64,000 bases of DNA from Kutzneria viridogrisea (lineage in GTDB: Bacteria; Actinomycetota; Actinomycetes; Mycobacteriales; Pseudonocardiaceae), in the NCBI GenBank assembly GCA_014138725.1, contig JACJID010000008.1:124001-188000 (forward strand), read 5' to 3'. Below the pieces are notes generated by a model. That model searched no databases and was not told the origin of the DNA. It saw only the letters and a list, made by a program, of their open reading frames with translations. A program made the translations under genes and the position numbers. Numbering within the stretch: position 1 is the stretch's first letter; each line of letters starts with the position of its first letter. Positions 1 through 64,000 of the stretch are shown one piece after another.

Positions 1-377
1 TCGGCGGGCTCGGCCTGCTGCTCGGGCAGTTCCTCGACCGGGTCGGGCAGGGGGCTCGGTGCGGGTGCCACCTCGAGCACCTCGCCGGAGACCGGGTCGG
101 TGTAGCTGACCGGCATGCCCAGTTCGGTGGCCAGCCTGCCCGCCAGCTGGCGCCCGCGCCGGGTCACCAGGTCGCCCGCGACCCCGCCGACCGGCTGGTT
201 GTCCTCGGGCACCAGGGCCAGCGCCACCTGGGCCCACTCGTGCAGCGCGTCGCCGAGGTCGGCGGGCAGGGCCAGTGACCTGGGGTCCACCTCGCGCTCG
301 GCGGTGCCGTCGTGCCCGACCAGGACCGCTCGACCGGCCCGCGCATGCAGCTGCACTCGTCGCTCCTCGATGGTCAC
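1..377 (-). CDS. Hypothetical protein, N-terminal part (3' end outside window)
   Basis: An open frame runs from a GTG at 377 to the window edge, giving about 125 N-terminal residues. The GTG overlaps the stop of the upstream TrmH-family gene (GTGA), so translational coupling is likely. The visible part is hydrophilic: an RAVLVGHDG stretch near residue 15, an ALHEWAQVALAL helix near 47, RRGRQLAGRLATELG near 77 and YTDPVSGEVLEV near 94, then a Pro/Glu-rich tail that may be a linker. There is no signal peptide or membrane segment before the cut. In M. tuberculosis the gene after the Rv0881 methyltransferase is Rv0882 (DUF2537), so this may be a DUF2537-type protein whose membrane part lies outside; that rests on position only. 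Confidence 0.7.
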   Translation of the reverse strand, partial: MTIEERRVQLHARAGRAVLVGHDGTAEREVDPRSLALPADLGDALHEWAQVALALVPEDNQPVGGVAGDLVTRRGRQLAGRLATELGMPVSYTDPVSGEVLEVAPAPSPLPDPVEELPEQQAEPA

Positions 378-1177
378 GGGTTGCCCAGCGCGTGAAACGC
401 TACCGCCGCCGCCGTGGCCACGTTGAGGGAATCCACGCCTGCGGCCATCGGGATGCGCACGGTCAGGTCGGCGGCCTCGATGGCCTCCTCGGTCAGCCCC
501 GGCCCCTCCGAGCCAAGCACGACGGCCACCTTGCCGCCGCCGAGGCCGGTCGCGGCCAGCGGGCGGGCCTGCCGCCTGGGGGTCATCGCGGCAACGGTGA
601 ACCCGTGTCGGCGCAACAGGTCCAGCCCGTCCGGCCACGGGCTGAGCTCGGTGAACGGCACCCGCAGCACGTGGCCCATGGAGACCCGGACGCTGCGCCG
701 GTACAGCGGGTCCGAGCAGCCCGCACCCAGCAGCACCCCGTCCACCCCCAGCGCGGCGGCGTTGCGGAACAGGGCGCCCAGGTTCTCGTGGTCGCCGACC
801 CCCTCCAGCACCGCGAGCAGCCGCGACCCGGTGATCAGCTGCTCGGCGGTGGGGCGCGGGGCCCGGTCGGCGGCGGCCAGCACACCCCGGTTGAGGTGGA
901 AGCCGACGACCTCGGCCATGACCTCGGCGGAGGTGGCGTAGGCGGGCACGTCGACCCCGGCGAGCTCGGGCTCCAGTTCGGCGATCCGGCGCGGCACGCC
1001 GAGCAGGGCCCGCGGCGGGTAGGGCGAGGCGAGCAGCCGCTGCACGACGATCACGCCCTCGGCGATCACCAGGCCGCGACCACCCGGCCGGTCAGGCCGC
1101 CGGTCGGCGGTTGACAGGTCCCGGAAGTCCTCGAGCCGGGCGTCGGAGGGGTCGTCGATCTCGATCACCTGCGCCAC
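374..1177 (-). CDS. TrmH/SpoU-family RNA 2'-O-ribose methyltransferase
   Basis: A SPOUT-fold methyltransferase expected to use S-adenosylmethionine to methylate a ribose 2'-OH in rRNA or tRNA. All three SpoU motifs are visible: NLGALFRNAAALG near residue 132, VLGSEGPGL near 222 and SLNVATAAAVAFHAL near 250, which form the trefoil-knot cofactor site. The N-terminal ~100 residues look like the substrate-binding domain of this family. The length (267 aa) is normal. The start is GTG at 1177 with no clear ribosome site; an in-frame GTG three codons later is possible. The stop overlaps the start of the next gene. It matches Rv0881 of M. tuberculosis in position and type. The RNA target cannot be told from sequence. 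Confidence 0.9.
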   Translation of the reverse strand: MAQVIEIDDPSDARLEDFRDLSTADRRPDRPGGRGLVIAEGVIVVQRLLASPYPPRALLGVPRRIAELEPELAGVDVPAYATSAEVMAEVVGFHLNRGVLAAADRAPRPTAEQLITGSRLLAVLEGVGDHENLGALFRNAAALGVDGVLLGAGCSDPLYRRSVRVSMGHVLRVPFTELSPWPDGLDLLRRHGFTVAAMTPRRQARPLAATGLGGGKVAVVLGSEGPGLTEEAIEAADLTVRIPMAAGVDSLNVATAAAVAFHALGNP

Positions 1178-1388
1178 GGGGGGAAGTCTGCCATTTCTCG
1201 ACCAGCGGAAGTTTGGGCCCGGCCGGCCCCGGGCATCCCACTCACCCCGACCAGCTCGTTCTTACAACCCGTTATGCCAATGTGACAGAGAGCACCGATT
1301 TGGCCGCTAGCGACCGGATAACCCGTGTGTCACGGTGGGCTCTCGCTTCAGGCGCCTGCTGACCGGGCAGACCGAAGTGGGAGGCGGC

Positions 1389-2885
1389 ATGGGCAAGGAC
1401 GTGTCCGACCGATCTTTCAGCCGGGAGGACCGCCAGCGTTACCGCGAGAAGGTCCAGAGATGTCTGGACGCATTGGCCAGAATGCTCGCGGATGATGTTT
1501 TCTCGTTCTCGCAGCAGCAAATGGGTCTTGAGATAGAACTCAACCTCGTCGACGAGGCGCTGCGCCCGGCGATGGCGAACTCGGTGGTGCTGGAGAAGAT
1601 CGACGACCCCTCGTTCACCACCGAGCTGAGCCAGCACAACCTGGAGATCAACGTCCCGCCGCGGCCGTTGGCGGGCAACGAGGCGCTGGACCTGGAACGC
1701 GAGCTGCGGCAGACCCTGGACAACGCCGACACCAAGGCGAAGGACGCCGGTGCGGCGCTGGTGCTGATCGGGGTGCTGCCCACGCTGCGGCGTGAGCACT
1801 TCGACCCGCGCTGGCTGACCGCCAATCGGCGGTATTCGCTGCTCAACAACGAGATCTTCGCCGCACGCGGCGAGGAGATGGTGCTGAGCATGGAGGGTCA
1901 ACCGATCTCCAGCGGTGAACCCGAGCGGCTGCGCAGCTACGCCGAGTCGATCCTGCCGGAGGCGGCCTGTACCTCCGTGCAGTTGCACCTGCAGGTGCGT
2001 CCCGACGACTTCGCGGCGCACTGGAACGCCGCGCAGTGCCTGGCCGGGGTGCAGGTGGCCCTGGCGGCCAATTCGCCGTTCCTACTGGGCAAGGCGCTCT
2101 GGCACGAGACCAGGATCCCGTTGTTCCAACAGGCCACCGACACCCGGCCGGAGGAGCTGAAGAACCAGGGCGTGCGGCCCAGGGTGTGGTTCGGTGAACG
2201 CTGGATCACCTCCATCTTCGACCTGTTCGAGGAGAACGCCCGCTACTTCCAGGGACTTCTCCCCGTACTGGACGAAGAGGACCCACTGGAGGTGCTGTCG
2301 CAGGGGCAGGCGCCGAAGCTGAACGAACTGCGCCTGCACAACGGGACGATCTGGCGCTGGAACCGCCCGGTCTACGACCTGGTCGACGGGGTGCCGCACC
2401 TGCGCGTGGAGAACAGGGTGCTGCCCGCGGGGCCGACCGTGGTGGACATCCTGGCCAACGCGGCGTTCTTCTACGGCGCGCAGCGGGCACTGTGCTCACA
2501 GGAACGTCCACTGTGGACACAGATGTCGTTCCAGGCGGCCGAGGAGAACCTGTACGCGGGTGCACGGCACGGCCTGGGCAGCCAGCTGTACTGGCCGGGC
2601 ATCGGCTGGATCCCGCCGGACGAACTGGTGCTGCGCAGGCTGTTGCCGATGGCGCACGAGGGGCTGCGCGACCTCGGCGTGTCCGATGCCGCGCGCGAGC
2701 GCTACCTCGGTGTGATCGAGCACCGCTGCGTGGCGCGCAGAACCGGCTCCACCTGGCAGCGCGAGACGGTGGCGCTGCTGGAGCAGCGCGGCAACAGCAG
2801 GCACTCCGCCCTGGTCGGCATGCTGCGCCGCTACGTGGAGCTGATGCACGCCGGAGACCCGGTGCACACCTGGCCCATCGGCTGA
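1389..2885 (+). CDS. GCS2-family glutamate-cysteine ligase-like enzyme
   Basis: 498 aa from ATG 1389, preceded by GGGAGGC; an upstream in-frame start at 1335 is less likely because it lacks a ribosome site. The protein shows the carboxylate-amine ligase pattern of the GCS2 family: MGLEIELNLVDE near residue 45, where the Glu residues should bind Mg-ATP, ELSQHNLEINVPPRPL near 80, and an RVENRVLPAGPTVVD stretch near 345. Family members join the gamma-carboxyl of glutamate to an amine such as cysteine. Actinomycetes use mycothiol and ergothioneine rather than glutathione, so a gamma-glutamylcysteine role, an ergothioneine link or another amine are all possible. It stands alone and is followed by a strong hairpin at 2974-3011. 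Confidence 0.8.
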   Translation: MGKDVSDRSFSREDRQRYREKVQRCLDALARMLADDVFSFSQQQMGLEIELNLVDEALRPAMANSVVLEKIDDPSFTTELSQHNLEINVPPRPLAGNEALDLERELRQTLDNADTKAKDAGAALVLIGVLPTLRREHFDPRWLTANRRYSLLNNEIFAARGEEMVLSMEGQPISSGEPERLRSYAESILPEAACTSVQLHLQVRPDDFAAHWNAAQCLAGVQVALAANSPFLLGKALWHETRIPLFQQATDTRPEELKNQGVRPRVWFGERWITSIFDLFEENARYFQGLLPVLDEEDPLEVLSQGQAPKLNELRLHNGTIWRWNRPVYDLVDGVPHLRVENRVLPAGPTVVDILANAAFFYGAQRALCSQERPLWTQMSFQAAEENLYAGARHGLGSQLYWPGIGWIPPDELVLRRLLPMAHEGLRDLGVSDAARERYLGVIEHRCVARRTGSTWQRETVALLEQRGNSRHSALVGMLRRYVELMHAGDPVHTWPIG

Positions 2886-2973
2886 GCACACGAGCAACCC
2901 GTTGCCGGGTCCCGGCGCCTACCCAGGTGCCACCCGGTCGTCAGTGACGTTCCAATCGCCCGGTCGGGAGGCC

Positions 2974-3011
2974 AGCGGCGGGTCCCGCCCCTCCACTTGG
3001 GACCCGCCGCT
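2974..3011 (+). terminator. Hairpin after the GCS2-like gene
   Basis: A perfect 13-base stem, AGCGGCGGGTCCC at 2974-2986 pairing with GGGACCCGCCGCT at 2999-3011, with a 12-base loop. It lies 88 bases after the ligase stop and before the sodA promoter. There is no T-run, as is usual for actinomycete terminators. Confidence 0.65.
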
Positions 3012-3056
3012 GTCCTATTCCCCGGCCGCGCGTGAACCCCCCGACATCGCGCCCCC

Positions 3057-3096
3057 GACTAGTTGCGACTAGTTTGCAACTAAGAGAGAGTTGCAT
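3057..3096 (+). promoter_or_regulatory. Direct and inverted repeats just upstream of sodA
   Basis: An AT-rich patch in a GC-rich genome. GACTAGTTGC (3057-3066) is repeated as GACTAGTTTGC (3067-3077). AGTTGC at 3061-3066 and 3090-3095 both face GCAACT at 3076-3081, giving two overlapping inverted repeats. The 9-mer GCAACTAAG (3076-3084) also occurs on the minus strand in front of the MarR gene near 34.3 kb. It lies 20-60 bases before the sodA ATG, so an operator or promoter role is likely. The regulator is unknown. Confidence 0.5.
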
Positions 3097-3117
3097 CAGT
3101 GCGATGAGGAGGGGGTC

Positions 3118-3744
3118 ATGGCCCCGTACGTGCTTCCCGATCTCGACTACGACTACGGCGCTCTGGAGCCGGCGATCATCGGCGAGATCAACGAGCTGCA
3201 CCACAGCAAGCACCACGCCGCCTACGTCAAGGGCGCCAACGACACCCTGGAGCAGATCGACGAGGCCCGGGACAAGGGCTCCTTCGGCTCCATCGTCGGC
3301 CTGGAGACCACGCTGGCGTTCCACCTGGCAGGCCACGCCCTGCACCAGGTGTGGTGGAAGAACCTCAGCCCCAACGGCGGCGACAAGCCGGTGGGCGAGC
3401 TGGCCAGCGCCGTGGACGAGTTCTTCGGCTCCTTCGACGGCCTGCGCGCGCAGCTCAACGCCGCGGCCAGCACCATCCAGGGCTCCGGCTGGGGCATCCT
3501 GGCCTGGGAGCCGGTGGGCAAGCGGCTGATCACCCAGCAGCTGAAGGACCACCACTCCAACCTGTCGATCGCCACCACCCCGCTGCTGGCCTTCGACATC
3601 TGGGAGCACGCGTACTACCTGCAGTACCGCAACCTCAAGGCGGACTACATCAACGCCCTGTGGAACGTCGTCAACTGGGAGGACGTGGCCGCGCGCTTCG
3701 AGGCCGCGCGCGCCGGTCAGAACGGTCTGCAGCTGGGCGCCTGA
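3118..3744 (+). CDS. sodA: Iron/manganese superoxide dismutase
   Basis: 208 aa; converts superoxide to peroxide and oxygen. The start is ATG 3118 with GAGGAGGGGG directly upstream. The Fe/Mn-SOD fold is unmistakable: [15 protein letters not shown] at the N terminus, ligand His28 in [12 protein letters not shown], ligand His76 in [16 protein letters not shown], and the [14 protein letters not shown] signature carrying the ligand Asp and His near 160-164. It has no signal peptide, so it is cytosolic or leaves by a non-classical route like the mycobacterial enzyme. Mn versus Fe use cannot be settled by eye. It is monocistronic between two hairpins. The repeated sequence upstream suggests dedicated regulation, possibly linked to manganese because mntH carries a related word. 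Confidence 0.97.
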
Positions 3745-3795
3745 CGCCCTCCTGAGCCCGGCGGTGGATGCTCCGACAAGCGAAGCTGCCGAGAA

Positions 3796-3827
3796 GTCGG
3801 GGCCCTTCCCACGGGGAGGGCCCCGAC
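3796..3827. terminator. Bidirectional hairpin between sodA and ohrR
   Basis: A perfect 11-base stem, GTCGGGGCCCT (3796-3806) with AGGGCCCCGAC (3817-3827), between the convergent sodA and ohrR stops. It probably ends both transcripts. Confidence 0.75.
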
Positions 3828-3834
3828 GCCTGTC

Positions 3835-4281
3835 TCAACCCAGGTACGCCGTGACCGAGCTCGTCAGCTTGCGCAGTGCGGCACGCAGTGCGTCGAACTC
3901 CTCGGGCGGCAGGCCCATGGCCTCGCCGATCACCGGGGGCACGTCCCTGGCCTTCTCGCGCAGCGCGAGGCCCTGCTCGGTCAGCGCGATGCGCACCGAG
4001 CGCTCGTCCTCGGGCCGCCGCTCACGGCGGATCAGCCCGGTGGCCTCCAACCTCTTGAGCAGCGGCGAGAGCGTGCCGTAGTCCAGGTGCAGCGCGGCGC
4101 CCAGGTCCTTGACCGGGCAGTCCCCGTTCTCCCAGAGCACCAGCAGCACCAGGTACTGCGGATAGGTCAGCCCCAGCTCGTCCAGCAGCGGCCGGTACAG
4201 ACCGGTCACCGCCCGGCTCGCCGCGTACAGCGCGAAGCAGAGCTGGTCGTCCAGCAGCAACGAGTCCCGCCTGTCGTCCAT
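3835..4281 (-). CDS. ohrR: OhrR-type organic-peroxide-sensing MarR repressor
   Basis: 148 aa winged-helix regulator. The N terminus has LLLDDQLCFALYAASRA with Cys15 at the position of the peroxide-reactive cysteine of OhrR proteins (B. subtilis Cys15), followed by LGLTYPQYLVLLVLWE and the recognition region LDYGTLSPLLKRLE, all characteristic of OhrR. A second Cys lies near residue 54. Oxidation of the N-terminal Cys by organic peroxides should release DNA. The divergent neighbour is an alpha/beta hydrolase, not the usual ohr peroxidase, and a perfect palindrome sits between them, so the repressor probably controls itself and the hydrolase. No ohr gene is in the window. Confidence 0.85.
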   Translation of the reverse strand: MDDRRDSLLLDDQLCFALYAASRAVTGLYRPLLDELGLTYPQYLVLLVLWENGDCPVKDLGAALHLDYGTLSPLLKRLEATGLIRRERRPEDERSVRIALTEQGLALREKARDVPPVIGEAMGLPPEEFDALRAALRKLTSSVTAYLG

Positions 4282-4310
4282 GACACAACCCTAACGCGCC
4301 AGCTTTAGTT

Positions 4311-4331
4311 GTGCACGATGTAATCGTGCAC
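4311..4331. promoter_or_regulatory. Palindromic operator between ohrR and the hydrolase
   Basis: Perfect inverted repeat GTGCACGAT (4311-4319), centre GTA, ATCGTGCAC (4323-4331), in the 84-base gap between the divergent ohrR and hydrolase starts. Size and position fit a MarR/OhrR operator shared by both promoters. Confidence 0.7.
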
Positions 4332-4365
4332 TACGTTTCTGGCCAGGCCAACCGAGGAGGAAGTC

Positions 4366-5295
4366 ATGAGCGTCGTTCTGGAGCAGGCGGCCCAGGAGTT
4401 CGTCGAAGCCACCGCGAACCCGCCCTATCTGTTCGACCTGGGCCCCGAACAGGGCCGCAAGGCCGTGGACGAGGTGCAGGCCGGGGACGTGGACAAGCCC
4501 GCCGTGGACGTCGAGGACCTGGTGGCCGACGGCGTACCGGTGCGCATCGTGCGCCCCCAGGGCACGACCGGGCCGCTGCCGGTGATCGTCTACCTGCACG
4601 GCGCGGGCTGGGTGTTCGGCAACGCCCACACGCACGACCGGCTCATCCGCGAACTGGCGGTGCGCACCGGGGCCGCCGTGGTCTTCCCGGAGTACAGCCT
4701 CTCCCCCGAGGCGCAGTACCCCGTGGCCATCGAGCAGAACTACAGCGTCGCCACATGGGTGCAGCGCTCCGGCTCGGAGCACGGGCTGGACAGCGAGCGG
4801 ATCGCGATCGCGGGCGACTCGGTCGGCGGCAACATGACCGCCGCGGTGACCCTGCTCGCCAAGCAGCGCGGCGGGGTGCGGTTCCGCCAGCAGGTGCTGT
4901 TCTACCCGGTCACCGACGCGGCCTTCGACACCGACTCGTACCACCAGTTCGCGACCGGCTACTTCCTGCGCCGCGACGCCATGCAGTGGTTCTGGGACCA
5001 GTACACGACCGACGAGTCCGCCCGCGCGGAGATCACCGCCTCGCCGCTGCGCGCGAGCACCGAGCAGCTCACCGGGCTGCCGCCCGCGCTGGTGATCACC
5101 GCGGAGGCCGACGTGCTGCGCGACGAGGGCGAGGCGTACGCCGCCAAGCTGCGCACGGCCGGGGTCGAGGTCACCGCGACCCGCTACCTGGGCGCGATCC
5201 ACGACTTCGTGATGCTCAACGCGCTGCGCGGGACCCACGCCGCGGAGGCCGCGATCAGCCAGGCCGCCGAGGTGCTGCGCCGGGCGCTGGCCTGA
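4366..5295 (+). CDS. Alpha/beta hydrolase of the hormone-sensitive lipase family
   Basis: 309 aa carboxylesterase. ATG 4366 follows GAGGAGGAAG. The oxyanion motif is HGAGWVFG (family HGGG) near residue 80; the nucleophile elbow is GDSVGGN (family GDSAGG) near 152; catalytic Asp lies in EADVLRDEGEAYA near 246 and His in AIHDFVML near 276. There is no signal peptide, so it acts in the cytosol on small esters or acyl compounds. It is divergent from ohrR and shares the palindrome at 4311, which suggests induction by organic peroxide; removing oxidised lipid or peroxide-derived esters would fit but is inference. A 15-base-stem hairpin follows. Confidence 0.85.
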   Translation: MSVVLEQAAQEFVEATANPPYLFDLGPEQGRKAVDEVQAGDVDKPAVDVEDLVADGVPVRIVRPQGTTGPLPVIVYLHGAGWVFGNAHTHDRLIRELAVRTGAAVVFPEYSLSPEAQYPVAIEQNYSVATWVQRSGSEHGLDSERIAIAGDSVGGNMTAAVTLLAKQRGGVRFRQQVLFYPVTDAAFDTDSYHQFATGYFLRRDAMQWFWDQYTTDESARAEITASPLRASTEQLTGLPPALVITAEADVLRDEGEAYAAKLRTAGVEVTATRYLGAIHDFVMLNALRGTHAAEAAISQAAEVLRRALA

Positions 5296-5301
5296 ACGAG
5301 C

Positions 5302-5337
5302 GATGAGGCCCCGGGTCGGTTGACCCGGGGCCTCATC
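5302..5337. terminator. Strong hairpin after the hydrolase
   Basis: Perfect 15-base stem, GATGAGGCCCCGGGT (5302-5316) and ACCCGGGGCCTCATC (5323-5337), loop of 6. It begins 7 bases after the hydrolase stop. It would also end any leftward transcript started at the iron box at 5382. Confidence 0.8.
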
Positions 5338-5381
5338 TGTTCCCGAACTGACTGCCGCTCCCACCACGAAGCGGACAAGAA

Positions 5382-5400
5382 TTAGGTTAGCCTAACTTCA
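5382..5400. promoter_or_regulatory. Iron box (IdeR/DmdR/DtxR operator), orphan
   Basis: TTAGGTTAGCCTAACTTCA matches the actinobacterial IdeR/DmdR1 consensus (TTAGGTTAGGCTAACCTAA) at 16 of 19 positions. It lies in the 246-base gap between the convergent hydrolase and MFS genes, so it heads no annotated gene. The rest of the gap (5401-5583) holds no convincing ORF. Confidence 0.75.
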
Positions 5401-5583
5401 CTAGGTGGTCAACAGTCCGGCGCGCACCGCCGCCGCCAGTCAGACCAGAGCACTGCGGCGAACGGCGCGAACAGAGCGCTCGACCAGGCGAGACGTACTT
5501 GCCCTCAGCTCCGGACAGCCGCCCGCGACTCACCCAGACGGGTGAGGTCAGGGGTCAGGCGGGCTGGCGAGTCCGGGACGGCC

Positions 5584-6939
5584 TCAGCCCCGAGCGCGCA
5601 GCCAACGCGGCCTCGGCACCGTCACACCACCGCGGCGCACGAGCAGCAGCGCGCAGCCCACGGTCGCGACCAGCGACACCAGACCGCCCGCGATGAACGG
5701 CGCACGACCGCCGAACTGCTCGGCCAGCCAGCCCGTCATCGGTCCACCGATCGGGTTGCCGCCGAGGAAGACCAGCATGTACAGCCCCATCACGCGGCCG
5801 CGCATCTGCGGGGAGACCGCGAGCTGCACGGTGCTGTTGGCGGTGGTGGTGAAGGTCATCAGCGCGGCGCCGATCGGGATCAGCATGAGCCCGAAGCTGA
5901 GGTAGGTCGGCATCAGGCCGAGCAGGATCTCCAGCACGCCGAACACCAGCGCGCCGCCGAACAGCAGCCGCAGCCGCGGCCGTCCTCGTGTGCTGCGGCG
6001 GGCCGCCAGCGTCGCGCCGGTGAGCGTGCCAACGGCGAGCATCGTGGACAGCAGGCCGTAGCCGTCGGCGCCCTGGCCGAACACGTTGGCGGCGGCCACC
6101 GCGAGCGTGGTGAAGAAGGTCATGCCGAACGTGCTGACCAGGAACACCAGCACCATGAGCATGACCAGATCGGGCCGTCCGCGCACGTAGCGCAGGCCTT
6201 CGAGCAGCTGCCCGCGTTCGCGGGGAGCGGGGGTCGCGCGGTGCAGCTTGGCCGCGTCCATCAGCGCGAGCCCGGCCAGCACGGCGGCGAAGCTGGCGAA
6301 GTTGACCAGGAAGACCCAGCCGGTGCCGATCAGGGTGATCATGATCCCGGCGATGGCCGGTCCGACGATCCGGGCCATGTTGAAGGTCATCGAGTTGAGC
6401 GCGACGGCGTTGGTGACCTGCGCCTTGCCCACCATCTCGACCACGAAGGACTGCCGAACGGGGGTCTCCACCGCGGAGAAGCAGCCGAGCACGAAGCAGA
6501 AGAGGTAGACCTGCCACAGCTGCGCGAGCCCGGTGACGTCGAGCAGCCCGAGCGCCAGCGCGCACAGCCCCATGGACGCCTGCAACAGCATGAGCAGCCT
6601 GCGCTTGTCCATCCGGTCGGCGAGCACGCCCGCCCACAGGGACAGCCCGAGCGTGGGTAAGAACTGCAGGGCCGCGGCGATGCCCAGCGCGACGGGGCTG
6701 CGGCCGGACAGTTCCAGCACGAGCCAGTCCTGGGCCACGCGCTGCATCCAGGTGCCGATCAGCGAGACGATCTGCCCGCTGGCGAACAGCCGGTAGTTGC
6801 GCTCACGCAGGGAACCGAACATGCCGGTGCTGCGCGGAGGTGGCGCCGGGTTTGCCGAAGATCCGCTTGCGGGATCGGGAATCGGTGCAGGAGGGGTGGA
6901 AACCTGCTCTTCGCCGGTGCTCTCCGCGTATGCCGACAC
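5584..6939 (-). CDS. MFS transporter, EntS-like exporter family (MFS_3)
   Basis: 451 aa membrane protein with about 12 hydrophobic segments. Characteristic pieces are MFGSLRERNYRLFASGQ at residue 40, TWMQRVAQDWLVLEL at 63, the cytoplasmic loop GVLADRMDKRRLL near 103, and LGCFSAVETPVRQSFVVEMV near 150. This is the branch that includes the siderophore exporter EntS. The start is GTG 6939, three bases after the upstream MarR stop; the first ~38 residues are Pro-rich and Met40 is an alternative start. The MarR-MFS pair forms an operon, so the MarR protein probably controls export of a toxic or siderophore-like compound. An iron box lies beyond its 3' end, not upstream. Confidence 0.85.
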   Translation of the reverse strand: MSAYAESTGEEQVSTPPAPIPDPASGSSANPAPPPRSTGMFGSLRERNYRLFASGQIVSLIGTWMQRVAQDWLVLELSGRSPVALGIAAALQFLPTLGLSLWAGVLADRMDKRRLLMLLQASMGLCALALGLLDVTGLAQLWQVYLFCFVLGCFSAVETPVRQSFVVEMVGKAQVTNAVALNSMTFNMARIVGPAIAGIMITLIGTGWVFLVNFASFAAVLAGLALMDAAKLHRATPAPRERGQLLEGLRYVRGRPDLVMLMVLVFLVSTFGMTFFTTLAVAAANVFGQGADGYGLLSTMLAVGTLTGATLAARRSTRGRPRLRLLFGGALVFGVLEILLGLMPTYLSFGLMLIPIGAALMTFTTTANSTVQLAVSPQMRGRVMGLYMLVFLGGNPIGGPMTGWLAEQFGGRAPFIAGGLVSLVATVGCALLLVRRGGVTVPRPRWLRARG

Positions 6940-6942
6940 CCG

Positions 6943-7377
6943 TTACTGACCCGCCATCCTGTCGATGATCTCCGCCGCGCGGGAGAGCAGCTCCCGCTCC
7001 TGTTCTGTGAGCCGGGCGAGGGTCAGGTCCAGCCACGCCTCCCTGGCCGAGACCTCGGCCCTGAGGTAGGCGCTTCCCTGCTCGGTCAGCTCGACGATCG
7101 CCTGCCTGCCGTCGGTGGGGTGCGGCCGCCGTGAGACGAGCCCGCTCTCCTCCAGTGTGGCGATGACCCGGGTCATCGACGGTGGCTGAACACCCTCCTT
7201 GGCGGCCAGCTCCCCCGGCGTCAACGGCCCGCACTTGCCCAGACAGGACATCGCCGACACCTGTGTCAGCGACACCGTGGAACTCGTGCGCTGAGCCCGC
7301 ATCCTGCGGTTGAGCCGCACGACCGCCAGCCGCAACCGGCTGGCGAGCGAGGGCTCGGTCGGGTCGGGCTCACCCAT
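6943..7377 (-). CDS. MarR-family transcriptional regulator
   Basis: 144 aa winged helix-turn-helix protein from ATG 7377. Visible parts: SLASRLRLAVVRLNRRMRAQ dimerisation helix, LTPGELAAKEGVQPPSMTRV recognition region near residue 60, and the wing SRRPHPTDGRQAIVELTEQG near 93. It precedes the MFS exporter by 3 bases and has an inverted repeat directly upstream, so autorepression and control of the exporter are likely. Position fits Rv0880 of M. tuberculosis. The ligand is unknown. Confidence 0.88.
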   Translation of the reverse strand: MGEPDPTEPSLASRLRLAVVRLNRRMRAQRTSSTVSLTQVSAMSCLGKCGPLTPGELAAKEGVQPPSMTRVIATLEESGLVSRRPHPTDGRQAIVELTEQGSAYLRAEVSAREAWLDLTLARLTEQERELLSRAAEIIDRMAGQ

Positions 7378-7379
7378 GT

Positions 7380-7400
7380 AGTTAGCATACCTCACTAACT
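7380..7400. promoter_or_regulatory. Inverted repeat upstream of the MarR-MFS operon
   Basis: AGTTAG (7380-7385) and CTAACT (7395-7400) form a 6-base inverted repeat with a 9-base spacer, 2 bases before the MarR ATG, in an AT-rich island. It is a likely autoregulatory operator. Confidence 0.5.
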
Positions 7401-7412
7401 CTGTGTCCCGGC

Positions 7413-8861
7413 TCACCCGTTCAGCGCAGCCTGGATCGGTCCGACGGTGAAGTACGCCACGAAGGCCGCCGCCACCACCCACATCAGCGGGTGGATCCGG
7501 CGCGCCTTGCCGGTGGCCAGGTGCACCAGCACGTAGCTGATGAAGCCCGCGCCGATGCCGTTGGCGATGGAGTAGGTGAACGGCATGACCACGATGGTCA
7601 GGAACGCGGGCAGCGCGATGGTGAAGTCGCTGAAGTCGATGTCGCGGACCTGGCTCATCATCATGGCGCCGACCACCACCAGCGCCGGGGCCGCCGCCTC
7701 CACCGGCACCACCTGGTACAGCGGGGTCAGGAACATCGCGGCCAGGAACAGCAGGCCGGTGACCACGTTGGACAGGCCGGTGCGGGCGCCCTCGGCGATG
7801 CCCGAGGCCGACTCCACGAACACGGTGTTGGAGCTGGCCGAACCGAGGCCGCCCGCGGCACCGGCCAGGCCCTCCACGAACAGCGCCCTGCCCACGTTGG
7901 GCAGCTGCCCGTCCTTGCCGACCAGCCCGGCTTCCTTGCCCAGCCCGGTCATCGTGCCCATGGCGTCGAAGAAGTCGGCCAGCACCAAGGTGAACACGAG
8001 CAGCACCACGGTGATGATCGGCAATCGGGTCCACGCCCCGAAGGACACCTGCCCGACCAGCGACAGGTCGGGCAGGCCCAGGATCTGTTGTGGCAGCGCG
8101 GGATAACCCAGGTCCCAGCCCTTCGGGTTGACGCCCTGCGAGGGGCCCGCGTGCACCAGGGCCTCGACCACGATGGCCAGCACCGTCGAGCCGAGCACCC
8201 CGATCAGGATCGCGCCGCGCACCTTCCTGGCCACCAGCACACCGGTGAGCACCAGGCCGACCACGAACACCGCGGTGGGCCAGGAGGCGATGGACCCGTT
8301 GATGCCAAGGCCGACCGGGACCGTGGTGTGCGCGGCGTCGGGCAGCCTGCGCACGAAGCCCGCGTCCACCAGTCCGATGAAGCAGATGAACAGGCCGATG
8401 CCGGTGGCGATGGCGGACTTCAGCGCGGGCGGCACGGCGTTGAACACCGCCGTGCGGAATCCCGTGAACACCAGCAGGACGATCACCAGGCCCTCGATGA
8501 CGACCAGGCCCATCGCCTCCGGCCAGGTCATCTGCGGGGCGATGGTGACCGAGACCAGGCTGTTGATGCCCAGCCCGGTGGCGATGGCGAACGGGTAGTT
8601 CGCCAGCAGGCCCATCAGGATGGTCATCACCCCGGCGACCAGCGCCGTGACCGCGGCGACCTGCGGCACCGGCAGGATGCCGCCCAGCGCGTCGCGGTGC
8701 GCCCCCGCGTCGACCGCCGAGAAACTGCCGATGATCAACGGGTTGAGCACCACGATGTAGGCCATCGTCACGAAGGTGACCAGCCCGCCGCGCACCTCGC
8801 GGCCCACCGTCGAGCCCCGCTCACTGATCCTGAAGAACCGGTCCAGCCCGTTCACGCCCAT
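7413..8861 (-). CDS. Purine permease of the AzgA/PbuG (NCS2) family
   Basis: 482 aa membrane transporter with 12 or more hydrophobic segments. The N terminus, LDRFFRISERGSTVGREVRGG followed by FVTMAYIVVLNPLIIG, is the hallmark of the adenine/guanine/hypoxanthine branch of NCS2 permeases; FFDAMGTMTGLG near residue 305 and SASSNTVFVESASGIAEGART near 352 are the conserved substrate-site regions. It should import purine bases with protons. Its start is only 20 bases from the divergent DUF2530 start, so the two promoters must overlap each other or lie inside the genes. It is upstream of MarR by 35 bases and may be co-transcribed with it. Confidence 0.9.
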   Translation of the reverse strand: MGVNGLDRFFRISERGSTVGREVRGGLVTFVTMAYIVVLNPLIIGSFSAVDAGAHRDALGGILPVPQVAAVTALVAGVMTILMGLLANYPFAIATGLGINSLVSVTIAPQMTWPEAMGLVVIEGLVIVLLVFTGFRTAVFNAVPPALKSAIATGIGLFICFIGLVDAGFVRRLPDAAHTTVPVGLGINGSIASWPTAVFVVGLVLTGVLVARKVRGAILIGVLGSTVLAIVVEALVHAGPSQGVNPKGWDLGYPALPQQILGLPDLSLVGQVSFGAWTRLPIITVVLLVFTLVLADFFDAMGTMTGLGKEAGLVGKDGQLPNVGRALFVEGLAGAAGGLGSASSNTVFVESASGIAEGARTGLSNVVTGLLFLAAMFLTPLYQVVPVEAAAPALVVVGAMMMSQVRDIDFSDFTIALPAFLTIVVMPFTYSIANGIGAGFISYVLVHLATGKARRIHPLMWVVAAAFVAYFTVGPIQAALNG

Positions 8862-8881
8862 GGCGGGGTAGCCTGCCCGAC

Positions 8882-9169
8882 GTGGCCGAGAAGTCCAAAG
8901 AGGAACACCGTAACGAGCCGGTTAACCCCCGGACCCCGCCGCCGCTGCCCAAGTCGCTGACCGACCCGGTGCCGGTGGTGGTGGCCGGTACCGCGCTGTT
9001 CCTGGTGGCCTTCCTCGTGCTGTTGGTCACCGGCGCACCCCAGCTGTGGACCTACTCCTGCCTGGCCGGTGTCGTGCTGGGCTTCTCCGGTTACGCCGTG
9101 TTCCGATGGCAACGCGCGGCGGCCCGGCGCGGCGCCCGCGGCGCCCAGGAGGGCGACGGCCTGATCTGA
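8882..9169 (+). CDS. DUF2530 small membrane protein
   Basis: 95 aa from GTG 8882. A Pro-rich cytoplasmic N terminus with PPPLPKSLTDPVPVVVAGTA leads into two transmembrane helices (about residues 34-53 and 58-75), then FRWQRAAARRGARGAQEGDG, the typical DUF2530 ending. Function unknown; the family is confined to actinobacteria and matches Rv0879c of M. tuberculosis in type and place. There is no ribosome site before the GTG, and the 20-base divergent gap suggests a leaderless transcript. A 21-base-period repeat array begins 26 bases after its stop. Confidence 0.82.
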   Translation: MAEKSKEEHRNEPVNPRTPPPLPKSLTDPVPVVVAGTALFLVAFLVLLVTGAPQLWTYSCLAGVVLGFSGYAVFRWQRAAARRGARGAQEGDGLI

Positions 9170-9194
9170 GCCATTGCCGCCCTGCTGTCCCCGC

Positions 9195-9327
9195 GAGTCC
9201 CGCCCAGCCGACGCCGAGTCCCACCTCGGGGCACGCGAATCCCGCTCGCAGGAGCATGAGTCCCGCGCTGGGGCACGCGAGTCCCGCCCAGCCGACGCCG
9301 AGTCCCGCCCACCGGAGCGCGAGTCCC
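9195..9327 (+). repeat. 21-base phased array, left arm (7 x GAGTCCC)
   Basis: Seven copies of GAGTCCC (one GAATCCC) start at 9195, 9216, 9237, 9258, 9279, 9300 and 9321: exactly 21 bases apart every time, usually within gcGAGTCCCgc. The sequence between copies varies. It fills the start of the 703-base intergenic region between the convergent DUF2530 and GHKL genes. The same word inverted makes the right arm at 9611-9868. Confidence 0.95.
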
Positions 9328-9351
9328 GCCCCAGCTTCGCCCACCCCGCGC

Positions 9352-9408
9352 CCCGCGTCTTCGCGCCGGTCCCGCGTCTTCGCGCCGGTCCCGCGTCTTC
9401 GCGCCGGT
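9352..9408. repeat. 19-base tandem triplet
   Basis: Three identical, contiguous copies of CCCGCGTCTTCGCGCCGGT at 9352-9370, 9371-9389 and 9390-9408, between the left GAGTCCC arm and the central palindrome. The third copy supplies part of the left side of the nested palindrome. Confidence 0.95.
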
Positions 9409-9492
9409 CTCTGGACCGCAGGCCGAAGATGATCACATCTGTCCAGTGATCATCTTCGGACAAGGGAAGAGACCGGACCCAAGCGAAGACGC
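9393..9492. other. Nested palindrome at the centre of the phased array
   Basis: Three nested inverted repeats share one centre near 9441: GCGTCTTCGC (9393-9402) with GCGAAGACGC (9483-9492); CCGGTCTCT (9404-9412) with AGAGACCGG (9468-9476); CCGAAGATGATCAC (9423-9436) with GTGATCATCTTCGG (9446-9459). All pair perfectly. It could form a large cruciform or a bidirectional terminator, and it separates the two oppositely oriented arms. From 9493 to 9610 I see nothing recognisable. Confidence 0.9.
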
Positions 9493-9610
9493 CGCGCCCC
9501 GGAGGGGCGCCAAGAGCGAAGCGGGCACAGCATCCAGTACTGATGACCGTGCCCACTCGGGAGAGCCCGCATCAGTCCAGCGGGCGACCCGAGCAACAAC
9601 CCACGAGAAC

Positions 9611-9868
9611 CGGACTCACCGTCCCGTGAACGGGACCCACCCACCCCAGACCGGGACTCACCCACCAGAGCACGGGACTCACGCCCCTCAGAGCGGGACT
9701 CACCCCCCCAGAGCGGGACTCACCCACCGGAGCGCGGGACTCACGCCCCTCAGAGCGGGACTCACGTGCAGCAGCCCGGGACTCGCCACCCTCAGAACGG
9801 GACTCACGCTCCCCAGCCCGGGACTCGCCACCCTCAGAGCGGGACTCGCGTGCTGGAGAGCGGGACTC
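9611..9868 (-). repeat. 21-base phased array, right arm (13 x GGGACTC)
   Basis: Units start at 9611 (CGGACTC), 9632 (GGGACCC), then perfect GGGACTC at 9653, 9674, 9695, 9715, 9736, 9757, 9778, 9799, 9820, 9841 and 9862. All steps are 21 bases except one of 20 (9695 to 9715). Typical context is agcGGGACTCac or gc. The last unit ends 4 bases before the stop codon of the GHKL gene. Heptapeptide-coding ORFs run through it, but the 20-base step breaks the frame, so it is probably not coding. Confidence 0.95.
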
Positions 9869-9872
9869 GCGG

Positions 9873-12827
9873 TCAGGCGAGGTAGGTCGCGGCGGTGGGG
9901 TCGTCCAGCAGGGCGGCGAGCAGGTGCCGGTCGCCCCAGCGGTCCACGGCCCAGGCCAGGGCGCGGGACAGTCCGGCCGGGCTGTCCTCGGCGTGCACCA
10001 CCCCGTCCTCGGTGACCCACCACGTCACGCGGTGTTCAGCGCCACCTCGGCGCACCGACAGCTCGTCGTGCACCACGACCAGGCCCTCGGGCACCGGGCG
10101 GTCCAGCAGCTCGCTGGCGGCCACGACGGCACCGAGATCGGCCCAGGCCACGGGCAGGCCGTTGCCGATCAGCGCGTCGGCGTCCACCTCGTCGGCGGCC
10201 AGCGGCAGGTCGAGCAGTTCGGCCAGGGCCTCGGCGTCGTCCGGGTCGGCGGCGACGACCTGCTCCGGCGCGAAGGCCGCCAGCAGCCACGGCGAGTCCA
10301 GCACGACCGCGCCCTCACCGCTGACGACCCGCCCGGTGAGCACCCGCACCTCCTCCGGCAAGTCCACTTCGGACGGTTCGACCAGGCCACCGCGCACGGC
10401 CTCGGCGATGACGTGGTGCGCCCGCATGGCCACGCCGGGCGGCACGGCGCGGTCCGGGTCGGCCAGGCGGCGCAGCACGTCCGCGGTGTCGGCGGGACCG
10501 GTGGCGGTCAGCTCGGCGCGCACGCCGATGGCGGCGAGCAGGTCGGCACGCACACCCACGTCGGGGATCGGGTCGTACAGGCCGGTCAGCGCCTCGGCCG
10601 CGGGCAGCCGCCACTCGCGCGGGGCGGCACCGGCCAGCCGGGCGTTGCGCGCCAGCCACCAGCCCGTGTAGCCGCCCGCCCGGGTCACCGCCTGCCAGGT
10701 CTCGGGCTGCTCGGCGAGCAGGCGCAGGGCCTGCGGCCAGCGCTGGTCGTCGACCAGGTCCAGGTCGCGCACCCCGAGCAGTTCGGCGGGCGGGTTCAGG
10801 TCCCCGTCCACGGCCTGCCACCACAGCTCCTCGTCGGCCAGCTCGTGGTCCGGGCCGCCGGGCGACTCCTCGTAGACCACCACGAAGGAGTCGATCACCC
10901 CGACGGCGGCGAGCACCTCGGCGGGCCAGCGCCCGGCGAGTTCCTCGGCGAGCACGCCCACCGGGGCGTCCTTGCCGATCACCTCGGCGTCGAACACCTC
11001 GCGCAGCGGGCTGGCGGGCAGGATCAGCTCGTCGGCGTGCCGGAACTCGCCCTCGGTGTCGGGCAGCGCCAGGCTCGCCAGCCACGGCCGCTCCCCCCGC
11101 CGGGAGCCGGTGGACTCGGTCAGCCACAGCACGGTGTCCACCAGCGCGGTGGTGTCGAACCCGGACTCGGCGTCCTCCATGCTGCGCTCGACGGCGGTGC
11201 GCATGGCGTCGAGCAGGTCGGCGGGGCCCGCGTCCCTGGCGCCGAGACGGGCCAGCAGCGGGTGCACGGCCTCGGGGTGCGCGACCCGCAGCCCCATGAC
11301 GTCCATTGTGGACAGTGCGCCGATCGTCTCCTGGTCGAAGTCGGGCAGCAGCACGTCGCGCGGGCCGGTGACGGTGCGCCCGTCCACCAGCGGCACGGGC
11401 AGCCCGCCCAACTCCTCGCGGGCCGTGGCGTCCTGCTCGGCGACCGGGGCCAGCGCGGCGTAGAACCCGGCCCACCAGGCCGGTTCGCGGTCCTGGCCGG
11501 AGACCAGGGCGACCACCTCGGCGAGCCGGATCCGGGGCACCTCCAGTGCCGCCAGCTGCCGGGCGCAGGTCTGGTTGGACAGCTCCGCGGCGGCCAGGCC
11601 GTCGACGACCTCGGCGAGCAGCTCGGCCAGCTCGGGGGCGAGCACGTCGAGCACCCTGGCGCGGGCCGGGACGAGCAGGACGCCGTCCTCCTGGGCGGGC
11701 AGCCAGCTCGCGGCGCGGAGCTCGGCGGTGACCAGGGCGCGCAGCGTGCCGTCGACCTCGGACTTGGGGAAGTCGGGCACCGGCACCAGGGCGATGCGGT
11801 GCTCCGGGGCGAGGGCCAGCACCAACTGCACGAACGTTCGTGCGGCGTTGGCCAGCACCGCGTCGGTGGCCGGTCCGGGCAGCAGCCTGCGCCGGGAGGA
11901 CTCCACCGGCACGCTGCCCAGCAACCGGGCGGGCAGGGACAGTCGTTCGTCGGTGGGGGTGGGCGCGTGCAGCACGTCCTCGCCCAGCGGCTGCGGCACG
12001 CCGTGCTCGTCCACCGGGACGGCCCAGCAGATCGTCCACTCAGGACGTTCGCGGGCCTCGATGCCCAGGCCCTCGACGGCATCGGCGTCCAGTTCGCCGG
12101 AGGCACGGCACAGCAGCCAGCGCGCCTGCCCGGTGGGCCCGTGCACGAGCACGACCCCGTCCGCGCCGTCCTCGCGCCACCAGGCCTGCTCGCCGACCTC
12201 GATCCTGCTCAGCCCGGGCAGGGCCAGCAGCAGGTCCGGGGCCTCCACGGCGAACCCGGCCAGGAGGTCCTCGACCGACACCTCGGCGCGCAGCGGCAGC
12301 CGCACCTCGGTGTCGAAGCCCTGCGGCGGCGCGGGCTCGTCCTCGGGCAGGTCCCAGGCCAGGCGCAGCACCGGCACGGCGCCACCGCGCTCGGCGACCC
12401 CGGGCAGGTCGGCGGCGGCCTGCCGGGTGCGCTCGGCGGAGAAGGCGACCCCGCCGCTGGTGGACACCACGCGCGGGGCCTCGGTGACGGCCAGCACGGC
12501 GGCGAAGCCCACGCCGAACTGTCCGACCGTTCGTGCACCGCGCTTGGCGGAGGCCCGTAACGAGGCGAGCGCGGCCACGCCCTCGGCGGTCAGCGGGGCG
12601 CCGGTGTTGGCCGCGCGCAGCTCACCGTCCACAACGGACAGTCGCAGCGTTCCGCCGGTGCCCGCGGCGTCGGCGGCGTTCTGGGCCAGCTCCACGAGCA
12701 GCCGGTCCCGGTAGCCGCCGAGCCGGAGGTCCTCCTCGGCGTTGGCGTCCTCGCGGAACCTGGTCGGCGAACCGCGCCAGGCCTCCAGCACGGACGTGCG
12801 CAGCTCAGCGATGCCGAAGTCGGTCAC
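9873..12827 (-). CDS. Sacsin-like GHKL ATPase-domain protein, large
   Basis: 984 aa from GTG 12827, which has AGGAG upstream. Residues ~1-200 carry a Hsp90/sacsin-type GHKL ATP-binding fold: DRLLVELAQNAADAAG (N box), LRAANTGAPLTAEGVAAL (G1 region, where the usual Asp of DxGxG is replaced) and VGQFGVGFAAVLAV (G2). The remaining ~780 residues are acidic, Leu/Ala-rich and unlike any enzyme I recognise; there are no membrane segments. Such proteins are common single genes in actinobacteria, of unknown, possibly chaperone-like, function. It is 40 bases downstream of the DUF3027 gene on the same strand and probably co-transcribed. A GCACGAACGTTCGTGC palindrome lies inside it at 11828. Confidence 0.75.
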   Translation of the reverse strand: MTDFGIAELRTSVLEAWRGSPTRFREDANAEEDLRLGGYRDRLLVELAQNAADAAGTGGTLRLSVVDGELRAANTGAPLTAEGVAALASLRASAKRGARTVGQFGVGFAAVLAVTEAPRVVSTSGGVAFSAERTRQAAADLPGVAERGGAVPVLRLAWDLPEDEPAPPQGFDTEVRLPLRAEVSVEDLLAGFAVEAPDLLLALPGLSRIEVGEQAWWREDGADGVVLVHGPTGQARWLLCRASGELDADAVEGLGIEARERPEWTICWAVPVDEHGVPQPLGEDVLHAPTPTDERLSLPARLLGSVPVESSRRRLLPGPATDAVLANAARTFVQLVLALAPEHRIALVPVPDFPKSEVDGTLRALVTAELRAASWLPAQEDGVLLVPARARVLDVLAPELAELLAEVVDGLAAAELSNQTCARQLAALEVPRIRLAEVVALVSGQDREPAWWAGFYAALAPVAEQDATAREELGGLPVPLVDGRTVTGPRDVLLPDFDQETIGALSTMDVMGLRVAHPEAVHPLLARLGARDAGPADLLDAMRTAVERSMEDAESGFDTTALVDTVLWLTESTGSRRGERPWLASLALPDTEGEFRHADELILPASPLREVFDAEVIGKDAPVGVLAEELAGRWPAEVLAAVGVIDSFVVVYEESPGGPDHELADEELWWQAVDGDLNPPAELLGVRDLDLVDDQRWPQALRLLAEQPETWQAVTRAGGYTGWWLARNARLAGAAPREWRLPAAEALTGLYDPIPDVGVRADLLAAIGVRAELTATGPADTADVLRRLADPDRAVPPGVAMRAHHVIAEAVRGGLVEPSEVDLPEEVRVLTGRVVSGEGAVVLDSPWLLAAFAPEQVVAADPDDAEALAELLDLPLAADEVDADALIGNGLPVAWADLGAVVAASELLDRPVPEGLVVVHDELSVRRGGAEHRVTWWVTEDGVVHAEDSPAGLSRALAWAVDRWGDRHLLAALLDDPTAATYLA

Positions 12828-12867
12828 GAACTCTCCTCGCAGGGGCCGGGCGTTCGGGACGACTCGG

Positions 12868-13632
12868 TCAGGACTCGATCTCGAGCTCGGAGTCGTCGTA
12901 GACCAGCTCGGCGACGGGCACCTGGGAACCGGTGTCGACCTCGGCCTCGGAGTGCGCGCCGCAGCCGTAGCCCACGTTGACCACGTGCCCGTCGGCCGGG
13001 GCGATCTCGTTGGCGCAGACGCCGAACGCGGCGCCCAGTGAACCGGCGATCTGCTGGTAGAAGCCGCAGGTGCCGCAGTTGGCCGGTGCGCTGCGGGCCA
13101 TGTCGCTGCGCGGGCCGAACTCGCCGCCCTCCCAGCGCTTGGCCGAGTCCTGCCGACCGAACCGGGACAGCACGCGCACCCGGCCGAGGCCGACCTCGCG
13201 GGCCACCTCCTCCACGGCGGGGTCGTCGGAGGCCAGGTAGCCGGGGGCCAGCCGGGAGTCGTCGGGGGCGGTGGGCAGCAGGTCGCCGACGCCGAGGTCA
13301 CCGGCGCGCACCCGCTCCCCCCAGGGCACCCAGTCCGGGGCGACCAGGGACTGCGGGCCGGGCAGCAGCACGACCTCGCTCACCGTGACCGGCTCCTCCG
13401 GTGCGACCGTGGCGATGGTCACCGCCCAGCGCCAGCCGTCGTAGCCGGGGTGCGCGGCGTCGAACAGGTGGGTGACCGAGGCCTCGTCCTCCGCGAGGAT
13501 CCCGGCGTGCGCGCCGACGGGCTCGTCGCCTGCCTCCTGCTGGGCGGCAGCTCGGGCCAACTCGACGACGGAGGCGAGCACCGGGTTCGGGGACTGCTCG
13601 TCGGCGTGTTCACGGGTGGGCGTAGCGGTCAC
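12868..13632 (-). CDS. DUF3027 protein, probable zinc-binding
   Basis: About 254 aa from GTG 13632; a second in-frame GTG at 13650 would add 6 residues and neither has a ribosome site. It is soluble and acidic. The C-terminal third has a Cys-rich block, NCGTCGFYQQIAG then FGVCANE then VGYGCGAHSE, that looks like a structural metal site. The middle has the phrase WRWAVTIATV seen in DUF3027 proteins. Function unknown. It matches Rv0877 of M. tuberculosis in type and place and lies upstream of the GHKL gene on the same strand. Confidence 0.8.
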   Translation of the reverse strand: MTATPTREHADEQSPNPVLASVVELARAAAQQEAGDEPVGAHAGILAEDEASVTHLFDAAHPGYDGWRWAVTIATVAPEEPVTVSEVVLLPGPQSLVAPDWVPWGERVRAGDLGVGDLLPTAPDDSRLAPGYLASDDPAVEEVAREVGLGRVRVLSRFGRQDSAKRWEGGEFGPRSDMARSAPANCGTCGFYQQIAGSLGAAFGVCANEIAPADGHVVNVGYGCGAHSEAEVDTGSQVPVAELVYDDSELEIES

Positions 13633-13688
13633 CCGTCGATTGTGCCGCACGGCTCACCCGAGGGCGCACGCGTGTCAGGCTCTGCGGT

Positions 13689-14435
13689 GTGCGAACGGTC
13701 GTGCTGGCAGTTGCGGCGGTGCTGCTCACCTCGTGTGCGGCGCGGTCCGGCACCGAAGTGCTGCGGGTGGAGGTGCTCGGGAGTTTTCCGCACGACCGTG
13801 CGGCCTTCACCGAGGGCTACGAGGTGGCCGACGGGGTGCTGTACGAGAGCACCGGACTGGCCGGGCAGTCGAGCCTGCGCGCGCTCGACCCGGCGACCGG
13901 GCGGGAGCTGCGCCGGGTGCCGCTGGCCCCGGAGGACTTCGGCGAGGGCATCACCGTTGTCGGCGACCGGATCTGGCAGCTGACCTGGCAGCAGGGGGTC
14001 GCGCTGGAGTGGGACAGGAACAGCCTGACCCAGGTCGGGCGGGCGAGCTACCAGGGTGAGGGCTGGGGGCTGTGCCACGACGGGAGCCGGTTCGTGAGCA
14101 GCGATGGCAGTGACCGGCTCACCTTCCGCGACCTGAGGACCTTCCAACCCGTTGGCAGCACGACCGTGCACTGGACCGGTCAGCTCAACGAACTGGAGTG
14201 CGTGGACGGCTCGGTGTGGGCCAACGTGTGGCACTCGCGTTCGGTCCTGCGCATCGACCCGGACACCGGGCAGGTGCTGGCCGTGGCCGATCTGTCCGCG
14301 CTGGGACCGGCCGGGGGCAGCGCGGACGAGGACGTGCTGAACGGGATCGCGGCGCTGCCGGGCGGTGAGTTCCTGGTCACAGGCAAGTACTGGCCCGACA
14401 CGTACCGGGTGAGGTTCGTACGTCCGGGCGCGTAG
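13689..14435 (+). CDS. Glutaminyl-peptide cyclotransferase lipoprotein
   Basis: 248 aa from GTG 13689. It has a short lipoprotein signal with lipobox LLTSCAA (Cys16). The body is a five-bladed beta-propeller of the plant/bacterial glutamine cyclotransferase type: AFTEGYEVADGVLYESTG near residue 40, GQSSLRALDP, GEGWGLCHDG near 125, LNELECVDGSVWAN near 162 and LNGIAALPGGEFLVTGKYWP near 218. The enzyme cyclises N-terminal Gln to pyroglutamate, here at the outer face of the membrane. It is divergent from DUF3027 and leads a three-gene run with the MFS and DUF2771 genes. The start region contains the recurring word GCGAACGGTCGTGC. Confidence 0.88.
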   Translation: MRTVVLAVAAVLLTSCAARSGTEVLRVEVLGSFPHDRAAFTEGYEVADGVLYESTGLAGQSSLRALDPATGRELRRVPLAPEDFGEGITVVGDRIWQLTWQQGVALEWDRNSLTQVGRASYQGEGWGLCHDGSRFVSSDGSDRLTFRDLRTFQPVGSTTVHWTGQLNELECVDGSVWANVWHSRSVLRIDPDTGQVLAVADLSALGPAGGSADEDVLNGIAALPGGEFLVTGKYWPDTYRVRFVRPGA

Positions 14436-14452
14436 TGCGGCAGGATTGGGGG

Positions 14453-16171
14453 GTGACCCGCCCCGGTTCCCCCGAACAGCCGCCCGCCCGGCGCGGGTGG
14501 AGTGGTGCGAGCCGCAAGCGCAAGGAGTCGGTGCAGCAGGACCCTGAGTTCCTCGCCGAGTGGACTCGCGCGCCCAAGCCGGTGACCCGTCCGCTCCAGC
14601 AGCCGCACTACCCGTGGCAGGACGAGCAGGAGCAGCCGACCTACCGGACCGCTCCGCCGCCCGCCCAGACCGCGGCGGTACCCGCACCACCTCCGGCACC
14701 GCCGACGAACGCGTACCCGACCAGCAACCTCGGCTTCGTACCGGCGGATCCGCCCACCACGGCGGCCAGCGCCCCGCAACTGCCGAAGAAGCTGACCGTC
14801 ACCAGGGTCGCGGTGTTCCGCAGCAGGCAGCTCACCCAGCAGAGCGTGCAGGCGTTCAAGCGCGCCCTGCACGCCGACGGGGCGGACAAGTCCGGGCTGG
14901 CCTCGCTGACCTGGGCGGTGATGCTGAACTACGCCACCGACGCGACGATGGCCGTGGCGCTGGCGAACACCCTGTTCTTCTCCGCCGCGACCGGGGAGAG
15001 CAAGGGCAAGGTCGCGCTCTACCTGCTGATCACGGTGGCCCCCTTCGCGCTGATCGCCCCGGTGATCGGGCCCGCGCTGGACCGGATCCAGCACGGCCGC
15101 CGCATCGCGCTGGCGGTGTCCTGCTTCGGGCAGGCCCTGCTGTCGGTGGTGATGGCGCTGCACTTCGACGACTGGCTGCTCTACCCGGCGGCGCTGGGCA
15201 CGATGGTGCTGTCCAAGTCCTTCAACGTGCTCAAGGCCGCCGTCACACCGCGCGTGCTGCCGCCGGACATCACGCTGGTGAAGACCAACGCCCGGCTGAC
15301 CGTGTTCGGGCTGGCCGCCGGTGGGGTGTTCGGCCTGTTCGCGGCGGGCTTCGCCAAGCTGTTCAACTCGCCGGGCGCGCTGTGGTTCACCGCCGTGCTG
15401 TGCGTGGTGAACGCCGTGCTGTGCCTGCGCATCCCGTCCTGGGTGGAGGTCACCGAGGGCGAGGTGCCCGCCTCGCTGAGCGCGCAACCGCGCAAGACCC
15501 GGCAGCCGATGGGCAGGCAGGTGGTCGTCGCGCTGTGGGGCAACGGCACGATCCGGGTGCTGACCGGGTTCCTCACCCTGTTCGCCGCGTTCGTGATCAA
15601 GGCGCAGACCGAGCACGACTCCTCGCCGTTCGACCAGCTGCTGCTGCTCGGCATGATCGGCGCGGCGGCCGGGCTGGGCAACTTCGCGGGCAACGGGATC
15701 GGCGCGCGGCTGCACTTCGGCAAGCCGGACCAGGTGATCCTGAGCTGCCTGGGCACGGCCCTTGGCATGACGGCGGTGGCCGCGGTGCTGCCCGGTATCC
15801 CCACCGTGGTGCTGCTCGCGCTGGTGGCCTCGGTGTGCAGCGCGCTGGCCAAGATCAGCCTGGACGCCACCATCCAGGACGACCTGCCGGAGGAGTCGCG
15901 GGCCTCGGGCTTCGGCCGCTCGGAGACGATCCTGCAGTTCGGCTGGGTGCTCGGCGGGGCGCTGGGCGTGCTGCTGCCCGCCGAGTACTGGATCGGCTTC
16001 GCCGTGGTCGGCCTGCTGCTGGCGGTGGGCCTGGCGCAGACGGCGATGACCCGGCGCGGCAGCTCGCTGATCCCCGGCATGGGCGGGGACCGGCCGCTGC
16101 ACCCGGACCCGGTGACCCGGCGCAACCGCAGGGCGGCACCGGGCGCCGAGCCGCACCTGCCCACCACGTAA
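14453..16171 (+). CDS. MFS-type membrane protein (Rv0876c-like)
   Basis: 572 aa from GTG 14453, preceded by a GGATTGGGG stretch; a GTG at 14435 overlapping the previous stop is possible. The first ~125 residues are a Pro-rich, charged cytoplasmic segment. About 12 transmembrane helices follow, with an N-half loop IGPALDRIQHGRRIALA typical of MFS. A helix reads LSKSFNVLKAAVTPRVLP and a late loop EESRASGFGRSETILQFGW. The ~20 C-terminal residues are basic. Substrate unknown. M. tuberculosis Rv0876c is the positional match and is likewise unassigned. It is co-directional with, and very close to, the genes on both sides. Confidence 0.82.
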   Translation: MTRPGSPEQPPARRGWSGASRKRKESVQQDPEFLAEWTRAPKPVTRPLQQPHYPWQDEQEQPTYRTAPPPAQTAAVPAPPPAPPTNAYPTSNLGFVPADPPTTAASAPQLPKKLTVTRVAVFRSRQLTQQSVQAFKRALHADGADKSGLASLTWAVMLNYATDATMAVALANTLFFSAATGESKGKVALYLLITVAPFALIAPVIGPALDRIQHGRRIALAVSCFGQALLSVVMALHFDDWLLYPAALGTMVLSKSFNVLKAAVTPRVLPPDITLVKTNARLTVFGLAAGGVFGLFAAGFAKLFNSPGALWFTAVLCVVNAVLCLRIPSWVEVTEGEVPASLSAQPRKTRQPMGRQVVVALWGNGTIRVLTGFLTLFAAFVIKAQTEHDSSPFDQLLLLGMIGAAAGLGNFAGNGIGARLHFGKPDQVILSCLGTALGMTAVAAVLPGIPTVVLLALVASVCSALAKISLDATIQDDLPEESRASGFGRSETILQFGWVLGGALGVLLPAEYWIGFAVVGLLLAVGLAQTAMTRRGSSLIPGMGGDRPLHPDPVTRRNRRAAPGAEPHLPTT

Positions 16172-16176
16172 CCTCG

Positions 16177-16662
16177 GTGCACGTGAGCTCGAAACGTCTT
16201 GTGCCGCTGCTGCTGGCGGGCGCCGGTCTCGCGGTCACGGCCTGCGCGCCGCCGCCCCCGCCGGAGGTGACCTTCTTCGCGGGAGGCCAGTCGGCGGCGA
16301 CCGGCCCCAGCCTGTACTGCGGCAACGGCCAGTTCGGCGAGTGCCCCGCCTACCCGCAGGCCGGTGCGGCGCTGCGGGTGCCGCCGAGCAAGCCGGTGCA
16401 GATCTCGGTGCCCAAGGAGGTCGGGGACAAGGTCTGGACCGTGACCTTCGAGTACCGCGACGGCGCGGGCAAGTCGCAGGTCGGGCGCAGTGGGCTGTTC
16501 ATCAAGGGCGACCGGCTGGCCTTCACCCTGGCGCTGCCCGACGCGGCGGACCAGCTGGTGACCGCGACGGTGCACCGGCTGAGCCCGTTCGCGGTGCAGA
16601 ACCCGGACGGCACGGTGGGCTTCCCCAGCGACGCGACCTGGGTGCTCTCGGCGGCCCGCTGA
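16177..16662 (+). CDS. DUF2771-type lipoprotein
   Basis: 161 aa from GTG 16177 (GTG 16183 is equally possible; no ribosome site). Lipoprotein signal LVPLLLAGAGLAVTACAP with Cys near residue 23, then a Pro run and an Ig-like beta-rich domain: VQISVPKEVGDKVWTVTFEYR, then LPDAADQLVTATVHRLSPFAVQNP. This matches DUF2771 and Rv0875c in type and place. Function unknown; membrane-anchored outside the cell. It starts 5 bases after the MFS stop. Its TGA abuts the cspB stop of the opposite strand with no gap, the two forming TGATCA. Confidence 0.8.
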   Translation: MHVSSKRLVPLLLAGAGLAVTACAPPPPPEVTFFAGGQSAATGPSLYCGNGQFGECPAYPQAGAALRVPPSKPVQISVPKEVGDKVWTVTFEYRDGAGKSQVGRSGLFIKGDRLAFTLALPDAADQLVTATVHRLSPFAVQNPDGTVGFPSDATWVLSAAR

Positions 16663-17049
16663 TCACGGGTCGAGGTCGCGCGCGACCCCGCGCACGATCT
16701 CGGCCACCAGCTTGGAGGTCTTGCGGTCGGGGTAGCGGCCCCTGCGCAGGTCGGGCTGGATCTTGGCCTCCAGGACCTTGATCATGTCCTCGACCAGGCC
16801 GTGCAGTTCCTCGGCGGGACGGCGCTTGGCCTCGGCCACCGAGGGCGGGGCGTCCACCAGCCGCACGGACAGCGCCTGCGGCCCGCGCCTGCCCTCGGCC
16901 ATGCCGAACTCGATGCGCTGACCGGTCTTCAGGCCCTCGACCCCGGGCGGCAGTGCGGACGCGCGCACGTAGACGTCCTCGCCACCGTCCTGGGTAACGA
17001 AGCCGAACCCCTTCTCCGCGTCGTACCACTTGACCCTGCCGGTCGGCAC
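16663..17049 (-). CDS. cspB: Cold-shock protein with C-terminal extension
   Basis: 128 aa from GTG 17049, with GTGAGGAC upstream. Residues 1-65 are a cold-shock domain with RNP1 KGFGFVTQD and RNP2-like VYVRASAL, which bind single-stranded RNA or DNA. The remaining ~60 residues ([18 protein letters not shown], then [21 protein letters not shown]) form a helical tail absent from the usual 67-residue CspA. The tail length and position match CspB (Rv0871) of M. tuberculosis. It is an RNA chaperone, probably not only for cold. Convergent with the DUF2771 gene. Confidence 0.92.
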
Positions 17050-17166
17050 TGTCCTCACCCTCCCGCTCCACACAGCGAACGCGCCCGGGGACCGTGCCCA
17101 GGGCGCGAACCTCAAGCGTAGGGCATGGCCGACCGTGTCGGGTCAATCGCGAGCTAGGCTGAACGC

Positions 17167-17379
17167 ATGACTCGCTCTGCGCCCGGCGGCAAGTTGATGC
17201 CACTGTCCATGGTGGTGTTCGCGATCGGCCTGGTCGCACTGGCCGTGATCTTCGGGATGTACGCCAGCGGGGTGCGCGACCTGCCGCTGTGGCTGAACCT
17301 GGTCGGGGTGCTGCTGAGCCCGATCGGCTTCGCCATGGGCATGGTCGCGGTGTTCCTGCAGAACAGGTCCCGCGAGTAG
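17167..17379 (+). CDS. Small two-helix membrane protein (Rv0870c-like)
   Basis: 70 aa. Two hydrophobic helices, about residues 11-32 (PLSMVVFAIGLVALAVIFGM) and 41-63, separated by a short loop, with a charged NRSRE end. The start is ATG 17167; TAGGCT at 17152-17157, nine bases before it, looks like a -10 box, so the message may be leaderless. M. tuberculosis has a small membrane protein (Rv0870c) between cspB and moaA2, and this is the positional match. Function unknown. Confidence 0.7.
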   Translation: MTRSAPGGKLMPLSMVVFAIGLVALAVIFGMYASGVRDLPLWLNLVGVLLSPIGFAMGMVAVFLQNRSRE

Positions 17380-17388
17380 CGCGAGTAG

Positions 17389-18030
17389 TCAGCCCGCCAT
17401 CGGCTCGGCGAACCGGTGGGCGTTGTCCGCCAGCCAGGCCGGGAAGGCCGTGAGGTCGGGCAGCACCACCTCGGCACCCGCCGCCAGCAGTTCCGCCGCG
17501 TCGCACGGGCCGGTGCTCACCGCGACCGGCACGGCACCGGCCGCCAGCGCACCTTCCACGTCCCCGACGTGGTCGCCCACGTAGACCGAGGCGTGCTGCT
17601 CGGCCAGCACCACGCCCTTGGCCGCCGACCACAGCTCCCCGGCCAGGTGGTCCACCTGCCAGCCCAGGGCCTCCAGGTGCAGCCGCGCGTTGCCGCCGTG
17701 CTTGCCGGTGACCACGAGCACCCGGCCGCCCAGTTCGCGCACGGCGGCCATCGCCTCGGCGGCCCCCGGCATGGCAACCGTCGTGGGGATCACCAGCTCC
17801 GGGTAGGACGCCCGGTAGCGGGCCACCAGGTCAGGGATCAGTTCCTCCGCAACGCCGAAGCCCCGGAAGATCATCGCCAGCGGCGGCCCCAGGTTGGCGG
17901 CGAAGTACTCGCCGTCCAGCGGCAGACCGGTCTGCTCGGCCAGCACGTTCATGGCCACGACCATGCCCGGCCTCGCGTCGATGAGCGTCATGTCCAGGTC
18001 GAAGCCCACGGTCAACGGCACACCTCGCAC
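17389..18030 (-). CDS. HAD-superfamily hydrolase (phosphoglycolate phosphatase-like)
   Basis: 213 aa soluble phosphatase. Motif I is GFDLDMTLID near residue 9 (nucleophile Asp), motif II is VVTGKHGG near 107 (Thr), motif III Lys lies near 138 in SAAKGVVL, and motif IV is YVGDHVGDVEGA near 149. The cap is inserted between motifs I and II, as in subfamily I. Substrate unknown. The start is GTG 18030, with GTG 18021 as an alternative. It is divergent from the TetR gene, with a perfect TTTGAC inverted repeat in the gap, so the TetR protein may also affect it. Confidence 0.85.
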   Translation of the reverse strand: MRGVPLTVGFDLDMTLIDARPGMVVAMNVLAEQTGLPLDGEYFAANLGPPLAMIFRGFGVAEELIPDLVARYRASYPELVIPTTVAMPGAAEAMAAVRELGGRVLVVTGKHGGNARLHLEALGWQVDHLAGELWSAAKGVVLAEQHASVYVGDHVGDVEGALAAGAVPVAVSTGPCDAAELLAAGAEVVLPDLTAFPAWLADNAHRFAEPMAG

Positions 18031-18037
18031 CCTAGCC

Positions 18038-18054
18038 TTTGACAGAGCGTCAAA
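18038..18054. promoter_or_regulatory. Inverted repeat in the HAD/TetR divergent gap
   Basis: TTTGAC (18038-18043), AGAGC, GTCAAA (18049-18054), a perfect inverted repeat. A TTGACA at 18069 and a CACGT...ACGTG pair (18056-18060, 18078-18082) lie between it and the TetR start at 18103. A TetR operator overlapping the promoter is likely. Confidence 0.55.
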
Positions 18055-18102
18055 TCACGTCCAAACACTTGACACAGAACGTGGATATGTAAAGCTCAGG
18101 GC

Positions 18103-18699
18103 GTGAGTCAGGTCACATCTTTTGCCGACCGGGTGCGGGCCAGCCTGCGCGAACAGCTGCTCGCCGCCACCGCCGAGCTGCTGGCCGAACGCGGCTTCCG
18201 GGGCCTGCGCATGGCCGATGTGGCGGCGGCCACCGGGGTGAGCAGGCAGACCGTCTACAACGAGTTCGGCGGCAAGGACGAGCTGGTGGCCGCGGTCGCA
18301 CGGCACAAGACCGCGGAGTTCGTGGACGGCATCGCCGCCCGGCTGACCGCCGCCGGGGGCCTGCTCGCGGGCATCGAGTGCGCCATCGACTACGCGCTGC
18401 GGCACGCCACCGAGGACCGGTTGGTGAACTCGATCCTCACCGGCACCGATGCCGAGGACCTGTTGCCGCTGCTGACCACGCGGGCGCTGCCGGTGCTGCT
18501 GCCACTGGTCGAGCAGCTGTCGGCGCACCTGCTCGCACACCGCCCCGGCCTGCCCCCGGAACAGGCCCTGCTGTACGCGGAGACCGGGGTCCGGCTGACC
18601 GTCAGCCACCTGCTGATGCCCACCGGGGACCCCGCGCTGGCCGCCTCGACGATCACCGACCTGATGCGCCGACTACTGCGAGAGGACAACAGCTCATGA
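18103..18699 (+). CDS. TetR-family regulator of the R2lox operon
   Basis: 198 aa from GTG 18103. The N-terminal helix-turn-helix reads [20 protein letters not shown], then [16 protein letters not shown], typical of TetR/AcrR. The C-terminal ligand domain is Leu-rich with no clear ligand clue. Its TGA overlaps the ATG of the R2lox gene (ATGA), so the two are translationally coupled. The same TetR-R2lox pairing occurs as Rv0232-Rv0233 in M. tuberculosis, so a dedicated role for this repressor is likely. Confidence 0.9.
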
Positions 18700-19646
18700 G
18701 CGTGAACTCCTTGCACCGCACCGGCTTTCACTCCCTGCGCGGCGGCGGGCTGAACTGGGACTCGTTCCCGTTGCGGCTGTTCGCCAAGGGCAACGCCAAG
18801 TTCTGGAACCCCGCCGACATCGACTTCAGCCGGGACGCGGAGGACTGGGCCGCGCTGACCGAGGCGCAGCGGGACAGCGCCACCCACCTGTGCGCGATGT
18901 TCATCGCGGGCGAGGAGGCGGTCACCGAGGACATCCAGCCCTTCCTGAAGGCCATGGCCACCGAGGGCAGGCTCGGCGACGAGATGTACCTGAGCCAGTT
19001 CTGCTTCGAGGAGAGCAAGCACGTCGAGGTGTTCCGGCGCTGGATGGACGCGGTCGGGCTGACCGGGGACCTGCACGGCTACGTGGCGGACAACCCCGGG
19101 TACCGCTCGATCTTCTACGAGGCGCTGCCGGAGTCGCTGCGCCTGCTGGAGCGGGACGCGAGCCCGGCGGCGCAGGTCCGCGCCAGCGTCACCTACAACC
19201 ACGTGGTCGAGGGCACGCTCGCGCTCACCGGCTACTACGCCTGGAACAAGGTGTGCAAGACCAAGGGCATCCTGCCCGGCATGCAGGAACTGGTGCGGCG
19301 GATCGGGGACGACGAACGCAGGCACATGGCGTGGGGCACCTTCACCTGCCGCAGGCACGTGGCCGCCGAGGACGGCAACTGGGAGGTGGTGCAGCAGCGC
19401 ATGGGCGAGCTGCTGCCGCACGCGCTGTCGGCCATCCAGTGGGTGCTCGACCACACCGAAGCCGACGCCTTCGACCTGGGCGTGGACGAGTTCGTCACCT
19501 ACGCTGCCGACCGGGCCCAGCGCAGGCTCGGCGCGATCGAGTCGGCACGGGGCACACCGGTGTCCCAGATCGACCTGGACTACTCCCCCGAGCGGCTGGA
19601 GGACCAGTTCGGTGCCGAGGATGAGGCGGAACTCGCACAGCTGTGA
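18696..19646 (+). CDS. R2-like ligand-binding oxidase (R2lox, Mn/Fe)
   Basis: 316 aa ferritin-like protein homologous to Rv0233. Metal ligands of the R2lox family are all present, each shifted by 5 from Rv0233 numbering: Glu73 ([10 protein letters not shown]), Glu106 and His109 ([10 protein letters not shown]), Glu172 ([12 protein letters not shown]), Glu207 and His210 (GDDERRH). The residues that form the Val-Tyr ether cross-link are also kept: Val76 and Tyr167. R2lox proteins assemble a Mn(III)/Fe(III) centre, bind a long-chain fatty acid and are thought to oxidise hydrophobic substrates; the physiological reaction is unknown. It is coupled to the TetR gene and followed 48 bases later by mntH, a manganese importer that could supply its metal. 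Confidence 0.93.
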
Positions 19647-19694
19647 GCAGGCGCGCGGTGGACCGGCAGGGCTTAATGAAAGTAAGTTGCAATA

Positions 19695-20918
19695 ATGGTC
19701 TCGCTCGCGTCCCGGGTGCGCTCACGCGTCACGTTGCTCGGTCCCGCCTTCGTGGCGGCCATCGCCTACGTGGACCCGGGCAACGTGGCGACCAACAGCC
19801 AGGCCGGTGCCCAGTTCGGCTACCTGCTGGTGTGGGTGGTCGTGGTGTCCAACGTGATGGCCGGGCTGGTGCAGTTCCTGTCCGCCAAGCTCGGCCTGGT
19901 CACCGGCCAGTCGCTGCCCGAGCAACTGCGGGACCGGATGCCCGGGCCGGTGCGGCTGGCGTACTGGGCGCAGGCCGAGGTGGTCGCCGTGGCCACCGAC
20001 CTGGCCGAGGTGCTCGGCGGCGCGATCGCGCTGCAGATCCTGTTCGGGCTGCCGCTGCTGCTCGGCGGCCTGATCACCGGCGTGGTGTCCACCGTGCTGC
20101 TCGCGGTGCAGGACCGCGCCGGGCAGAAGCCGTTCGAGCGGGTGATCACCGGACTGTTGCTGGTGATCGCGATCGGCTTCCTGGCCGGGCTGGTCCTCGC
20201 CCCGCCCTCGCTCTCGGGGGTGCTGGGCGGGCTGGTGCCGCGCTTCGCGGGCAGCGAGAGCGTGCTGATCGCGGCGGGCATGCTCGGCGCCACGGTGATG
20301 CCGCACGTGGTGTACCTGCACAGCGCGCTGGCCAGGGACCGGTTCGGCGGCACCGAACCGGGACCGGTGCGGCGCAGGCTGCTCGGCGCGACCAAGCTGG
20401 ACGTGGGCGTGGCGATGGTGCTGGCCGGTGCGGTGAACCTGGCCATGGTGCTGCTCGCGGCGACCTCGCTGCGCGGGCGCACCGACGGGGACACGATCAC
20501 CAGCGTGCACAGCGCGGTCGGTGACGCGCTCGGCGGCGGGGTGGCGCTGCTGTTCGCGATCGGCCTGCTCGCCTCGGGGTTGGCCTCCACCTCGGTGGGC
20601 TGCTACGCCGGTGCCGTGGTGATGGATGGCCTGCTGCGCAAGCGGATCCCGCTGCTGGCGCGCCGCGTGGTGACCCTGCTGCCCGCGATCGCGGCGCTGG
20701 TGATCGGCCTGGACCCGACCCGCGCCCTGGTCGTCTCCCAGGTGGTGCTGTCCTTCGGCATCCCGTTCGCGCTGATCCCGCTGGTCGTGCTGACCTCGCT
20801 CCGCTCCGTGATGGGCGAGTCGGTGAACTCCCGCCTCACCACGGTGTTGGCCACACTGATCGCCACCGTCGTGGTCGGGCTGAACGCGGTCGTCATCTAC
20901 CAGACCCTGTCGTCCTGA
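19695..20918 (+). CDS. mntH: NRAMP-family Mn(2+)/H(+) symporter
   Basis: 407 aa, about 11 transmembrane helices. The NRAMP signatures are present: the metal-binding DPGN at residues 27-30 in IAYVDPGNVATNS, and GATVMPHVVYLHSAL near 197-211, whose Met is typical of manganese/iron transporters. The start is ATG 19695 with no ribosome site; the leader is AT-rich, and TAAGTTGCAA lies 10-20 bases before it, resembling words before sodA and the MarR gene at 34.3 kb. It lies directly downstream of R2lox and is probably co-regulated with it. Confidence 0.92.
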   Translation: MVSLASRVRSRVTLLGPAFVAAIAYVDPGNVATNSQAGAQFGYLLVWVVVVSNVMAGLVQFLSAKLGLVTGQSLPEQLRDRMPGPVRLAYWAQAEVVAVATDLAEVLGGAIALQILFGLPLLLGGLITGVVSTVLLAVQDRAGQKPFERVITGLLLVIAIGFLAGLVLAPPSLSGVLGGLVPRFAGSESVLIAAGMLGATVMPHVVYLHSALARDRFGGTEPGPVRRRLLGATKLDVGVAMVLAGAVNLAMVLLAATSLRGRTDGDTITSVHSAVGDALGGGVALLFAIGLLASGLASTSVGCYAGAVVMDGLLRKRIPLLARRVVTLLPAIAALVIGLDPTRALVVSQVVLSFGIPFALIPLVVLTSLRSVMGESVNSRLTTVLATLIATVVVGLNAVVIYQTLSS

Positions 20919-20973
20919 CGGGGTCCGCGAGCTGCGAGACTGAGCCCCACTCGACGTCGCAGGAGGGAACCCA

Positions 20974-21756
20974 GTGGTGAGGCGCATTTCGCGGCGGGCA
21001 GCGCTCGGTTACGGCGCGGTCACGACAGCCGCCGCGCTCACCGCGTGCGGCGCTCAGCCCGAGGCGGGTCCCGCACCGACCACAACCACAGCCAGCACTC
21101 CCCCGCCGACCACGACCACCACACCGCCCCCCACGACGACCACCACGCACGCGGGCGGCCCCGCGGTGGAGGTCGTGCGCGGCAGCGGTGCCCGCCCCGA
21201 GGTCGCGCTGACCTTCCACGGCGCGGGCTCGCTGGACATCACCCGCCGGGTGCTCGCACTGCTGGACCAGCACCACGCGAAGGTCACGGTGTTCGCCGTC
21301 GGCAGCTGGGTGCGCGACGTGCCCGACGCGATCCGAGCCGTCCGCGACCACGGGCACGAACTGGGCAACCACACCTGGAGCCACCCGGACCTGGAGCGGT
21401 TCGCCCCCGGCCCGATGCTCGGCGAGATCGAGCGTTGCCGGGACGCACTGTCCACTGTGGCCGGTACTCCGGGCAACTACTTCCGCCAGTCGCAGGGGCA
21501 GCACGCGACCCAGCGCGAGCTGGAGGCCGCGGGCAAGGCGGGCTACGCCCGTGTACTTTCCTACGACGTGGATTCCCTGGATTGGACCGATCCGGGAGCC
21601 GCGGCCATCCGGCGGGCCACCGCGGCGGCCAAGGCGGGCAGTGTGGTGAGCATGCACCTCGGGCACGAGGGCACGATCGCCGCGCTGCCGGGGATTCTCG
21701 CCGATTTCGCCACTCGGGGCCTGACCCCGGTGACCACCACCGAATTGCTGAGGTGA
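20974..21756 (+). CDS. Polysaccharide deacetylase-like lipoprotein with altered motif 1
   Basis: 260 aa from GTG 20974, AGGAGG seven bases upstream. The N terminus has a twin-arginine pattern (RRISRRAALGYGA) and lipobox ALTACG, so it is a Tat-exported lipoprotein; a Thr/Pro linker (~residues 30-60) follows. The CE4 (NodB) domain shows motif 2 (GNHTWSHPDL), motif 4 (SYDVDSLDWTDPG) and motif 5-like VSMHLGHEG, but motif 1, normally TFDDGP, is TFHGAGSLD, lacking both the catalytic-base Asp and the metal-ligand Asp, and motif 3 is FRQSQGQ instead of FRPPYG. Many actinomycete proteins have this TFHG form. It may be a non-canonical esterase or binding protein rather than a standard deacetylase. Three bases before the next lipoprotein gene. 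Confidence 0.85.
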   Translation: MVRRISRRAALGYGAVTTAAALTACGAQPEAGPAPTTTTASTPPPTTTTTPPPTTTTTHAGGPAVEVVRGSGARPEVALTFHGAGSLDITRRVLALLDQHHAKVTVFAVGSWVRDVPDAIRAVRDHGHELGNHTWSHPDLERFAPGPMLGEIERCRDALSTVAGTPGNYFRQSQGQHATQRELEAAGKAGYARVLSYDVDSLDWTDPGAAAIRRATAAAKAGSVVSMHLGHEGTIAALPGILADFATRGLTPVTTTELLR

Positions 21757-21759
21757 GGG

Positions 21760-22956
21760 GTGTCCGTTCGACTCCGGGCGCTGTGCGCGCTCGTCTGCGT
21801 GTCCGTGCTGGCCGCGGGCTGCTCGTCCTCCGAGGCGGAGACGACCCCGGCCACCACACCGCCGGCCACCACGACACCGACCTCGGTGACACCGACTACC
21901 CCGAAGTCCGTTGTGGACGGTCTACCCGGCATGCCGCCGGTGACCGACGCGCACAACGTGTACGCGGCGACCGGCGCGGGCATGGTCGAGGACAAGATCA
22001 AGCAGGACAGGCCGCTGGTCTACGTGCCGCACAGCGGTTCCGGTGAGGTCTGGGTGATCGACCCGGCCACCTTCGCCGTGGTGGCCAAGCACAAGGCGGG
22101 CACCGAGTTGCAGCACGTGGTGCCCTCCTACGACATGCGCACCCTGTACGCCACCGACGACGTGGGCGATCACGTGCTGCCGTTCAACCCGGCCACCGGC
22201 GAGGTCGGCAAGCAGTTCCCCGTCGTCGACCCGTACAACATGTACTTCACCCCGGACGGCAAGTCCGCGGTCTCGGTGGCGGAGCGGCTGAAGAAGCTGG
22301 TCTGGTACGACCCGCGGAGCTGGAAGGTGCAGGACGAGACCGCCACCCCGGACTGCGCGGGCATCGACCACGCCGACTTCAGCGTCGACGGCAGGACCGC
22401 GGTGTTCACCTGCGAGTTCGCCGGGCGGGCCGCCGTGATCGACGTGGCCACGCACAAGCTGCTGCGGATGATCGACATGCCGCAGCGGCACACCGTGATG
22501 GGCCCGCAGGACATCAAGCTCGCCCCGGACGGCTCGGTGTACTACATCGCCGACTCGGACGCGAACGGCCTGTGGGTGCTCGACGGGGCCGCCACCAAGG
22601 TGCTGCGGTTCATCCCCACCGGCCACGGGGCGCACGGGCTGTACCTGTCCCGCGACGCCAAGCAGCTCTACGTCACCAACCGGCACGAGGGCAGCGTGAG
22701 CGTGCTCAACGCCTACACCGGTGAGGTGCAGACCAAGTGGCAGATCCCCGGCGGGGGCAGCCCGGACATGGGCAACGTGACCGCCGACGGCTCGCAGCTG
22801 TGGTTGTCCGGCCGCTACAACGGGGTCGTCTACGTGCTGTCCACCAAGGACGGCTCGCTGATCAAGAAGATCCCGGTGGGCAACGGCCCGCACGGCCTGT
22901 GCGTCTGGCCGCAGCCGGGCCGCTACTCGCTCGGCCACACCGGGATCACCCGCTGA
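21760..22956 (+). CDS. Beta-propeller (YVTN-type) lipoprotein
   Basis: 398 aa from GTG 21760. Signal peptide with lipobox VLAAGCSS (Cys near 21), a Thr/Pro-rich linker to about residue 48, then a seven-bladed propeller with repeated blades such as YVPHSGSGEVWVIDPAT, LYVTNRHEGSVSVLNAYTG and GVVYVLSTKDGSLIKKIPVGNGPHG. These YVTN/NHL blades usually bind proteins or ligands at the cell surface; no catalytic residues are evident. It follows the deacetylase-like gene by 3 bases, so the two are an operon and may act together on the envelope. Its TGA abuts the stop of the opposite gene, again as TGATCA. Confidence 0.85.
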   Translation: MSVRLRALCALVCVSVLAAGCSSSEAETTPATTPPATTTPTSVTPTTPKSVVDGLPGMPPVTDAHNVYAATGAGMVEDKIKQDRPLVYVPHSGSGEVWVIDPATFAVVAKHKAGTELQHVVPSYDMRTLYATDDVGDHVLPFNPATGEVGKQFPVVDPYNMYFTPDGKSAVSVAERLKKLVWYDPRSWKVQDETATPDCAGIDHADFSVDGRTAVFTCEFAGRAAVIDVATHKLLRMIDMPQRHTVMGPQDIKLAPDGSVYYIADSDANGLWVLDGAATKVLRFIPTGHGAHGLYLSRDAKQLYVTNRHEGSVSVLNAYTGEVQTKWQIPGGGSPDMGNVTADGSQLWLSGRYNGVVYVLSTKDGSLIKKIPVGNGPHGLCVWPQPGRYSLGHTGITR

Positions 22957-23466
22957 TCACCGCTTGGGATGGCGCGGGGGCTGCGGCTTCGACTGGGGCC
23001 TGCACTCGTCCCCACGCTTGCACTCCGGCTTGTGCTGCTCGGCGGTCTGCTGCGTCGGCTTGACCGCGCTGGTGGTCGTCGCGGCGAGGACGGTCGGCGC
23101 CTCGACCGTGACCGTCATGGTCGCCACCGGCGGTACGGCCACCTGAATCGAGACCGCAGCCGGTTTTGTCGTCGTCGGCGCCGCCGCGGTCGTGCTGCTC
23201 GGCTTGTCCGTGCCGACGCGCTCGCGCATCACCAGCTGCTGCGGCGCCGAGCTCTCCGCCGTCACCGTGCTCGTGTTGGCCACCTGGCTCGGCACGGTGT
23301 AGGTCGTCGTGTGCACCGGCAGTGCCGTGCGACCTGCCGGGGCCGCCTCGTCCTGGCCGCCGAGCAGTGTCGCCACCGCCACCAGTGCGGCCACGCCCGC
23401 CGCGGGCACGAACAGCACGAGTGCGAAGCAGCCGCCACCGCTGGGCGGCGTGTCCCGATGGCTCAC
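22957..23466 (-). CDS. Thr-rich single-pass membrane protein
   Basis: 169 aa from GTG 23466, with AGGAGG upstream. One transmembrane helix at residues ~13-36 (CFALVLFVPAAGVAALVAVA) follows a short cytoplasmic N terminus; the rest is a low-complexity Thr/Ala/Val/Pro outer segment ending in a basic, Cys-containing tail (CKRGDECRPQSK). I do not recognise a family. The strong ribosome site and consistent codon use support it being real. It is convergent with the propeller lipoprotein. Confidence 0.65.
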   Translation of the reverse strand: MSHRDTPPSGGGCFALVLFVPAAGVAALVAVATLLGGQDEAAPAGRTALPVHTTTYTVPSQVANTSTVTAESSAPQQLVMRERVGTDKPSSTTAAAPTTTKPAAVSIQVAVPPVATMTVTVEAPTVLAATTTSAVKPTQQTAEQHKPECKRGDECRPQSKPQPPRHPKR

Positions 23467-23603
23467 TCGACCTCCTGGGTGCGGTTCCCCGTCACCCCGT
23501 TAATCGTTTTCACCCTGCGCAGCGCAACGGGTAACCAGCCACACGGTCGAGTGAACATCCACGGTGGACTCCTGGAGCGGATCGTCACGCTCCCACCAGC
23601 TCA

Positions 23604-23715
23604 TCCCCCGCCACTCCCTGGGGGGCGACCCCGAGTCCAGTCTACCGCCCACCCCCGACACCTGATCTTGCTCAAGATCCACATGTGGACAACTCGCCGC
23701 CTGTGGACAACCTCG
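23604..23715 (+). repeat. Dispersed ~112-base element, copy A, with two DnaA-box-like sites
   Basis: It aligns nearly without gaps to 29748-29858. In order: a C5/G6 hairpin around CCACTCC, the word TCCAGTCTACC, a 16-base variable spacer, the hairpin GATCTT-gctc-AAGATC, then CCACATGTGG running into TGTGGACAA (23684-23692) and a second TGTGGACAA (23702-23710). TGTGGACAA is the complement of TTGTCCACA, the preferred actinomycete DnaA box. The loop base changes between copies keep the stem. It lies in the 323-base divergent gap before the aldo/keto reductase. The rest of that gap (23467-23603) shows nothing recognisable. Confidence 0.85.
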
Positions 23716-23718
23716 CAA

Positions 23719-23744
23719 GCTGACAGATATTGAAATCTGTCAGC
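23719..23744. promoter_or_regulatory. Operator palindrome upstream of the aldo/keto reductase operon
   Basis: GCTGACAGAT (23719-23728), centre ATTGAA, ATCTGTCAGC (23735-23744): perfect 10-base arms, 45 bases before the reductase ATG. It is a likely binding site of the TetR protein encoded second in the operon. Confidence 0.7.
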
Positions 23745-23789
23745 CCACAACCCATACTCGTGTCGGCACACGACACGAGGAGAGACGAC

Positions 23790-24791
23790 ATGCAGACTCG
23801 CCAACTCGGCAGCACCGGCCCGAAGGTCTCCGCGATCGGACTGGGCTGCATGGGCATGTCCGGCATGTACGGACCGGCAGACGAGACGGAGAGCATCGCG
23901 ACGGTGCACGCCGCGCTGGACGCGGGTGTGGACCTGCTGGACACCGGCGACTTCTACGGCATGGGCCACAACGAACTGCTCATCGGCAGGGCGCTGACCG
24001 AGGCGGGCCGCGAACGCGTGCGGATCAGCGTCAAGTTCGGCGCGCTGCGCGGTCCGGCCGGGGAGTGGCTGGGCTACGACGCGCGGCCCGCCGCGGTGAA
24101 GAACTTCCTCACCTACAGCCTGCGCAGGCTGGGTACCGACCACATCGACGTGTACCGGCCCGCCCGGCTGGACGCGCAGGTGCCGATCGAGGACACCGTG
24201 GGCGCCATCGCGGAACTGGTCGAGGCCGGGTACGTGCGGCACATCGGGCTGTCCGAGGTGGGGGCCGCGACGATCCGCCGGGCCACGGCCGTGCACCCGA
24301 TCAGCGACCTGCAGATCGAGTACTCACTGCTGTCCCGCGACATCGAGCGGGAGATCCTGCCCACCTGCCGCGAACTGGGCATCGGCACCACCGCCTACGG
24401 GGTGCTCTCCCGCGGCCTGCTCTCCGGGCACTGGACCTCCGGCCACACCAGCGGACAGGGCGACTTCCGAAGTGCCAGCCCGCGGTTCCAGGGCGAGAAC
24501 CTGGACCACAACCTGCGCCTGGTGGAGGCCCTGCGGCAGGTCGCCAAGGCCAAGGGGGTCACGGTGGCGCAGATCGCCATCGCCTGGTCACTGTCCCGCG
24601 GCGAGGACGTGATCCCGCTGATCGGCGCGCGCCGCAGGGAGCGGCTGGCCGAGGCGCTGGGCGCACTGGAGGTGCACCTGTCGGAGGCGGACCTGACCGC
24701 CATCGAGCAGGCGGTTCCGGCCGGTGCGGCGGCAGGTGACAGGTATGCTGCGGCTGCGATGAAGGACCTCGACAGCGAAAGCCGTGGCTGA
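23790..24791 (+). CDS. Aldo/keto reductase
   Basis: 333 aa NADPH-dependent TIM-barrel reductase. ATG 23790 follows CACGAGGAGA. Family features: LGSTGPKVSAIGLGCMGMSG at the start, catalytic Asp and Tyr in DTGDFYGMGHNE near residues 50-55, Lys in RISVKFGALRG near 80, and the cofactor region AQIAIAWSLSRGEDVIPLIGARR near 265. The usual catalytic His of YxxHRxD is replaced here (DVYRPARLD), a variant found in many actinomycete members. It reduces aldehydes or ketones of unknown identity. It overlaps the TetR gene downstream by 8 bases and is preceded by a palindromic operator. Confidence 0.9.
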   Translation: MQTRQLGSTGPKVSAIGLGCMGMSGMYGPADETESIATVHAALDAGVDLLDTGDFYGMGHNELLIGRALTEAGRERVRISVKFGALRGPAGEWLGYDARPAAVKNFLTYSLRRLGTDHIDVYRPARLDAQVPIEDTVGAIAELVEAGYVRHIGLSEVGAATIRRATAVHPISDLQIEYSLLSRDIEREILPTCRELGIGTTAYGVLSRGLLSGHWTSGHTSGQGDFRSASPRFQGENLDHNLRLVEALRQVAKAKGVTVAQIAIAWSLSRGEDVIPLIGARRRERLAEALGALEVHLSEADLTAIEQAVPAGAAAGDRYAAAAMKDLDSESRG

Positions 24792-25401
24792 CTCAGCCCT
24801 CACCGCCGAGCAGATCCTGCGGGCGGCTGAGGAGGTCCTGCGCAGGTACGGCCCGAGCAAGGCCACAGTGGTCGACGTGGCCCGCGCCCTCGGCGTCAGC
24901 CACGGCAGCGTGTACCGGCACTTCGCGACCAAGGCGGCGCTGCGGGCGGCGGTGACCAGCAACTGGCTGGAGCGGGCGCACGCCGGGCTCGCCGAGATCG
25001 CCGAGAGCGACACCCCGGCACCGCAGCGGCTGCACGAGTGGCTGACCGCCCTGTTCGCGGCCAAGCGCAGGAAGGCCTTCGAGGACCCGGAGATGTTCGC
25101 GACCTACCAGTCGCTGGAGGCCACGACTTCCGAGCCGGTCCTCGCGCACATCGAGCGCATGGTCGGGCAACTGGCCAGGATCCTGACCGACGGGGTGGCG
25201 GCGGGGCAGTTCACCGCCGCCGACCCGCTGGTCACCGCTCGGGCCGTCTGGGACGCCACGGACCGGTTCCACAACCCGGTGCACTCCGGGTCGTGGGACC
25301 AGCCGGGCGTGCAGGACGCCTTCGAGGCGGTGTGCTCGCTGGTGCTCGCGGGACTGGCTACTGCCGGTACGGAGCCCCGGCGGCCACCGCGGCGGCGGTG
25401 A
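24784..25401 (+). CDS. TetR-family regulator of the reductase operon
   Basis: 205 aa from GTG 24784, overlapping the reductase stop by 8 bases. The helix-turn-helix reads SKATVVDVARALGVSHGSVYRHF, followed by the ligand domain with WLTALFAAKRRKAFEDPEMF. Co-transcription with the reductase and the palindrome at 23719 suggest negative autoregulation relieved by the reductase substrate. Its 3' end overlaps the convergent carboxypeptidase gene by 44 bases. Confidence 0.9.
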   Translation: MADSALTAEQILRAAEEVLRRYGPSKATVVDVARALGVSHGSVYRHFATKAALRAAVTSNWLERAHAGLAEIAESDTPAPQRLHEWLTALFAAKRRKAFEDPEMFATYQSLEATTSEPVLAHIERMVGQLARILTDGVAAGQFTAADPLVTARAVWDATDRFHNPVHSGSWDQPGVQDAFEAVCSLVLAGLATAGTEPRRPPRRR

Positions 25402-26692
25402 ACGCACCCTTCATCTCCGGCCAGAACTTGCTGTCCAGGCAGGAGAACTGTGGGAAGAAGCCGCCGCAGCCACCGCTGCTCGGGCCGACCTCGATGGTGT
25501 AGCTGGCCACGCCGAGCACGCCGTAGGTGAAGTCGTCGGTGGTGCCGGTGGTCATGTACCCGACCGTGCCGCCGTTGGTGTCCACCACGTATCCGTTGCC
25601 AGCGGCCATCTTCTGGCCGAGCGCGCGCAGTGCCTTGTCGTTGGGCGAGGGATCCTCGGTCCAGCCCCAGGGCACGATGATGTCGTTGCCGTAACTGTGC
25701 AGGGTGATCATCGTGCCGCGCGCGGTGTCCGGCGCCGGGTCGTTGTCCCCGGTGCCGCGCTGCACGGGGTAGATCGCGCGGAAGAAGCTCTCCAGCCCCT
25801 TCACCTCGGGCTCGGAACCCTTCACCTGCCCCTGGTAGGTCTCGTCGCAGGGCGAGTTCGAGTCCCCACCCCAGTGGAACGTGGAGTTGCGGTTCAGGTC
25901 GATGCCCACGTCGGTGCCGGTGCAGCCGCCACGGGAGTTGTCGGCGTTCTTGCGCTGCATCTTCGGCGAGTTGCCGCCGGAGGCCACGATGTCCACCCCG
26001 TCCGGGTTGGCGATCGGCACCACCCACACCTCGGTACTGTCCAGAATGGACTTCACCTGGCTGTCGCTGCCGTACCCGTTGGCCAGGTAGTCGATCCAGC
26101 GCCACGCCAGTTCACCGGTGGCGATCTCCCTGGCGTGGATCTGGGCGATCAGCACGAACTTCGGCTTCTTCGAGTTGGTGGTCAGCTCGCAGTCGCCGGA
26201 CTGCTTCTTGGTCAGGCAGATGGCCTGGATGTCGTGGCCGCCCTTGCTCTTGGTCTTCAGCCAGGAGTCGCCGACGTCGTAGGTGGTGGCCAGGTCCGGG
26301 TGCGCACTGGCCACCTGCCGCAGGTGGGCCTCCTGCGCGGGCACCGTGTGGTAGCCGCCGTAGAAGGTGTCCCCGGCCAGGCTGCGCTGCTCGGCGGCCG
26401 AGGGCAGATCCTTGTAGATCGTGTCGTGCACGGTCGGCTGGTACCCCAGCTGGCGCAGCACGGTGGCCGTGGTCTGGTTGCCCACAACGAAGACCGAGCC
26501 GTCACCACCGCTCTCGGCGACGTCGAAACCGGCGGACACCAGTTGGGCGGCCTGGTTTCCGGTGACCGGGACCCGCCACATCAGCGGGGTGTCGTCCCCG
26601 GGTGTCGCGGCCGCCGCGCCGCCGAGCACGGCGGCGGGCAACAACAACGCGGTGACTCCGAGTGCGATGCGGAGCAGGGATCGTGGGGCCAT
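25358..26692 (-). CDS. Secreted M14 zinc carboxypeptidase
   Basis: 444 aa from ATG 26692 with GAGGAGA upstream. Sec signal peptide, residues ~1-28, ending near GGAAAATPG. A pro-region follows to about residue 105, then the peptidase domain: zinc ligands His and Glu in QIHAREIATGE and His in ITLHSYGN, substrate Arg in DLNRNSTFHWGG, catalytic Glu in SYTIEVG. Several Cys (QSGDCEL, GGCTGT, SPCDE, GGCGG, FSCLD) probably form disulfides. It trims C-terminal residues from peptides outside the cell. A 12-base palindrome CGTACCGGTACG (26758-26769) lies 66 bases upstream. Its 3' end overlaps the TetR gene by 44 bases. Confidence 0.92.
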   Translation of the reverse strand: MAPRSLLRIALGVTALLLPAAVLGGAAAATPGDDTPLMWRVPVTGNQAAQLVSAGFDVAESGGDGSVFVVGNQTTATVLRQLGYQPTVHDTIYKDLPSAAEQRSLAGDTFYGGYHTVPAQEAHLRQVASAHPDLATTYDVGDSWLKTKSKGGHDIQAICLTKKQSGDCELTTNSKKPKFVLIAQIHAREIATGELAWRWIDYLANGYGSDSQVKSILDSTEVWVVPIANPDGVDIVASGGNSPKMQRKNADNSRGGCTGTDVGIDLNRNSTFHWGGDSNSPCDETYQGQVKGSEPEVKGLESFFRAIYPVQRGTGDNDPAPDTARGTMITLHSYGNDIIVPWGWTEDPSPNDKALRALGQKMAAGNGYVVDTNGGTVGYMTTGTTDDFTYGVLGVASYTIEVGPSSGGCGGFFPQFSCLDSKFWPEMKGAFTAAAVAAGAPYRQ

Positions 26693-26829
26693 GCTGGCTC
26701 TCCTCCGACGAGGTCTGACGCGGGCCGGCACGGCGGGACAGTGCGGCGCAGGGTCACCGTACCGGTACGCACAGTGTCCAGCTTCGCAACCGCGCCGCTA
26801 CCCCCCGATCGTCTGGTTCGCCGCCACGG

Positions 26830-28455
26830 TCAGGACAGACCGAGGATCTCCGCGGCCCGCTCGCGCATCTCCACCTTGCGGATCTTGCCGGTGACCGTCA
26901 TCGGGAACTCGTCCACCACGTGCACGTAGCGCGGCACCTTGTAGTGCGCCAGCTTGCCAGCGCAGTACTCGCGGACCACCTCGGCGGTGATCGGCTCGGC
27001 CCCGGGCCGCATCCGGATCCAGGCCATCAGCTCCTCGCCGTAGCGCTCGTCCGGCACGCCGATCACCTGCGCGTCCAGCACGTCCGGGTGCGTGTAGAGG
27101 AACTCCTCCACCTCGCGCGGGTAGATGTTCTCCCCGCCGCGGATCACCATGTCCTTGATCCGCCCGGTGATGCCCACGTAGCCCTGCTCGTCCATCACGG
27201 CCAGGTCCCCGGTGTGCATCCAGCGCGCGGCGTCGATCACCTCGGCGGTCTTGTCGGGCTGGCCCCAGTAACCCAGCATCACCGAGTAGCCGCGGGTGCA
27301 CAGCTCCCCCTGCTCGCCACGGGGCACGGTCAGCCCGGTGCCCGGGTCGACCACCTTGACCTCCAGGTGCGGGTGCACCCGGCCGACCGTGGACACCCTG
27401 CGGTCCACCGAGTCGTCCGCGCGGGTCTGCGTGGACACCGGCGAGGTCTCGGTCATGCCGTAGCAGATGGTCACCTCGCGCATGCCCATCCGGTCGATGA
27501 CCTGCTTCATCACCTCCACCGGGCAGGGCGAGCCCGCCATGATGCCGGTGCGCAGGCTGGACAGGTCGTAGCTGTCGAACTCGGGGTGGGACAGCTCGGC
27601 GATGAACATCGTCGGCACGCCGTACAGGGAGGTGCAGCGCTCGGCCTGCACGGCGTCCAAAGTGGACTTGGGGTCGAACGCCTGCGCCGGGATCACCATG
27701 CAGGCGCCGTGCGTGGTGGCGCCGAGGTTGCCCATGACCATGCCGAAGCAGTGGTAGAAGGGCACCGGGATGGCCACCCGGTCCTGCTCGGTGTAGCCGC
27801 ACAGCTCGCCGACGAAGTAGCCGTTGTTGAGGATGTTGTGGTGCGACAGGGTCGCGCCCTTGGGGAACCCGGTGGTGCCCGAGGTGTACTGGATGTTGAT
27901 CGGGTCATCGGGTGACAGGGCCGACTGCGCGGCGGCCAGCGCCGCGGGATCCCCCGCGCGACCGGCCTCGACCAGCTCTGTCCACTGTGTACTCCCGATC
28001 AGCAGCACGTCGCGCAGGGCGGTGCAGCGCGGGCGCACCTGCTCGATCATGGCCGCGTAGTCGGAGGTCTTGAACGAGGACACGGCGACCAGCGCCACGA
28101 CCCCGGACTGGTTGAGCACGAACTCCAGCTCGTGCACCCGGTACGCGGGGTTGATGTTGACCAGAATGGCGCCGATCTTGGCCGTGGCGTACTGGACGAA
28201 CGTCCACTCGGCACAGTTCGGCGCCCAGATGCCGACCCGGTCGCCCTTGCCGATGCCGCGGGCGGCCAGGCCCAGCGCCACGGCGTCGACCTCGGCCTTC
28301 AGCTGCGCGTAGGTCCAGCGGCGGCCGGTGGCGTGTTCCACCAGCGCGTCCCGGTCGGGAAAGTGCACGACCGTTCGATCGAAGTTGTCCCCGATGGTGT
28401 CGCCGAGCAGCGGCACCTCGGAGGTCCCTGAGGCGTAGGCGGGCAGCGCGACCAT
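26830..28455 (-). CDS. Fatty-acyl-CoA synthetase (FadD-type AMP-binding enzyme)
   Basis: 541 aa from ATG 28455. ANL-superfamily adenylating enzyme: P-loop-like [18 protein letters not shown] near residue 185, A5 region [12 protein letters not shown] near 328, A7 [24 protein letters not shown] near 415, and A10 [15 protein letters not shown] with the catalytic Lys near 525. The family activates medium or long acids to acyl-AMP and then acyl-CoA. The [24 protein letters not shown] stretch is typical of DMSO-family medium/long-chain ligases. Cytosolic and apparently monocistronic; chain length unknown. Confidence 0.92.
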
Positions 28456-28508
28456 CGGACCATCCTGGCCCGCCGGGGTGCGCGCGGCCACCCCCGCTCG
28501 GGGGTGTG

Positions 28509-29306
28509 TCAGAGCTCGACGACCAGGCAGGGCCCGCCGTCGAACAGGCCACCGTCCACAGCGAGCGCCTTGCCCTCCGCGTAGGAGTGCGGTCCGTCCA
28601 CTTCGGCGGGCTGGATGCCGAGCTGGTCGGCGATGATGCTGTGGCCGTGCACGATCCGGCTGCCGCCGAAGCGGGTCAGCAGCTGGTCGGCGGCATCGGC
28701 CCCGGTCGCGCCGCGAAAGGCGTAGCGGGTGGTCATCCGGTGCCAGCAGTCCCACCAGGCGGTGAGGTCGCGCCCGTGCAGCACCCCGCTGACCGCCTCG
28801 TTGACCTCCTCGACGGTCTCGCCCCAGTTCAGGTACGCCGTGGTGTCCGAGTGCAGCAACAGGTCCTCACCGACCACGGCCACCACGGGGCGGTCGGTGA
28901 GCCAGCGCACGTGCCGGTCGGTGAGCCGGGTCTGGTCGGCGAGCTGGCCGCCGTTGAGGTGCCAGCTGCGGGCGAAGCTGCGGAAGCCGTAGTCGGAGGG
29001 CACCGGGGTGTCCCCGAACAGGTGCATGCCCAGCAGCAGCACCTCGTGGTTGCCCAGCAGCGAGTGCACCTGCCCGCCGTCGGTGGTCGCCTCCTCGCCC
29101 AGCCGCATGACCAGTTCGATGACCCCGATGCCGTCCGGTCCCCGGTCCACGAAGTCGCCGAGGAACCACAGCCGGTTCCGGCCGCCCGCCCAGTGGCCGT
29201 CCCGCGTCACCAGCCCGGCCTCGTGCAGTGCGGCGATCAGCTTGTCGAGGTGGCCATGGACGTCGCCGACCACGTACACCGAATGGTCCCGCTCATCGTC
29301 GCTCAC
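28509..29306 (-). CDS. Calcineurin-type metallophosphoesterase
   Basis: 265 aa from GTG 29306 (GTG 29312 also possible). All phosphoesterase motifs are present: GDVHGHLDK at residue 13, [11 protein letters not shown] near 48, LLGNHEVLL near 83, and the late HGHS near 230. The order and spacing resemble diadenosine-tetraphosphatase and bacterial PrpE-like Ser/Thr phosphatases. Binds two metal ions; substrate unknown. It lies 53 bases upstream of the acyl-CoA synthetase gene on the same strand, so they may be co-transcribed. Confidence 0.85.
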
Positions 29307-29432
29307 GGTGACGACGATAGGCGGTGCCCCGAGCGCGGCGCAGGGCAACCCGGCGAGCGGTGAATGTCCCCCAGCAGGGTGAGTTTCGGCCGCTCTGGCG
29401 TACGAGATCAACGAGGTTGGCATCTCACGCCC

Positions 29433-29741
29433 GTGAGCAAGCACGTGAACACGGACGGTGACGCGGAGCGGGTCGCCGCCGCGCTGGACCAGGCGATGCG
29501 CCAGATCAGCACGGAGCGCGACTGGAGCGCCTGGCAGCAGGTGCGGTGGCTGCGGTTACGTGCCGACCTGCTGGACCGGCTGGCCGCCGAGCAGAACGGC
29601 GGCCACGGCAGCCTCGCGCGCAGGGCGGAACTGGTACGCGACCGCGCCGAGCGGCTGGCCGACCGGCTCAACGGCGCCCCGCTGGCCAGCGGGGAGACCC
29701 CCGTGGTGCGGATGTGGTGCGAGGAGGCCGCCGACCTCTGA
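29433..29741 (+). CDS. Small charged helical protein, unknown
   Basis: 102 aa from GTG 29433 (GTG 29445 possible; no clear ribosome site). Mostly charged helix: AERVAAALDQAMRQISTERD, then QQVRWLRLRADLLDRLAAEQ, then RRAELVRDRAERLADRLNG. It looks like a coiled coil or helical bundle. There is no signal, membrane segment or metal site. I do not recognise a family. It is divergent from the phosphoesterase and its stop is followed 6 bases later by the DnaA-box element copy B. Confidence 0.6.
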   Translation: MSKHVNTDGDAERVAAALDQAMRQISTERDWSAWQQVRWLRLRADLLDRLAAEQNGGHGSLARRAELVRDRAERLADRLNGAPLASGETPVVRMWCEEAADL

Positions 29742-29747
29742 AGTGCG

Positions 29748-29858
29748 TCCCCCACCACTCCTCGGGGGGCGTCCCCAGCTCCAGTCTACCCGCGCCGCCC
29801 CCTAGTTGATCTTGCCGAAGATCCACATGTGGACAACTCGGCGCCTGTGGACAACTCG
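29748..29858 (+). repeat. Dispersed ~112-base element, copy B, with two DnaA-box-like sites
   Basis: Second copy of the element at 23604-23715, filling the 119-base gap between two convergent stops. Same order: C5/G6 hairpin, TCCAGTCTACC, 16-base spacer, GATCTT-gccg-AAGATC hairpin, CCACATGTGG, then TGTGGACAA at 29828-29836 and 29846-29854, again 18 bases apart. The GC hairpin may also end the flanking transcripts. Confidence 0.85.
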
Positions 29859-29860
29859 GG

Positions 29861-30643
29861 TCAGAACGGCTCGCTCGCGCGCCCGACCAGGTCAGCGATG
29901 GAGTCGATGACCTTGGTGGGCCGGTACGGGAAGCGCTCCACGGTGTCGGCGCCCGAAATGCCCGAGAGCACGAGGATCGTCTGCAGGCCCGCCTCCAGGC
30001 CGGAACGCACGTCGGTGTCCATCCGGTCGCCGATCATCAGCGTGTTCTCCGAGTGGGCGCCCATCGCGCGCAGGGCCGAGCGCATCATCAGCGGGTTGGG
30101 CTTGCCCACGTAGTACGGCTCGCGACCGGTGGCCCGCGCGATCAGGGCGGCCACCGAGCCGGTGGCGGGCAGCAGGCCCTCCCGGCTGGGGCCGGTCTCG
30201 TCCGGGTTGGTGGCGATGAACCGGGCGCCCGCGTCGACCAGCCGGATCGCCTTGGTGATCGCCTCGAAGCTGTAGGTGCGGGTCTCGCCGAGCACCACGT
30301 AGTCCGGGTCGCTGTCGGTCAGCACGTAGCCGATGGAGTGCAGCGCCGTGGTCAGCCCGGCCTCGCCGATGACGTAGGCCGAACCGTTGGGCCGCTGGGT
30401 GTCCAGGAACTTCGCGGTGGCCAGCGCCGAGGTCCAGATCGCCGACTCCGGCACGTCCAGCCCGGTGCGCAGCAGCCTGGCCCGCAGGTCGCGCGGGGTG
30501 TAGATGGAGTTGTTGGTGAGCAGCATGAACGGCACGGCCTGTTCCCGCAGCTCGGCGAGGAACTTGTCGGCGCCGCTGATGATGTGCTCCTCGTGCACGA
30601 GCACGCCGTCCATGTCCATCAGGTAGTTCCAGCTCACGGCCAT
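29861..30643 (-). CDS. HAD-IIA sugar phosphatase (NagD-like)
   Basis: 260 aa. Motif I is YLMDMDGVLVHEE at residue 7, the class-IIA FMLLTNNSIYTPRDL near 38 is motif II, GKPNPLMM near 182 carries the Lys of motif III, and MIGDRMDTDVRSGLEAG near 202 is motif IV. The C2A cap lies between motifs II and III. Family members dephosphorylate sugar phosphates or nucleotide monophosphates. It starts 4 bases after the modC stop and so is the last gene of the molybdate operon; the reason for that link is unclear. Confidence 0.88.
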   Translation of the reverse strand: MAVSWNYLMDMDGVLVHEEHIISGADKFLAELREQAVPFMLLTNNSIYTPRDLRARLLRTGLDVPESAIWTSALATAKFLDTQRPNGSAYVIGEAGLTTALHSIGYVLTDSDPDYVVLGETRTYSFEAITKAIRLVDAGARFIATNPDETGPSREGLLPATGSVAALIARATGREPYYVGKPNPLMMRSALRAMGAHSENTLMIGDRMDTDVRSGLEAGLQTILVLSGISGADTVERFPYRPTKVIDSIADLVGRASEPF

Positions 30644-30647
30644 GACG

Positions 30648-31748
30648 TCATGATCCCCCGGCCACCGGGTGCAGGGCCACCTCAGTTGCCTTCACGGCCA
30701 GCCAGACGCTGCCCCCCGGTTCCAGCGCGAGGTCGGCGACCGAGGCCGGGGTGAGGTCGGCGGCCAGCCCGTCCACCCAGGGCGGCCCGCCGGGCGCGGC
30801 CACCGCCCGCAGGCGGATCACGTCCCCGTGCGGCTCCAGCCCGGCCACCACGGCGGGCCACACGTTGCGCGGGCTGCCGTGCGGCCTGGTGGCGTGCACC
30901 GCGACCGAGGCGGGGGCGAACACGGCCACCGCGGGCTCGCCCGCCGGGATCGGGTCCTGGCTCAGGCCGGTGACCAGGGTGCCGTCGGGGGCGCGCAGGC
31001 CAGCGGGGTCCGCGGTGCCCGCGACCAGGTCCAGCCCGGCGATCCGGGCGGTGAACCGGGTTCGCGGCGTGCCGAGCACCTGCCGGGTGGCGCCCTGCTC
31101 CACGAGGCGGCCCTCGGCGAGCACGATCACGCGGTCGGCGAGCACCAGCGCGTCCAGGGGGTCGTGGGTGACCAGCAGGGTGGTGCGCCGGGAGCCGCGC
31201 AGCACGCGGCGCAGCATCGCGCGCAGTGCAGGCGCGGCGTCCACGTCCAGTGCGGCGAACGGCTCGTCCAGCAGCAGCAGCTCGGGTTCGGCCGCCAGCG
31301 CACGGGCGACGGCCACGCGCTGGGCCTGCCCGCCGGAAAGCTGGCCGGGCCTGCGATCCGCGAACTCGGCGGCGTCCACTTCGGACAGCCAGTGCCGGGC
31401 CGCGTCCAGTGCCGCGCGGCGGGCGGTTCCCCGCGAGGTGGGTCCGAACGCGACGTTGGCGAGCACGGTCATGTGCGGGAACAGCAACGGGTCCTGGGCG
31501 AGCAGGCCGACACCGCGCCGGTGTGGCGCCAGGTGCACACGCTTGGCGGTGTCGTTGAGCACACGGCCTGACAGCTCGATGCGGCCCCGGTCCGGGCGCA
31601 GCAACCCGGCCAGCACGGACAGCAGGGTGGACTTGCCCGCGCCGTTGCCGCCCAGCACGGCGAGCACCTCGCCCGGCCGCACATCCAGCGCGAGCTCAAG
31701 GCTGAACTTGTCACGACTTGCCGTGACGTCAAGGGAAAGCTCGCTCAT
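30648..31748 (-). CDS. modC: Molybdate ABC transporter ATPase
   Basis: 366 aa. Walker A GGNGAGKST near residue 33, Q-loop LLAQDPLLFPHMTV near 82, signature LSGGQAQRVAVARALA near 128, Walker B LLLLDEPFAALD near 150, switch His in LLVTHDPLDAL near 184. The C-terminal ~130 residues (PRNVWPAVVAGLEPHGDVIRL onward) form a TOBE/Mop-like domain typical of ModC. It powers molybdate import with ModA and ModB, which are encoded immediately upstream. Confidence 0.93.
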   Translation of the reverse strand: MSELSLDVTASRDKFSLELALDVRPGEVLAVLGGNGAGKSTLLSVLAGLLRPDRGRIELSGRVLNDTAKRVHLAPHRRGVGLLAQDPLLFPHMTVLANVAFGPTSRGTARRAALDAARHWLSEVDAAEFADRRPGQLSGGQAQRVAVARALAAEPELLLLDEPFAALDVDAAPALRAMLRRVLRGSRRTTLLVTHDPLDALVLADRVIVLAEGRLVEQGATRQVLGTPRTRFTARIAGLDLVAGTADPAGLRAPDGTLVTGLSQDPIPAGEPAVAVFAPASVAVHATRPHGSPRNVWPAVVAGLEPHGDVIRLRAVAAPGGPPWVDGLAADLTPASVADLALEPGGSVWLAVKATEVALHPVAGGS

Positions 31749-31791
31749 CGCCGCACCTCGCCGACGCTCGGCACAGCGCCTGATGGTTCGC

Positions 31792-32577
31792 TCACAGGCG
31801 CCCCTCCACAGCGCGCGGGCGGGCCACCGCGATGACCACGACGGCCAGCACCACCAGCAGCAGCGACACCGCCACCGCACCGTCCACATCAGACTGGGAG
31901 AGCTGGTACACCAGCAGCGGCAGGGTCTGGGTCGTGCCCTGAAGGCTGCCCGCGAAGGTGATCGTGGCGCCGAACTCGCCCAGTGCGCGGGCGAAGGCCA
32001 GCACCAGGCCGGATCCCAGCGAGGGCAACAGGAGCGGCACGGTGACCCGGCGGAACACGGTCAGCGGTGCGGCGCCGAGCGTGGCGGCCACGGCCTCGTA
32101 GCGCTCCCCCGCCGTGCGCAGCGCACCCTCCAGTCCGATGACCAGGAACGGCATCGCGACGAAGGTCTGCGCGACGACCACGGCGGCGGTGGTGAAGGTC
32201 AGCCGCACGCCGAGGGTGGCCTCCAGGAGCTGACCGCCGAACCCGTTGCGCCCCAACAGGTACAGCAGGGCGAGGCCACCGACCACGGGTGGGAGCACCA
32301 GCGGCAGCAGCACGATCGCGCGCAGCAGGCGCAGGCCGGGCAACCTGCCCCTGGCCAGCACCACGGCCAGCGGGCCGCCCAGCAGCAGGCACAGCACGGT
32401 GGACATCGCGGCCGTGCGCACGGACAGCCACAGGGCGTCCAGCGCGGCGGGCGAGGTGACCAGGGCGGGCAGTTGCCCGAGATCGGACCTGGTCAGCAGG
32501 CCGATCACGGGCAGCACCACCAGTCCCAGCGCGATCAGCGCGGGAATCCACAGCAGCTTGGGAAAACCTCGGCTCAC
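31792..32577 (-). CDS. modB: Molybdate ABC transporter permease
   Basis: 261 aa with six predicted membrane helices. The coupling-helix EAA motif reads EAVAATLGAAPLTVFRRVTVP near residue 160, followed by ALGEFGATITFAGS, which is typical of ModB/CysT-type permeases. GTG 32577 overlaps the modA stop (GTGA), giving translational coupling. Confidence 0.94.
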   Translation of the reverse strand: MSRGFPKLLWIPALIALGLVVLPVIGLLTRSDLGQLPALVTSPAALDALWLSVRTAAMSTVLCLLLGGPLAVVLARGRLPGLRLLRAIVLLPLVLPPVVGGLALLYLLGRNGFGGQLLEATLGVRLTFTTAAVVVAQTFVAMPFLVIGLEGALRTAGERYEAVAATLGAAPLTVFRRVTVPLLLPSLGSGLVLAFARALGEFGATITFAGSLQGTTQTLPLLVYQLSQSDVDGAVAVSLLLVVLAVVVIAVARPRAVEGRL

Positions 32578-33353
32578 GGGGTCTCGAAGCCGACCTTGCC
32601 CAGCACCTCGTGGCCCTTGCCGCCGCGCACGAACTCCACGAACTGCTTGGCCAGCGCCGACTGCGGCGCGTTGCGCAGCACGGTGATCGGGTAGTCGTTG
32701 ACGGCCCTGTCCGCCTCGGGGAACGGGATGCCCTTGACCTTGCTGCCCGCGGAGTTGACGTCGGTGACGTAGACCAGGCCCGCGTCCGCCTCACCGGCCT
32801 GCACCTTGGCCAGCACCGTGGTGACGGCGGTCTCCTGGCTGGCCGGGTGCAGGGTGACCCCGGTGGCCTGGGACACCTTCTTCGTGGCCGCGCCACAGGG
32901 CACCGGGTCGGCGCACACGACCAGCACGACCCCCGGCTTGGCCAGGTCCGCGAACCCGGCGATGCCCTTGGGGTTGGCGGGCGGCACGGCGATCTCCAGC
33001 TTGTTGCGGGCGAACACCTGCGGGGCCCCGTCGTTCAGCCCCGCCTTGACCACCTTGTCCATGTTGGCCTGGTCGGCGGAGGCGAACACGTCGGCGCCCG
33101 CCCCGTTGGTGATCTGCTGCACCAGTGCGGCGGAGCCGTCGTAGGAGATCTTCACCGTGACGCCGGGGTGCGCGGCCTCGAACTGGGTCTTGAGCTGGTT
33201 GAAGGAGGCGGTGAGCGAGGCCGCGGCCAGCACGGTGACCGTGCCGGTCTGCTGGGTGGCCGTGCTGCTGGGCCCGCTGCCGGTACTCGCCCCGCCGCCG
33301 CACCCGGCGAGCAGGGTGGCCGCGGCGCAGACCAGCACGATCGTTCGTTTCAC
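32574..33353 (-). CDS. modA: Molybdate-binding lipoprotein
   Basis: 259 aa from GTG 33353, GGAGGC upstream. Lipoprotein signal with lipobox TLLAGCGGG (Cys18) and a Ser/Thr/Gly linker. The ModA fold follows: VTVLAAASLTASFNQLKTQF near residue 40, SYDGSAALVQQITNGAGADVFASAD near 70, and DAGLVYVTDVNSAG near 200. The AAASL and SAAL Ser residues bind the oxyanion. It captures molybdate or tungstate outside the membrane for ModBC. The start overlaps the upstream regulator stop and the stop overlaps modB. Confidence 0.95.
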   Translation of the reverse strand: MKRTIVLVCAAATLLAGCGGGASTGSGPSSTATQQTGTVTVLAAASLTASFNQLKTQFEAAHPGVTVKISYDGSAALVQQITNGAGADVFASADQANMDKVVKAGLNDGAPQVFARNKLEIAVPPANPKGIAGFADLAKPGVVLVVCADPVPCGAATKKVSQATGVTLHPASQETAVTTVLAKVQAGEADAGLVYVTDVNSAGSKVKGIPFPEADRAVNDYPITVLRNAPQSALAKQFVEFVRGGKGHEVLGKVGFETP

Positions 33354-33769
33354 GAACTGCCTCCGGGGGTCTCGATGATCACCTGGGTGGACTTGACCAC
33401 GGCCACCGCCAGCGAGCCGGGGGCCAGCCCCAGCTCGTGCACCGCCTCGGTGCTCATCAGGGAGACCACCCTGTGCGGCCCGCACTGCATCTCCACCTGG
33501 GCCATCACCCGGTCCTGCACGATGGAGGTCACCAGCCCGACGAACCGGTTGCGGGCCGAGCGGCCCACCCCGGACGGGTCGGGCACGGCGGTGGCCTGGG
33601 CCCGGGCGAAGGCGGCCAGTTCGGCCCCGTCGACGACCTTGCGCCCCGCGGTGTCGGTGCCCGCGCCGAGTTGGCCGCCGTCGATCCACCGCCGGACTGT
33701 GTCATCACTCACACCGAGCAGTACCGCCGCCTCGGCGACGCGGTAGCTGGGCGGTTCGGGTCGAGTCAC
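33350..33769 (-). CDS. Helix-turn-helix TOBE (Mop) molybdate-responsive regulator
   Basis: 139 aa from GTG 33769. Residues ~6-55 are a MerR/excisionase-type helix-turn-helix (YRVAEAAVLLGVSDDTVRRW), and residues ~72-139 are a single Mop/TOBE domain (ARNRFVGLVTSIVQDRVMAQVEMQCGP, then VHELGLAPGSLAVAVVKSTQVIIE) that binds molybdate. This pairing is the actinobacterial functional counterpart of ModE. It leads the mod operon and overlaps modA by 4 bases, so it probably represses the operon when molybdate is plentiful. TAGGCT seven bases before the start suggests a leaderless message. Confidence 0.87.
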   Translation of the reverse strand: MTRPEPPSYRVAEAAVLLGVSDDTVRRWIDGGQLGAGTDTAGRKVVDGAELAAFARAQATAVPDPSGVGRSARNRFVGLVTSIVQDRVMAQVEMQCGPHRVVSLMSTEAVHELGLAPGSLAVAVVKSTQVIIETPGGSS

Positions 33770-33785
33770 ACAGGGCAGCCTAATC

Positions 33786-33828
33786 CCGCATCCGCGGTTC
33801 AGAAACAATTGTGCCGCCGCAGATGCGG
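33786..33828. terminator. Imperfect inverted repeat between MarR gene and mod operon
   Basis: CCGCATCCGCGG (33786-33797) and CCGCAGATGCGG (33817-33828) pair at 11 of 12 positions with a 19-base loop. It lies just after the MarR stop and just before the mod operon promoter. It may terminate the MarR transcript, be the operator of the TOBE regulator, or both. Confidence 0.5.
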
Positions 33829-33837
33829 ATCGGTGAT

Positions 33838-34332
33838 CTAGTCGAGTTCGCCGACCCTGGTGACTTCCTCGCGCATCGACTCGTTGACCTCGCTGAGATA
33901 CGCGTGAATGACCTCGCGCTGCTCAGGGCTGTAGTGCGAGAGCACCCGCTCGACCATCTCGCTGACCCCCTTGAACAGCGGGGCGAAGCGCTCCTCGTTG
34001 ACCGGGGTCACCTCGACGAGCACCTTGCGCCGGTCGTGCGGGTCGCGCACGCGGCGCACGAAACCGGCCCGCTCCAGCCGGTCGATGACCCCGGTGACCG
34101 CCCCGGTGGACAGCCCCGACAACTCCGCGATGCGCCCGGCCGTGAGCGGCCCGCCCCCGCGAAGTGCCAGGTCAAGGCACTTGTGGTCGGTGGCGGACAG
34201 GCCGAGCTTCTCGGCGATGCGGGAGTGGAACATCACCGTCACCGCACTGCCGTCCCTGCCCAGCGCGGAGAACCGTTCCATGTCCTCCTGGCTGACCGGG
34301 TAGACCGGTCGGGCCTGCGTCGCGTCCGACAT
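33838..34332 (-). CDS. MarR-family transcriptional regulator
   Basis: 164 aa from ATG 34332. Winged helix: LGLSATDHKCLDLALR near residue 47, LTAGRIAELSGLSTGAVTGV recognition helix near 68, and wing VRRVRDPHDRRKVLVEV near 97. An N-terminal arm and a long C-terminal helical region (VERVLSHYSPEQREVIHAYLSEV) make the dimer interface. The gene is divergent from moaA and has the palindrome CTTAGTTGCTAAG at 34351. Part of that site recurs before sodA, so its targets may include oxidative-stress genes. The ligand is unknown. Confidence 0.87.
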   Translation of the reverse strand: MSDATQARPVYPVSQEDMERFSALGRDGSAVTVMFHSRIAEKLGLSATDHKCLDLALRGGGPLTAGRIAELSGLSTGAVTGVIDRLERAGFVRRVRDPHDRRKVLVEVTPVNEERFAPLFKGVSEMVERVLSHYSPEQREVIHAYLSEVNESMREEVTRVGELD

Positions 34333-34350
34333 CGCCACCACCCTGACCAA

Positions 34351-34363
34351 CTTAGTTGCTAAG
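34351..34363. promoter_or_regulatory. Palindrome upstream of the MarR gene
   Basis: CTTAG-TTG-CTAAG, perfect 5-base arms, 19 bases before the MarR start. On the minus strand it reads CTTAGCAACTAAG and shares GCAACTAAG with the sodA upstream region (3076-3084). Likely autoregulatory site. Confidence 0.6.
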
Positions 34364-34480
34364 ACACTCTGCCGTGAAGACATAGTAACCGCTGAACGGC
34401 GTTCCGCGGCGGTCCAGCGTAGTGGGACCGGTGCCGGGCGGGTCACACCGACCGAGAGTGCGATTACCCTGGAAAGCACG

Positions 34481-35539
34481 ATGGCACCTGTTGAACTCGG
34501 ATTGCCCGGTGTGCGGCGCACGCCCTCGACTGAGGCACGCCCGCAGGACGATCGCCTCATCGACACCTTCGGCCGGGTGGCCACCGATTTACGCGTGTCG
34601 CTGACCGACCGCTGCAACCTGCGCTGCACCTACTGCATGCCCGCCGAGGGCCTGGACTGGCTGCCCGGTCCCGACCTGCTCACCGGCGCCGAACTGAGCC
34701 GCCTGATCGGCATCGCGGTGCACCGGCTGGGCGTGCGGGAGGTCCGGTTCACCGGCGGGGAGCCGCTGCTGCGCAAGGACCTGGCCGAGGTGCTGGCGGC
34801 CACCGCCGCGCTGGACCCCAGGCCGAGCACCTCGTTGACCACCAACGGGATCGGGCTCGCCCGCAGGGCTGCCGAGCTGCGGGCCGCCGGGCTGGACCGG
34901 ATCAACGTCTCGCTGGACACCCTGCGCCCCGACCGGTTCGCGGCGATCACCCGCCGGGACCGGCTCGCCGACGTGCTGGCGGGCATGGCCGCGGCCAGGG
35001 ACGCGGGGCTGACCCCGGTGAAGGTCAACAGCGTGCTGTTGCGCGGGGTCAACGAGAACGAGGCGCCCGAACTGCTGCGGTACTGCCTGGACCAGGGCTA
35101 CCAGCTGCGGTTCATCGAGCAGATGCCGCTGGACGCCCAGCACGGTTGGCGACGCTCGGACATGGTGACCGCGCAGGAGATCCTCGCCTTGCTGGGCAAG
35201 GAGTTCGAGCTGACTCCGATGTCCGAGCGGCGCGGTGCGGCGCCGGCCGAGCGCTGGCTGGTCGACGGCGGACCGGCCACCGTCGGCGTGATCGCCTCGG
35301 TCACCCGGCCGTTCTGCGCCGCCTGCGACCGGACCCGGCTGACCGCCGACGGCGCGCTGCGCACCTGCCTGTTCGCCACCACCGAGACCGACCTGCGCGG
35401 CCCGATGCGCGCGGGCGCCGACGACGAGGAACTGGCCGAGCTGTGGCGGATCGCCATGTGGGGCAAGGCGAAGGGCCACGGCATCAACGACGACGGGTTC
35501 ACCCAGCCCGACCGGCCGATGAGCGCTATCGGAGGATGA
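34481..35539 (+). CDS. moaA: GTP 3',8-cyclase, molybdenum cofactor biosynthesis
   Basis: 352 aa radical SAM enzyme that starts molybdopterin synthesis by cyclising GTP. ATG 34481 follows GGAAAG. N-terminal cluster motif CNLRCTYCMP near residue 45, GGEP in VRFTGGEPLLRKDL near 92, the second 4Fe-4S cluster in CAACDRTRLTADGALRTC near 288, and the required C-terminal double glycine (MSAIGG). It is 4 bases upstream of moaD and divergent from the MarR gene. M. tuberculosis moaA2 (Rv0869c) is the positional match. Confidence 0.97.
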   Translation: MAPVELGLPGVRRTPSTEARPQDDRLIDTFGRVATDLRVSLTDRCNLRCTYCMPAEGLDWLPGPDLLTGAELSRLIGIAVHRLGVREVRFTGGEPLLRKDLAEVLAATAALDPRPSTSLTTNGIGLARRAAELRAAGLDRINVSLDTLRPDRFAAITRRDRLADVLAGMAAARDAGLTPVKVNSVLLRGVNENEAPELLRYCLDQGYQLRFIEQMPLDAQHGWRRSDMVTAQEILALLGKEFELTPMSERRGAAPAERWLVDGGPATVGVIASVTRPFCAACDRTRLTADGALRTCLFATTETDLRGPMRAGADDEELAELWRIAMWGKAKGHGINDDGFTQPDRPMSAIGG

Positions 35540-35543
35540 CGCG

Positions 35544-35795
35544 ATGGTTCTGAACGTGCGCTATTTCGCGGGCGCCAAGGCAGCGACCGGGATCGGGGAC
35601 GAGGACTTCCCGCTGCACCCGGAGTCCACTGTGGACGACGCGCTGCGCATGATCACCGAGCGGCACGGCTCGGCGGTGGCCAGGGTGCTGCCAGCGTGCA
35701 GCCTGCTGCTGGACGGCATCGCCGTGCACGACAAGGGAATCCGCCTCGCCAGTGGTCAGCAGCTGGACGTGCTGCCGCCCTTCGCGGGCGGCTGA
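35544..35795 (+). CDS. moaD: MoaD/ThiS-family sulfur carrier
   Basis: 83 aa ubiquitin-like protein from ATG 35544, GGAGGA upstream. Begins VLNVRYFAGAKAATG and ends LPPFAGG, the di-glycine tail that is adenylated and thiocarboxylated to carry sulfur to molybdopterin synthase. The partner MoaE is fused to Mog at 46.8-47.7 kb. It is coupled to moaA. The stop is 3 bases from the stop of the first SARP gene. Confidence 0.93.
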   Translation: MVLNVRYFAGAKAATGIGDEDFPLHPESTVDDALRMITERHGSAVARVLPACSLLLDGIAVHDKGIRLASGQQLDVLPPFAGG

Positions 35796-35798
35796 GGC

Positions 35799-38700
35799 TC
35801 AGCTCGCCAGCGCGGCGCGGATCCGCTCGGCCCAGGCCATCGCGTTGCCGTCCAACATCTTCAGCGCCGTCTGCAGGTAGCTGGTGGCCAGCTCCTCCTC
35901 GCCACGCGCCCGGTGCACCTTGGCCAGGGCGTGGATGGACCACGCCTCACCGATCGGGTTGCCGACCTCGCGGTAGATCTCCAGCGCGTCCACCGCGTAG
36001 CCGTGAGCCTGCTCGGTGTCCCCGCGCAGCAGCAGCAAGTGCGCCACCAGCAACGAGGTCCGCGCCTCGTACAGCCGCAGGCTCTTGGCCCGCGCCAGGT
36101 CCAGCGCTGTCCTGGCCTGCTCCAGGCCCTCGGCCAGCCTGCCCACCGCGGGCAGGGCCATCGCCATGCCGATCTGCACCCGCAGCTCGGTGCGCGGGTG
36201 CCGGATCTCGCCGATGACCTCGACGGCCTCCTCGAAGCACTCCATGGCCTCGGCGTAGCGCCCGGTGGAGTGCCAGGTCATACCCAGCACGGCCAGGCTC
36301 ATCGCCTCGCAGCGCCGGTTCCCGGTGCGGCGCGCCGTGGTCAGCGCCTCGTGCGCGTGCTCGAGCGCGAGGTCGGCCTGCGCGGTCAGCTGGTAGGCGC
36401 TGGCCAGTCCGTGCAGCGCCTCGACCGTCTCGTTGATCTTGCCGAGGGCACGGAACTTCGCCAGCGCCTCGGTGAACCGCTCGATCGCGGCCAGCGGACT
36501 GCCCCGCTCCAGCAGTGCCGCGCCGAGGTTGGCCAGGCTGGTCGCCTCGCAGTTGGACAGCCCGGCCTCCCCGCACAGCTCGGCCGCCCGCGAGGAGTAC
36601 TCGATGGCCTCGGCCAGCCTGCCCAGTTCCAGGTGCACGAAGCCGAGGTTGCCGTGGGTCACCACCGCGGTCTCCCGGAACCCGGCGTGCCTGGCCACCT
36701 CCAGCGAGGCCTCCAGGTGCTCGGTGGCCTCGGCGAACTGGCCCAGTTCGATGTGCGCGGCGCCCAGGTTGTTCAGCGCGGCGGCGATGCCGTCCTCGGC
36801 GCCGACCTCCCGGTAGGCGGCCAGCGCCGCGGAGAAGCAGCCGATCGCCTCGTCGTGCTGGTCCAGGTTCCAGTGCGCCGTGCCGAGGTTGTGCAGCATC
36901 GCGGCCTCGGCGCGGCGGTCCCGGCCGCGGCGGGCCACCGACAGCGCGGCGTTGGCCGAGGCGAACCAGTCCACGTTGTGCCGGTTGGACAGGAAGTAGC
37001 CGCGCAGCGAGTCGGTGATCCGCACGGCGTGCTCGGCCATGTCCTGCCGCGCCGCGTGGCCGATGGCCGCGACCAGGTTGGCCCGCTCGGCGTCCAGCCA
37101 CTCGGTGGCCTCGGCCACGTCGGCGAAGAGGGCGGCCCGCTGGGCGGGGTCCCTGGGCGGCAGGCGCAGCAGGTCCGGGTGCACCACCCGGGCCGCCGCA
37201 CCGGCCGCGTCCAGGTAGTGGTCGAACAGCCTGCCCACGGCGGCCTCCCGCTCCGCCGTGGTGTTCTCCTCGTGGTCGCGCTGCGAGGCGTAGAGCCGGA
37301 TCAGGTCGTGGAACTGGTAGCGGCCCGGGCTGTGCTGCTGCACCAGGTGCACCGCGGCGAGCTGGTCGAGCAGCCCGGCCGCCTCACCCGGTGAGCAGGC
37401 GACCAGCGCCGCGGCGGCCGGTGCGGTGAAGTCCGGCCCCGGAACCAGGCCCAGTGCCCGGAACAACTCGCGGGACTTGGCGTCCAGGGTCGTGTACGAC
37501 AGGTCGAACGCCGCACGAACGGCCGTGCCCTCGTCCCCGTCGATGCTGAGCACCGCCAGCCGGTTGCCGTTGCGCAGCTCGGCGACGTAGTCCTCGATGC
37601 CCGAGGGCAGGGCCTTGGCCAGGTTCGCCGCCGCGATCCGCAGCGCCAGCGGCAAATGCGCGCACAGGGCGGCGAGTTCGGCCGAGCTGCCCTCGGCACG
37701 GCCCGTCCCGGTGCCCAGCACCGCGTCGAGCAGCGCCAGGGACTCGCTGGGGGCCAGCGGTTCCAGCACGACCGTTCGTGCACCGGGCAGCTGGGCCCGC
37801 ACGCGCAGGTCGTTGCGGCTGGTCACCAGCACCGCGCAGCCCGGCCCCGCGGGCAGCGCCACGCGGACCTGCTCGGCGGTCGCCGCGTTGTCCAGCACCA
37901 CCAGCATGCGCTTGTCGGACACCAGCGCGCGGAAGGTCGCCGCCTGGTGGTCCACCTCGATCGGGATCTGCTCCGGCGGCACGCCCAGCGCGCGCAGGAA
38001 CCGGGACAGCACCTGTGCCGTGCTCAGCGCGGGCCCCAGCGCGTAGCCGCGCAGGTTCACGTAGAGCTGGCCGTCCGGGAAGCGTGCCCGCAGCCGGTGC
38101 GCCACGTGCACCGCCAGCGCCGTCTTGCCCACGCCGGGCGGGCCCACGAACACCACCGGGCCGGTCACCGAACCCTGGTCGAACGCCTGGACCAGGCCGT
38201 CCACCAGTTCCGTGCGGCCCACGAAGTCCGGGATGTCGGCGGGCAGCTGGGACGGGAAAACGACCGGTCGTGCGGTTTCCGGCTGGACCGGGGCGAGCAG
38301 CTCCGGGGCGTTGGTCAACATGCCCTGGTGCAGCCTGCGCAGCTGCTCACCGGGGTCGATGCCCAGCTCCTCGGCGAAGTGCCTGGCCACCGACTGGTAC
38401 GCGGCCAGGGCCTCGGCCTGCCGCCCGCCCCGGTACAGCGCGAGCATCAGCTGCGCCCAGAACCGCTCCCGGGTCGGGTGCTTGGCCGTCAGGGACTGCA
38501 ACTCCGCGATCAGCTCGGTGTGCCTGCCGCGCCGCAGTTCGATGTCGATGCGCCGCTCAAGCACCTGCAGGTGCTGCTCCACCAGTTGCGGAACCACGTT
38601 GCGCTGCAAGGAGTCCGAGGGCACGTCGGCCAGCGGGGCACCCCGCCACAGGCGCAGCGCCGCGTCCAGGGCCTCCGCCGCGGCGGCCAGGTCACCCGCG

Positions 38701-39047
38701 TCGGTGGCCCGCGCACCCTCGGCCGTCAGCTGGCGGAAGCGCTCCAGGTCGACCGCACCCGGTGGCACGTCGATGTAGTAGCCCTCCGGCGCCGTGCGCA
38801 CCAGGTCCGGGTCGCCCAGCGCCTGGCGCAGTCGCAGCACGTAGGTCTGCAACGTGCCCTTGGCCCTCGCTGGCGGGTCGTCCGCCCACAGCCGCTCGAC
38901 CAGCGCCTCCACCGGGACCACCCGGTTCGCGCGCAGCAGCAGGGCCGCCAGCAGGGTGCGGTGCTTGGCCGCCCGGATCGGCACCGGCTGCCCCGACAGC
39001 GAGACCTCCAACGGCCCGAGGATCCGGAAGCGCACGTCACCGGGCAC
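35799..39047 (-). CDS. AfsR-like SARP-STAND regulator 1 (DBD-BTAD-NB-ARC-TPR)
   Basis: 1082 aa from GTG 39047 with AGGAG upstream. Residues ~5-95 are the OmpR-like DNA-binding domain (VRFRILGPLEVSL, then AKHRTLLAALLLRANRVVP and GTLQTYVLRLRQALG); ~100-250 are the BTAD. NB-ARC follows with Walker A VGPPGVGKTALAVH near 300, Walker B MLVVLDNAAT and LVTSRNDLRV; LPLALRIAAANLAKALP is the GxP-like region. About residues 690-1070 are repeated TPRs (LHNLGTAHWNLDQHDEAIGCF, ALNNLGAAHIELGQFAEATEH and similar). Such proteins activate transcription when ATP-bound. No biosynthetic genes lie near, so targets are unknown. It is third in the run, 130 bases after gene 2. Confidence 0.93.
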   Translation of the reverse strand: MPGDVRFRILGPLEVSLSGQPVPIRAAKHRTLLAALLLRANRVVPVEALVERLWADDPPARAKGTLQTYVLRLRQALGDPDLVRTAPEGYYIDVPPGAVDLERFRQLTAEGARATDAGDLAAAAEALDAALRLWRGAPLADVPSDSLQRNVVPQLVEQHLQVLERRIDIELRRGRHTELIAELQSLTAKHPTRERFWAQLMLALYRGGRQAEALAAYQSVARHFAEELGIDPGEQLRRLHQGMLTNAPELLAPVQPETARPVVFPSQLPADIPDFVGRTELVDGLVQAFDQGSVTGPVVFVGPPGVGKTALAVHVAHRLRARFPDGQLYVNLRGYALGPALSTAQVLSRFLRALGVPPEQIPIEVDHQAATFRALVSDKRMLVVLDNAATAEQVRVALPAGPGCAVLVTSRNDLRVRAQLPGARTVVLEPLAPSESLALLDAVLGTGTGRAEGSSAELAALCAHLPLALRIAAANLAKALPSGIEDYVAELRNGNRLAVLSIDGDEGTAVRAAFDLSYTTLDAKSRELFRALGLVPGPDFTAPAAAALVACSPGEAAGLLDQLAAVHLVQQHSPGRYQFHDLIRLYASQRDHEENTTAEREAAVGRLFDHYLDAAGAAARVVHPDLLRLPPRDPAQRAALFADVAEATEWLDAERANLVAAIGHAARQDMAEHAVRITDSLRGYFLSNRHNVDWFASANAALSVARRGRDRRAEAAMLHNLGTAHWNLDQHDEAIGCFSAALAAYREVGAEDGIAAALNNLGAAHIELGQFAEATEHLEASLEVARHAGFRETAVVTHGNLGFVHLELGRLAEAIEYSSRAAELCGEAGLSNCEATSLANLGAALLERGSPLAAIERFTEALAKFRALGKINETVEALHGLASAYQLTAQADLALEHAHEALTTARRTGNRRCEAMSLAVLGMTWHSTGRYAEAMECFEEAVEVIGEIRHPRTELRVQIGMAMALPAVGRLAEGLEQARTALDLARAKSLRLYEARTSLLVAHLLLLRGDTEQAHGYAVDALEIYREVGNPIGEAWSIHALAKVHRARGEEELATSYLQTALKMLDGNAMAWAERIRAALAS

Positions 39048-39177
39048 GCTCGGCTCCTCTCCGTCAGCGAAGTGTCAGGCCCAACAGACTAGGAGCCTTG
39101 TTCACTGTCCTCTAGCAAATCCGGTCAAGCCGTGTCTTTCGGTATCTGCCCGACAGACACGCCGAGTTGCCCCGAAC

Positions 39178-42100
39178 TCACCGGCAGCCCCCGAGGGAGC
39201 CCTGCACCTCGCCGCCCTGGGGCACGCCGAGTTCCTCGAACAGGGCCAGCGCCTGGTTCCAGCACGATCGTGCGTTTTCCTGTTCCCCGCTGGCGCGGTG
39301 CACCTCGGCCAGCACGCACAGGGTTCGGGCGGACCAGATCCGCAGGCTGTGCGACTCGTGCCAGTGCAGGGCCTGGGTGGCCATGTCCAGGGCGGCGGCG
39401 TGCTGGCCCAGTGCGAGCCGGGCCTGTGCGGCGACGAGCTTGGCGCGGCCCAGGCGCAGACCGAGGTCGAACTCCTCGGCGACGACCACGGCGCGCTGGG
39501 CCTCGTGCAGCGCCAGCTCGGGAGCACCGAGGTCGAGGTGGTCGCGGGCCACGCCGGTCAGGCAGGACACCCAGGTGTCGCGGCTGTCGTGCTCGGTGGA
39601 GGCGGCCAGCGCCTTCTCGTGCAGCTCAAGGGCTTCGGCCGCGCGGCCGACCTCGACGTACATGTCGGCCAGGTGCACCAGCAGGTCCACGTCGTCCTTG
39701 GCGTGGCTGCCCCCGGTGTCCTCGGCGAGGCGCCGCCGCGCGATGGCGATCGCCTCGTCCCGCCGGCCCAGGTCGAACCAGACCTTGGCCACGTCGTCCC
39801 AGATGTGCCGGTCGTCCAGCGCGTCCTCCTGGTCGCGGGCGACGACCCACTCGATGTACTGCTGGGCCCGGCCGTACTCCCCCATCTCCCGCGCCAGGTA
39901 GAGCAGGCTGCGCATGCAGGCGAGTTCCCCGTGGTACACACCGAGTTCGGCACAGATCCCGCGCGCCTCGGTCAGCAACTCGAAGGCGGGACCGGTCTGC
40001 GCCAGGGTCAGGTGCACGTTGCCCAGGTTGAGCATCACCGAGGCGCGCATGATCGGACTGCCGTGCTGCCGCGCGAGTTCCAGCGCGCGCTCGAAGTGCG
40101 GCTGGCACTCTCGCAGGCGGCCCAGCTCCCACAGCGCGATGGCCAGGTTGATCAGCGCGGCGCGCTCGGCGTCGGGCCACTGCCTTGTCGAGTAGACGGC
40201 CAGGCTGGACTTGTACTGCTCCACGGCCTCGCGGTAGTGCGCGGTGCTCCAGTGCAGGGCGCCCAGGTTGTAGCGCATCGCGGCGCGCAGCAGCACGTCC
40301 GGCTCCCGCGCGGCGGCGGCCAGGGCGGTGCGCGTGATCAACTCCCATTCGGCGACCAGCGGCCGGGCGTAGAAGAAGCCGCGCAGGTCGTCGACGATCC
40401 GGCAGGCGATCCGGGTGCGGCCGTGCTCGCAGCAGTGCCGGACGAGTGCGACGAGGTTGGCCAGCTCCGCGCCGATCCAGTCCAGGGCCGCCGGGCGGGA
40501 GTCGAAGGGCGCGGGCAGGTCCATCGGCTCCGGCAGCAGGCTCGTGCTCTCCGGGCTGATCACCAGCGCGGCGGCGGCCACCACCGTGCGGTAGTGCTCG
40601 TGGACCCGGCTCAGCGCGGCCTCCCGCTCGGCGCCCTGCTCGTCGGTGTACGAACGGTCGTGCGCATAGCTGCGCAGCAGATCGTGCAGCTGGTAGCGGC
40701 CCGGCTCGGGCTCGGCGACCAGGTGGCCGGCCCACAGCCTGCGCAGCCCGCCGACGGCGTCGGTGTCCCCGGTGAGCACGTTGGCCACGGCCGCCGTGAA
40801 GTCGGCGCCGGGCAACAGCCCCAGCAGCCGGAACAACCGCTGGTCGGCGGGTTTCTGTGCCTGGTAGGACAGGTCGAAGGCGGTGCGGACGGCGAACTGC
40901 TCATCACCCTCCACGGCCAGCGCGGACAGGCTGTCCTCGTCCCGCAGCAAGGTCAGGTAGGAGGCCATGTCCGGGTAGGCCATGGTGGCCACGTTCGCAC
41001 CGGCGATGCGCAGTGCCAGCGGCAGGTGCGCACACCGGCTGGCCAGCTCGTCGATCTCACCCTCGTCCACCGGACCGACCATTCGTGCGAGCAGTTCCCG
41101 CGACTCGTCCGGGGCCAGCTCGGCGACCTCCAGGGCCAGCGAACCGTTGGGGGCGGCCAGTTCCGGCATGTGGTCCCGGCTGGTGACCAGCGCGGCGCAG
41201 CCCGGTGCGGTGGGCAGCAACCGGGCCACCTGCTCGGGGTCGGCCGCGTTGTCCAGGACGACCAGCAGCCTGCGATCGGCCACCAGGCTGGTGTAGCTGT
41301 GGGTCAGCGGGCCGAGGCCGACCGGCACCTCGGAGTCGGGCATGCCCAGCGCGCGCAGGAACCGGGACAGCACCTGCTCAGTGCTCTGCGCCGCCTCGGT
41401 CGAGTACCCGCGCAGGTCCACGAACAGCTGCCCATCCGGGAAGTGCGCCCTGGCCAGGTGCGCGGCGTGCACCGCCAGCGCGGTCTTGCCCACACCGGGC
41501 GGACCTGTCAGCACGACCGTTCGTACACCTAGTTCGGTGACGATCCGATCGGTCAGCTCGCGCCGGCCCACGAAGTCGATGACGTTGGAAGGCAGCTGGG
41601 CGGGCACGACCACTGCGGTGAACCGCTCGTGCAGTTGCTGGAGCTCCACACCTGGGTCGATGCCCAGTTGGTCGGCGAGGTGCGTGGCCACGGTCTGGTA
41701 GGCGCGAATCGCCTCGGCGCGGCGACCGGCCCCGTCCAGCGCACGCATCAGATGCGCCCACAGCCGTTCCCGGCTCGGGTGCTCGGCGGTGAGCTCGCGC
41801 AACCAGTCGACCAACTCGGAGTGCCGCCCCAGCGCCAATCCGGCCGCGGCGCGCAGTTCCACGGCGAGCAGGTGCTCCTCCGCCACGGCCTCGACCGCGG
41901 GAGAGTTGAGCGCCACGTCGGCGAGCATCGGCCCGCGCCACAAGGCCAACGCCTCGGTGAGCAGGTCCCACGCGAGGGCGTCCTGCGCCGACCGGGCCCG
42001 CTCCACCAGCTCGCGGAAGCGGTGCAGGTCCAGTCCATCCTCGGGCACGTCCACCGCGTATCCGCTCGGCGCCGTGCGCACACCCACCTCAGGTCCGAGC

Positions 42101-42321
42101 AACCGCCGCAGCCGCATCACGTAGGTGCGCAGGGTGTTGCGGGCGCCCGCGGGCGGGTCCTCGCCCCACAGGTGGTGCACCAGCTCGCCCGGCTCCACGA
42201 CCTGGTTGGCGTTGAGCAGCAGCACGGCGAGCAGCACGCGGTGCTTGGCAGCGGGCACCTCAACCACGCGGCCGTCGACCACCACCTCCAAGGAACCGAG
42301 CACCCCGAAGTAGGCGGTCAC
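39178..42321 (-). CDS. AfsR-like SARP-STAND regulator 2 (DBD-BTAD-NB-ARC-TPR)
   Basis: 1047 aa from GTG 42321 (AAGGAG upstream). Same architecture: FGVLGSLEVVVDGR and AKHRVLLAVLLLNANQVV in the DNA-binding domain, BTAD to ~250, Walker A TGPPGVGKTALAVH near 277, LLVVLDNAADPEQV, LVTSRDHMPEL, LPLALRIAGANVATM, and TPR-like repeats after ~640 (NLGALHWSTAHYREAVEQ, MLNLGNVHLTLAQTGPAFE). The GTG overlaps the stop of regulator 3, so the two are translated from one message. Divergence from its neighbours is strong in the C-terminal half, which suggests old duplications with separate sensing roles. Confidence 0.93.
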   Translation of the reverse strand: MTAYFGVLGSLEVVVDGRVVEVPAAKHRVLLAVLLLNANQVVEPGELVHHLWGEDPPAGARNTLRTYVMRLRRLLGPEVGVRTAPSGYAVDVPEDGLDLHRFRELVERARSAQDALAWDLLTEALALWRGPMLADVALNSPAVEAVAEEHLLAVELRAAAGLALGRHSELVDWLRELTAEHPSRERLWAHLMRALDGAGRRAEAIRAYQTVATHLADQLGIDPGVELQQLHERFTAVVVPAQLPSNVIDFVGRRELTDRIVTELGVRTVVLTGPPGVGKTALAVHAAHLARAHFPDGQLFVDLRGYSTEAAQSTEQVLSRFLRALGMPDSEVPVGLGPLTHSYTSLVADRRLLVVLDNAADPEQVARLLPTAPGCAALVTSRDHMPELAAPNGSLALEVAELAPDESRELLARMVGPVDEGEIDELASRCAHLPLALRIAGANVATMAYPDMASYLTLLRDEDSLSALAVEGDEQFAVRTAFDLSYQAQKPADQRLFRLLGLLPGADFTAAVANVLTGDTDAVGGLRRLWAGHLVAEPEPGRYQLHDLLRSYAHDRSYTDEQGAEREAALSRVHEHYRTVVAAAALVISPESTSLLPEPMDLPAPFDSRPAALDWIGAELANLVALVRHCCEHGRTRIACRIVDDLRGFFYARPLVAEWELITRTALAAAAREPDVLLRAAMRYNLGALHWSTAHYREAVEQYKSSLAVYSTRQWPDAERAALINLAIALWELGRLRECQPHFERALELARQHGSPIMRASVMLNLGNVHLTLAQTGPAFELLTEARGICAELGVYHGELACMRSLLYLAREMGEYGRAQQYIEWVVARDQEDALDDRHIWDDVAKVWFDLGRRDEAIAIARRRLAEDTGGSHAKDDVDLLVHLADMYVEVGRAAEALELHEKALAASTEHDSRDTWVSCLTGVARDHLDLGAPELALHEAQRAVVVAEEFDLGLRLGRAKLVAAQARLALGQHAAALDMATQALHWHESHSLRIWSARTLCVLAEVHRASGEQENARSCWNQALALFEELGVPQGGEVQGSLGGCR

Positions 42322-45300
42322 GTCTGCTCCTTCAACCCCATCTCCGCGAACAGTGCATCGGACTGACCGCGGTACACCGCCGCGGTCACGTGATCATCCG
42401 TTGCTTCGCGCACTTTCGCCAGCTCTCCGAGCGCCCTGGCTTCCCATAGTCTCAACCCGGTGCGCCGGAACAGGCTCAACGCGTGCTCCGCGTGCACCCC
42501 GGCGGTGACGTGTTCGGCCCGGATCAGGTGGGCCTGCGCCACCGCGAGCAGCCCGTGGCCCTCGTAGAGCAGCAGCTGGTGGCGCCGGGACACGCTGACC
42601 GCCGACCGCGCGCAGTCCAGCCCCTGTTCGGAACCGCCCAGCGCGTAACCGAGCCCGATCAGCGCCTGCACCTCGCCGACCCGGAACTCCGCCTGCCTGC
42701 TCAGCCGCAGCGCCTCGCGGTGGCTGGCCACCGCCTCACCGCTGCGACCGGCCAGCCGCTGGGCCTGCCCGAGCGTGTTCATCGCGGCGATGCGGCACTG
42801 CACCATGCCGGGACGCGATGCCAGCTCCAGCGCGGCGCCGACCAGCTCGAACGCCTCGTCCAGCCGTCCGAAGTCCAGGTGCACCTGGGCCATCGCCTCC
42901 AGCAGGCCGGACTCGGCGTCGGGCATGCCCAGCCTGCGGCTGAGCGCCACGCCGTCGGAGAAGTACTGCTCCATCGGCTCGAAGCAGCCCAGGTCGCGCG
43001 AGTACTGCATCAGGTTGGACAGGCAGGCCAGCTCGCCGTGCTCGATGCCGAACTGGGCGCAGATCGCGCGCGCCCTGGCCAGGTAGGCCAGGCCGTCCTC
43101 GGTCTGGCCCAGCGTCATGCGCACCAGCCCGAGGTTGAGCAGGACCGGGGCCTGCCTGGCCGGTTCGGCGTGCTCCTGGGCGATGTCCAGCGCCTCGGCG
43201 AACCTGGTCGCGGCCCCGGCGAGGTCACCGGTCTCCAGCAGGGCGATGGCCAGGTTGGTCAGCGCCGAGTACTGGCCGTCGGTGCGGCCGTGCCTGCGGA
43301 AGATCTCCAGCGCGCGGGTGGAGCGCTGCGCCGCCTCGCCCGCGCGCCCCATGCTCCAGTCCAGCGCGCCGATGCTGTGGTGCATGGCGGCCTCGGCGAC
43401 CTCGTCCCCCGCCCGCACCGCCGCGTCCAGCGCGACCACGGCGACGGTGTGCCACACGGAGGTCAGCCGCTGCACGTAGAAGAAGACCCGCAACGCGTCG
43501 ACCAGCTGCCAGGCCACCCGCTTCGGCTCGTTCGCGGCGGCGTGCTGCACGAGGGCGACCAGGTTGGACAGCTCGCTGCTGACCCACTCCAGTGCCTGCT
43601 CGCGACTGCCGAACCGGGGCGCCGACGTGGGTTCGGGCTGGTCGACCAGCCGGGGGATCTCGGGGCCGAGCAGCCGGGCGGCCTCGTTGGCCAGCAAGAG
43701 GTTGTGGGCGAGCAGCCGGTGCACGGCCGCCTGCCTGGCCGACGGCTCGTCCTCGGCGGCCGACCGTTCGTGCGCGTAGGCGCGCAGCAGGTCGTGCAGC
43801 TGGTAGCGGCCCGGTGTCGGCGCCTGCACGAGGTTCGCCGACAGCAGGCGGTCGAGCAGCCTGCGGGCCTGGTCGTGCTGCACCTCCAGCAGTGCGGCCA
43901 GCGCGTCGGGGGTGCAGTCGGCGCACGGGATGAGCCCGAGCAAGCGGAAAACCTGTTGTGCCTGCACGGTCAGCGCCTCGTAGGACAGGTCGAACGCGGC
44001 CCGCACCGTGACGGTCTCGTCGCCCTCGGCGGACAGCTCGGCGAGCCGGTTGCCCTCGCGCAGTTGCGCGACCTGGTCGGCCAACTGGGGTTCGCCGCCG
44101 CCGAGCAGGTTGGCCGCGGCGATGCGCAGCGCCAGCGGCAGGTGCGTGCACAGCTCGGCCAGCTCGCTCGCGGCCTCGGGCTCGGCGAGCACCGCCTGCC
44201 TGCCGACCATGCGCTCCAGCAGTGCGCTGGACTCCTCCGGGGCGAGCGCGCCGACCTGGAGTTGGCGCGCGCCCTGCGCCGCGACCAGTCCGCGCATCGC
44301 GTCGCGGCTGGTCACCAGCACGGCGCAGCCGGGGTCGCCCGGCAGCAGTTGCCGCACCAGCGGGGCGTGCGCCGCGTTGTCCAGCACGATCAGCATGCGC
44401 CGCCCGGTGAGCAGCGAGCGGTAGGTGGCCGACTGCTCGTCCTCGTCGGCGGGCACGGCCTCCGGGGCGACCCCCAGCGCGCGCAGGAACCGGGCCAGCA
44501 CCTGCCCCGCGCTCAGCGCGGGCCCGCGCGCGTAGCCGCGCAGGTCGACGAACAGCTGGCCGTCCGGGAACAGCGCCTTCACCTGGTGCGCCAGGTGTAC
44601 GGCCAGCGCGGTCTTGCCGATACCCGGCGGACCGGTCAGCAGCACGACCGGGGTGGCCTGCGGGGGCGGGTCGGTGGCCAGCTGTTCGCGGATCCGCCGC
44701 AGCAGTTCGGCGCGACCCACGAAGTTGATCACATCGGGGGGCAGCTGCGCGGGCACCGAGGCCGTGGACTGCTTGGCGGGCAAGGGAGTGAGCAGAGCCG
44801 GGTCGTCGGACAGCACGGCCTGGTGGGCGGCGGTCAGCTCGGCGCCGGGGTCGACCCCCAGCTCCTCGGCGAGGTAGTCGTACACCTCTCTATATGTGTG
44901 CAGCGCGTCCGCGCGCCTGCTGCTGCGGTACAGGGCGATCATCAGGTGCGCGGCGAGCTGCTCGCGGGCCGGGTTCTCGGCGACCAGCTCGCGCAGTTCC
45001 GGCACGAGCTCGGCGTGCCGCCCGAGCCGGAGCCCGACCTCGGCGCGCCGTTCCCGCGCGTGCAGCAGCTCCTCGTCCAGCCGGATGATCTCGTTGTGCC
45101 GCAAGGAATCCATCGGGGTGTCGGCCAGTACGGGCCCGCGCCACAGTGCGAGCGCCCCGGTGAGCAGGGACCAGGCGGACTCGTCCTCGGCCGAGCGCGC
45201 CCGGCCGACCAGTTCCCGGAACCGGTCCGCGTCCAGCGCGCCCGGCGGCACGTCGATCGCGTAGCCGTCCGGGGCGGTGCGCAGCACGGCGGCCTCGCCC

Positions 45301-45530
45301 AGGGACTGCCGCAGCCGCATCACATAGGTCCGCAGCGTGTTGCGCGCCCCGGCGGGCGGGCGCTCACCCCAGAGGCAGCCGATCAGCTCACCGGCGGGCA
45401 CCACCTGGTTCGCCCTCAGCAGAAGGGCAGCCAGCAGGGCGCGCTGCTTCGCGGCGGCCACGACGACCGGTCTACCGCCCACTCGGACTTCCAGTGGGCC
45501 GAGTACGCGGAACTCGATCTCGGTGCTCAT
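42318..45530 (-). CDS. AfsR-like SARP-STAND regulator 3 (DBD-BTAD-NB-ARC-TPR)
   Basis: 1070 aa from ATG 45530 with GAGAGGAA upstream. DNA-binding domain IEFRVLGPLEVRVGGRPV and AKQRALLAALLLRANQVVPAG, BTAD to ~250, Walker A LTGPPGIGKTALAVH near 305, MLIVLDNAAHAPLV, LVTSRDAMRGL, LPLALRIAAANLLGGG, then TPR region from ~670 (IGALDWSMGRAGEAAQRS, LLNLGLVRMTLGQTEDG). It is the first gene of the three-gene run and has its own 5' region shared with the divergent rpf gene. Targets unknown. Confidence 0.93.
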   Translation of the reverse strand: MSTEIEFRVLGPLEVRVGGRPVVVAAAKQRALLAALLLRANQVVPAGELIGCLWGERPPAGARNTLRTYVMRLRQSLGEAAVLRTAPDGYAIDVPPGALDADRFRELVGRARSAEDESAWSLLTGALALWRGPVLADTPMDSLRHNEIIRLDEELLHARERRAEVGLRLGRHAELVPELRELVAENPAREQLAAHLMIALYRSSRRADALHTYREVYDYLAEELGVDPGAELTAAHQAVLSDDPALLTPLPAKQSTASVPAQLPPDVINFVGRAELLRRIREQLATDPPPQATPVVLLTGPPGIGKTALAVHLAHQVKALFPDGQLFVDLRGYARGPALSAGQVLARFLRALGVAPEAVPADEDEQSATYRSLLTGRRMLIVLDNAAHAPLVRQLLPGDPGCAVLVTSRDAMRGLVAAQGARQLQVGALAPEESSALLERMVGRQAVLAEPEAASELAELCTHLPLALRIAAANLLGGGEPQLADQVAQLREGNRLAELSAEGDETVTVRAAFDLSYEALTVQAQQVFRLLGLIPCADCTPDALAALLEVQHDQARRLLDRLLSANLVQAPTPGRYQLHDLLRAYAHERSAAEDEPSARQAAVHRLLAHNLLLANEAARLLGPEIPRLVDQPEPTSAPRFGSREQALEWVSSELSNLVALVQHAAANEPKRVAWQLVDALRVFFYVQRLTSVWHTVAVVALDAAVRAGDEVAEAAMHHSIGALDWSMGRAGEAAQRSTRALEIFRRHGRTDGQYSALTNLAIALLETGDLAGAATRFAEALDIAQEHAEPARQAPVLLNLGLVRMTLGQTEDGLAYLARARAICAQFGIEHGELACLSNLMQYSRDLGCFEPMEQYFSDGVALSRRLGMPDAESGLLEAMAQVHLDFGRLDEAFELVGAALELASRPGMVQCRIAAMNTLGQAQRLAGRSGEAVASHREALRLSRQAEFRVGEVQALIGLGYALGGSEQGLDCARSAVSVSRRHQLLLYEGHGLLAVAQAHLIRAEHVTAGVHAEHALSLFRRTGLRLWEARALGELAKVREATDDHVTAAVYRGQSDALFAEMGLKEQT

Positions 45531-45781
45531 CGAGTTCCTCTCACGCGGGGCCGCCGAGGTCAGACTAACGCCCTTCGGGAGCACACTTGCTGAATCGATT
45601 CATGACCCCTTCGAGCGGTCCGCGTACGCGCCGACACCTTTGCGCAAACCGGTGTTCATTCGGGCTAAACCACGTGACCCAGGACTCACGTTGGGTGATC
45701 GATCTCGACTTGGAAACGGCCAGATAACGACGATCTGACCAGCGGAAATACCCAAGATCGAGCCAGGTTGCGCCGCGTTAC

Positions 45782-45797
45782 TATGACGACGGTCACA
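45782..45797 (+). promoter_or_regulatory. CRP-like site in the SARP3/rpf divergent gap
   Basis: TATGA-cgacgg-TCACA matches the TGTGA-N6-TCACA consensus except one base. It overlaps a TTACTAT that could be a -10 box. M. tuberculosis rpfA is a known CRP target. It lies about 110 bases before the riboswitch-like leader; the rest of 45531-45780 shows nothing I recognise. Confidence 0.5.
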
Positions 45798-45893
45798 ACG
45801 CGGAAGGTTTGGGATTCCCGCTGCGGTTACGTACGGTCGCTTCTCGGTTGGACCCGACCAACCACGCACCACCCGCAGAGCCGAAGCGCCAAA

Positions 45894-46734
<841 letters not shown>

Positions 46735-46741
46735 CGCCGCG

Positions 46742-46779
46742 ATCGGCCGGGACACGCCTTCGGGCGGGTTCCGGCCGAT
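46742..46779. terminator. Hairpin between rpf and mog-moaE
   Basis: ATCGGCCGG (46742-46750) and CCGGCCGAT (46771-46779), perfect 9-base stem in the gap between convergent stops. Confidence 0.65.
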
Positions 46780-46797
46780 TGGCGTCCCCGCGGGCGT

Positions 46798-47721
46798 TCA
46801 GGGCAGGTTGACCCATTCCTCGCTGCCATCGCTGAACTGCTGGCGCTTCCACACCGGCAGCCGCAGCTTGACCTCGTCCACCAGGTCGGCGCAGGCCAGG
46901 AACGCCTCCTTGCGGTGGGCCGCCGACACGGCGCAGGCCAGCGCGGCGTCCCCGATCGCCAACTGGCCGATCCGATGGCTGACCGCCACCGCGCGCACCC
47001 CGGGGTGACGGGCCGCCACCGAGGCCGCGACCTCGGCGATGATCGATCCGGCAGTAGGGTGCCCGCTGTACTCCAGTTCATCCACGGATCGACCGTGATC
47101 GTGGTCACGCACGACACCGGCGAAGGACACGACGGCCCCGGCCGCCCGGTGGGAGACCAACTCGGCGTGCTCGTCGACCGAGATCGGCGACTCGGTGACC
47201 TCCGCCCGCACCACGACCGCGGGCTCACCGGCCGCCTGGGGCGCCGGCACGTGGTCCCCGCCGTGCAGCTGCTGCACCGCGTGGTCGAGCACCCCGTCGA
47301 GCACCGCGAGCCCGTCCTTCACGCCACCGGTCGATCCGGGCAGGTTGACCACCAGCGTGCGCCCCGCCACACCCGCCAGCCCGCGTGACAGCACCGCGGT
47401 CGGCACCTGGGGCAGGCCAGCGGCCCGGATCGCGTCGGCCAGGCCGGGCACCTCGTAGTCCAGCAGCGGGCGGGTGACCTCCGGCGTGTGGTCGGTGGGC
47501 GTGAGCCCGGTACCGCCCGTGGTGATCACCACAGCGACCTGCTCGCCCAGGGCGGTACGCAGCGCCTGGGCCACCGGCTCCCCGTCGGCCACCACCACCG
47601 GCTCACCCGGCTCGTAGCCGCGTTCGGCCAGCCAGGTCGTGATCAGCGGCCCGGTGCGGTCCGGGTACACCCCGGTGGCCGCCCGGGTCGAGGCCACCAC
47701 AACACGTGCCTGCTTGCTCAT
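46798..47721 (-). CDS. Fused Mog/MoaB-MoaE molybdenum cofactor protein
   Basis: 307 aa from ATG 47721, GGAGG upstream. Residues ~1-150 are a MogA/MoaB domain (VVVASTRAATGVYPDRTGP, VVITTGGTGLTPTDHTPE, LVVNLPGSTGGVKDGL) that adenylates molybdopterin for metal insertion. Residues ~165-307 are MoaE (GAVVSFAGVVRDHDHGRSVDELEY, HRIGQLAIGDAALACAVSAAHR, and DLVDEVKLRLPVWKRQQFSDG with the catalytic Lys residues), the large subunit of molybdopterin synthase. In M. tuberculosis mog and moaE2 are adjacent separate genes, so this looks like a fusion of neighbours. MoaD at 35.5 kb would be the partner. Its ATG overlaps the moaC stop. Confidence 0.93.
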   Translation of the reverse strand: MSKQARVVVASTRAATGVYPDRTGPLITTWLAERGYEPGEPVVVADGEPVAQALRTALGEQVAVVITTGGTGLTPTDHTPEVTRPLLDYEVPGLADAIRAAGLPQVPTAVLSRGLAGVAGRTLVVNLPGSTGGVKDGLAVLDGVLDHAVQQLHGGDHVPAPQAAGEPAVVVRAEVTESPISVDEHAELVSHRAAGAVVSFAGVVRDHDHGRSVDELEYSGHPTAGSIIAEVAASVAARHPGVRAVAVSHRIGQLAIGDAALACAVSAAHRKEAFLACADLVDEVKLRLPVWKRQQFSDGSEEWVNLP

Positions 47722-48197
47722 CGGTCCTCCGGACGGGTCCAGGTGCCGGTCTTGCCACCCTCCTTGCGCTCGACCCGCACCGCATCCAGCACTGCGGCCG
47801 GGTCCACCGCCTTGACCATGTCGTGCAGGGTGAGCCCGGCCACGGTCACGGCGGTCAGCGCCTCCATCTCGACCCCGGTGCGGTCGGTGGTCTTCACCGT
47901 GGCGGTGATGCGCACCTCGTCCACACCGGGGTCCAGCTCCACCTTGACCCCGGTCAGCGCGATCGGGTGGCACAGCGGCACCAGGTCGGGCGTTCGCTTG
48001 GCGCCCATGATGCCCGCGATCCTGGCCGTGGCCAGGGCGTCCCCCTTGGGCAGGCCGTCCGAACGCAGGAGGTCGAGCACCTCGGCGGTGGTGCGCAGCA
48101 CACCGGTGGCCACCGCGACCCGTGCGCCCGGCTGCTTGCCGGAGACGTCGACCATGCGCGCCGCGCCACTGGCGTCGACGTGGCTGAGCTCACTCAC
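47718..48197 (-). CDS. moaC: Cyclic pyranopterin monophosphate synthase
   Basis: 159 aa from GTG 48197. Conserved MoaC blocks: GAARMVDVSGKQP near residue 11, KGDALATARIAGIMGAKRTPDLVPLCHPI near 50, GVEMEALTAVTVAGLTLHDMVKAVD near 107, and the active-site Lys region RKEGGKTGTW. It converts the MoaA product to cyclic pyranopterin monophosphate. It is first in a two-gene operon with the Mog-MoaE fusion. Confidence 0.96.
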   Translation of the reverse strand: MSELSHVDASGAARMVDVSGKQPGARVAVATGVLRTTAEVLDLLRSDGLPKGDALATARIAGIMGAKRTPDLVPLCHPIALTGVKVELDPGVDEVRITATVKTTDRTGVEMEALTAVTVAGLTLHDMVKAVDPAAVLDAVRVERKEGGKTGTWTRPEDR

Positions 48198-48249
48198 GCG
48201 GCGATGCTAGTACGGAGTCCCGCGCCCGACGACGGACTTGGACACCGCA

Positions 48250-49638
48250 CTAGTTCTCCCCGATGGCGGCCTTGCGCACGGCATCGGCCACCGCGGGCGC
48301 CACCGCCGAGTCGAACACGCTGGGCACGATGAACGAGGCGTTGAGCCGCTCGGGCTCCACCACGTCGGCGATCGCGTTCGCGGCGGCCACCAGCATCGTG
48401 TCGGTGATCGTGTTGGCGTGCGCGTCGAGCAGACCGCGGAACACCCCGGGGAAGGCCAGCACGTTGTTGATCTGGTTCGGGTAGTCGCTGCGGCCGGTGG
48501 CCACGATCGCGGCGTGCTGCTGGGCCTCCACCGGGTCGATCTCCGGGTCCGGGTTGGCCAGTGCGAACACCACGGCGTCGGAGTTCATGGTGGCCACCTG
48601 CTCGGCGCCGAACAGGTTGGGGGCCGAGACGCCGATGAACACGTCCGCGCCGACCAGTGCCTCGTGCAGGCTGCCGGAGCGGCCCTCGACATTGGTGCAG
48701 GAGGCGATCTGCTCCAGGTTGGAGTCCAGGTTGTCCCGGCCGGAGTGCACGATGCCGTGGATGTCCACGGCCAGCACGTCCGCGGGCTTCTGGTGCAGCA
48801 GCAGGCGGATGATCGCCGAACCCGCGGCGCCGACCCCGCAGACCACGATCTTGCACTTGCCGATGTCCTTGCCCACCACGCGAAGCGCGTTGCGCAGCGC
48901 GCCGACCACCACGATGGCGGTGCCGTGCTGGTCGTCGTGGAAGACCGGGATGTCCAGCTTCTCGCGCAGGCGCGCCTCGATCTCGAAGCAGCGCGGGGCG
49001 GCGATGTCCTCCAGGTTGATGCCGCCGTACACCGGGGCGATCAGCTCCACCGCGCGGATGATCTCCTCGGTGTCCTGGGTGTCCAGGCACACCGGCCAGG
49101 CGTCCACCCCGGCGAACTTCTTGAACAGGGCGGCCTTGCCCTCCATCACCGGCAGCGCGGCGGCGGGGCCGATGTTGCCCAGGCCCAGCACGGCCGAGCC
49201 GTCGGTGACCACGGCCACGGTGTTGCGCTTGATGGTCAGGCGGCGGGCGTCCTCGGGGTTGGCCGCGATCGCCTGGCAGACCCGGGCCACGCCGGGGGTG
49301 TAGGCACGGGAGAGGTCGTCGCGGTTGCGCAGGGCGACCTTGGAGCTGACCTCGATCTTGCCGCCGAGGTGCACCAGGAAGGTCCGGTCGGAGACCTTGC
49401 GCACCACCACGTCCGGCAGCACGCTCAGCGCCGCGGTGATGTCCTTGGCGTGGTTCTCCGACATCGCGTTGCAGGTGATGTCGAACACCACACCGTCCGG
49501 GTGGGACTCGACGACGTCGAAGGCGGTGATCACGCCGCCGACCCTGCCGACCGCACTGGTCAGGTCGCCGGCCGCGCTCGCGGAGGGCGGTGCCTCGACT
49601 CGGATCGTGATCGAGTACCCGGGGCCGGGGACCGGCAT
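48250..49638 (-). CDS. NAD(P)-dependent malic enzyme with N-terminal ACT domain
   Basis: 462 aa from ATG 49638, AGGAGG upstream. Residues ~1-80 are an ACT-like regulatory domain ([10 protein letters not shown], then [23 protein letters not shown]). The malic domain has [13 protein letters not shown] near 115, [30 protein letters not shown] near 145 and [17 protein letters not shown] near 220; the NAD-binding domain has [16 protein letters not shown] near 255. It oxidatively decarboxylates malate to pyruvate. The ACT domain suggests allosteric control. It stands alone, followed by moaC in the same direction. Confidence 0.93.
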
Positions 49639-49743
49639 CGCTTCCTCCTGCTTGCAGTACCGCTGAAGAGGCAACGAGCCTAGTCCGGGGCTATTTGCGG
49701 AACGCGGGCGGCTCGGAAGCGGTGCGGGCCGCCCGCCCGCCAC

Positions 49744-49926
49744 TCACCTGTTGATCTCGGTGACCGGGTGCTCGTAGGGCAGCGCGTCCACCTCGACCGG
49801 GAAGGTCAGCTCACCGAAGGGCGAGAGCGCGCCCTGGCGGTCGGAGGCGAGCTCACTGACCGGGTGCTCGCCCTCGGGGACGGGCGGCCAGGTGGGGTCG
49901 ATGCGCTCGGGGCGGGCCTTCGCCAC
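49744..49926 (-). CDS. Small conserved protein (Rv0863-like position)
   Basis: 60 aa from GTG 49926 with a strong GAGGAGG ribosome site eight bases upstream. The sequence is proline-rich and acidic: IDPTWPPVPEGEHPVSELASD and FGELTFPVEVDALPYEHPVTEI. There is no membrane segment or metal motif. M. tuberculosis has a small unknown gene, Rv0863, between Rv0862c and moaC2, and this is the positional match. Function unknown. Confidence 0.7.
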   Translation of the reverse strand: MAKARPERIDPTWPPVPEGEHPVSELASDRQGALSPFGELTFPVEVDALPYEHPVTEINR

Positions 49927-50005
49927 TGTTCCTCCTCGATAGCGGGTTCGGGATAAACCTAGTGTGCCCGACGCTACTGGCAGCTCACAGCTACCGTGGT
50001 GCACG

Positions 50006-52246
50006 ATGGCCGGCCTCTCACTCGCGGACTGGTTGCGCGCACAGGACGACGACACGCTCGTCGCGCTGCTGCGCGCCCGCCCCGACCTCGCGACCCCCGC
50101 CCCCGCCGACACCGCCGTGTTGGCCACCAGGGCGGGCATCAGGGCGTCAGTGGCCAGGGCCTGCGAGGACCTGGACACCTTCACGCTCACCGTGCTGGAG
50201 GCGCTGCTGGTGCTGGACGCGGACACGGCGCCGACAACCGCACGAACGGTCGTGCAGTTGTTCTCCGGCGAGGCCCCCGCGACCAGGGTGAACGCGGCGA
50301 TCAAGGCGCTGCGCACCCGCGCGCTGGCCTGGGGCGGCGACGGGGAGCTGTCGGTGCTGCCCGCGGCCAGGGAGGTGGCCCCGCAGTTCCCCGGCGGCCT
50401 GGGCCGCTCGGTGCCCGCACTGGCCGACACCGACCTGGACGCGGTGCTGGCCGGGCTGGCCGAGCCCGACCGCAGGCTGCTCGCCACGCTGGCGGCGGGA
50501 CCGCCGATCGGCAAGACCAGGGACGCGGGCCAGGTGGTGCCGCTGGAGCGGGCGAGCAACCCGGTGCAGCGCATGCTGGCGATGGGCCTGCTGCTGCGCA
50601 GGGACGACGAGACCGTGGAGCTGCCGCGCGAGGTGGGGCTGGCCGTCCGGGGCAAGCGTCCACTGGGGACCGTCCAGGTCAAGGAACCGGCGCTGACAAC
50701 GACTTCGCGCGGCCAGTCCACTGCGGACTCGATCGGCGCTGGTGAGGCGCTGGAGGTGGTGCGGCACTGCGAGGCGCTGCTGCGGCTGTGGTCGGAGGAG
50801 CCCGCCCCGGTGCTACGGGCGGGCGGCATCGGCGTGCGGGAGCTGCGCAGGCTGGCCAAGGCGCTGGACGTGGACGAGGCGCGGGCCGCCCTGCTGGCCG
50901 AGCTGGTGGTCGGCGCCGGGCTGGCCGCCGACAGCGAGGGCAGCGAGCCGGAGTGGGTGCCGACCACGCTCACCGACAACTGGCTCGTCGCCGCGCCCGA
51001 GCAGCGCTGGGCCACGCTGGCGGCGGCCTGGCTGGACCTGCCCCGGCTGCCGGGACTGGTCGGCACGCGTGACGAACGCGACAAGCCGATCGGGCCGCTG
51101 ACCGACGAGCTGCGCAGGCCGCTGGCGCCCCGTGAGCGCCGCCGGGTGCTGGAGGCGCTGGCCGAGCTGCCGGGTGGCACGAGCGTGGCCGACCCGGACC
51201 AGGTGGCCGCCGTGCTCGCCTGGCGGGCGCCCCGGCGCGGCGGCAGGCTGCGCGACGAGCTGGTGCGCTGGACCTACGCCGAGGCAACCGTGCTCGGGCT
51301 GATGGCGGTCGGGGCCGTGACCACGGCGGCGCGGACCCTGCTGGCCGAGGGCCCGGCGATGGCCGCCAAGCGGATGGCCGAGGCCATGCCCGAGCCGCTG
51401 GACCACGTGCTGGTGCAGGCCGATCTGACCGTGGTGGCGCCCGGCCCGTTGGAGGCGGGGCTGGCCGCGGACATGGCGTTGGTGGCCGACGTGGAGTCCG
51501 CGGGCGGTGCGACGGTGTACCGGGTGGGCGAGGCCAGCGTGCGGCGGGCACTGGACGCCGGGCGCACCGCCACCGAACTGCACGAGCTGTTCACCACCCG
51601 GTCCAGGACGCCGGTGCCGCAGTCGCTGAGCTACCTGATCGACGACGTGGCCCGCAGGCACGGCAGGCTGCGCGGCGGGGCCGCGGGCTCGTTCCTGCGC
51701 TGCGACGATCCGGTGCTGATCAGCGAGGTGCTGGCCAGCGCGGCGGCGGTCCAGCTGGAGCTGCGCAGGATCGCGCCGACCGTCCTGGTCAGCCCGCTGG
51801 CGCTGGTCGAGGTGCTGGACGGCCTGCGGGTCGCGGGCTTCTCACCGGCCGCGGAGAGCGCCGACGGCACGGTGCTGGACCTGCGCCCGCCGGGCCGGCG
51901 GGTCCCGGCCAAGGCCAAGCCGCGCAGGCAGGCCCCTGCGGGCGCGATCGGTGAGGACCAGCTCGCCGGGTTGCTGGAGCAGCTGCGGGCCGGTGACCGG
52001 GCGGCTGCCACGCCGAGGGGCACCGCCGTGCCCGCCACGCTGGAGCTGCTGCGGGCCGCGGCCGAACAGGGCCGCAGCGTGTGGCTGGGCTTCGTGGACT
52101 CACGCGGGGTGGCCAGCCAGCGCGTGGTGCAGCCGGTGTCGGTGGCCGGTGGCGTGCTGGAGGGCGTGGACCGCTCGGCGGGCCAGGTGCGGCGCTACCC
52201 GGTGCACCTGATCACCTCGGCCGCCCTGGTCGACGAGGACCGCTGA
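50006..52246 (+). CDS. Helicase-associated (XPB/Ssl2-like) domain protein
   Basis: 746 aa from ATG 50006 (no strong ribosome site; an in-frame ATG at 49964 is weaker). The N terminus, [28 protein letters not shown], is typical of Rv0862c homologues. It has a central winged-helix-rich region and, from about residue 500, a domain resembling the N-terminal region of XPB/Ssl2 helicases ([25 protein letters not shown], then [17 protein letters not shown]-like text). There are no Walker motifs, so it is not a helicase itself. The C terminus ([23 protein letters not shown]) resembles a WYL-like fold. Its partner in M. tuberculosis is the adjacent XPB (Rv0861c); here XPB is 9 kb away, behind the conservon. 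A phased array starts 4 bases after its stop. Confidence 0.85.
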
Positions 52247-52249
52247 GGC

Positions 52250-52404
52250 GGGACTCAGGTCCCCGGAGAGCGGGACTCACGCGCCCCAGAGCGGGACTCG
52301 CGTGCGACAGGACGGGACTCACGCGCCCCAGGACGGGACTCGCGTGCGACAGAGCGGGACTCGCCGCAAGCACGGCGAGTCCCGCTCTGGGGCGGTCGAA
52401 TCCC
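52250..52404. repeat. 21-base phased array 2 (6 x GGGACTC then 2 inverted)
   Basis: GGGACTC starts at 52250, 52272, 52293, 52314, 52335 and 52356; then the inverted word GAGTCCC at 52377 and GAATCCC at 52398. All steps are 21 except the first (22), and the phase continues across the inversion. It fills the whole gap between the helicase-associated gene and cvnD (convergent), with the last unit ending 2 bases before the cvnD stop. Confidence 0.95.
52351..52388. terminator. 16-base-stem hairpin at the inversion point of array 2
   Basis: AGAGCGGGACTCGCCG (52351-52366), loop CAAGCA, CGGCGAGTCCCGCTCT (52373-52388). The stem is perfect and is built from the two facing array units. It is a plausible bidirectional terminator for the two convergent genes. 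Confidence 0.75.
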
Positions 52405-52406
52405 GG

Positions 52407-53003
52407 TCAGCCCGCGCGGACCGACATCCACTGGCGCATGGCGTGTTCCACCAGCGTGATCAGTGTCTGCTTGGTCGACTCCCGGTTGCGCGCGTCACAG
52501 GTGACGATCGGCACCGACTGGTCGATGGTCAGCGCCTCGCGCACGTCGTCGATGCGGTGGTGCAGCATCCCGTCGAAGCAGTTGACCGCCACCACGTAGG
52601 GCAGCTGCCGGTCGTCGAAGAAGTCGATCGAGGCGAAGGCATCGGCCAGCCGCCGCGTGTCCACCAGCACGACCGCACCGATCGCGCCGCGGACCAGGTC
52701 GTCCCACATGAACCAGAACCGGTGCTGTCCGGGCGTGCCGAACAGGTACAGGATCAGGTCGCTGTCCAGGGACACGCGGCCGAAGTCCATCGCGACCGTG
52801 GTGGTGACCTTGTTCGGCGTCGCCGACAGGTCGTCGACGCCGAGGCTGGCCTCGGTCATCACCGCCTCCGTCGTCAACGGAACGATCTCCGACACCGAAC
52901 CCACGAACGTCGTCTTGCCCACACCGAACCCACCGGCCACCACGATCTTGGCCGAGGTGGTCGCCTGCCTGGCGATCTGGGGACTAGAGCCTGCGGAGCC
53001 CAC
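52407..53003 (-). CDS. cvnD: Conservon GTPase CvnD
   Basis: 198 aa from GTG 53003. Small Ras/Rab-like GTPase: P-loop VVAGGFGVGKTTFVGS near residue 22, switch region with TTTVAMDFGRV near 68, G3 YLFGTPGQHRFWFMWDDL near 87, and VNCFDG near 141 in the N/TKxD position. It overlaps cvnC by 20 bases. In Streptomyces conservons CvnA-D form a membrane complex resembling a G-protein-coupled receptor system that influences development and antibiotic production. Array 2 lies directly downstream. Confidence 0.93.
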   Translation of the reverse strand: MGSAGSSPQIARQATTSAKIVVAGGFGVGKTTFVGSVSEIVPLTTEAVMTEASLGVDDLSATPNKVTTTVAMDFGRVSLDSDLILYLFGTPGQHRFWFMWDDLVRGAIGAVVLVDTRRLADAFASIDFFDDRQLPYVVAVNCFDGMLHHRIDDVREALTIDQSVPIVTCDARNRESTKQTLITLVEHAMRQWMSVRAG

Positions 53004-53904
53004 TGAGCACCCTCTCAAGGAATTCAATGGACGGCCTGTCCCCCACGACCAGGCCGCTTTGGTGAATCAGGACTAGACCCATGCTGGCCATGTCACCGAT
53101 GAGCACCCGGACCACCCCGAGGGGCAGCCGCAGGTGCGCCGCGATCTCCGCGACCGAGCGGGTCTCAATGCACAAACCGCAGATCGACCGGTGCTCGGCG
53201 GTCACTGCGGCGTCCCTGTCACGGCCGAGGTCACTGGTGGACACCAGTGCCTCGATCGCCAGGTCGTAGTCCGGCCTGGTCCGACCGCCGGTCCTGGTGT
53301 AGGGACGGACCAACGAGCCGGTTTCCACGACGGGCTCAGGTGGCTCCGCGACCGGTTCGGGTTCCGGATCGACGAAGTGCACCTCGTAACCGTCGGCATC
53401 GTAGAGGGGCCCCGAGATGGGGTCCGAGATCGGCCCCGACGGCGGACCGCCACGATACCCCCCGGTGCGCTCCGGCGGGCGCTCCTCCGCGAAACCGAAG
53501 GCATGTGCTCCGGGCATGTCCTCGGGCAGCCCGTAGGCCCCCCGGTTCGTGGGCGTGCCCTCGGCGAAGCCGTGCTCGCCGAACAGGTCAGCCCCCGGCC
53601 CGCCGAACAGGCCGTTGCCGTACCCGTCGATGTCGAACCGGTTGGGCACCGCGTCCAGCCCGTGCTGGGGCGGATCGTCAAGACCGTGCGCTGCCATGTC
53701 GCCTAACCCCTGTTCGGCGGCGTCGTGCAGCTGGTGTCGTGGCGAGTCATCCAGCACCTCATCCAGCTCGTAGTGCGCTTCGTCCTCGGCGTCGGCGAGG
53801 CCTTCCGCATCGGGGTCGGAGAAGCGGAAGCCCTCGGCGGCCCATGCCTGGTAATCGAACTTCTTACCGAACCGGCCGCCGGGTACGCCAGAACCCTTGG
53901 CCAT
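52984..53904 (-). CDS. cvnC: Conservon DUF742 protein CvnC
   Basis: 306 aa from ATG 53904. The C-terminal ~115 residues are the DUF742 domain: SLVRPYTRTGGRTRPDYDLAIEALVST, then CGLCIETRSVAEIAAHLRLPLGVVRVLIGDMASMGLV, a winged-helix-like fold, ending GDRPSIEFLERVLSGLRRL. The N-terminal ~190 residues are an unusually long acidic, Gly/Pro-rich tail with GLGDMAAHGLDDPPQHGLD-type near-repeats, absent from the usual ~120 aa CvnC. It is a likely adaptor between CvnB and the GTPase. Confidence 0.92.
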   Translation of the reverse strand: MAKGSGVPGGRFGKKFDYQAWAAEGFRFSDPDAEGLADAEDEAHYELDEVLDDSPRHQLHDAAEQGLGDMAAHGLDDPPQHGLDAVPNRFDIDGYGNGLFGGPGADLFGEHGFAEGTPTNRGAYGLPEDMPGAHAFGFAEERPPERTGGYRGGPPSGPISDPISGPLYDADGYEVHFVDPEPEPVAEPPEPVVETGSLVRPYTRTGGRTRPDYDLAIEALVSTSDLGRDRDAAVTAEHRSICGLCIETRSVAEIAAHLRLPLGVVRVLIGDMASMGLVLIHQSGLVVGDRPSIEFLERVLSGLRRL

Positions 53905-53925
53905 CTCTTCTCACCCCCGCCGCGG

Positions 53926-54351
53926 CTATCTCCGGACCACGCCCTGCAGCTGAGCCCGCAACTCGGGCGTCAGCTGCTGGCCGACCCGCTCGACGAGAAG
54001 GGTCATCTCGTAGGCCACCAGCCCGATGTCGCAGTTGGGCGCGGCCAGCACGGACAGACAGGACCCGTCGCTGATGGACATCAGGAACAGGTAGCCGCGC
54101 TCCATCTCCACCACGGTCTGGTTCACCGCGCCACCCTCGAAGCAGCGCGCGGCGCCCTGGGTGAGGCTGATCAGGCCGGAGGACACAGCGGAGAGCTGTT
54201 CGGCGCGGTCGCGCGGCAGGCCGTGCGAACCGGCGAGCAGCAGCCCGTCGGCGGAGACCACGACGGCGTGTGCCACGCCGGGCACCCGCCGGACGAAGTC
54301 GGTGATCAGCCAACTGAAGCTGCCGGGCTGCTGTACAGAGGCGGTTGTCAC
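53926..54351 (-). CDS. cvnB: Conservon roadblock/LC7 protein CvnB
   Basis: 141 aa from GTG 54351, overlapping the cvnA stop (GTGA). Roadblock fold: [31 protein letters not shown] near residue 12, [25 protein letters not shown] near 50, and [30 protein letters not shown] near 86. These proteins act with the cognate GTPase (MglB-MglA logic), probably as a GTPase regulator. Confidence 0.94.
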
Positions 54352-57300
54352 TCCTGCTCCTCGTCCTCACTGCTCTGGGGCGATTGGGGCGCATCGCCAG
54401 AGTAGGCGTCTATCAGTGCGTGCCGTCCACGGCGCACGCCCTGCTGGAAGCTTGACATGCGACCCCGCACCGAGTCAGCAGATCGTGGTGCCGCCGGCGA
54501 CCTCGTGGGCTGCGCAGCGGGCGTCCTCGGTGCCGCCGATCCGGGGATCAGCTGCGCCTTCGGAACACGTTTGGGCAGGCCAGCGGTGGTGGTGCTGTCC
54601 GGTACCCGCGACAGCAGGGACTCTGCCGCGTGCCACCCTTCGTCGCCAGGAGATGTCCATTCGTTACTCCTGGCCGCGGCGGGACGCGGGGCCGCGGGCT
54701 CCGACGTCACCTGTTCGGGGGCTTCCGCTGGGACCGGCTCGTACTGCGCGGTCGGCTGCTCCACGACCGGGCGGCTCGACGCGCGGGGGGTGCGCCGCGG
54801 CAGCGGGGCGGCAGCGGCCGGCTCGGCGGGCGCCTGCGGGGCGGCCTGCGCCGGCTCGGGCTCGGGCCAGGCGGCCGGCTGCTCGGCCTGCGTGGCGGCC
54901 TCGGGCTCGGCGGGCGCCTCGGGCTTGGCCGTCGGGGCGGGGGCGACGCCGTTGCCGCTGGGACCACCGCTGATCGACGCGGTGGCGGGGCCCGCGGGCA
55001 GGTCGTTCAGACCGGTTCCGGGCTGCGCCGGCACCCCGAAGGGGCCCTCCAGGTCCGGGGTCTCGTTCTCGACGGCCTGGAACCACTGGGACAGCAGTGC
55101 CTCGTAGATCGGTAGACGCTCGGTCGGGGCGTCCAAGTCGTGTTCAACCTCCCTGGCTGGCACCGCGCCGTCCGAAGGCGGCGAGGAGGCCACCGGGGCG
55201 CGGGGAACCGGAGCCGGTTCCGCGGCTCCAGCATGCCCGAGAGGATCATCCGTTCGAGTGAACACGCCGGTGGGCTCACCCGCCTCGGAGGCGGGCTCGG
55301 GCTCGTCCTGCTCCTCGAAACCGGCGAACAGGTTGAGCGACCCGCTGGGCGTGTCGGCCCACTGCTGGGTGGACTCGGCGGGGGCCAGGGCCTGCGGGCT
55401 CCACTTCGGCACGGCCGTGGCCCCGCCGTGCTCGGCCTCGCCCTGCACGAACTGCACCGGCAGCCCCGGCTCCTCGGCGGCCGACCCGGCGTCCTGCTCG
55501 GCCGGCTCGCTCCCGGCCGCGGCCTGCTGGGCCTGCCTGCGGGCCACGCCGAAGGCGCTGGCGATGCCGCCACCGGCCTGGGCCGGCGGCCGCTCGCCGG
55601 TGGTGCCCGCCGGGGACGGGGTGGCACCGGGGGCCAGCACGAGCGTGCTGGGCACGACGACCAGCGCGGTGGTGCCGCCCTCGATGTCCTCGTTGGCGCG
55701 CAGCCGGACCTTGATCTCGTGCCGCTTGGCCAGCCGGGCGACCACGTACAGACCCATCCGGCGGGACACCGCGACGTCGACCTCGGGCGGGTCGGCAAGC
55801 CGCTGGTTGGCGTCCTCGATGTCCGGCCCGGACATGCCGACCCCGCGGTCGTGGATCTCGATGGCCAGCTCGCCGCGCCGCGTCTTGGCGGTGCGCACGG
55901 TGACCTTGGTGTTGGGGTCGGAGAAGACCGTGGCATTGTCCAGCAGCTCCGCGATCAGGTGCACCAGGTCGTTGACGGCCCGGCCCTGCACGGTCAGCTC
56001 CGGGGTGGGCGCCACCTGCACCCTGGCGTACTGCTCCACCTCGGACACCGCGGCGCCGACCACGTCGCCAGCGGGCACCGGCCGGGTCAGTCTGCGGCCC
56101 AGGTCGGTGCCGGAGAGCACCAGCAGGTTCTCGCTGTTGCGCCGCATGCGGGTGGCCAGGTGGTCCAGCTCGAACAGGTTGGCCAGCTGGTCGGGGTCCT
56201 GCTCGTCCTGCTCCAGCCGGTCGATCAGGCCCAGCTGGCGCTCGACCAGGGTCTGGCTGCGCCGGGACAGGTTGACGAACATCGCGTTGACGTTGTCGCG
56301 CAGCAGGGCCTGCTGGGCCGCCATGCGCACCGCCTCGCCGTGCACCGCGTCGAAGGCCCTGGCCAGCTGGCCGACCTCCTCCTTGGTGTGCACCGGCACC
56401 GGCTCGACCACGTCGCGCGCGGCCTCCTGCGGGTTCGGGTCGGTGAGGATGCGCTGCACTTCCTCGGGCAGCCGGTGGTCGGCGATGTCCAGGGCGGCAC
56501 GGCGCAGCACGCGCAGCGGCCGCAGCAGCGAGCGGGCCACGAACAGGGCCATGACCAGCGCGAGCAGCAGGGCGGCCAGCACCAGCACCGAGTTGCGGAT
56601 CGCCGAGTCCTGCGAGGTGGCGGCCAGGTTGTTGGTCTGGCTCTGCAACTGGTCCAGCAGGGCGGCCTGCACGGAGTTGGTCAGGTTGACCGTCAGCGTG
56701 GAGTCCACGTCCCACTGGGTGGCGTTGAGCCCGTCCAGGGAGCCGTTGCTGGCCACCCCGCGGATCAGCGCCGACTCCTCCAGCTTGTTCGCGTTGTCGA
56801 CGATCAGGCCGGTCACCGTGTCGTCGAAGATGCGCTGCTGGTCGGGGGTGGCCGACTTGCTGAAGTCGGCCTTGGCGGCGTCCAGCTCGGCGTCGGCGGC
56901 GAGCAGGGCGCGCTTCTGCGCGAAGGAGAACTTGCCGGTGGTGAAGACCTGGAGCAGGATGCCGCGCTTGCGGGAGGTCTGCTCCTTGACCCGCGCGACG
57001 GCGTTGGTGGCCAGTTGCAGGCGGACCAGGTCCGAGTCGCTGATCGAGGAGACCGTCTGCCCGGACAGGTCGAGCAGGTTGAGGATGAAGTCGCTGTAGG
57101 CGTTGAAGGTGGCGTCCGCCGGGTAGGAGGACTCCTGCACCGCCTTGCGCAGGTTGGTCAGCCGGGACATCTGGTCCGAGGCGGTGCTGAACCGGTCGCG
57201 GGTCGACGGGTCCATGCCGGGGCCGAGCTGGTTGAGCTGGTCGCGGAAGGCGTTGACCCCGGCGACGACGCGGTCGCGCTGGCGGTCGAGCACCACCCGG

Positions 57301-57722
57301 TCCCCGTTGCGGTTGTCCGCGACGAAGCGCGCGGTGAGGTCGCGCTCGCGCTGCAACTGCTGGATCAGGTCGGCGACCGTGACCTCCAGCTGGACCTGCT
57401 TGGCCAGCCGCTGGGCGTCTGTGAGGTTCAACACATCCGCGCGGACACGCACCCCGCCAAGGATCAGCGCGAGCACGGTGGGGATGAGCAGGACGACCAG
57501 CAGTTTTGTCCGCAGCCGCCAATTGCGTAGCCGCCAGCGGCCGGACTCGGTCACACCTTGGTCGGACGCCTCGGCCTCGACGGGTGTTGCTTCTTCTACT
57601 GATTCACTCACATCATCACGCTGCGCAGTCAGTCCTTCACCCGATCCGGTGCCTTCTGTGCGCGCCGACTCAGTTCGGCCTGGTCGACCGGGACCTCTCT
57701 CGCGACGGGCCACCGTGGGCAT
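54348..57722 (-). CDS. cvnA: Conservon sensor kinase-like protein CvnA
   Basis: 1124 aa from ATG 57722 (GAAGAGG directly before it; GTG 57607 would remove 38 residues). After a charged N terminus comes a membrane helix ([17 protein letters not shown], ~residue 75), a nitrate-sensing-like (NIT) helical outer domain rich in RDxR motifs to ~380, a second helix ([17 protein letters not shown]), a HAMP segment, and an HATPase_c domain ([20 protein letters not shown] box; [19 protein letters not shown]1). The last ~400 residues are Pro/Ala/Glu-rich and disordered. No canonical phosphoacceptor H box is visible. It probably senses an outside signal and passes it to CvnBCD. Confidence 0.93.
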
Positions 57723-57833
57723 CCTCTTCCAGCAGCAGTGTCCTGGCCTTCCCCGGACCGAGGTTGGACCCGGAGTGGGCCGAATTGCAGCACAGTGCAG
57801 GGCGTAATGCCAGATCCCCGGCAACTGTTAGCC

Positions 57834-57881
57834 GCGGTGGTCCTCACCGACCACCGCCACTAGCCCAAGAAGCGTAGTGGC
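57834..57881. promoter_or_regulatory. Two tandem hairpins upstream of cvnA
   Basis: GCGGTGGTC (57834-57842) with GACCACCGC (57849-57857), then GCCACTA (57856-57862) with TAGTGGC (57875-57881). Both stems are perfect and they touch. They lie in the 315-base divergent gap between cvnA and the solute-binding gene and may be operators or a leader structure. Nothing else stands out in 57723-58037. Confidence 0.45.
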
Positions 57882-58037
57882 GCCCCCCACCCATCGGAAG
57901 ACTCCAGATGCACTCACCGTGTCCGCCGCCGGGGGTGCCTTCATACGTCCGGGTGGCTACGATCCCCGCACGGTGGTATCGACCTGGTCGGTGCCCGAAG
58001 CTGTCGGGGGCGACGCTGACCAACTAATGAGGTGTGC

Positions 58038-59024
58038 ATGGCCATCGGAGCGGTACGTCGGACCGCGGTGCTGCTCGCGGGGGTCCTCGGGCTCAGCGTC
58101 ACGGCGAGCGGGTGCAGCCTGATGTCCTCGGGTTCGAGCGGCTCCCCCTCGCTGGAGCACCCCACGCTGCGGGTGGGCTACGAGGCCCAGGTGGACGTGG
58201 CCCCGCTGTACAAGGCGGTCAACAGCGGCCTGTTCGCCGACGCCGGTCTGCGCATCGAGCTCCAGCAGGAGCCCAGTGACGCCGACGCGATCAAGGCGCT
58301 GTCCGACGGCAAGCTGGACGTGGCCTTCGCCACCCACGTGAGCCTGTTCAAGGCCGCCGGGGCCGGTACCCAGTTGCAGTTGCAGGGCGAGGCGTACCAG
58401 GCGGGCGCCAACACGATGGCGCTGGTCAGCTTGCCCTCGCTCGGCTACGACGACCCCTCGCAGAAGCCCTCGCCGCGGATCGCCGTGAACGCGCCCGACG
58501 ACCTCGGCGTGCTGACCACCAAGTCGGTGCTGGACACCGCTGGCGTTGCCCAGAACAAGATCCAGTTCAAGACGGTGCCCTTCGCCACCATGGCCGACGC
58601 GTTGCAGAACCGCGAGGTCGACGCCGCCTGGATGGTGGAGCCGTTCATCACCAAGGCGCAGAAGGCGCTGGGCGCGACCATCGTCACCGATGCCGCGCGC
58701 GGGGCCACCCTGGACTTCCCGATCTCCGGTTACGCCTCGCTCAAGAAGTTCGCCGACGGCAACCCGAACACCATGTCGACCTTCCGCAAGGTGCTCGCCC
58801 AGGCCCAGCAGCAGGCCTCGGACCGGTTGCAGGTGCAGACCGTGCTCAAGGACTACGCCGGGGTGGACGCGGCCACCGCCGACCTGATCTCGGTCGGCTC
58901 GTTCCCGACCACGCTCAACGCGGTCCGCCTGCAGCGCGTGGCCGACATGATGCAGACCTCGCAGATGCTCGCCAACCGGCTGGACGTGCAGTCCATGATG
59001 CCGCCGAACGAGCAGCGCGGTTAG
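58038..59024 (+). CDS. NMT1/SsuA-type ABC substrate-binding lipoprotein, orphan
   Basis: 328 aa from ATG 58038 (GAGG upstream). Lipoprotein signal ending TASGCSL (Cys ~26). The body is a periplasmic-binding fold of the NMT1/SsuA/TauA type: LRVGYEAQVDVAPLYKAVNSGLF near residue 45, DAIKALSDGKLDVAFATHVSLF near 82, and ALQNREVDAAWMVEPFITKAQKALG near 193. This group binds sulfonates, pyrimidine precursors, nitrate or similar. No permease or ATPase gene is adjacent, so the partner transporter is elsewhere or it acts as a sensor. Its stop overlaps that of the convergent TctC-like gene. Confidence 0.85.
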   Translation: MAIGAVRRTAVLLAGVLGLSVTASGCSLMSSGSSGSPSLEHPTLRVGYEAQVDVAPLYKAVNSGLFADAGLRIELQQEPSDADAIKALSDGKLDVAFATHVSLFKAAGAGTQLQLQGEAYQAGANTMALVSLPSLGYDDPSQKPSPRIAVNAPDDLGVLTTKSVLDTAGVAQNKIQFKTVPFATMADALQNREVDAAWMVEPFITKAQKALGATIVTDAARGATLDFPISGYASLKKFADGNPNTMSTFRKVLAQAQQQASDRLQVQTVLKDYAGVDAATADLISVGSFPTTLNAVRLQRVADMMQTSQMLANRLDVQSMMPPNEQRG

Positions 59025-60004
59025 GCGCCGCCGCGCAGCCCGACCTGGGCCAGCAGCCCCGACACCTTGCTGGTCTCCTGGTCCACGAACCGGTCCAGGT
59101 CGGGGCCGGTCAGGAACTGGTCGAGCCAGTCGTTGGCCGAGACCACGCGCTGCCAGGCCGCCGACTCGTGCAGGCGGGTCACCATGTCGACCAGCCGCTG
59201 CTTGGCGCTGGAGGACAGACCGGGCCGCGCGACCAGGGCCCGCCACTTCGTCAGCGTCACGCCCAGTCCCTGCTCACGCAGGGTCTTGACGTCAGGCAGC
59301 ACCGTGGACCGGCGGTCCGCTGACACGCCCAGCGCGCGCAGCTTGTTGGACTTGACCTGCGCCGCGTACGTGGCCACCCCGGAGATGCCCGCCTTGGCCT
59401 CACCGGAGAGCAGCTTGTTCACCGACTCGCCGCCGCCGGAGTTGGGCACGTAGCGCACCAGGCTCGGGTCGATGCCGATCTGGTCGGCCAGCTGGTAGGC
59501 CAGGATCTGGTCGTCCCCGCCCGCGGAGCCGCCGGTGATCGGCGTGCCCTTGGGGTTGGCGGCCCAGTCGGTGAGGAACTGCTCCAGGGTCAGCCACTTG
59601 GAGTCGGCGGGCACCACGAAGATCTCGCTCTCGGCGACGGTGCGGGCGATCAGGGTGGTGTCGCGCAGGGACTTGGCCGACTTGGCGGCCACCGTGGCGC
59701 CGACCATCACCTGGCCGGTGGTCATCACGGTGGCGTCGTCGGCGCTGTTCACGAGCTGGTTGAGCCCGGCGATGCCGCCGTCCCCGTCCACGTTGTAGGT
59801 GCTGACCCCGCTGGCCAGCTTCTCCTGTTGAAGGACGTCGGCCATCTTCTTGCTGGTGATGTCCCAGCCGCCGCCCGGTGCGGAGGGCGTCATGATTCTC
59901 AGCCCCGAAATCGGCTGGAACTCGCCGCCGCCGAAGACCGAACAACCGGTCACGGCGGAGACGGAAACGAGCAGTGCGACCGCGCCGAGAAATGTACGGG
60001 ACAT
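59021..60004 (-). CDS. TctC/Bug-type solute receptor lipoprotein, orphan
   Basis: 327 aa from ATG 60004. Lipobox SAVTGCSVF (Cys ~21). Bug-family receptor: LRIMTPSAPGGGWDITSKKM near residue 38, GGIAGLNQLVNSADDATVMTTGQVMVG near 75, ITGGSAGGDDQILAYQLADQIG near 157, and GEAKAGISGVATYAAQVKSNKLRALGVSADRR near 207. TctC receptors bind carboxylates such as citrate for the TctAB membrane pair, but neither partner is in the window. The stop codons of this gene and the opposite receptor gene overlap within TTAG at 59021-59024. No permease means a signalling or orphan uptake role. Confidence 0.88.
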   Translation of the reverse strand: MSRTFLGAVALLVSVSAVTGCSVFGGGEFQPISGLRIMTPSAPGGGWDITSKKMADVLQQEKLASGVSTYNVDGDGGIAGLNQLVNSADDATVMTTGQVMVGATVAAKSAKSLRDTTLIARTVAESEIFVVPADSKWLTLEQFLTDWAANPKGTPITGGSAGGDDQILAYQLADQIGIDPSLVRYVPNSGGGESVNKLLSGEAKAGISGVATYAAQVKSNKLRALGVSADRRSTVLPDVKTLREQGLGVTLTKWRALVARPGLSSSAKQRLVDMVTRLHESAAWQRVVSANDWLDQFLTGPDLDRFVDQETSKVSGLLAQVGLRGGA

Positions 60005-60172
60005 CGTTGTCCTTGATTGCCACCCCAGAGGAACGAGTCGGCCCAGAACTGGACAAACCCGGCGTCGGCCGTGTCGACGCGGTGAGCATTCCACCACAGT
60101 CGGTGATCGTCCACCAGCGATGTGCACGATTCACGGTCGATTGGCCGTGACCATTCACCCGCGGACGCGCGA

Positions 60173-60206
60173 GAGCCGGGCCGCCCCGCGTGGGACGGCC
60201 CGGCTC
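60173..60206. terminator. Hairpin downstream of the LppU-like gene
   Basis: GAGCCGGGCCG (60173-60183) and CGGCCCGGCTC (60196-60206), perfect 11-base stem, 17 bases beyond the stop of the leftward gene. Confidence 0.7.
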
Positions 60207-60223
60207 AGGTACTCGCCGCCTGC

Positions 60224-60952
60224 TCAGGCCCCGGTGGGCTTGGCCAGGCAGTAGGTGGTCTTGATCTCGCTGTAGGCCAGCGTGGCCTCCGGCCCGCCCT
60301 CACAGTTGGCGGCGCCGTCCCCCTTGACCACCTTCACCTGCAGCGCGCTGCTGTCGGTGCAGGCGACCTTCGGGTAGCCCATGGCCTTGCTGTACTCCTC
60401 GAACTTGTAGCACTGGCCGTCAGCGAAAATCGGCGCAAGGCACACCTTGACCGGGTTGACCGCGTTGGTCTCGTAGTACTCGTCGAGGCCCTTGCCGCAG
60501 GTGGCGCTAGAGGAGCTGAGCACCTTGGCCACCGTGTAATTGGCATCCGCGGAACCACAGTCGATCTTGGTGTAGTGCGGCTTGGTCGTGGTACCGCTGA
60601 CCTGCGCGCATTCACCAACAGCGCTCTGGTGCGCGTCGTTGAAGTTGCTGGCGACGCCGCCGATGACCAGGCGGATGCCGACGTAGGCGATCACCGCGAC
60701 GATCAGGGTCCCCGCACCGATCACGAAGCGCAGCCAGGGCTTGCGCCGCTTCGGCGCGGCAGTACCCACCGGGGCCTGCGGAAACGGCTGCGGCTGGCCG
60801 GGAACGGGCGCCACCGGACCGGTCCCCTGCGGAAAACCGGGGGCAGGCGGGACTGGCCCGGTTCCCTGCGGAAAACCGGATGCGGGCGGAACATTCTGCC
60901 CCGCCGGATCCTGCGGAAAACCAGGGCCGGGCGGAACGGGCGGAGTGGTCAT
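60224..60952 (-). CDS. Pro-rich single-pass membrane protein with Cys-rich outer domain
   Basis: 242 aa from ATG 60952 (GTG 60964 possible). The cytoplasmic N terminus (to ~70) has near-repeats of the type GFPQGTGPVPPAP. One membrane helix, ~residues 76-98 (FVIGAGTLIVAVIAYVGIRL), is followed by an outer domain with about seven Cys (GECAQVSG, KIDCGSAD, SATCGKGLDEYY, KVCLAPIFADGQCYKFEEYS, KVACTDSS, ANCEGG, TTYCLAKP). This resembles LppU/SCO3897-type actinobacterial proteins. Function unknown, at the cell surface. The 269-base gap to the XPB gene shows no recognised site. Confidence 0.7.
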   Translation of the reverse strand: MTTPPVPPGPGFPQDPAGQNVPPASGFPQGTGPVPPAPGFPQGTGPVAPVPGQPQPFPQAPVGTAAPKRRKPWLRFVIGAGTLIVAVIAYVGIRLVIGGVASNFNDAHQSAVGECAQVSGTTTKPHYTKIDCGSADANYTVAKVLSSSSATCGKGLDEYYETNAVNPVKVCLAPIFADGQCYKFEEYSKAMGYPKVACTDSSALQVKVVKGDGAANCEGGPEATLAYSEIKTTYCLAKPTGA

Positions 60953-61221
60953 GACAGCCTTCACTGTTCGGCACTTGACGTGCGGTTATCGCCTGGTTAC
61001 ACCGGAACAGAGCCCCCCAGACGGAAATGGACTTTAACGCCCAACCCAAGGCCATAACCAATTCTTTACCGAGCCGAATCCGACAAGTGATGTTCATGGT
61101 TCACCGTGGGCAGTCAGTCAATTGCCGGGAGTGATCCCACCTCGTCGGCCACCCCGGATTGGCCGAACGGCCTCCGGGATTGGGACACTGGTGGGACCCA
61201 CTACGGGGAGGAGCCCGCCCG

Positions 61222-62883
61222 GTGACCGACGGCCCCCTGATCGTCCAGTCGGACAAGACCCTGCTGCTGGAGGTCGACCACCCCCTCGCCGAGGAGACGC
61301 GTACCTCGATCGCGCCGTTCGCCGAACTGGAGCGCGCCCCCGAGCACGTGCACACCTACCGGATCACCCCGCTGGCGCTGTGGAACGCGCGCGCCGCGGG
61401 CCACGACGCCGAGCAGGTGGTGGACGCGCTGGTGCGCTACTCGCGCTACCCGGTGCCGCAGCCGCTGCTGGTGGACGTGGTCGACACCATGGCCCGGTTC
61501 GGCCGGTTGCAGCTGGTCAACCACCCCGCGCACGGCCTGACCATGCTGTCGCTGGACCGCGCGGTGCTGGAGGAGGTGCTGCGCAACAAGAAGATCAGCC
61601 CGATGCTGGGCGAGCGGGTGGACCCCGACACGGTGGTCGTGCACCCCAGCGAGCGCGGCAGGCTCAAGCAGGCGCTGCTCAAGGTGGGCTGGCCCGCCGA
61701 GGACCTGGCCGGGTACGTGGACGGCGAGGCGCACCCGATCTCGCTGGCCGAGGACGGCTGGCAGCTGCGCGAGTACCAGCGGCTGGCCGCCCAGGCGTTC
61801 TGGGCGGGCGGCTCCGGGGTGGTCGTGCTGCCCTGTGGTGCGGGCAAGACCCTGGTCGGCGCGGCCGCCATGGCGCAGGCCCAGGCCACCACGCTGATCC
61901 TGGTCACCAACACGGTGTCGGGCAGGCAGTGGAAGCGCGAGCTGATCGCGCGCACCTCACTGACCGAGGACGAGATCGGCGAGTACTCCGGGGAGCGCAA
62001 GGAGATCCGCCCGGTCACCATCGCCACGTACCAGGTGATCACCCGCAAGACCAAGGGCGAGTACCGGCACCTGGAGCTGTTCGACTCCCGCGACTGGGGA
62101 CTGGTCGTCTACGACGAGGTGCACCTGCTGCCCGCCCCGGTGTTCCGGATGACCGCCGACCTGCAGTCACGCAGGCGGCTGGGGCTGACCGCCACCCTGG
62201 TGCGCGAGGACGGCCGCGAGGGCGACGTGTTCTCGCTGATCGGCCCCAAGCGCTACGACGTGCCCTGGCGCGACATCGAGGCGCAGGGCTGGATCGCGCC
62301 CGCGGACTGCGTGGAGGTGCGGGTGACGCTGACCGACAACGAGCGGCTCACCTACGCCACCGCCGAGCCCGAGGAGCGGTACAAGATCTGCTCCACGGCG
62401 AACACGAAGATCCCGGTGGTGCGGGCCGTGCTGGACCGGCACAAGGGCGAGCCGACCCTGGTCATCGGCGCGTACCTGGACCAGCTGGAGGAGTTGGGTG
62501 CCGCGCTGGACGCGCCGGTGATCCAGGGCTCCACCAAGAACAAGGAGCGCGAGGAGCTGTTCGACGCGTTCCGCCGGGGCGAGCTGCGCACACTGGTCGT
62601 GTCCAAGGTGGCGAACTTCTCCATCGACCTGCCCGAGGCCTCGGTCGCGGTGCAGGTGTCGGGCACCTTCGGGTCCCGGCAGGAAGAGGCGCAGCGGCTG
62701 GGCAGGCTGCTGCGGCCCAAGGGCGACGGCCGGCAGGCGCACTTCTACTCGATCGTCTCCCGCGACACCCTGGACACCGACTACGCCGCGCACCGGCAGC
62801 GCTTCCTCGCCGAGCAGGGCTACGCGTACAAGATCGTCGATGCGGACGACCTGCTGGGCCCGGCACTGCCGGAGGTGGACTAG
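61222..62883 (+). CDS. XPB/Ssl2-family DNA repair helicase
   Basis: 553 aa from GTG 61222, with GGGGAGGAG upstream. SF2 helicase: Walker A VVVLPCGAGKTLVGAAA near residue 212, motif II VVYDEVHLLP near 297, motif III LGLTATLVRED near 325, motif V-like LVVSKVANFSIDLPEASVAVQVSG near 465, and motif VI QEEAQRLGRLLRPKGDG near 495. The N-terminal ~170 residues form the mycobacterial-type accessory domain. Bacterial XPB unwinds DNA 3' to 5' in repair; Rv0861c is the match. It is 4 bases upstream of menC and probably co-transcribed with it. Confidence 0.95.
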   Translation: MTDGPLIVQSDKTLLLEVDHPLAEETRTSIAPFAELERAPEHVHTYRITPLALWNARAAGHDAEQVVDALVRYSRYPVPQPLLVDVVDTMARFGRLQLVNHPAHGLTMLSLDRAVLEEVLRNKKISPMLGERVDPDTVVVHPSERGRLKQALLKVGWPAEDLAGYVDGEAHPISLAEDGWQLREYQRLAAQAFWAGGSGVVVLPCGAGKTLVGAAAMAQAQATTLILVTNTVSGRQWKRELIARTSLTEDEIGEYSGERKEIRPVTIATYQVITRKTKGEYRHLELFDSRDWGLVVYDEVHLLPAPVFRMTADLQSRRRLGLTATLVREDGREGDVFSLIGPKRYDVPWRDIEAQGWIAPADCVEVRVTLTDNERLTYATAEPEERYKICSTANTKIPVVRAVLDRHKGEPTLVIGAYLDQLEELGAALDAPVIQGSTKNKEREELFDAFRRGELRTLVVSKVANFSIDLPEASVAVQVSGTFGSRQEEAQRLGRLLRPKGDGRQAHFYSIVSRDTLDTDYAAHRQRFLAEQGYAYKIVDADDLLGPALPEVD

Positions 62884-62887
62884 CCCG

Positions 62888-63835
62888 GTGCAGGCGCACG
62901 TCTACGCGATCCCGATGCGCAACCGGTTCCGCGGCATCACCGAGCGGCAGGGCGTGCTGCTGCGCGGCGAGTCCGGCTGGGGCGAGTTCTGCGCCTTCGA
63001 GGACTACACCGACACCGAGTCCGCCCCGTGGCTGGACTGCGCCCTGGAGTCCGCCGAGCAGGACTGGCCGGAACCGGTGCGCGACCGGGTCCCGGTCAAC
63101 TGCACGGTGCCGGTCGTCAGCCCGGAGCGGGCGCACGAGATCGTGGCGGCATCGGGGTGCCGCACCGCCAAGGTCAAGGTCGCCGACCCGGGCTCCCCGC
63201 TGGCCGGGGACTGCGCGCGGGTCGAGGCCGTGCGGGACGCGCTCGGCCCGTCCGGCGCGATCCGGGTGGACGCCAACGCCGCCTGGTCGGTGGACGAGGC
63301 GGTGCGGGCGATCTCGGCGCTGGACAAGGCGGCCGGTGGCCTGGAGTACGTGGAACAGCCCTGCCCGAGCGTGCCGGAACTGGCCCAGGTGCGGCGGCGG
63401 GTGGACGTGCGCGTCGCCGCCGACGAGTCGATCAGGCGTGCCGAGGACCCGCTGCGGGTCGCCGTGGCCGGGGCCGCCGACGTGGCGGTGCTGAAGGTGG
63501 CTCCGCTGGGCGGGGTGCGGCGCGCGCTGCGGGTGGCCGAGGCGTGCGGGCTGCCGTGCGTGGTGTCCTCGGCCGTGGAGAGCAGCGTCGGGCTGGCCGC
63601 CGGGCTGGCGCTGGCCGGGGCGCTGCCCGAACTCGACTTCGCCTGCGGGCTCGGCACGCTGTCACTACTCACCGCCGACGTGGTGGACCAGCCCCTGCGG
63701 CCGGTGGACGGCTGGCTGCCGGTGCCGCGCCGTGCGCCCGCACCAAGCGCGGACCTGCTCGCCGCGGTCACCGCCGACCCCGCCACGAGCCAGCGCTGGC
63801 TCACCCGCCTGGACCGGATCCGCGCCCTGGCCTGA
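62888..63835 (+). CDS. menC: o-Succinylbenzoate synthase (menaquinone pathway)
   Basis: 315 aa from GTG 62888. Enolase-superfamily (OSBS) barrel: GWGEFCAFEDYTD near residue 31, Lys in AKVKVAD near 98, metal ligands Asp in RVDANAAW near 128, Glu in EYVEQP near 155 and Asp in VAADESIR near 178, catalytic Lys in VAVLKVAPLGG near 201. It dehydrates SHCHC to o-succinylbenzoate for menaquinone. No other men gene is visible. It follows XPB by 4 bases. An N-acylamino-acid racemase side activity, known in some OSBS enzymes, cannot be excluded. Confidence 0.9.
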   Translation: MQAHVYAIPMRNRFRGITERQGVLLRGESGWGEFCAFEDYTDTESAPWLDCALESAEQDWPEPVRDRVPVNCTVPVVSPERAHEIVAASGCRTAKVKVADPGSPLAGDCARVEAVRDALGPSGAIRVDANAAWSVDEAVRAISALDKAAGGLEYVEQPCPSVPELAQVRRRVDVRVAADESIRRAEDPLRVAVAGAADVAVLKVAPLGGVRRALRVAEACGLPCVVSSAVESSVGLAAGLALAGALPELDFACGLGTLSLLTADVVDQPLRPVDGWLPVPRRAPAPSADLLAAVTADPATSQRWLTRLDRIRALA

Positions 63836-63897
63836 CCCGATACGGCGGCACCGGTCGGTCAGCGGCCCGGGACGTGTACCGGTCGCGGCAACGGCGC

Positions 63898-64000
63898 GTG
63901 TCGGACGTTCCGGTACCGCGTGTCGGCGCTCCCGGTACGGCGTGTCCCGCCCTGGCACACGCGAGTCCCGCTCTCCTGCGCGCGAGTCCGGCCCAGCCGA
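63898..64000 (+). repeat. Phased array 3, running off the window
   Basis: After menC: GTGTCGG at 63898 and 63920, GTGTCCC at 63942, GAGTCCC at 63963, GAGTCCG at 63984; steps 22, 22, 21, 21. The word drifts from degenerate to the array 1/2 consensus from left to right, and the array continues beyond 64000. Confidence 0.85.

Follow-up and report, generated by a model that had tools for sequence, protein, structure and literature searches.

A dispersed 21-bp repeat with helical phasing lies at gene ends in Kutzneria viridogrisea

Iterons and partition centromeres are built of direct repeats of about 20 bp set at helical turns, each repeat being bound by one protein. In Streptomyces, the small protein BldC forms multimers on head-to-tail direct repeats; its sites are AT-rich, follow another spacing and lie in promoters. 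As for dispersed repeats, REPs occupy convergent and tandem gaps, and in the two genomes charted in one study (PMC3733652) most of them lie no more than 20 bp from the 3' end of a convergent gene. REPs have also been proposed to be mobile. Here we characterize arrays of the word GGGACTC, and of its complement GAGTCCC, in the genome of K. viridogrisea.

The window analysed was a 64,000-nucleotide stretch of this genome, in which 32 of the words were observed against 14.7 expected, a number reached in none of 100 shuffles. Its main array consists of two arms. The left arm (9195..9327, with GGGACTC on the minus strand, period 21) has exact GAGTCCC words starting at 9195, 9216, 9258, 9279, 9300 and 9321, and a one-mismatch GAATCCC at 9237. 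The first-pass annotation, which was made from the letters of the window, had listed seven GAGTCCC units; seven words are in place, six of them exact and one degenerate. The right arm (9611..9868, plus strand) has 11 exact GGGACTC words starting at 9653, 9674, 9695, 9715, 9736, 9757, 9778, 9799, 9820, 9841 and 9862, preceded by the degenerate CGGACTC at 9611 and GGGACCC at 9632. These are the thirteen units, two degenerate, that had been counted, and all steps are of 21 bp except the single 20-bp step from 9695 to 9715, also as annotated. Upstream, a gene for a DUF2530 protein (8882..9169, plus strand) stops 25 bp before the left arm. Downstream, a large convergent gene with a weak sacsin-domain match below Pfam's cut-off (9873..12827, minus strand) stops 4 bp after the right arm. 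A second array, absent from the first-pass list, lies at 52250..52383 (plus strand) and has six exact GGGACTC words with one 22-bp step, followed by one GAGTCCC 21 bp after the last; it is flanked by convergent genes at 50006-52246 (plus) and 52407-53003 (minus). Both arrays of the window thus lie between convergent genes, their arms being separated by 3-44 bp from the stop codons on either side, and the four neighbour genes match DUF2530, sacsin (below the cut-off), Helicase_C_3 and ATP_bind_1.

The 21-base spacing read from this one locus proved to be enriched throughout the genome. Specifically, GGGACTC-N14-GGGACTC occurred as 574 + 495 = 1069 pairs in 10.25 Mb (11 contigs), whereas the reversed control gave 0. 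An evenly drawn sample (60 stretches, each of 20 kb) contained 306 words versus 67 for the reversed word, and the same-strand distances near 21 comprised 114 at 21, 2 at 20, 1 at 22 and 1 at 23. The sample held 33 array clusters, which extrapolates to ~280 genome-wide. In 2.46 Mb, made up of 120 stretches (10 of them picked for holding arrays) and the window, 336 of the 352 same-strand neighbours within 30 bp were exactly 21 apart. Higher-order repeats of 42 or 84 bp were present in some arrays. Another word, GTGTCGG, defines a second family, whose arrays have period 22 (64 neighbours at that distance) and lie at 63895-63946 in the window and elsewhere in the genome; such a period drifts slowly off the 10.5-bp helix. 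The 113 placed copies of its ten-base form lay in convergent gaps (45), tandem gaps (26) and called genes (42), and none was in a divergent gap.

We profiled the repeat unit from 321 distinct units and obtained the consensus GGGACTC R C S Y N C C S S W G R S C, which is not self-complementary. Words flanked on both sides by exact words were themselves exact in 145 of 168 cases, each base being kept at 94-99%. The bases between the words had been described as variable, and 199 of 230 spacers between exact words were indeed distinct. Nevertheless, several unit positions were constrained, namely 8 (A/G), 9 (C, 85%), 13 (C, 95%), 16 (C/G, 97%), 17 (A/T, 97%), 18 (G, 81%) and 21 (C, 99%). Word and period are therefore kept, as had been claimed, while the claim that only these are kept was too strong, since the 14-base spacer is constrained as well. 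Adjacent spacers were 59% identical versus 54% between loci, and spacers four units apart were more alike (0.765, n=42). With units differing to this extent, the view that the array is not a slipped minisatellite, in which whole 21-base units would be identical, is borne out.

To place the arrays relative to genes, we ran an in-house gene caller on the window and 80 stretches, 10 of which had been picked for arrays (81 sources), and located 74 arms with at least two exact words. Four of the 74 arms were within called genes; the rest, stretch-end arms excepted, lay in 47 gaps, of which 27 were convergent, 19 tandem and 1 divergent. When gaps of at least 60 bp were considered, arrays were present in 26 of 128 convergent, 19 of 385 tandem and 1 of 223 divergent gaps, and one further array was in a 55-bp convergent gap. 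In tandem gaps, the median distance of the array was 15 bp to the stop upstream and 152 bp to the following start, and GGGACTC was on the sense strand in 7 of 19. Arms with at least two exact words were of a single direction in 34 of the 47 gaps; when single opposite words were counted too, 17 of the 33 even-sample clusters were one-directional. A similar tally for relatives used 47 loci fetched for holding a word pair, with 7 locus-end arms set aside. The 58 arms placed were 35 tandem, 23 convergent and 0 divergent, at a median of ~26 bp to the nearest stop (range -15 to 644); note that at least three of these arms were counted on both strands, as the loose core used also reads backwards. A coding function was considered and rejected: the arrays follow stop codons, only 4 of 74 arms were called as genes, and steps of 20 or 22 bp break the frame. 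Placement alone cannot separate function from tolerance, because REPs show the same placement.

The first-pass annotation had reasoned that every word faces the same side of the helix. If words sit on one helix face, arms of opposite orientation must also be in phase, which a tandem-repeat mechanism does not demand; the inversions thus provided an independent test that the annotation had not proposed. Designating GAGTCCC as '<' and GGGACTC as '>', the '<' to '>' junctions between array words of up to 110 bp in the 2.46 Mb were 19, 28, 29, 29, 39, 40, 49, 50, 59, 60, 60, 70, 91, 101 and 102 bp, the longer junctions of 167 and 237 being left out. With the array filter dropped, a sixteenth sampled junction was found at 72, and R was 0.914. 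A whole-genome search for distances of 18-48, which had no array-membership filter and overlaps the sampled list, gave 29 matches, 4 of which were longer versions of a closer pair. The remaining 25 junctions were at 18, 19 (3), 28 (2), 29 (5), 30, 37, 38 (3), 39 (5) and 40 (4), and none was at 20-27, 31-36 or 41-48; the reversed control gave 1. At 10.5 bp, R for the 25 junctions was 0.886 (Rayleigh p ~3e-9), and pooling with the 9 sampled junctions at 49-102 gave p ~1.5e-12 with a best period of 10.35. The distances were thus quantised at ~10.4 bp, and the DNA between was mostly unrelated. Specifically, junction centres were unrelated at a 70% threshold save three that share GTGACTCAC, the centres of the four closest junctions (18-19) being too short for comparison. 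Removal of four junctions (the three with related centres and one odd one) left 21, with R 0.888 and p ~6e-8. As a further control, the letters of the word were permuted: R for GGGACTC (0.905, distinct distances) was higher than that for all 103 permuted words with at least 8 such neighbours (maximum 0.80, the top two R being frame-shifts of the same motif).

The phase was also found in relatives. Exact-word GAGTCCC-N-GGGACTC junctions were almost absent from 8 relatives (one each in 2 of the 8 genomes), and after they had proved scarce a looser core was applied, under two arm definitions, to the fetched loci. The looser definition gave nine '<' to '>' junctions at 31, 51, 52, 63, 73, 74, 84, 84 and 105 (R 0.95, p 3e-4), and the second, stricter one gave six at 21, 31, 51, 52, 84 and 84 (p 0.004); the two 84-bp junctions may be homologous. 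The lattice offset was ~7.6 in the K. viridogrisea genome versus ~10.2 in relatives. Junctions of the other kind, '>' to '<' (n=24), peaked at 21 (12 of 24) and 24 (6 of 24) with no single clean lattice (R at 10.5 = 0.64), and same-strand arm-to-arm distances out of the 21 register (n=14) showed no phase (R 0.36, p 0.16). The proposal that all words share one side of the helix accordingly passed this test, in that '<' to '>' inversions are phase-locked at 10.5 bp. In addition, we examined RNA folding in the 60 even stretches and the window. One-directional arrays showed no unusual fold compared with dinucleotide shuffles (17 arrays, mean z -0.27, both strands), whereas strong folding was seen in the two-directional ones (15 arrays, mean z -5.4), an unavoidable outcome for inverted repeats. 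Given the phase-locked '<' to '>' junctions and the one-directional arrays that lack an unusual RNA fold, it is highly probable that the constraint lies in the DNA helix.

The reading that we favour, with a probability of roughly 45%, is that each array, lying at a gene boundary, serves at the level of the DNA as a docking array for protein along one helix face and acts as a boundary of transcription units; the protein, its restriction to one face and the role as a boundary are what we infer from the sequence pattern. In this scheme, each 21-bp unit would be one putative binding site. Since the units come every two helical turns and flipped arms stay on the helical lattice, every site would be offered from the same side of the duplex, and a sequence-specific DNA-binding protein could sit side by side along that face. 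The resulting nucleoprotein stretch, directly after stop codons, would form an orientation-independent boundary between transcription units, either as a roadblock to polymerase leaving a gene or as an anchor for supercoiling from converging polymerases. Phase-locking across inversions with unrelated DNA between is hard to obtain unless the duplex is read from one side. Should a protein indeed occupy these hundreds of gene ends, the arrays would constitute a sequence-encoded chromatin boundary in bacteria and would bear on transcription termination and the handling of converging genes in high-GC actinomycetes, questions that become directly testable as the sites are known, abundant and deletable. 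More tentatively, the arrays may be chromosomal elements of a class not described before in bacteria. Such "boundary arrays" would be helix-phased and blind to orientation, and an actinobacterial protein dedicated to them would form a one-faced nucleoprotein strip behind hundreds of genes, at their 3' ends, and separate converging units; each lineage of the family would have its own word, and the sites would co-evolve with the protein.

The DNA between the two arms of the window array was analysed separately. The arms had been described as pointing in opposite directions about a central palindrome; the opposition of the arms was confirmed, while the palindrome belongs to a separate dispersed element and is not the centre of the array. 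The structured element was delimited to 9390..9596 (plus strand, core 9428-9454, right-hand limit approximate) from core copies, alignment and folding. Three tandem copies of a 19-bp repeat lie at 9352..9409 (plus strand), the last of which is the left stem of the element. Twenty copies of the core within 2 mismatches were found in the genome. When 12 element copies were aligned and folded, the loop ATCTGTCCA was nearly invariant and compensated changes were seen in 11 of 45 predicted pairs. A hub role for the palindrome was rejected: its core is present 20 times whereas the word pairs number 1069, and among the 12 copies inspected two had no word within 500 bp. An Rfam search over 9100-9900 gave a single chance-level match (E 4.3) and none credible for the window copy of the element. 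The element has the appearance of a structured RNA or a mobile element not described so far. A copy of the cassette of array plus element was found at C8:105072, 88% identical over 656 bp. In a global alignment of the two cassettes, the elements were identical at 243 of 244 positions, while arm spacers differed in 72 of 276 columns and words in 2 of 120; note that 116 of the 512 arm columns were gaps and the arms were unequal in length, so that the homology of the arms is uncertain. Because this copy sits in another convergent gap, tracts appear to move between arrays, the words staying while spacers change.

We surveyed the distribution of the word pair in related genomes, the tallies for order, genus and family including the K. 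viridogrisea genome. Any match was found in 15 of 150 genomes sampled from the order, mostly 1-2 per genome. In the family Pseudonocardiaceae, 96 of 390 genomes and 22 of 46 genera had matches, and ten genomes reached at least 28. Within the genus, 5 of 7 genomes had a match, the other six having 0-7 pairs versus 1069, and the 4 pairs in one of them (G150) derive from a 7-bp satellite. Named records contained at least 93 stretches with three words. Related arrays were patchy in Pseudonocardiaceae, being found in Amycolatopsis sp. RYN_118, A. thermalba, Prauserella endophytica, P. cavernicola and Pseudonocardia sp. TRM90224, and in the loci viewed their units had GGGACTC, GGAACTC, GCAACTC or GGGGCTC ahead of a frequent CTC(G/A)C core, at period 21. 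Amycolatopsis sp. RYN_118 also carries many similar copies of a compact hairpin element with two to three units per arm and 21- or 22-bp steps. Among 24 named loci viewed, 11 were outside the family: 6 were the (GGGACTC)n 7-bp satellite or close to it, and 5 were other tandem repeats, all actinobacterial and with unrelated spacers. In another relative (G320), 167 GGGACTC pairs were found at spacings of 15-31, and because only 9 of them were at exactly 21, this species may use another period.

At the level of the single locus, we compared the gap after the orthologous sacsin-like gene (70-80% identity) in six same-genus genomes. None of the six had such an array there, so that the array is not needed at this locus; DUF2530 was still near the orthologous gene in two of them. 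In one relative (G348, locus L286), about two units of another tandem repeat of 21 bp, GCCGTGTYCCCCRTTCCCGRC, lie in the gap beside the orthologous sacsin-like gene, which suggests a common period and position for words of other sequence. In three stretches (60 kb) of one sister species, a search for periodic 7-mers in non-coding DNA gave no clear 21-bp array. Two-unit hairpins were present at five loci of sister species. Among the matches listed, a literature search gave nothing on such repeats in Pseudonocardiaceae; it covered subscription titles thinly, so absence from print is not shown. The repeat and intergenic passages of the Kutzneria albida and Saccharothrix espanaensis genome papers mention no such repeats.

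The main rival to a docking array, possible if somewhat unlikely, is that the arrays are selfish or neutral interspersed repeats that persist only where they do no damage, directly behind stop codons. On this view, the lattice would arise as a side effect of recombination or repair in which units are added or inverted in helical register, and the need of the enzyme for the word would explain why the word is kept. The patchy expansion among same-genus genomes, the empty orthologous gaps, the apparent movement of cassettes (with the reservation on arm homology noted above) and the location pattern, which is that reported for REPs, are all consistent with this explanation. On the other hand, the units are not palindromic and the phase is common to other genera, and no enzyme that would lengthen an array in helical phase is known to us. 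Furthermore, PF01797 (Y1 transposase, including RAYTs, for REPs of the GTAG class) gave 0 matches in the K. viridogrisea genome and a short match in one (G152) of the 10 genomes searched, the positive control matching 5 of 14 known genomes; RAYT-driven mobility was rejected, as the genome lacks a PF01797 match. If the arrays are selfish after all, they would point to an as yet undescribed machinery that copies DNA in helical register.

A general topology factor, such as DNA gyrase or a nucleoid protein, could alternatively wrap the arrays, with phased A/T and flexible steps curling the DNA and absorbing positive supercoiling between converging genes. The enrichment was strongest in convergent gaps, and E. 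coli BIME-2 is reportedly cut by gyrase. A/T power in 32 long arms was 1.30 at 10.5 bp against 0.19 at 21. However, the 7-bp harmonic was as strong (1.57), and since masking the words lowered the 10.5-bp power to 0.32, below the 0.68 at 21, the word itself accounts for most of the A/T signal. Curvature under a wedge model was slightly greater than in shuffles for the 32 arms (end-to-end ratio, mean z -1.85); this gain is small and variable (sd 2.4), and intrinsic curvature as the sole cause was rejected because the signal is weak. In addition, the 8-base word is kept beyond what bendability needs. We therefore regard wrapping by a topology factor as improbable.

Still less probable are RNA-level 3' elements, in which opposed arms would form hairpin terminators or mRNA stabilisers. 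The strong folding of two-directional arrays, the tight hairpins formed by '>' to '<' junctions and the two-unit hairpins of sister species fit such a function, but strong folding of an inverted repeat is trivial, many arrays are one-directional by either count and fold like shuffles, and we know of no RNA rationale for a 10.5-bp lattice of loop lengths. RNA hairpins as a common property were rejected on the basis of the 17 one-directional arrays. A functionless, degenerate minisatellite grown by slippage is scarcely credible: the higher-order 42- and 84-bp repeats and the similarity of spacers four units apart are in its favour, but the contrast in conservation between word and spacer largely refutes it, and the phase across inversions is against it too.

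Taking a protein-docking array at gene boundaries as the preferred reading, we compared the arrays with described systems. They resemble REP/BIME elements in having many short, lineage-specific intergenic units per genome with clusters in both orientations, and in lying at gene 3' ends and rarely in divergent gaps (27 convergent, 19 tandem and 1 divergent; 23, 35 and 0 arms in relatives). Unlike REP/BIME elements, the 21-bp unit is not palindromic, its one-directional arrays have no hairpin fold, the profile has no GTAG or CGTC tag, which belongs to the REP definition, and the arrays run head to tail, helix-phased, for up to 10 or more units. They share with iterons and partition sites the direct repeats of ~20 bp at helical spacing, but the word pairs are dispersed, and the two window arrays adjoin ordinary genes with no rep or par gene; the suggestion that the array is iteron- or partition-like was thus given up in favour of dispersed intergenic elements at 3' ends. 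They share head-to-tail direct repeats with BldC sites and differ in being GC-rich and at 3' ends. The same seven letters occur in short tandem runs, (GGGACTC)n, in Xanthomonas sp. AmX2 and Microbulbifer litoralis (one locus each), which differ in having period 7 and no spacer; the 254 and 364 spacing-21 pairs of these two genomes probably reflect this 7-bp satellite. GAGTCCC also has what we take to be a resemblance to the tRNA T-arm, and an origin from it was set aside. A simple minisatellite is set apart from the arrays by words kept at 94-99% per base next to adjacent spacers hardly more alike than those of different loci, and a hairpin terminator by the lack of a stem-loop in every member. 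Because three of four REP features fail, the arrays are dispersed unlike iterons, and they are not a plain minisatellite, we file them as an intergenic interspersed repeat outside any named family.
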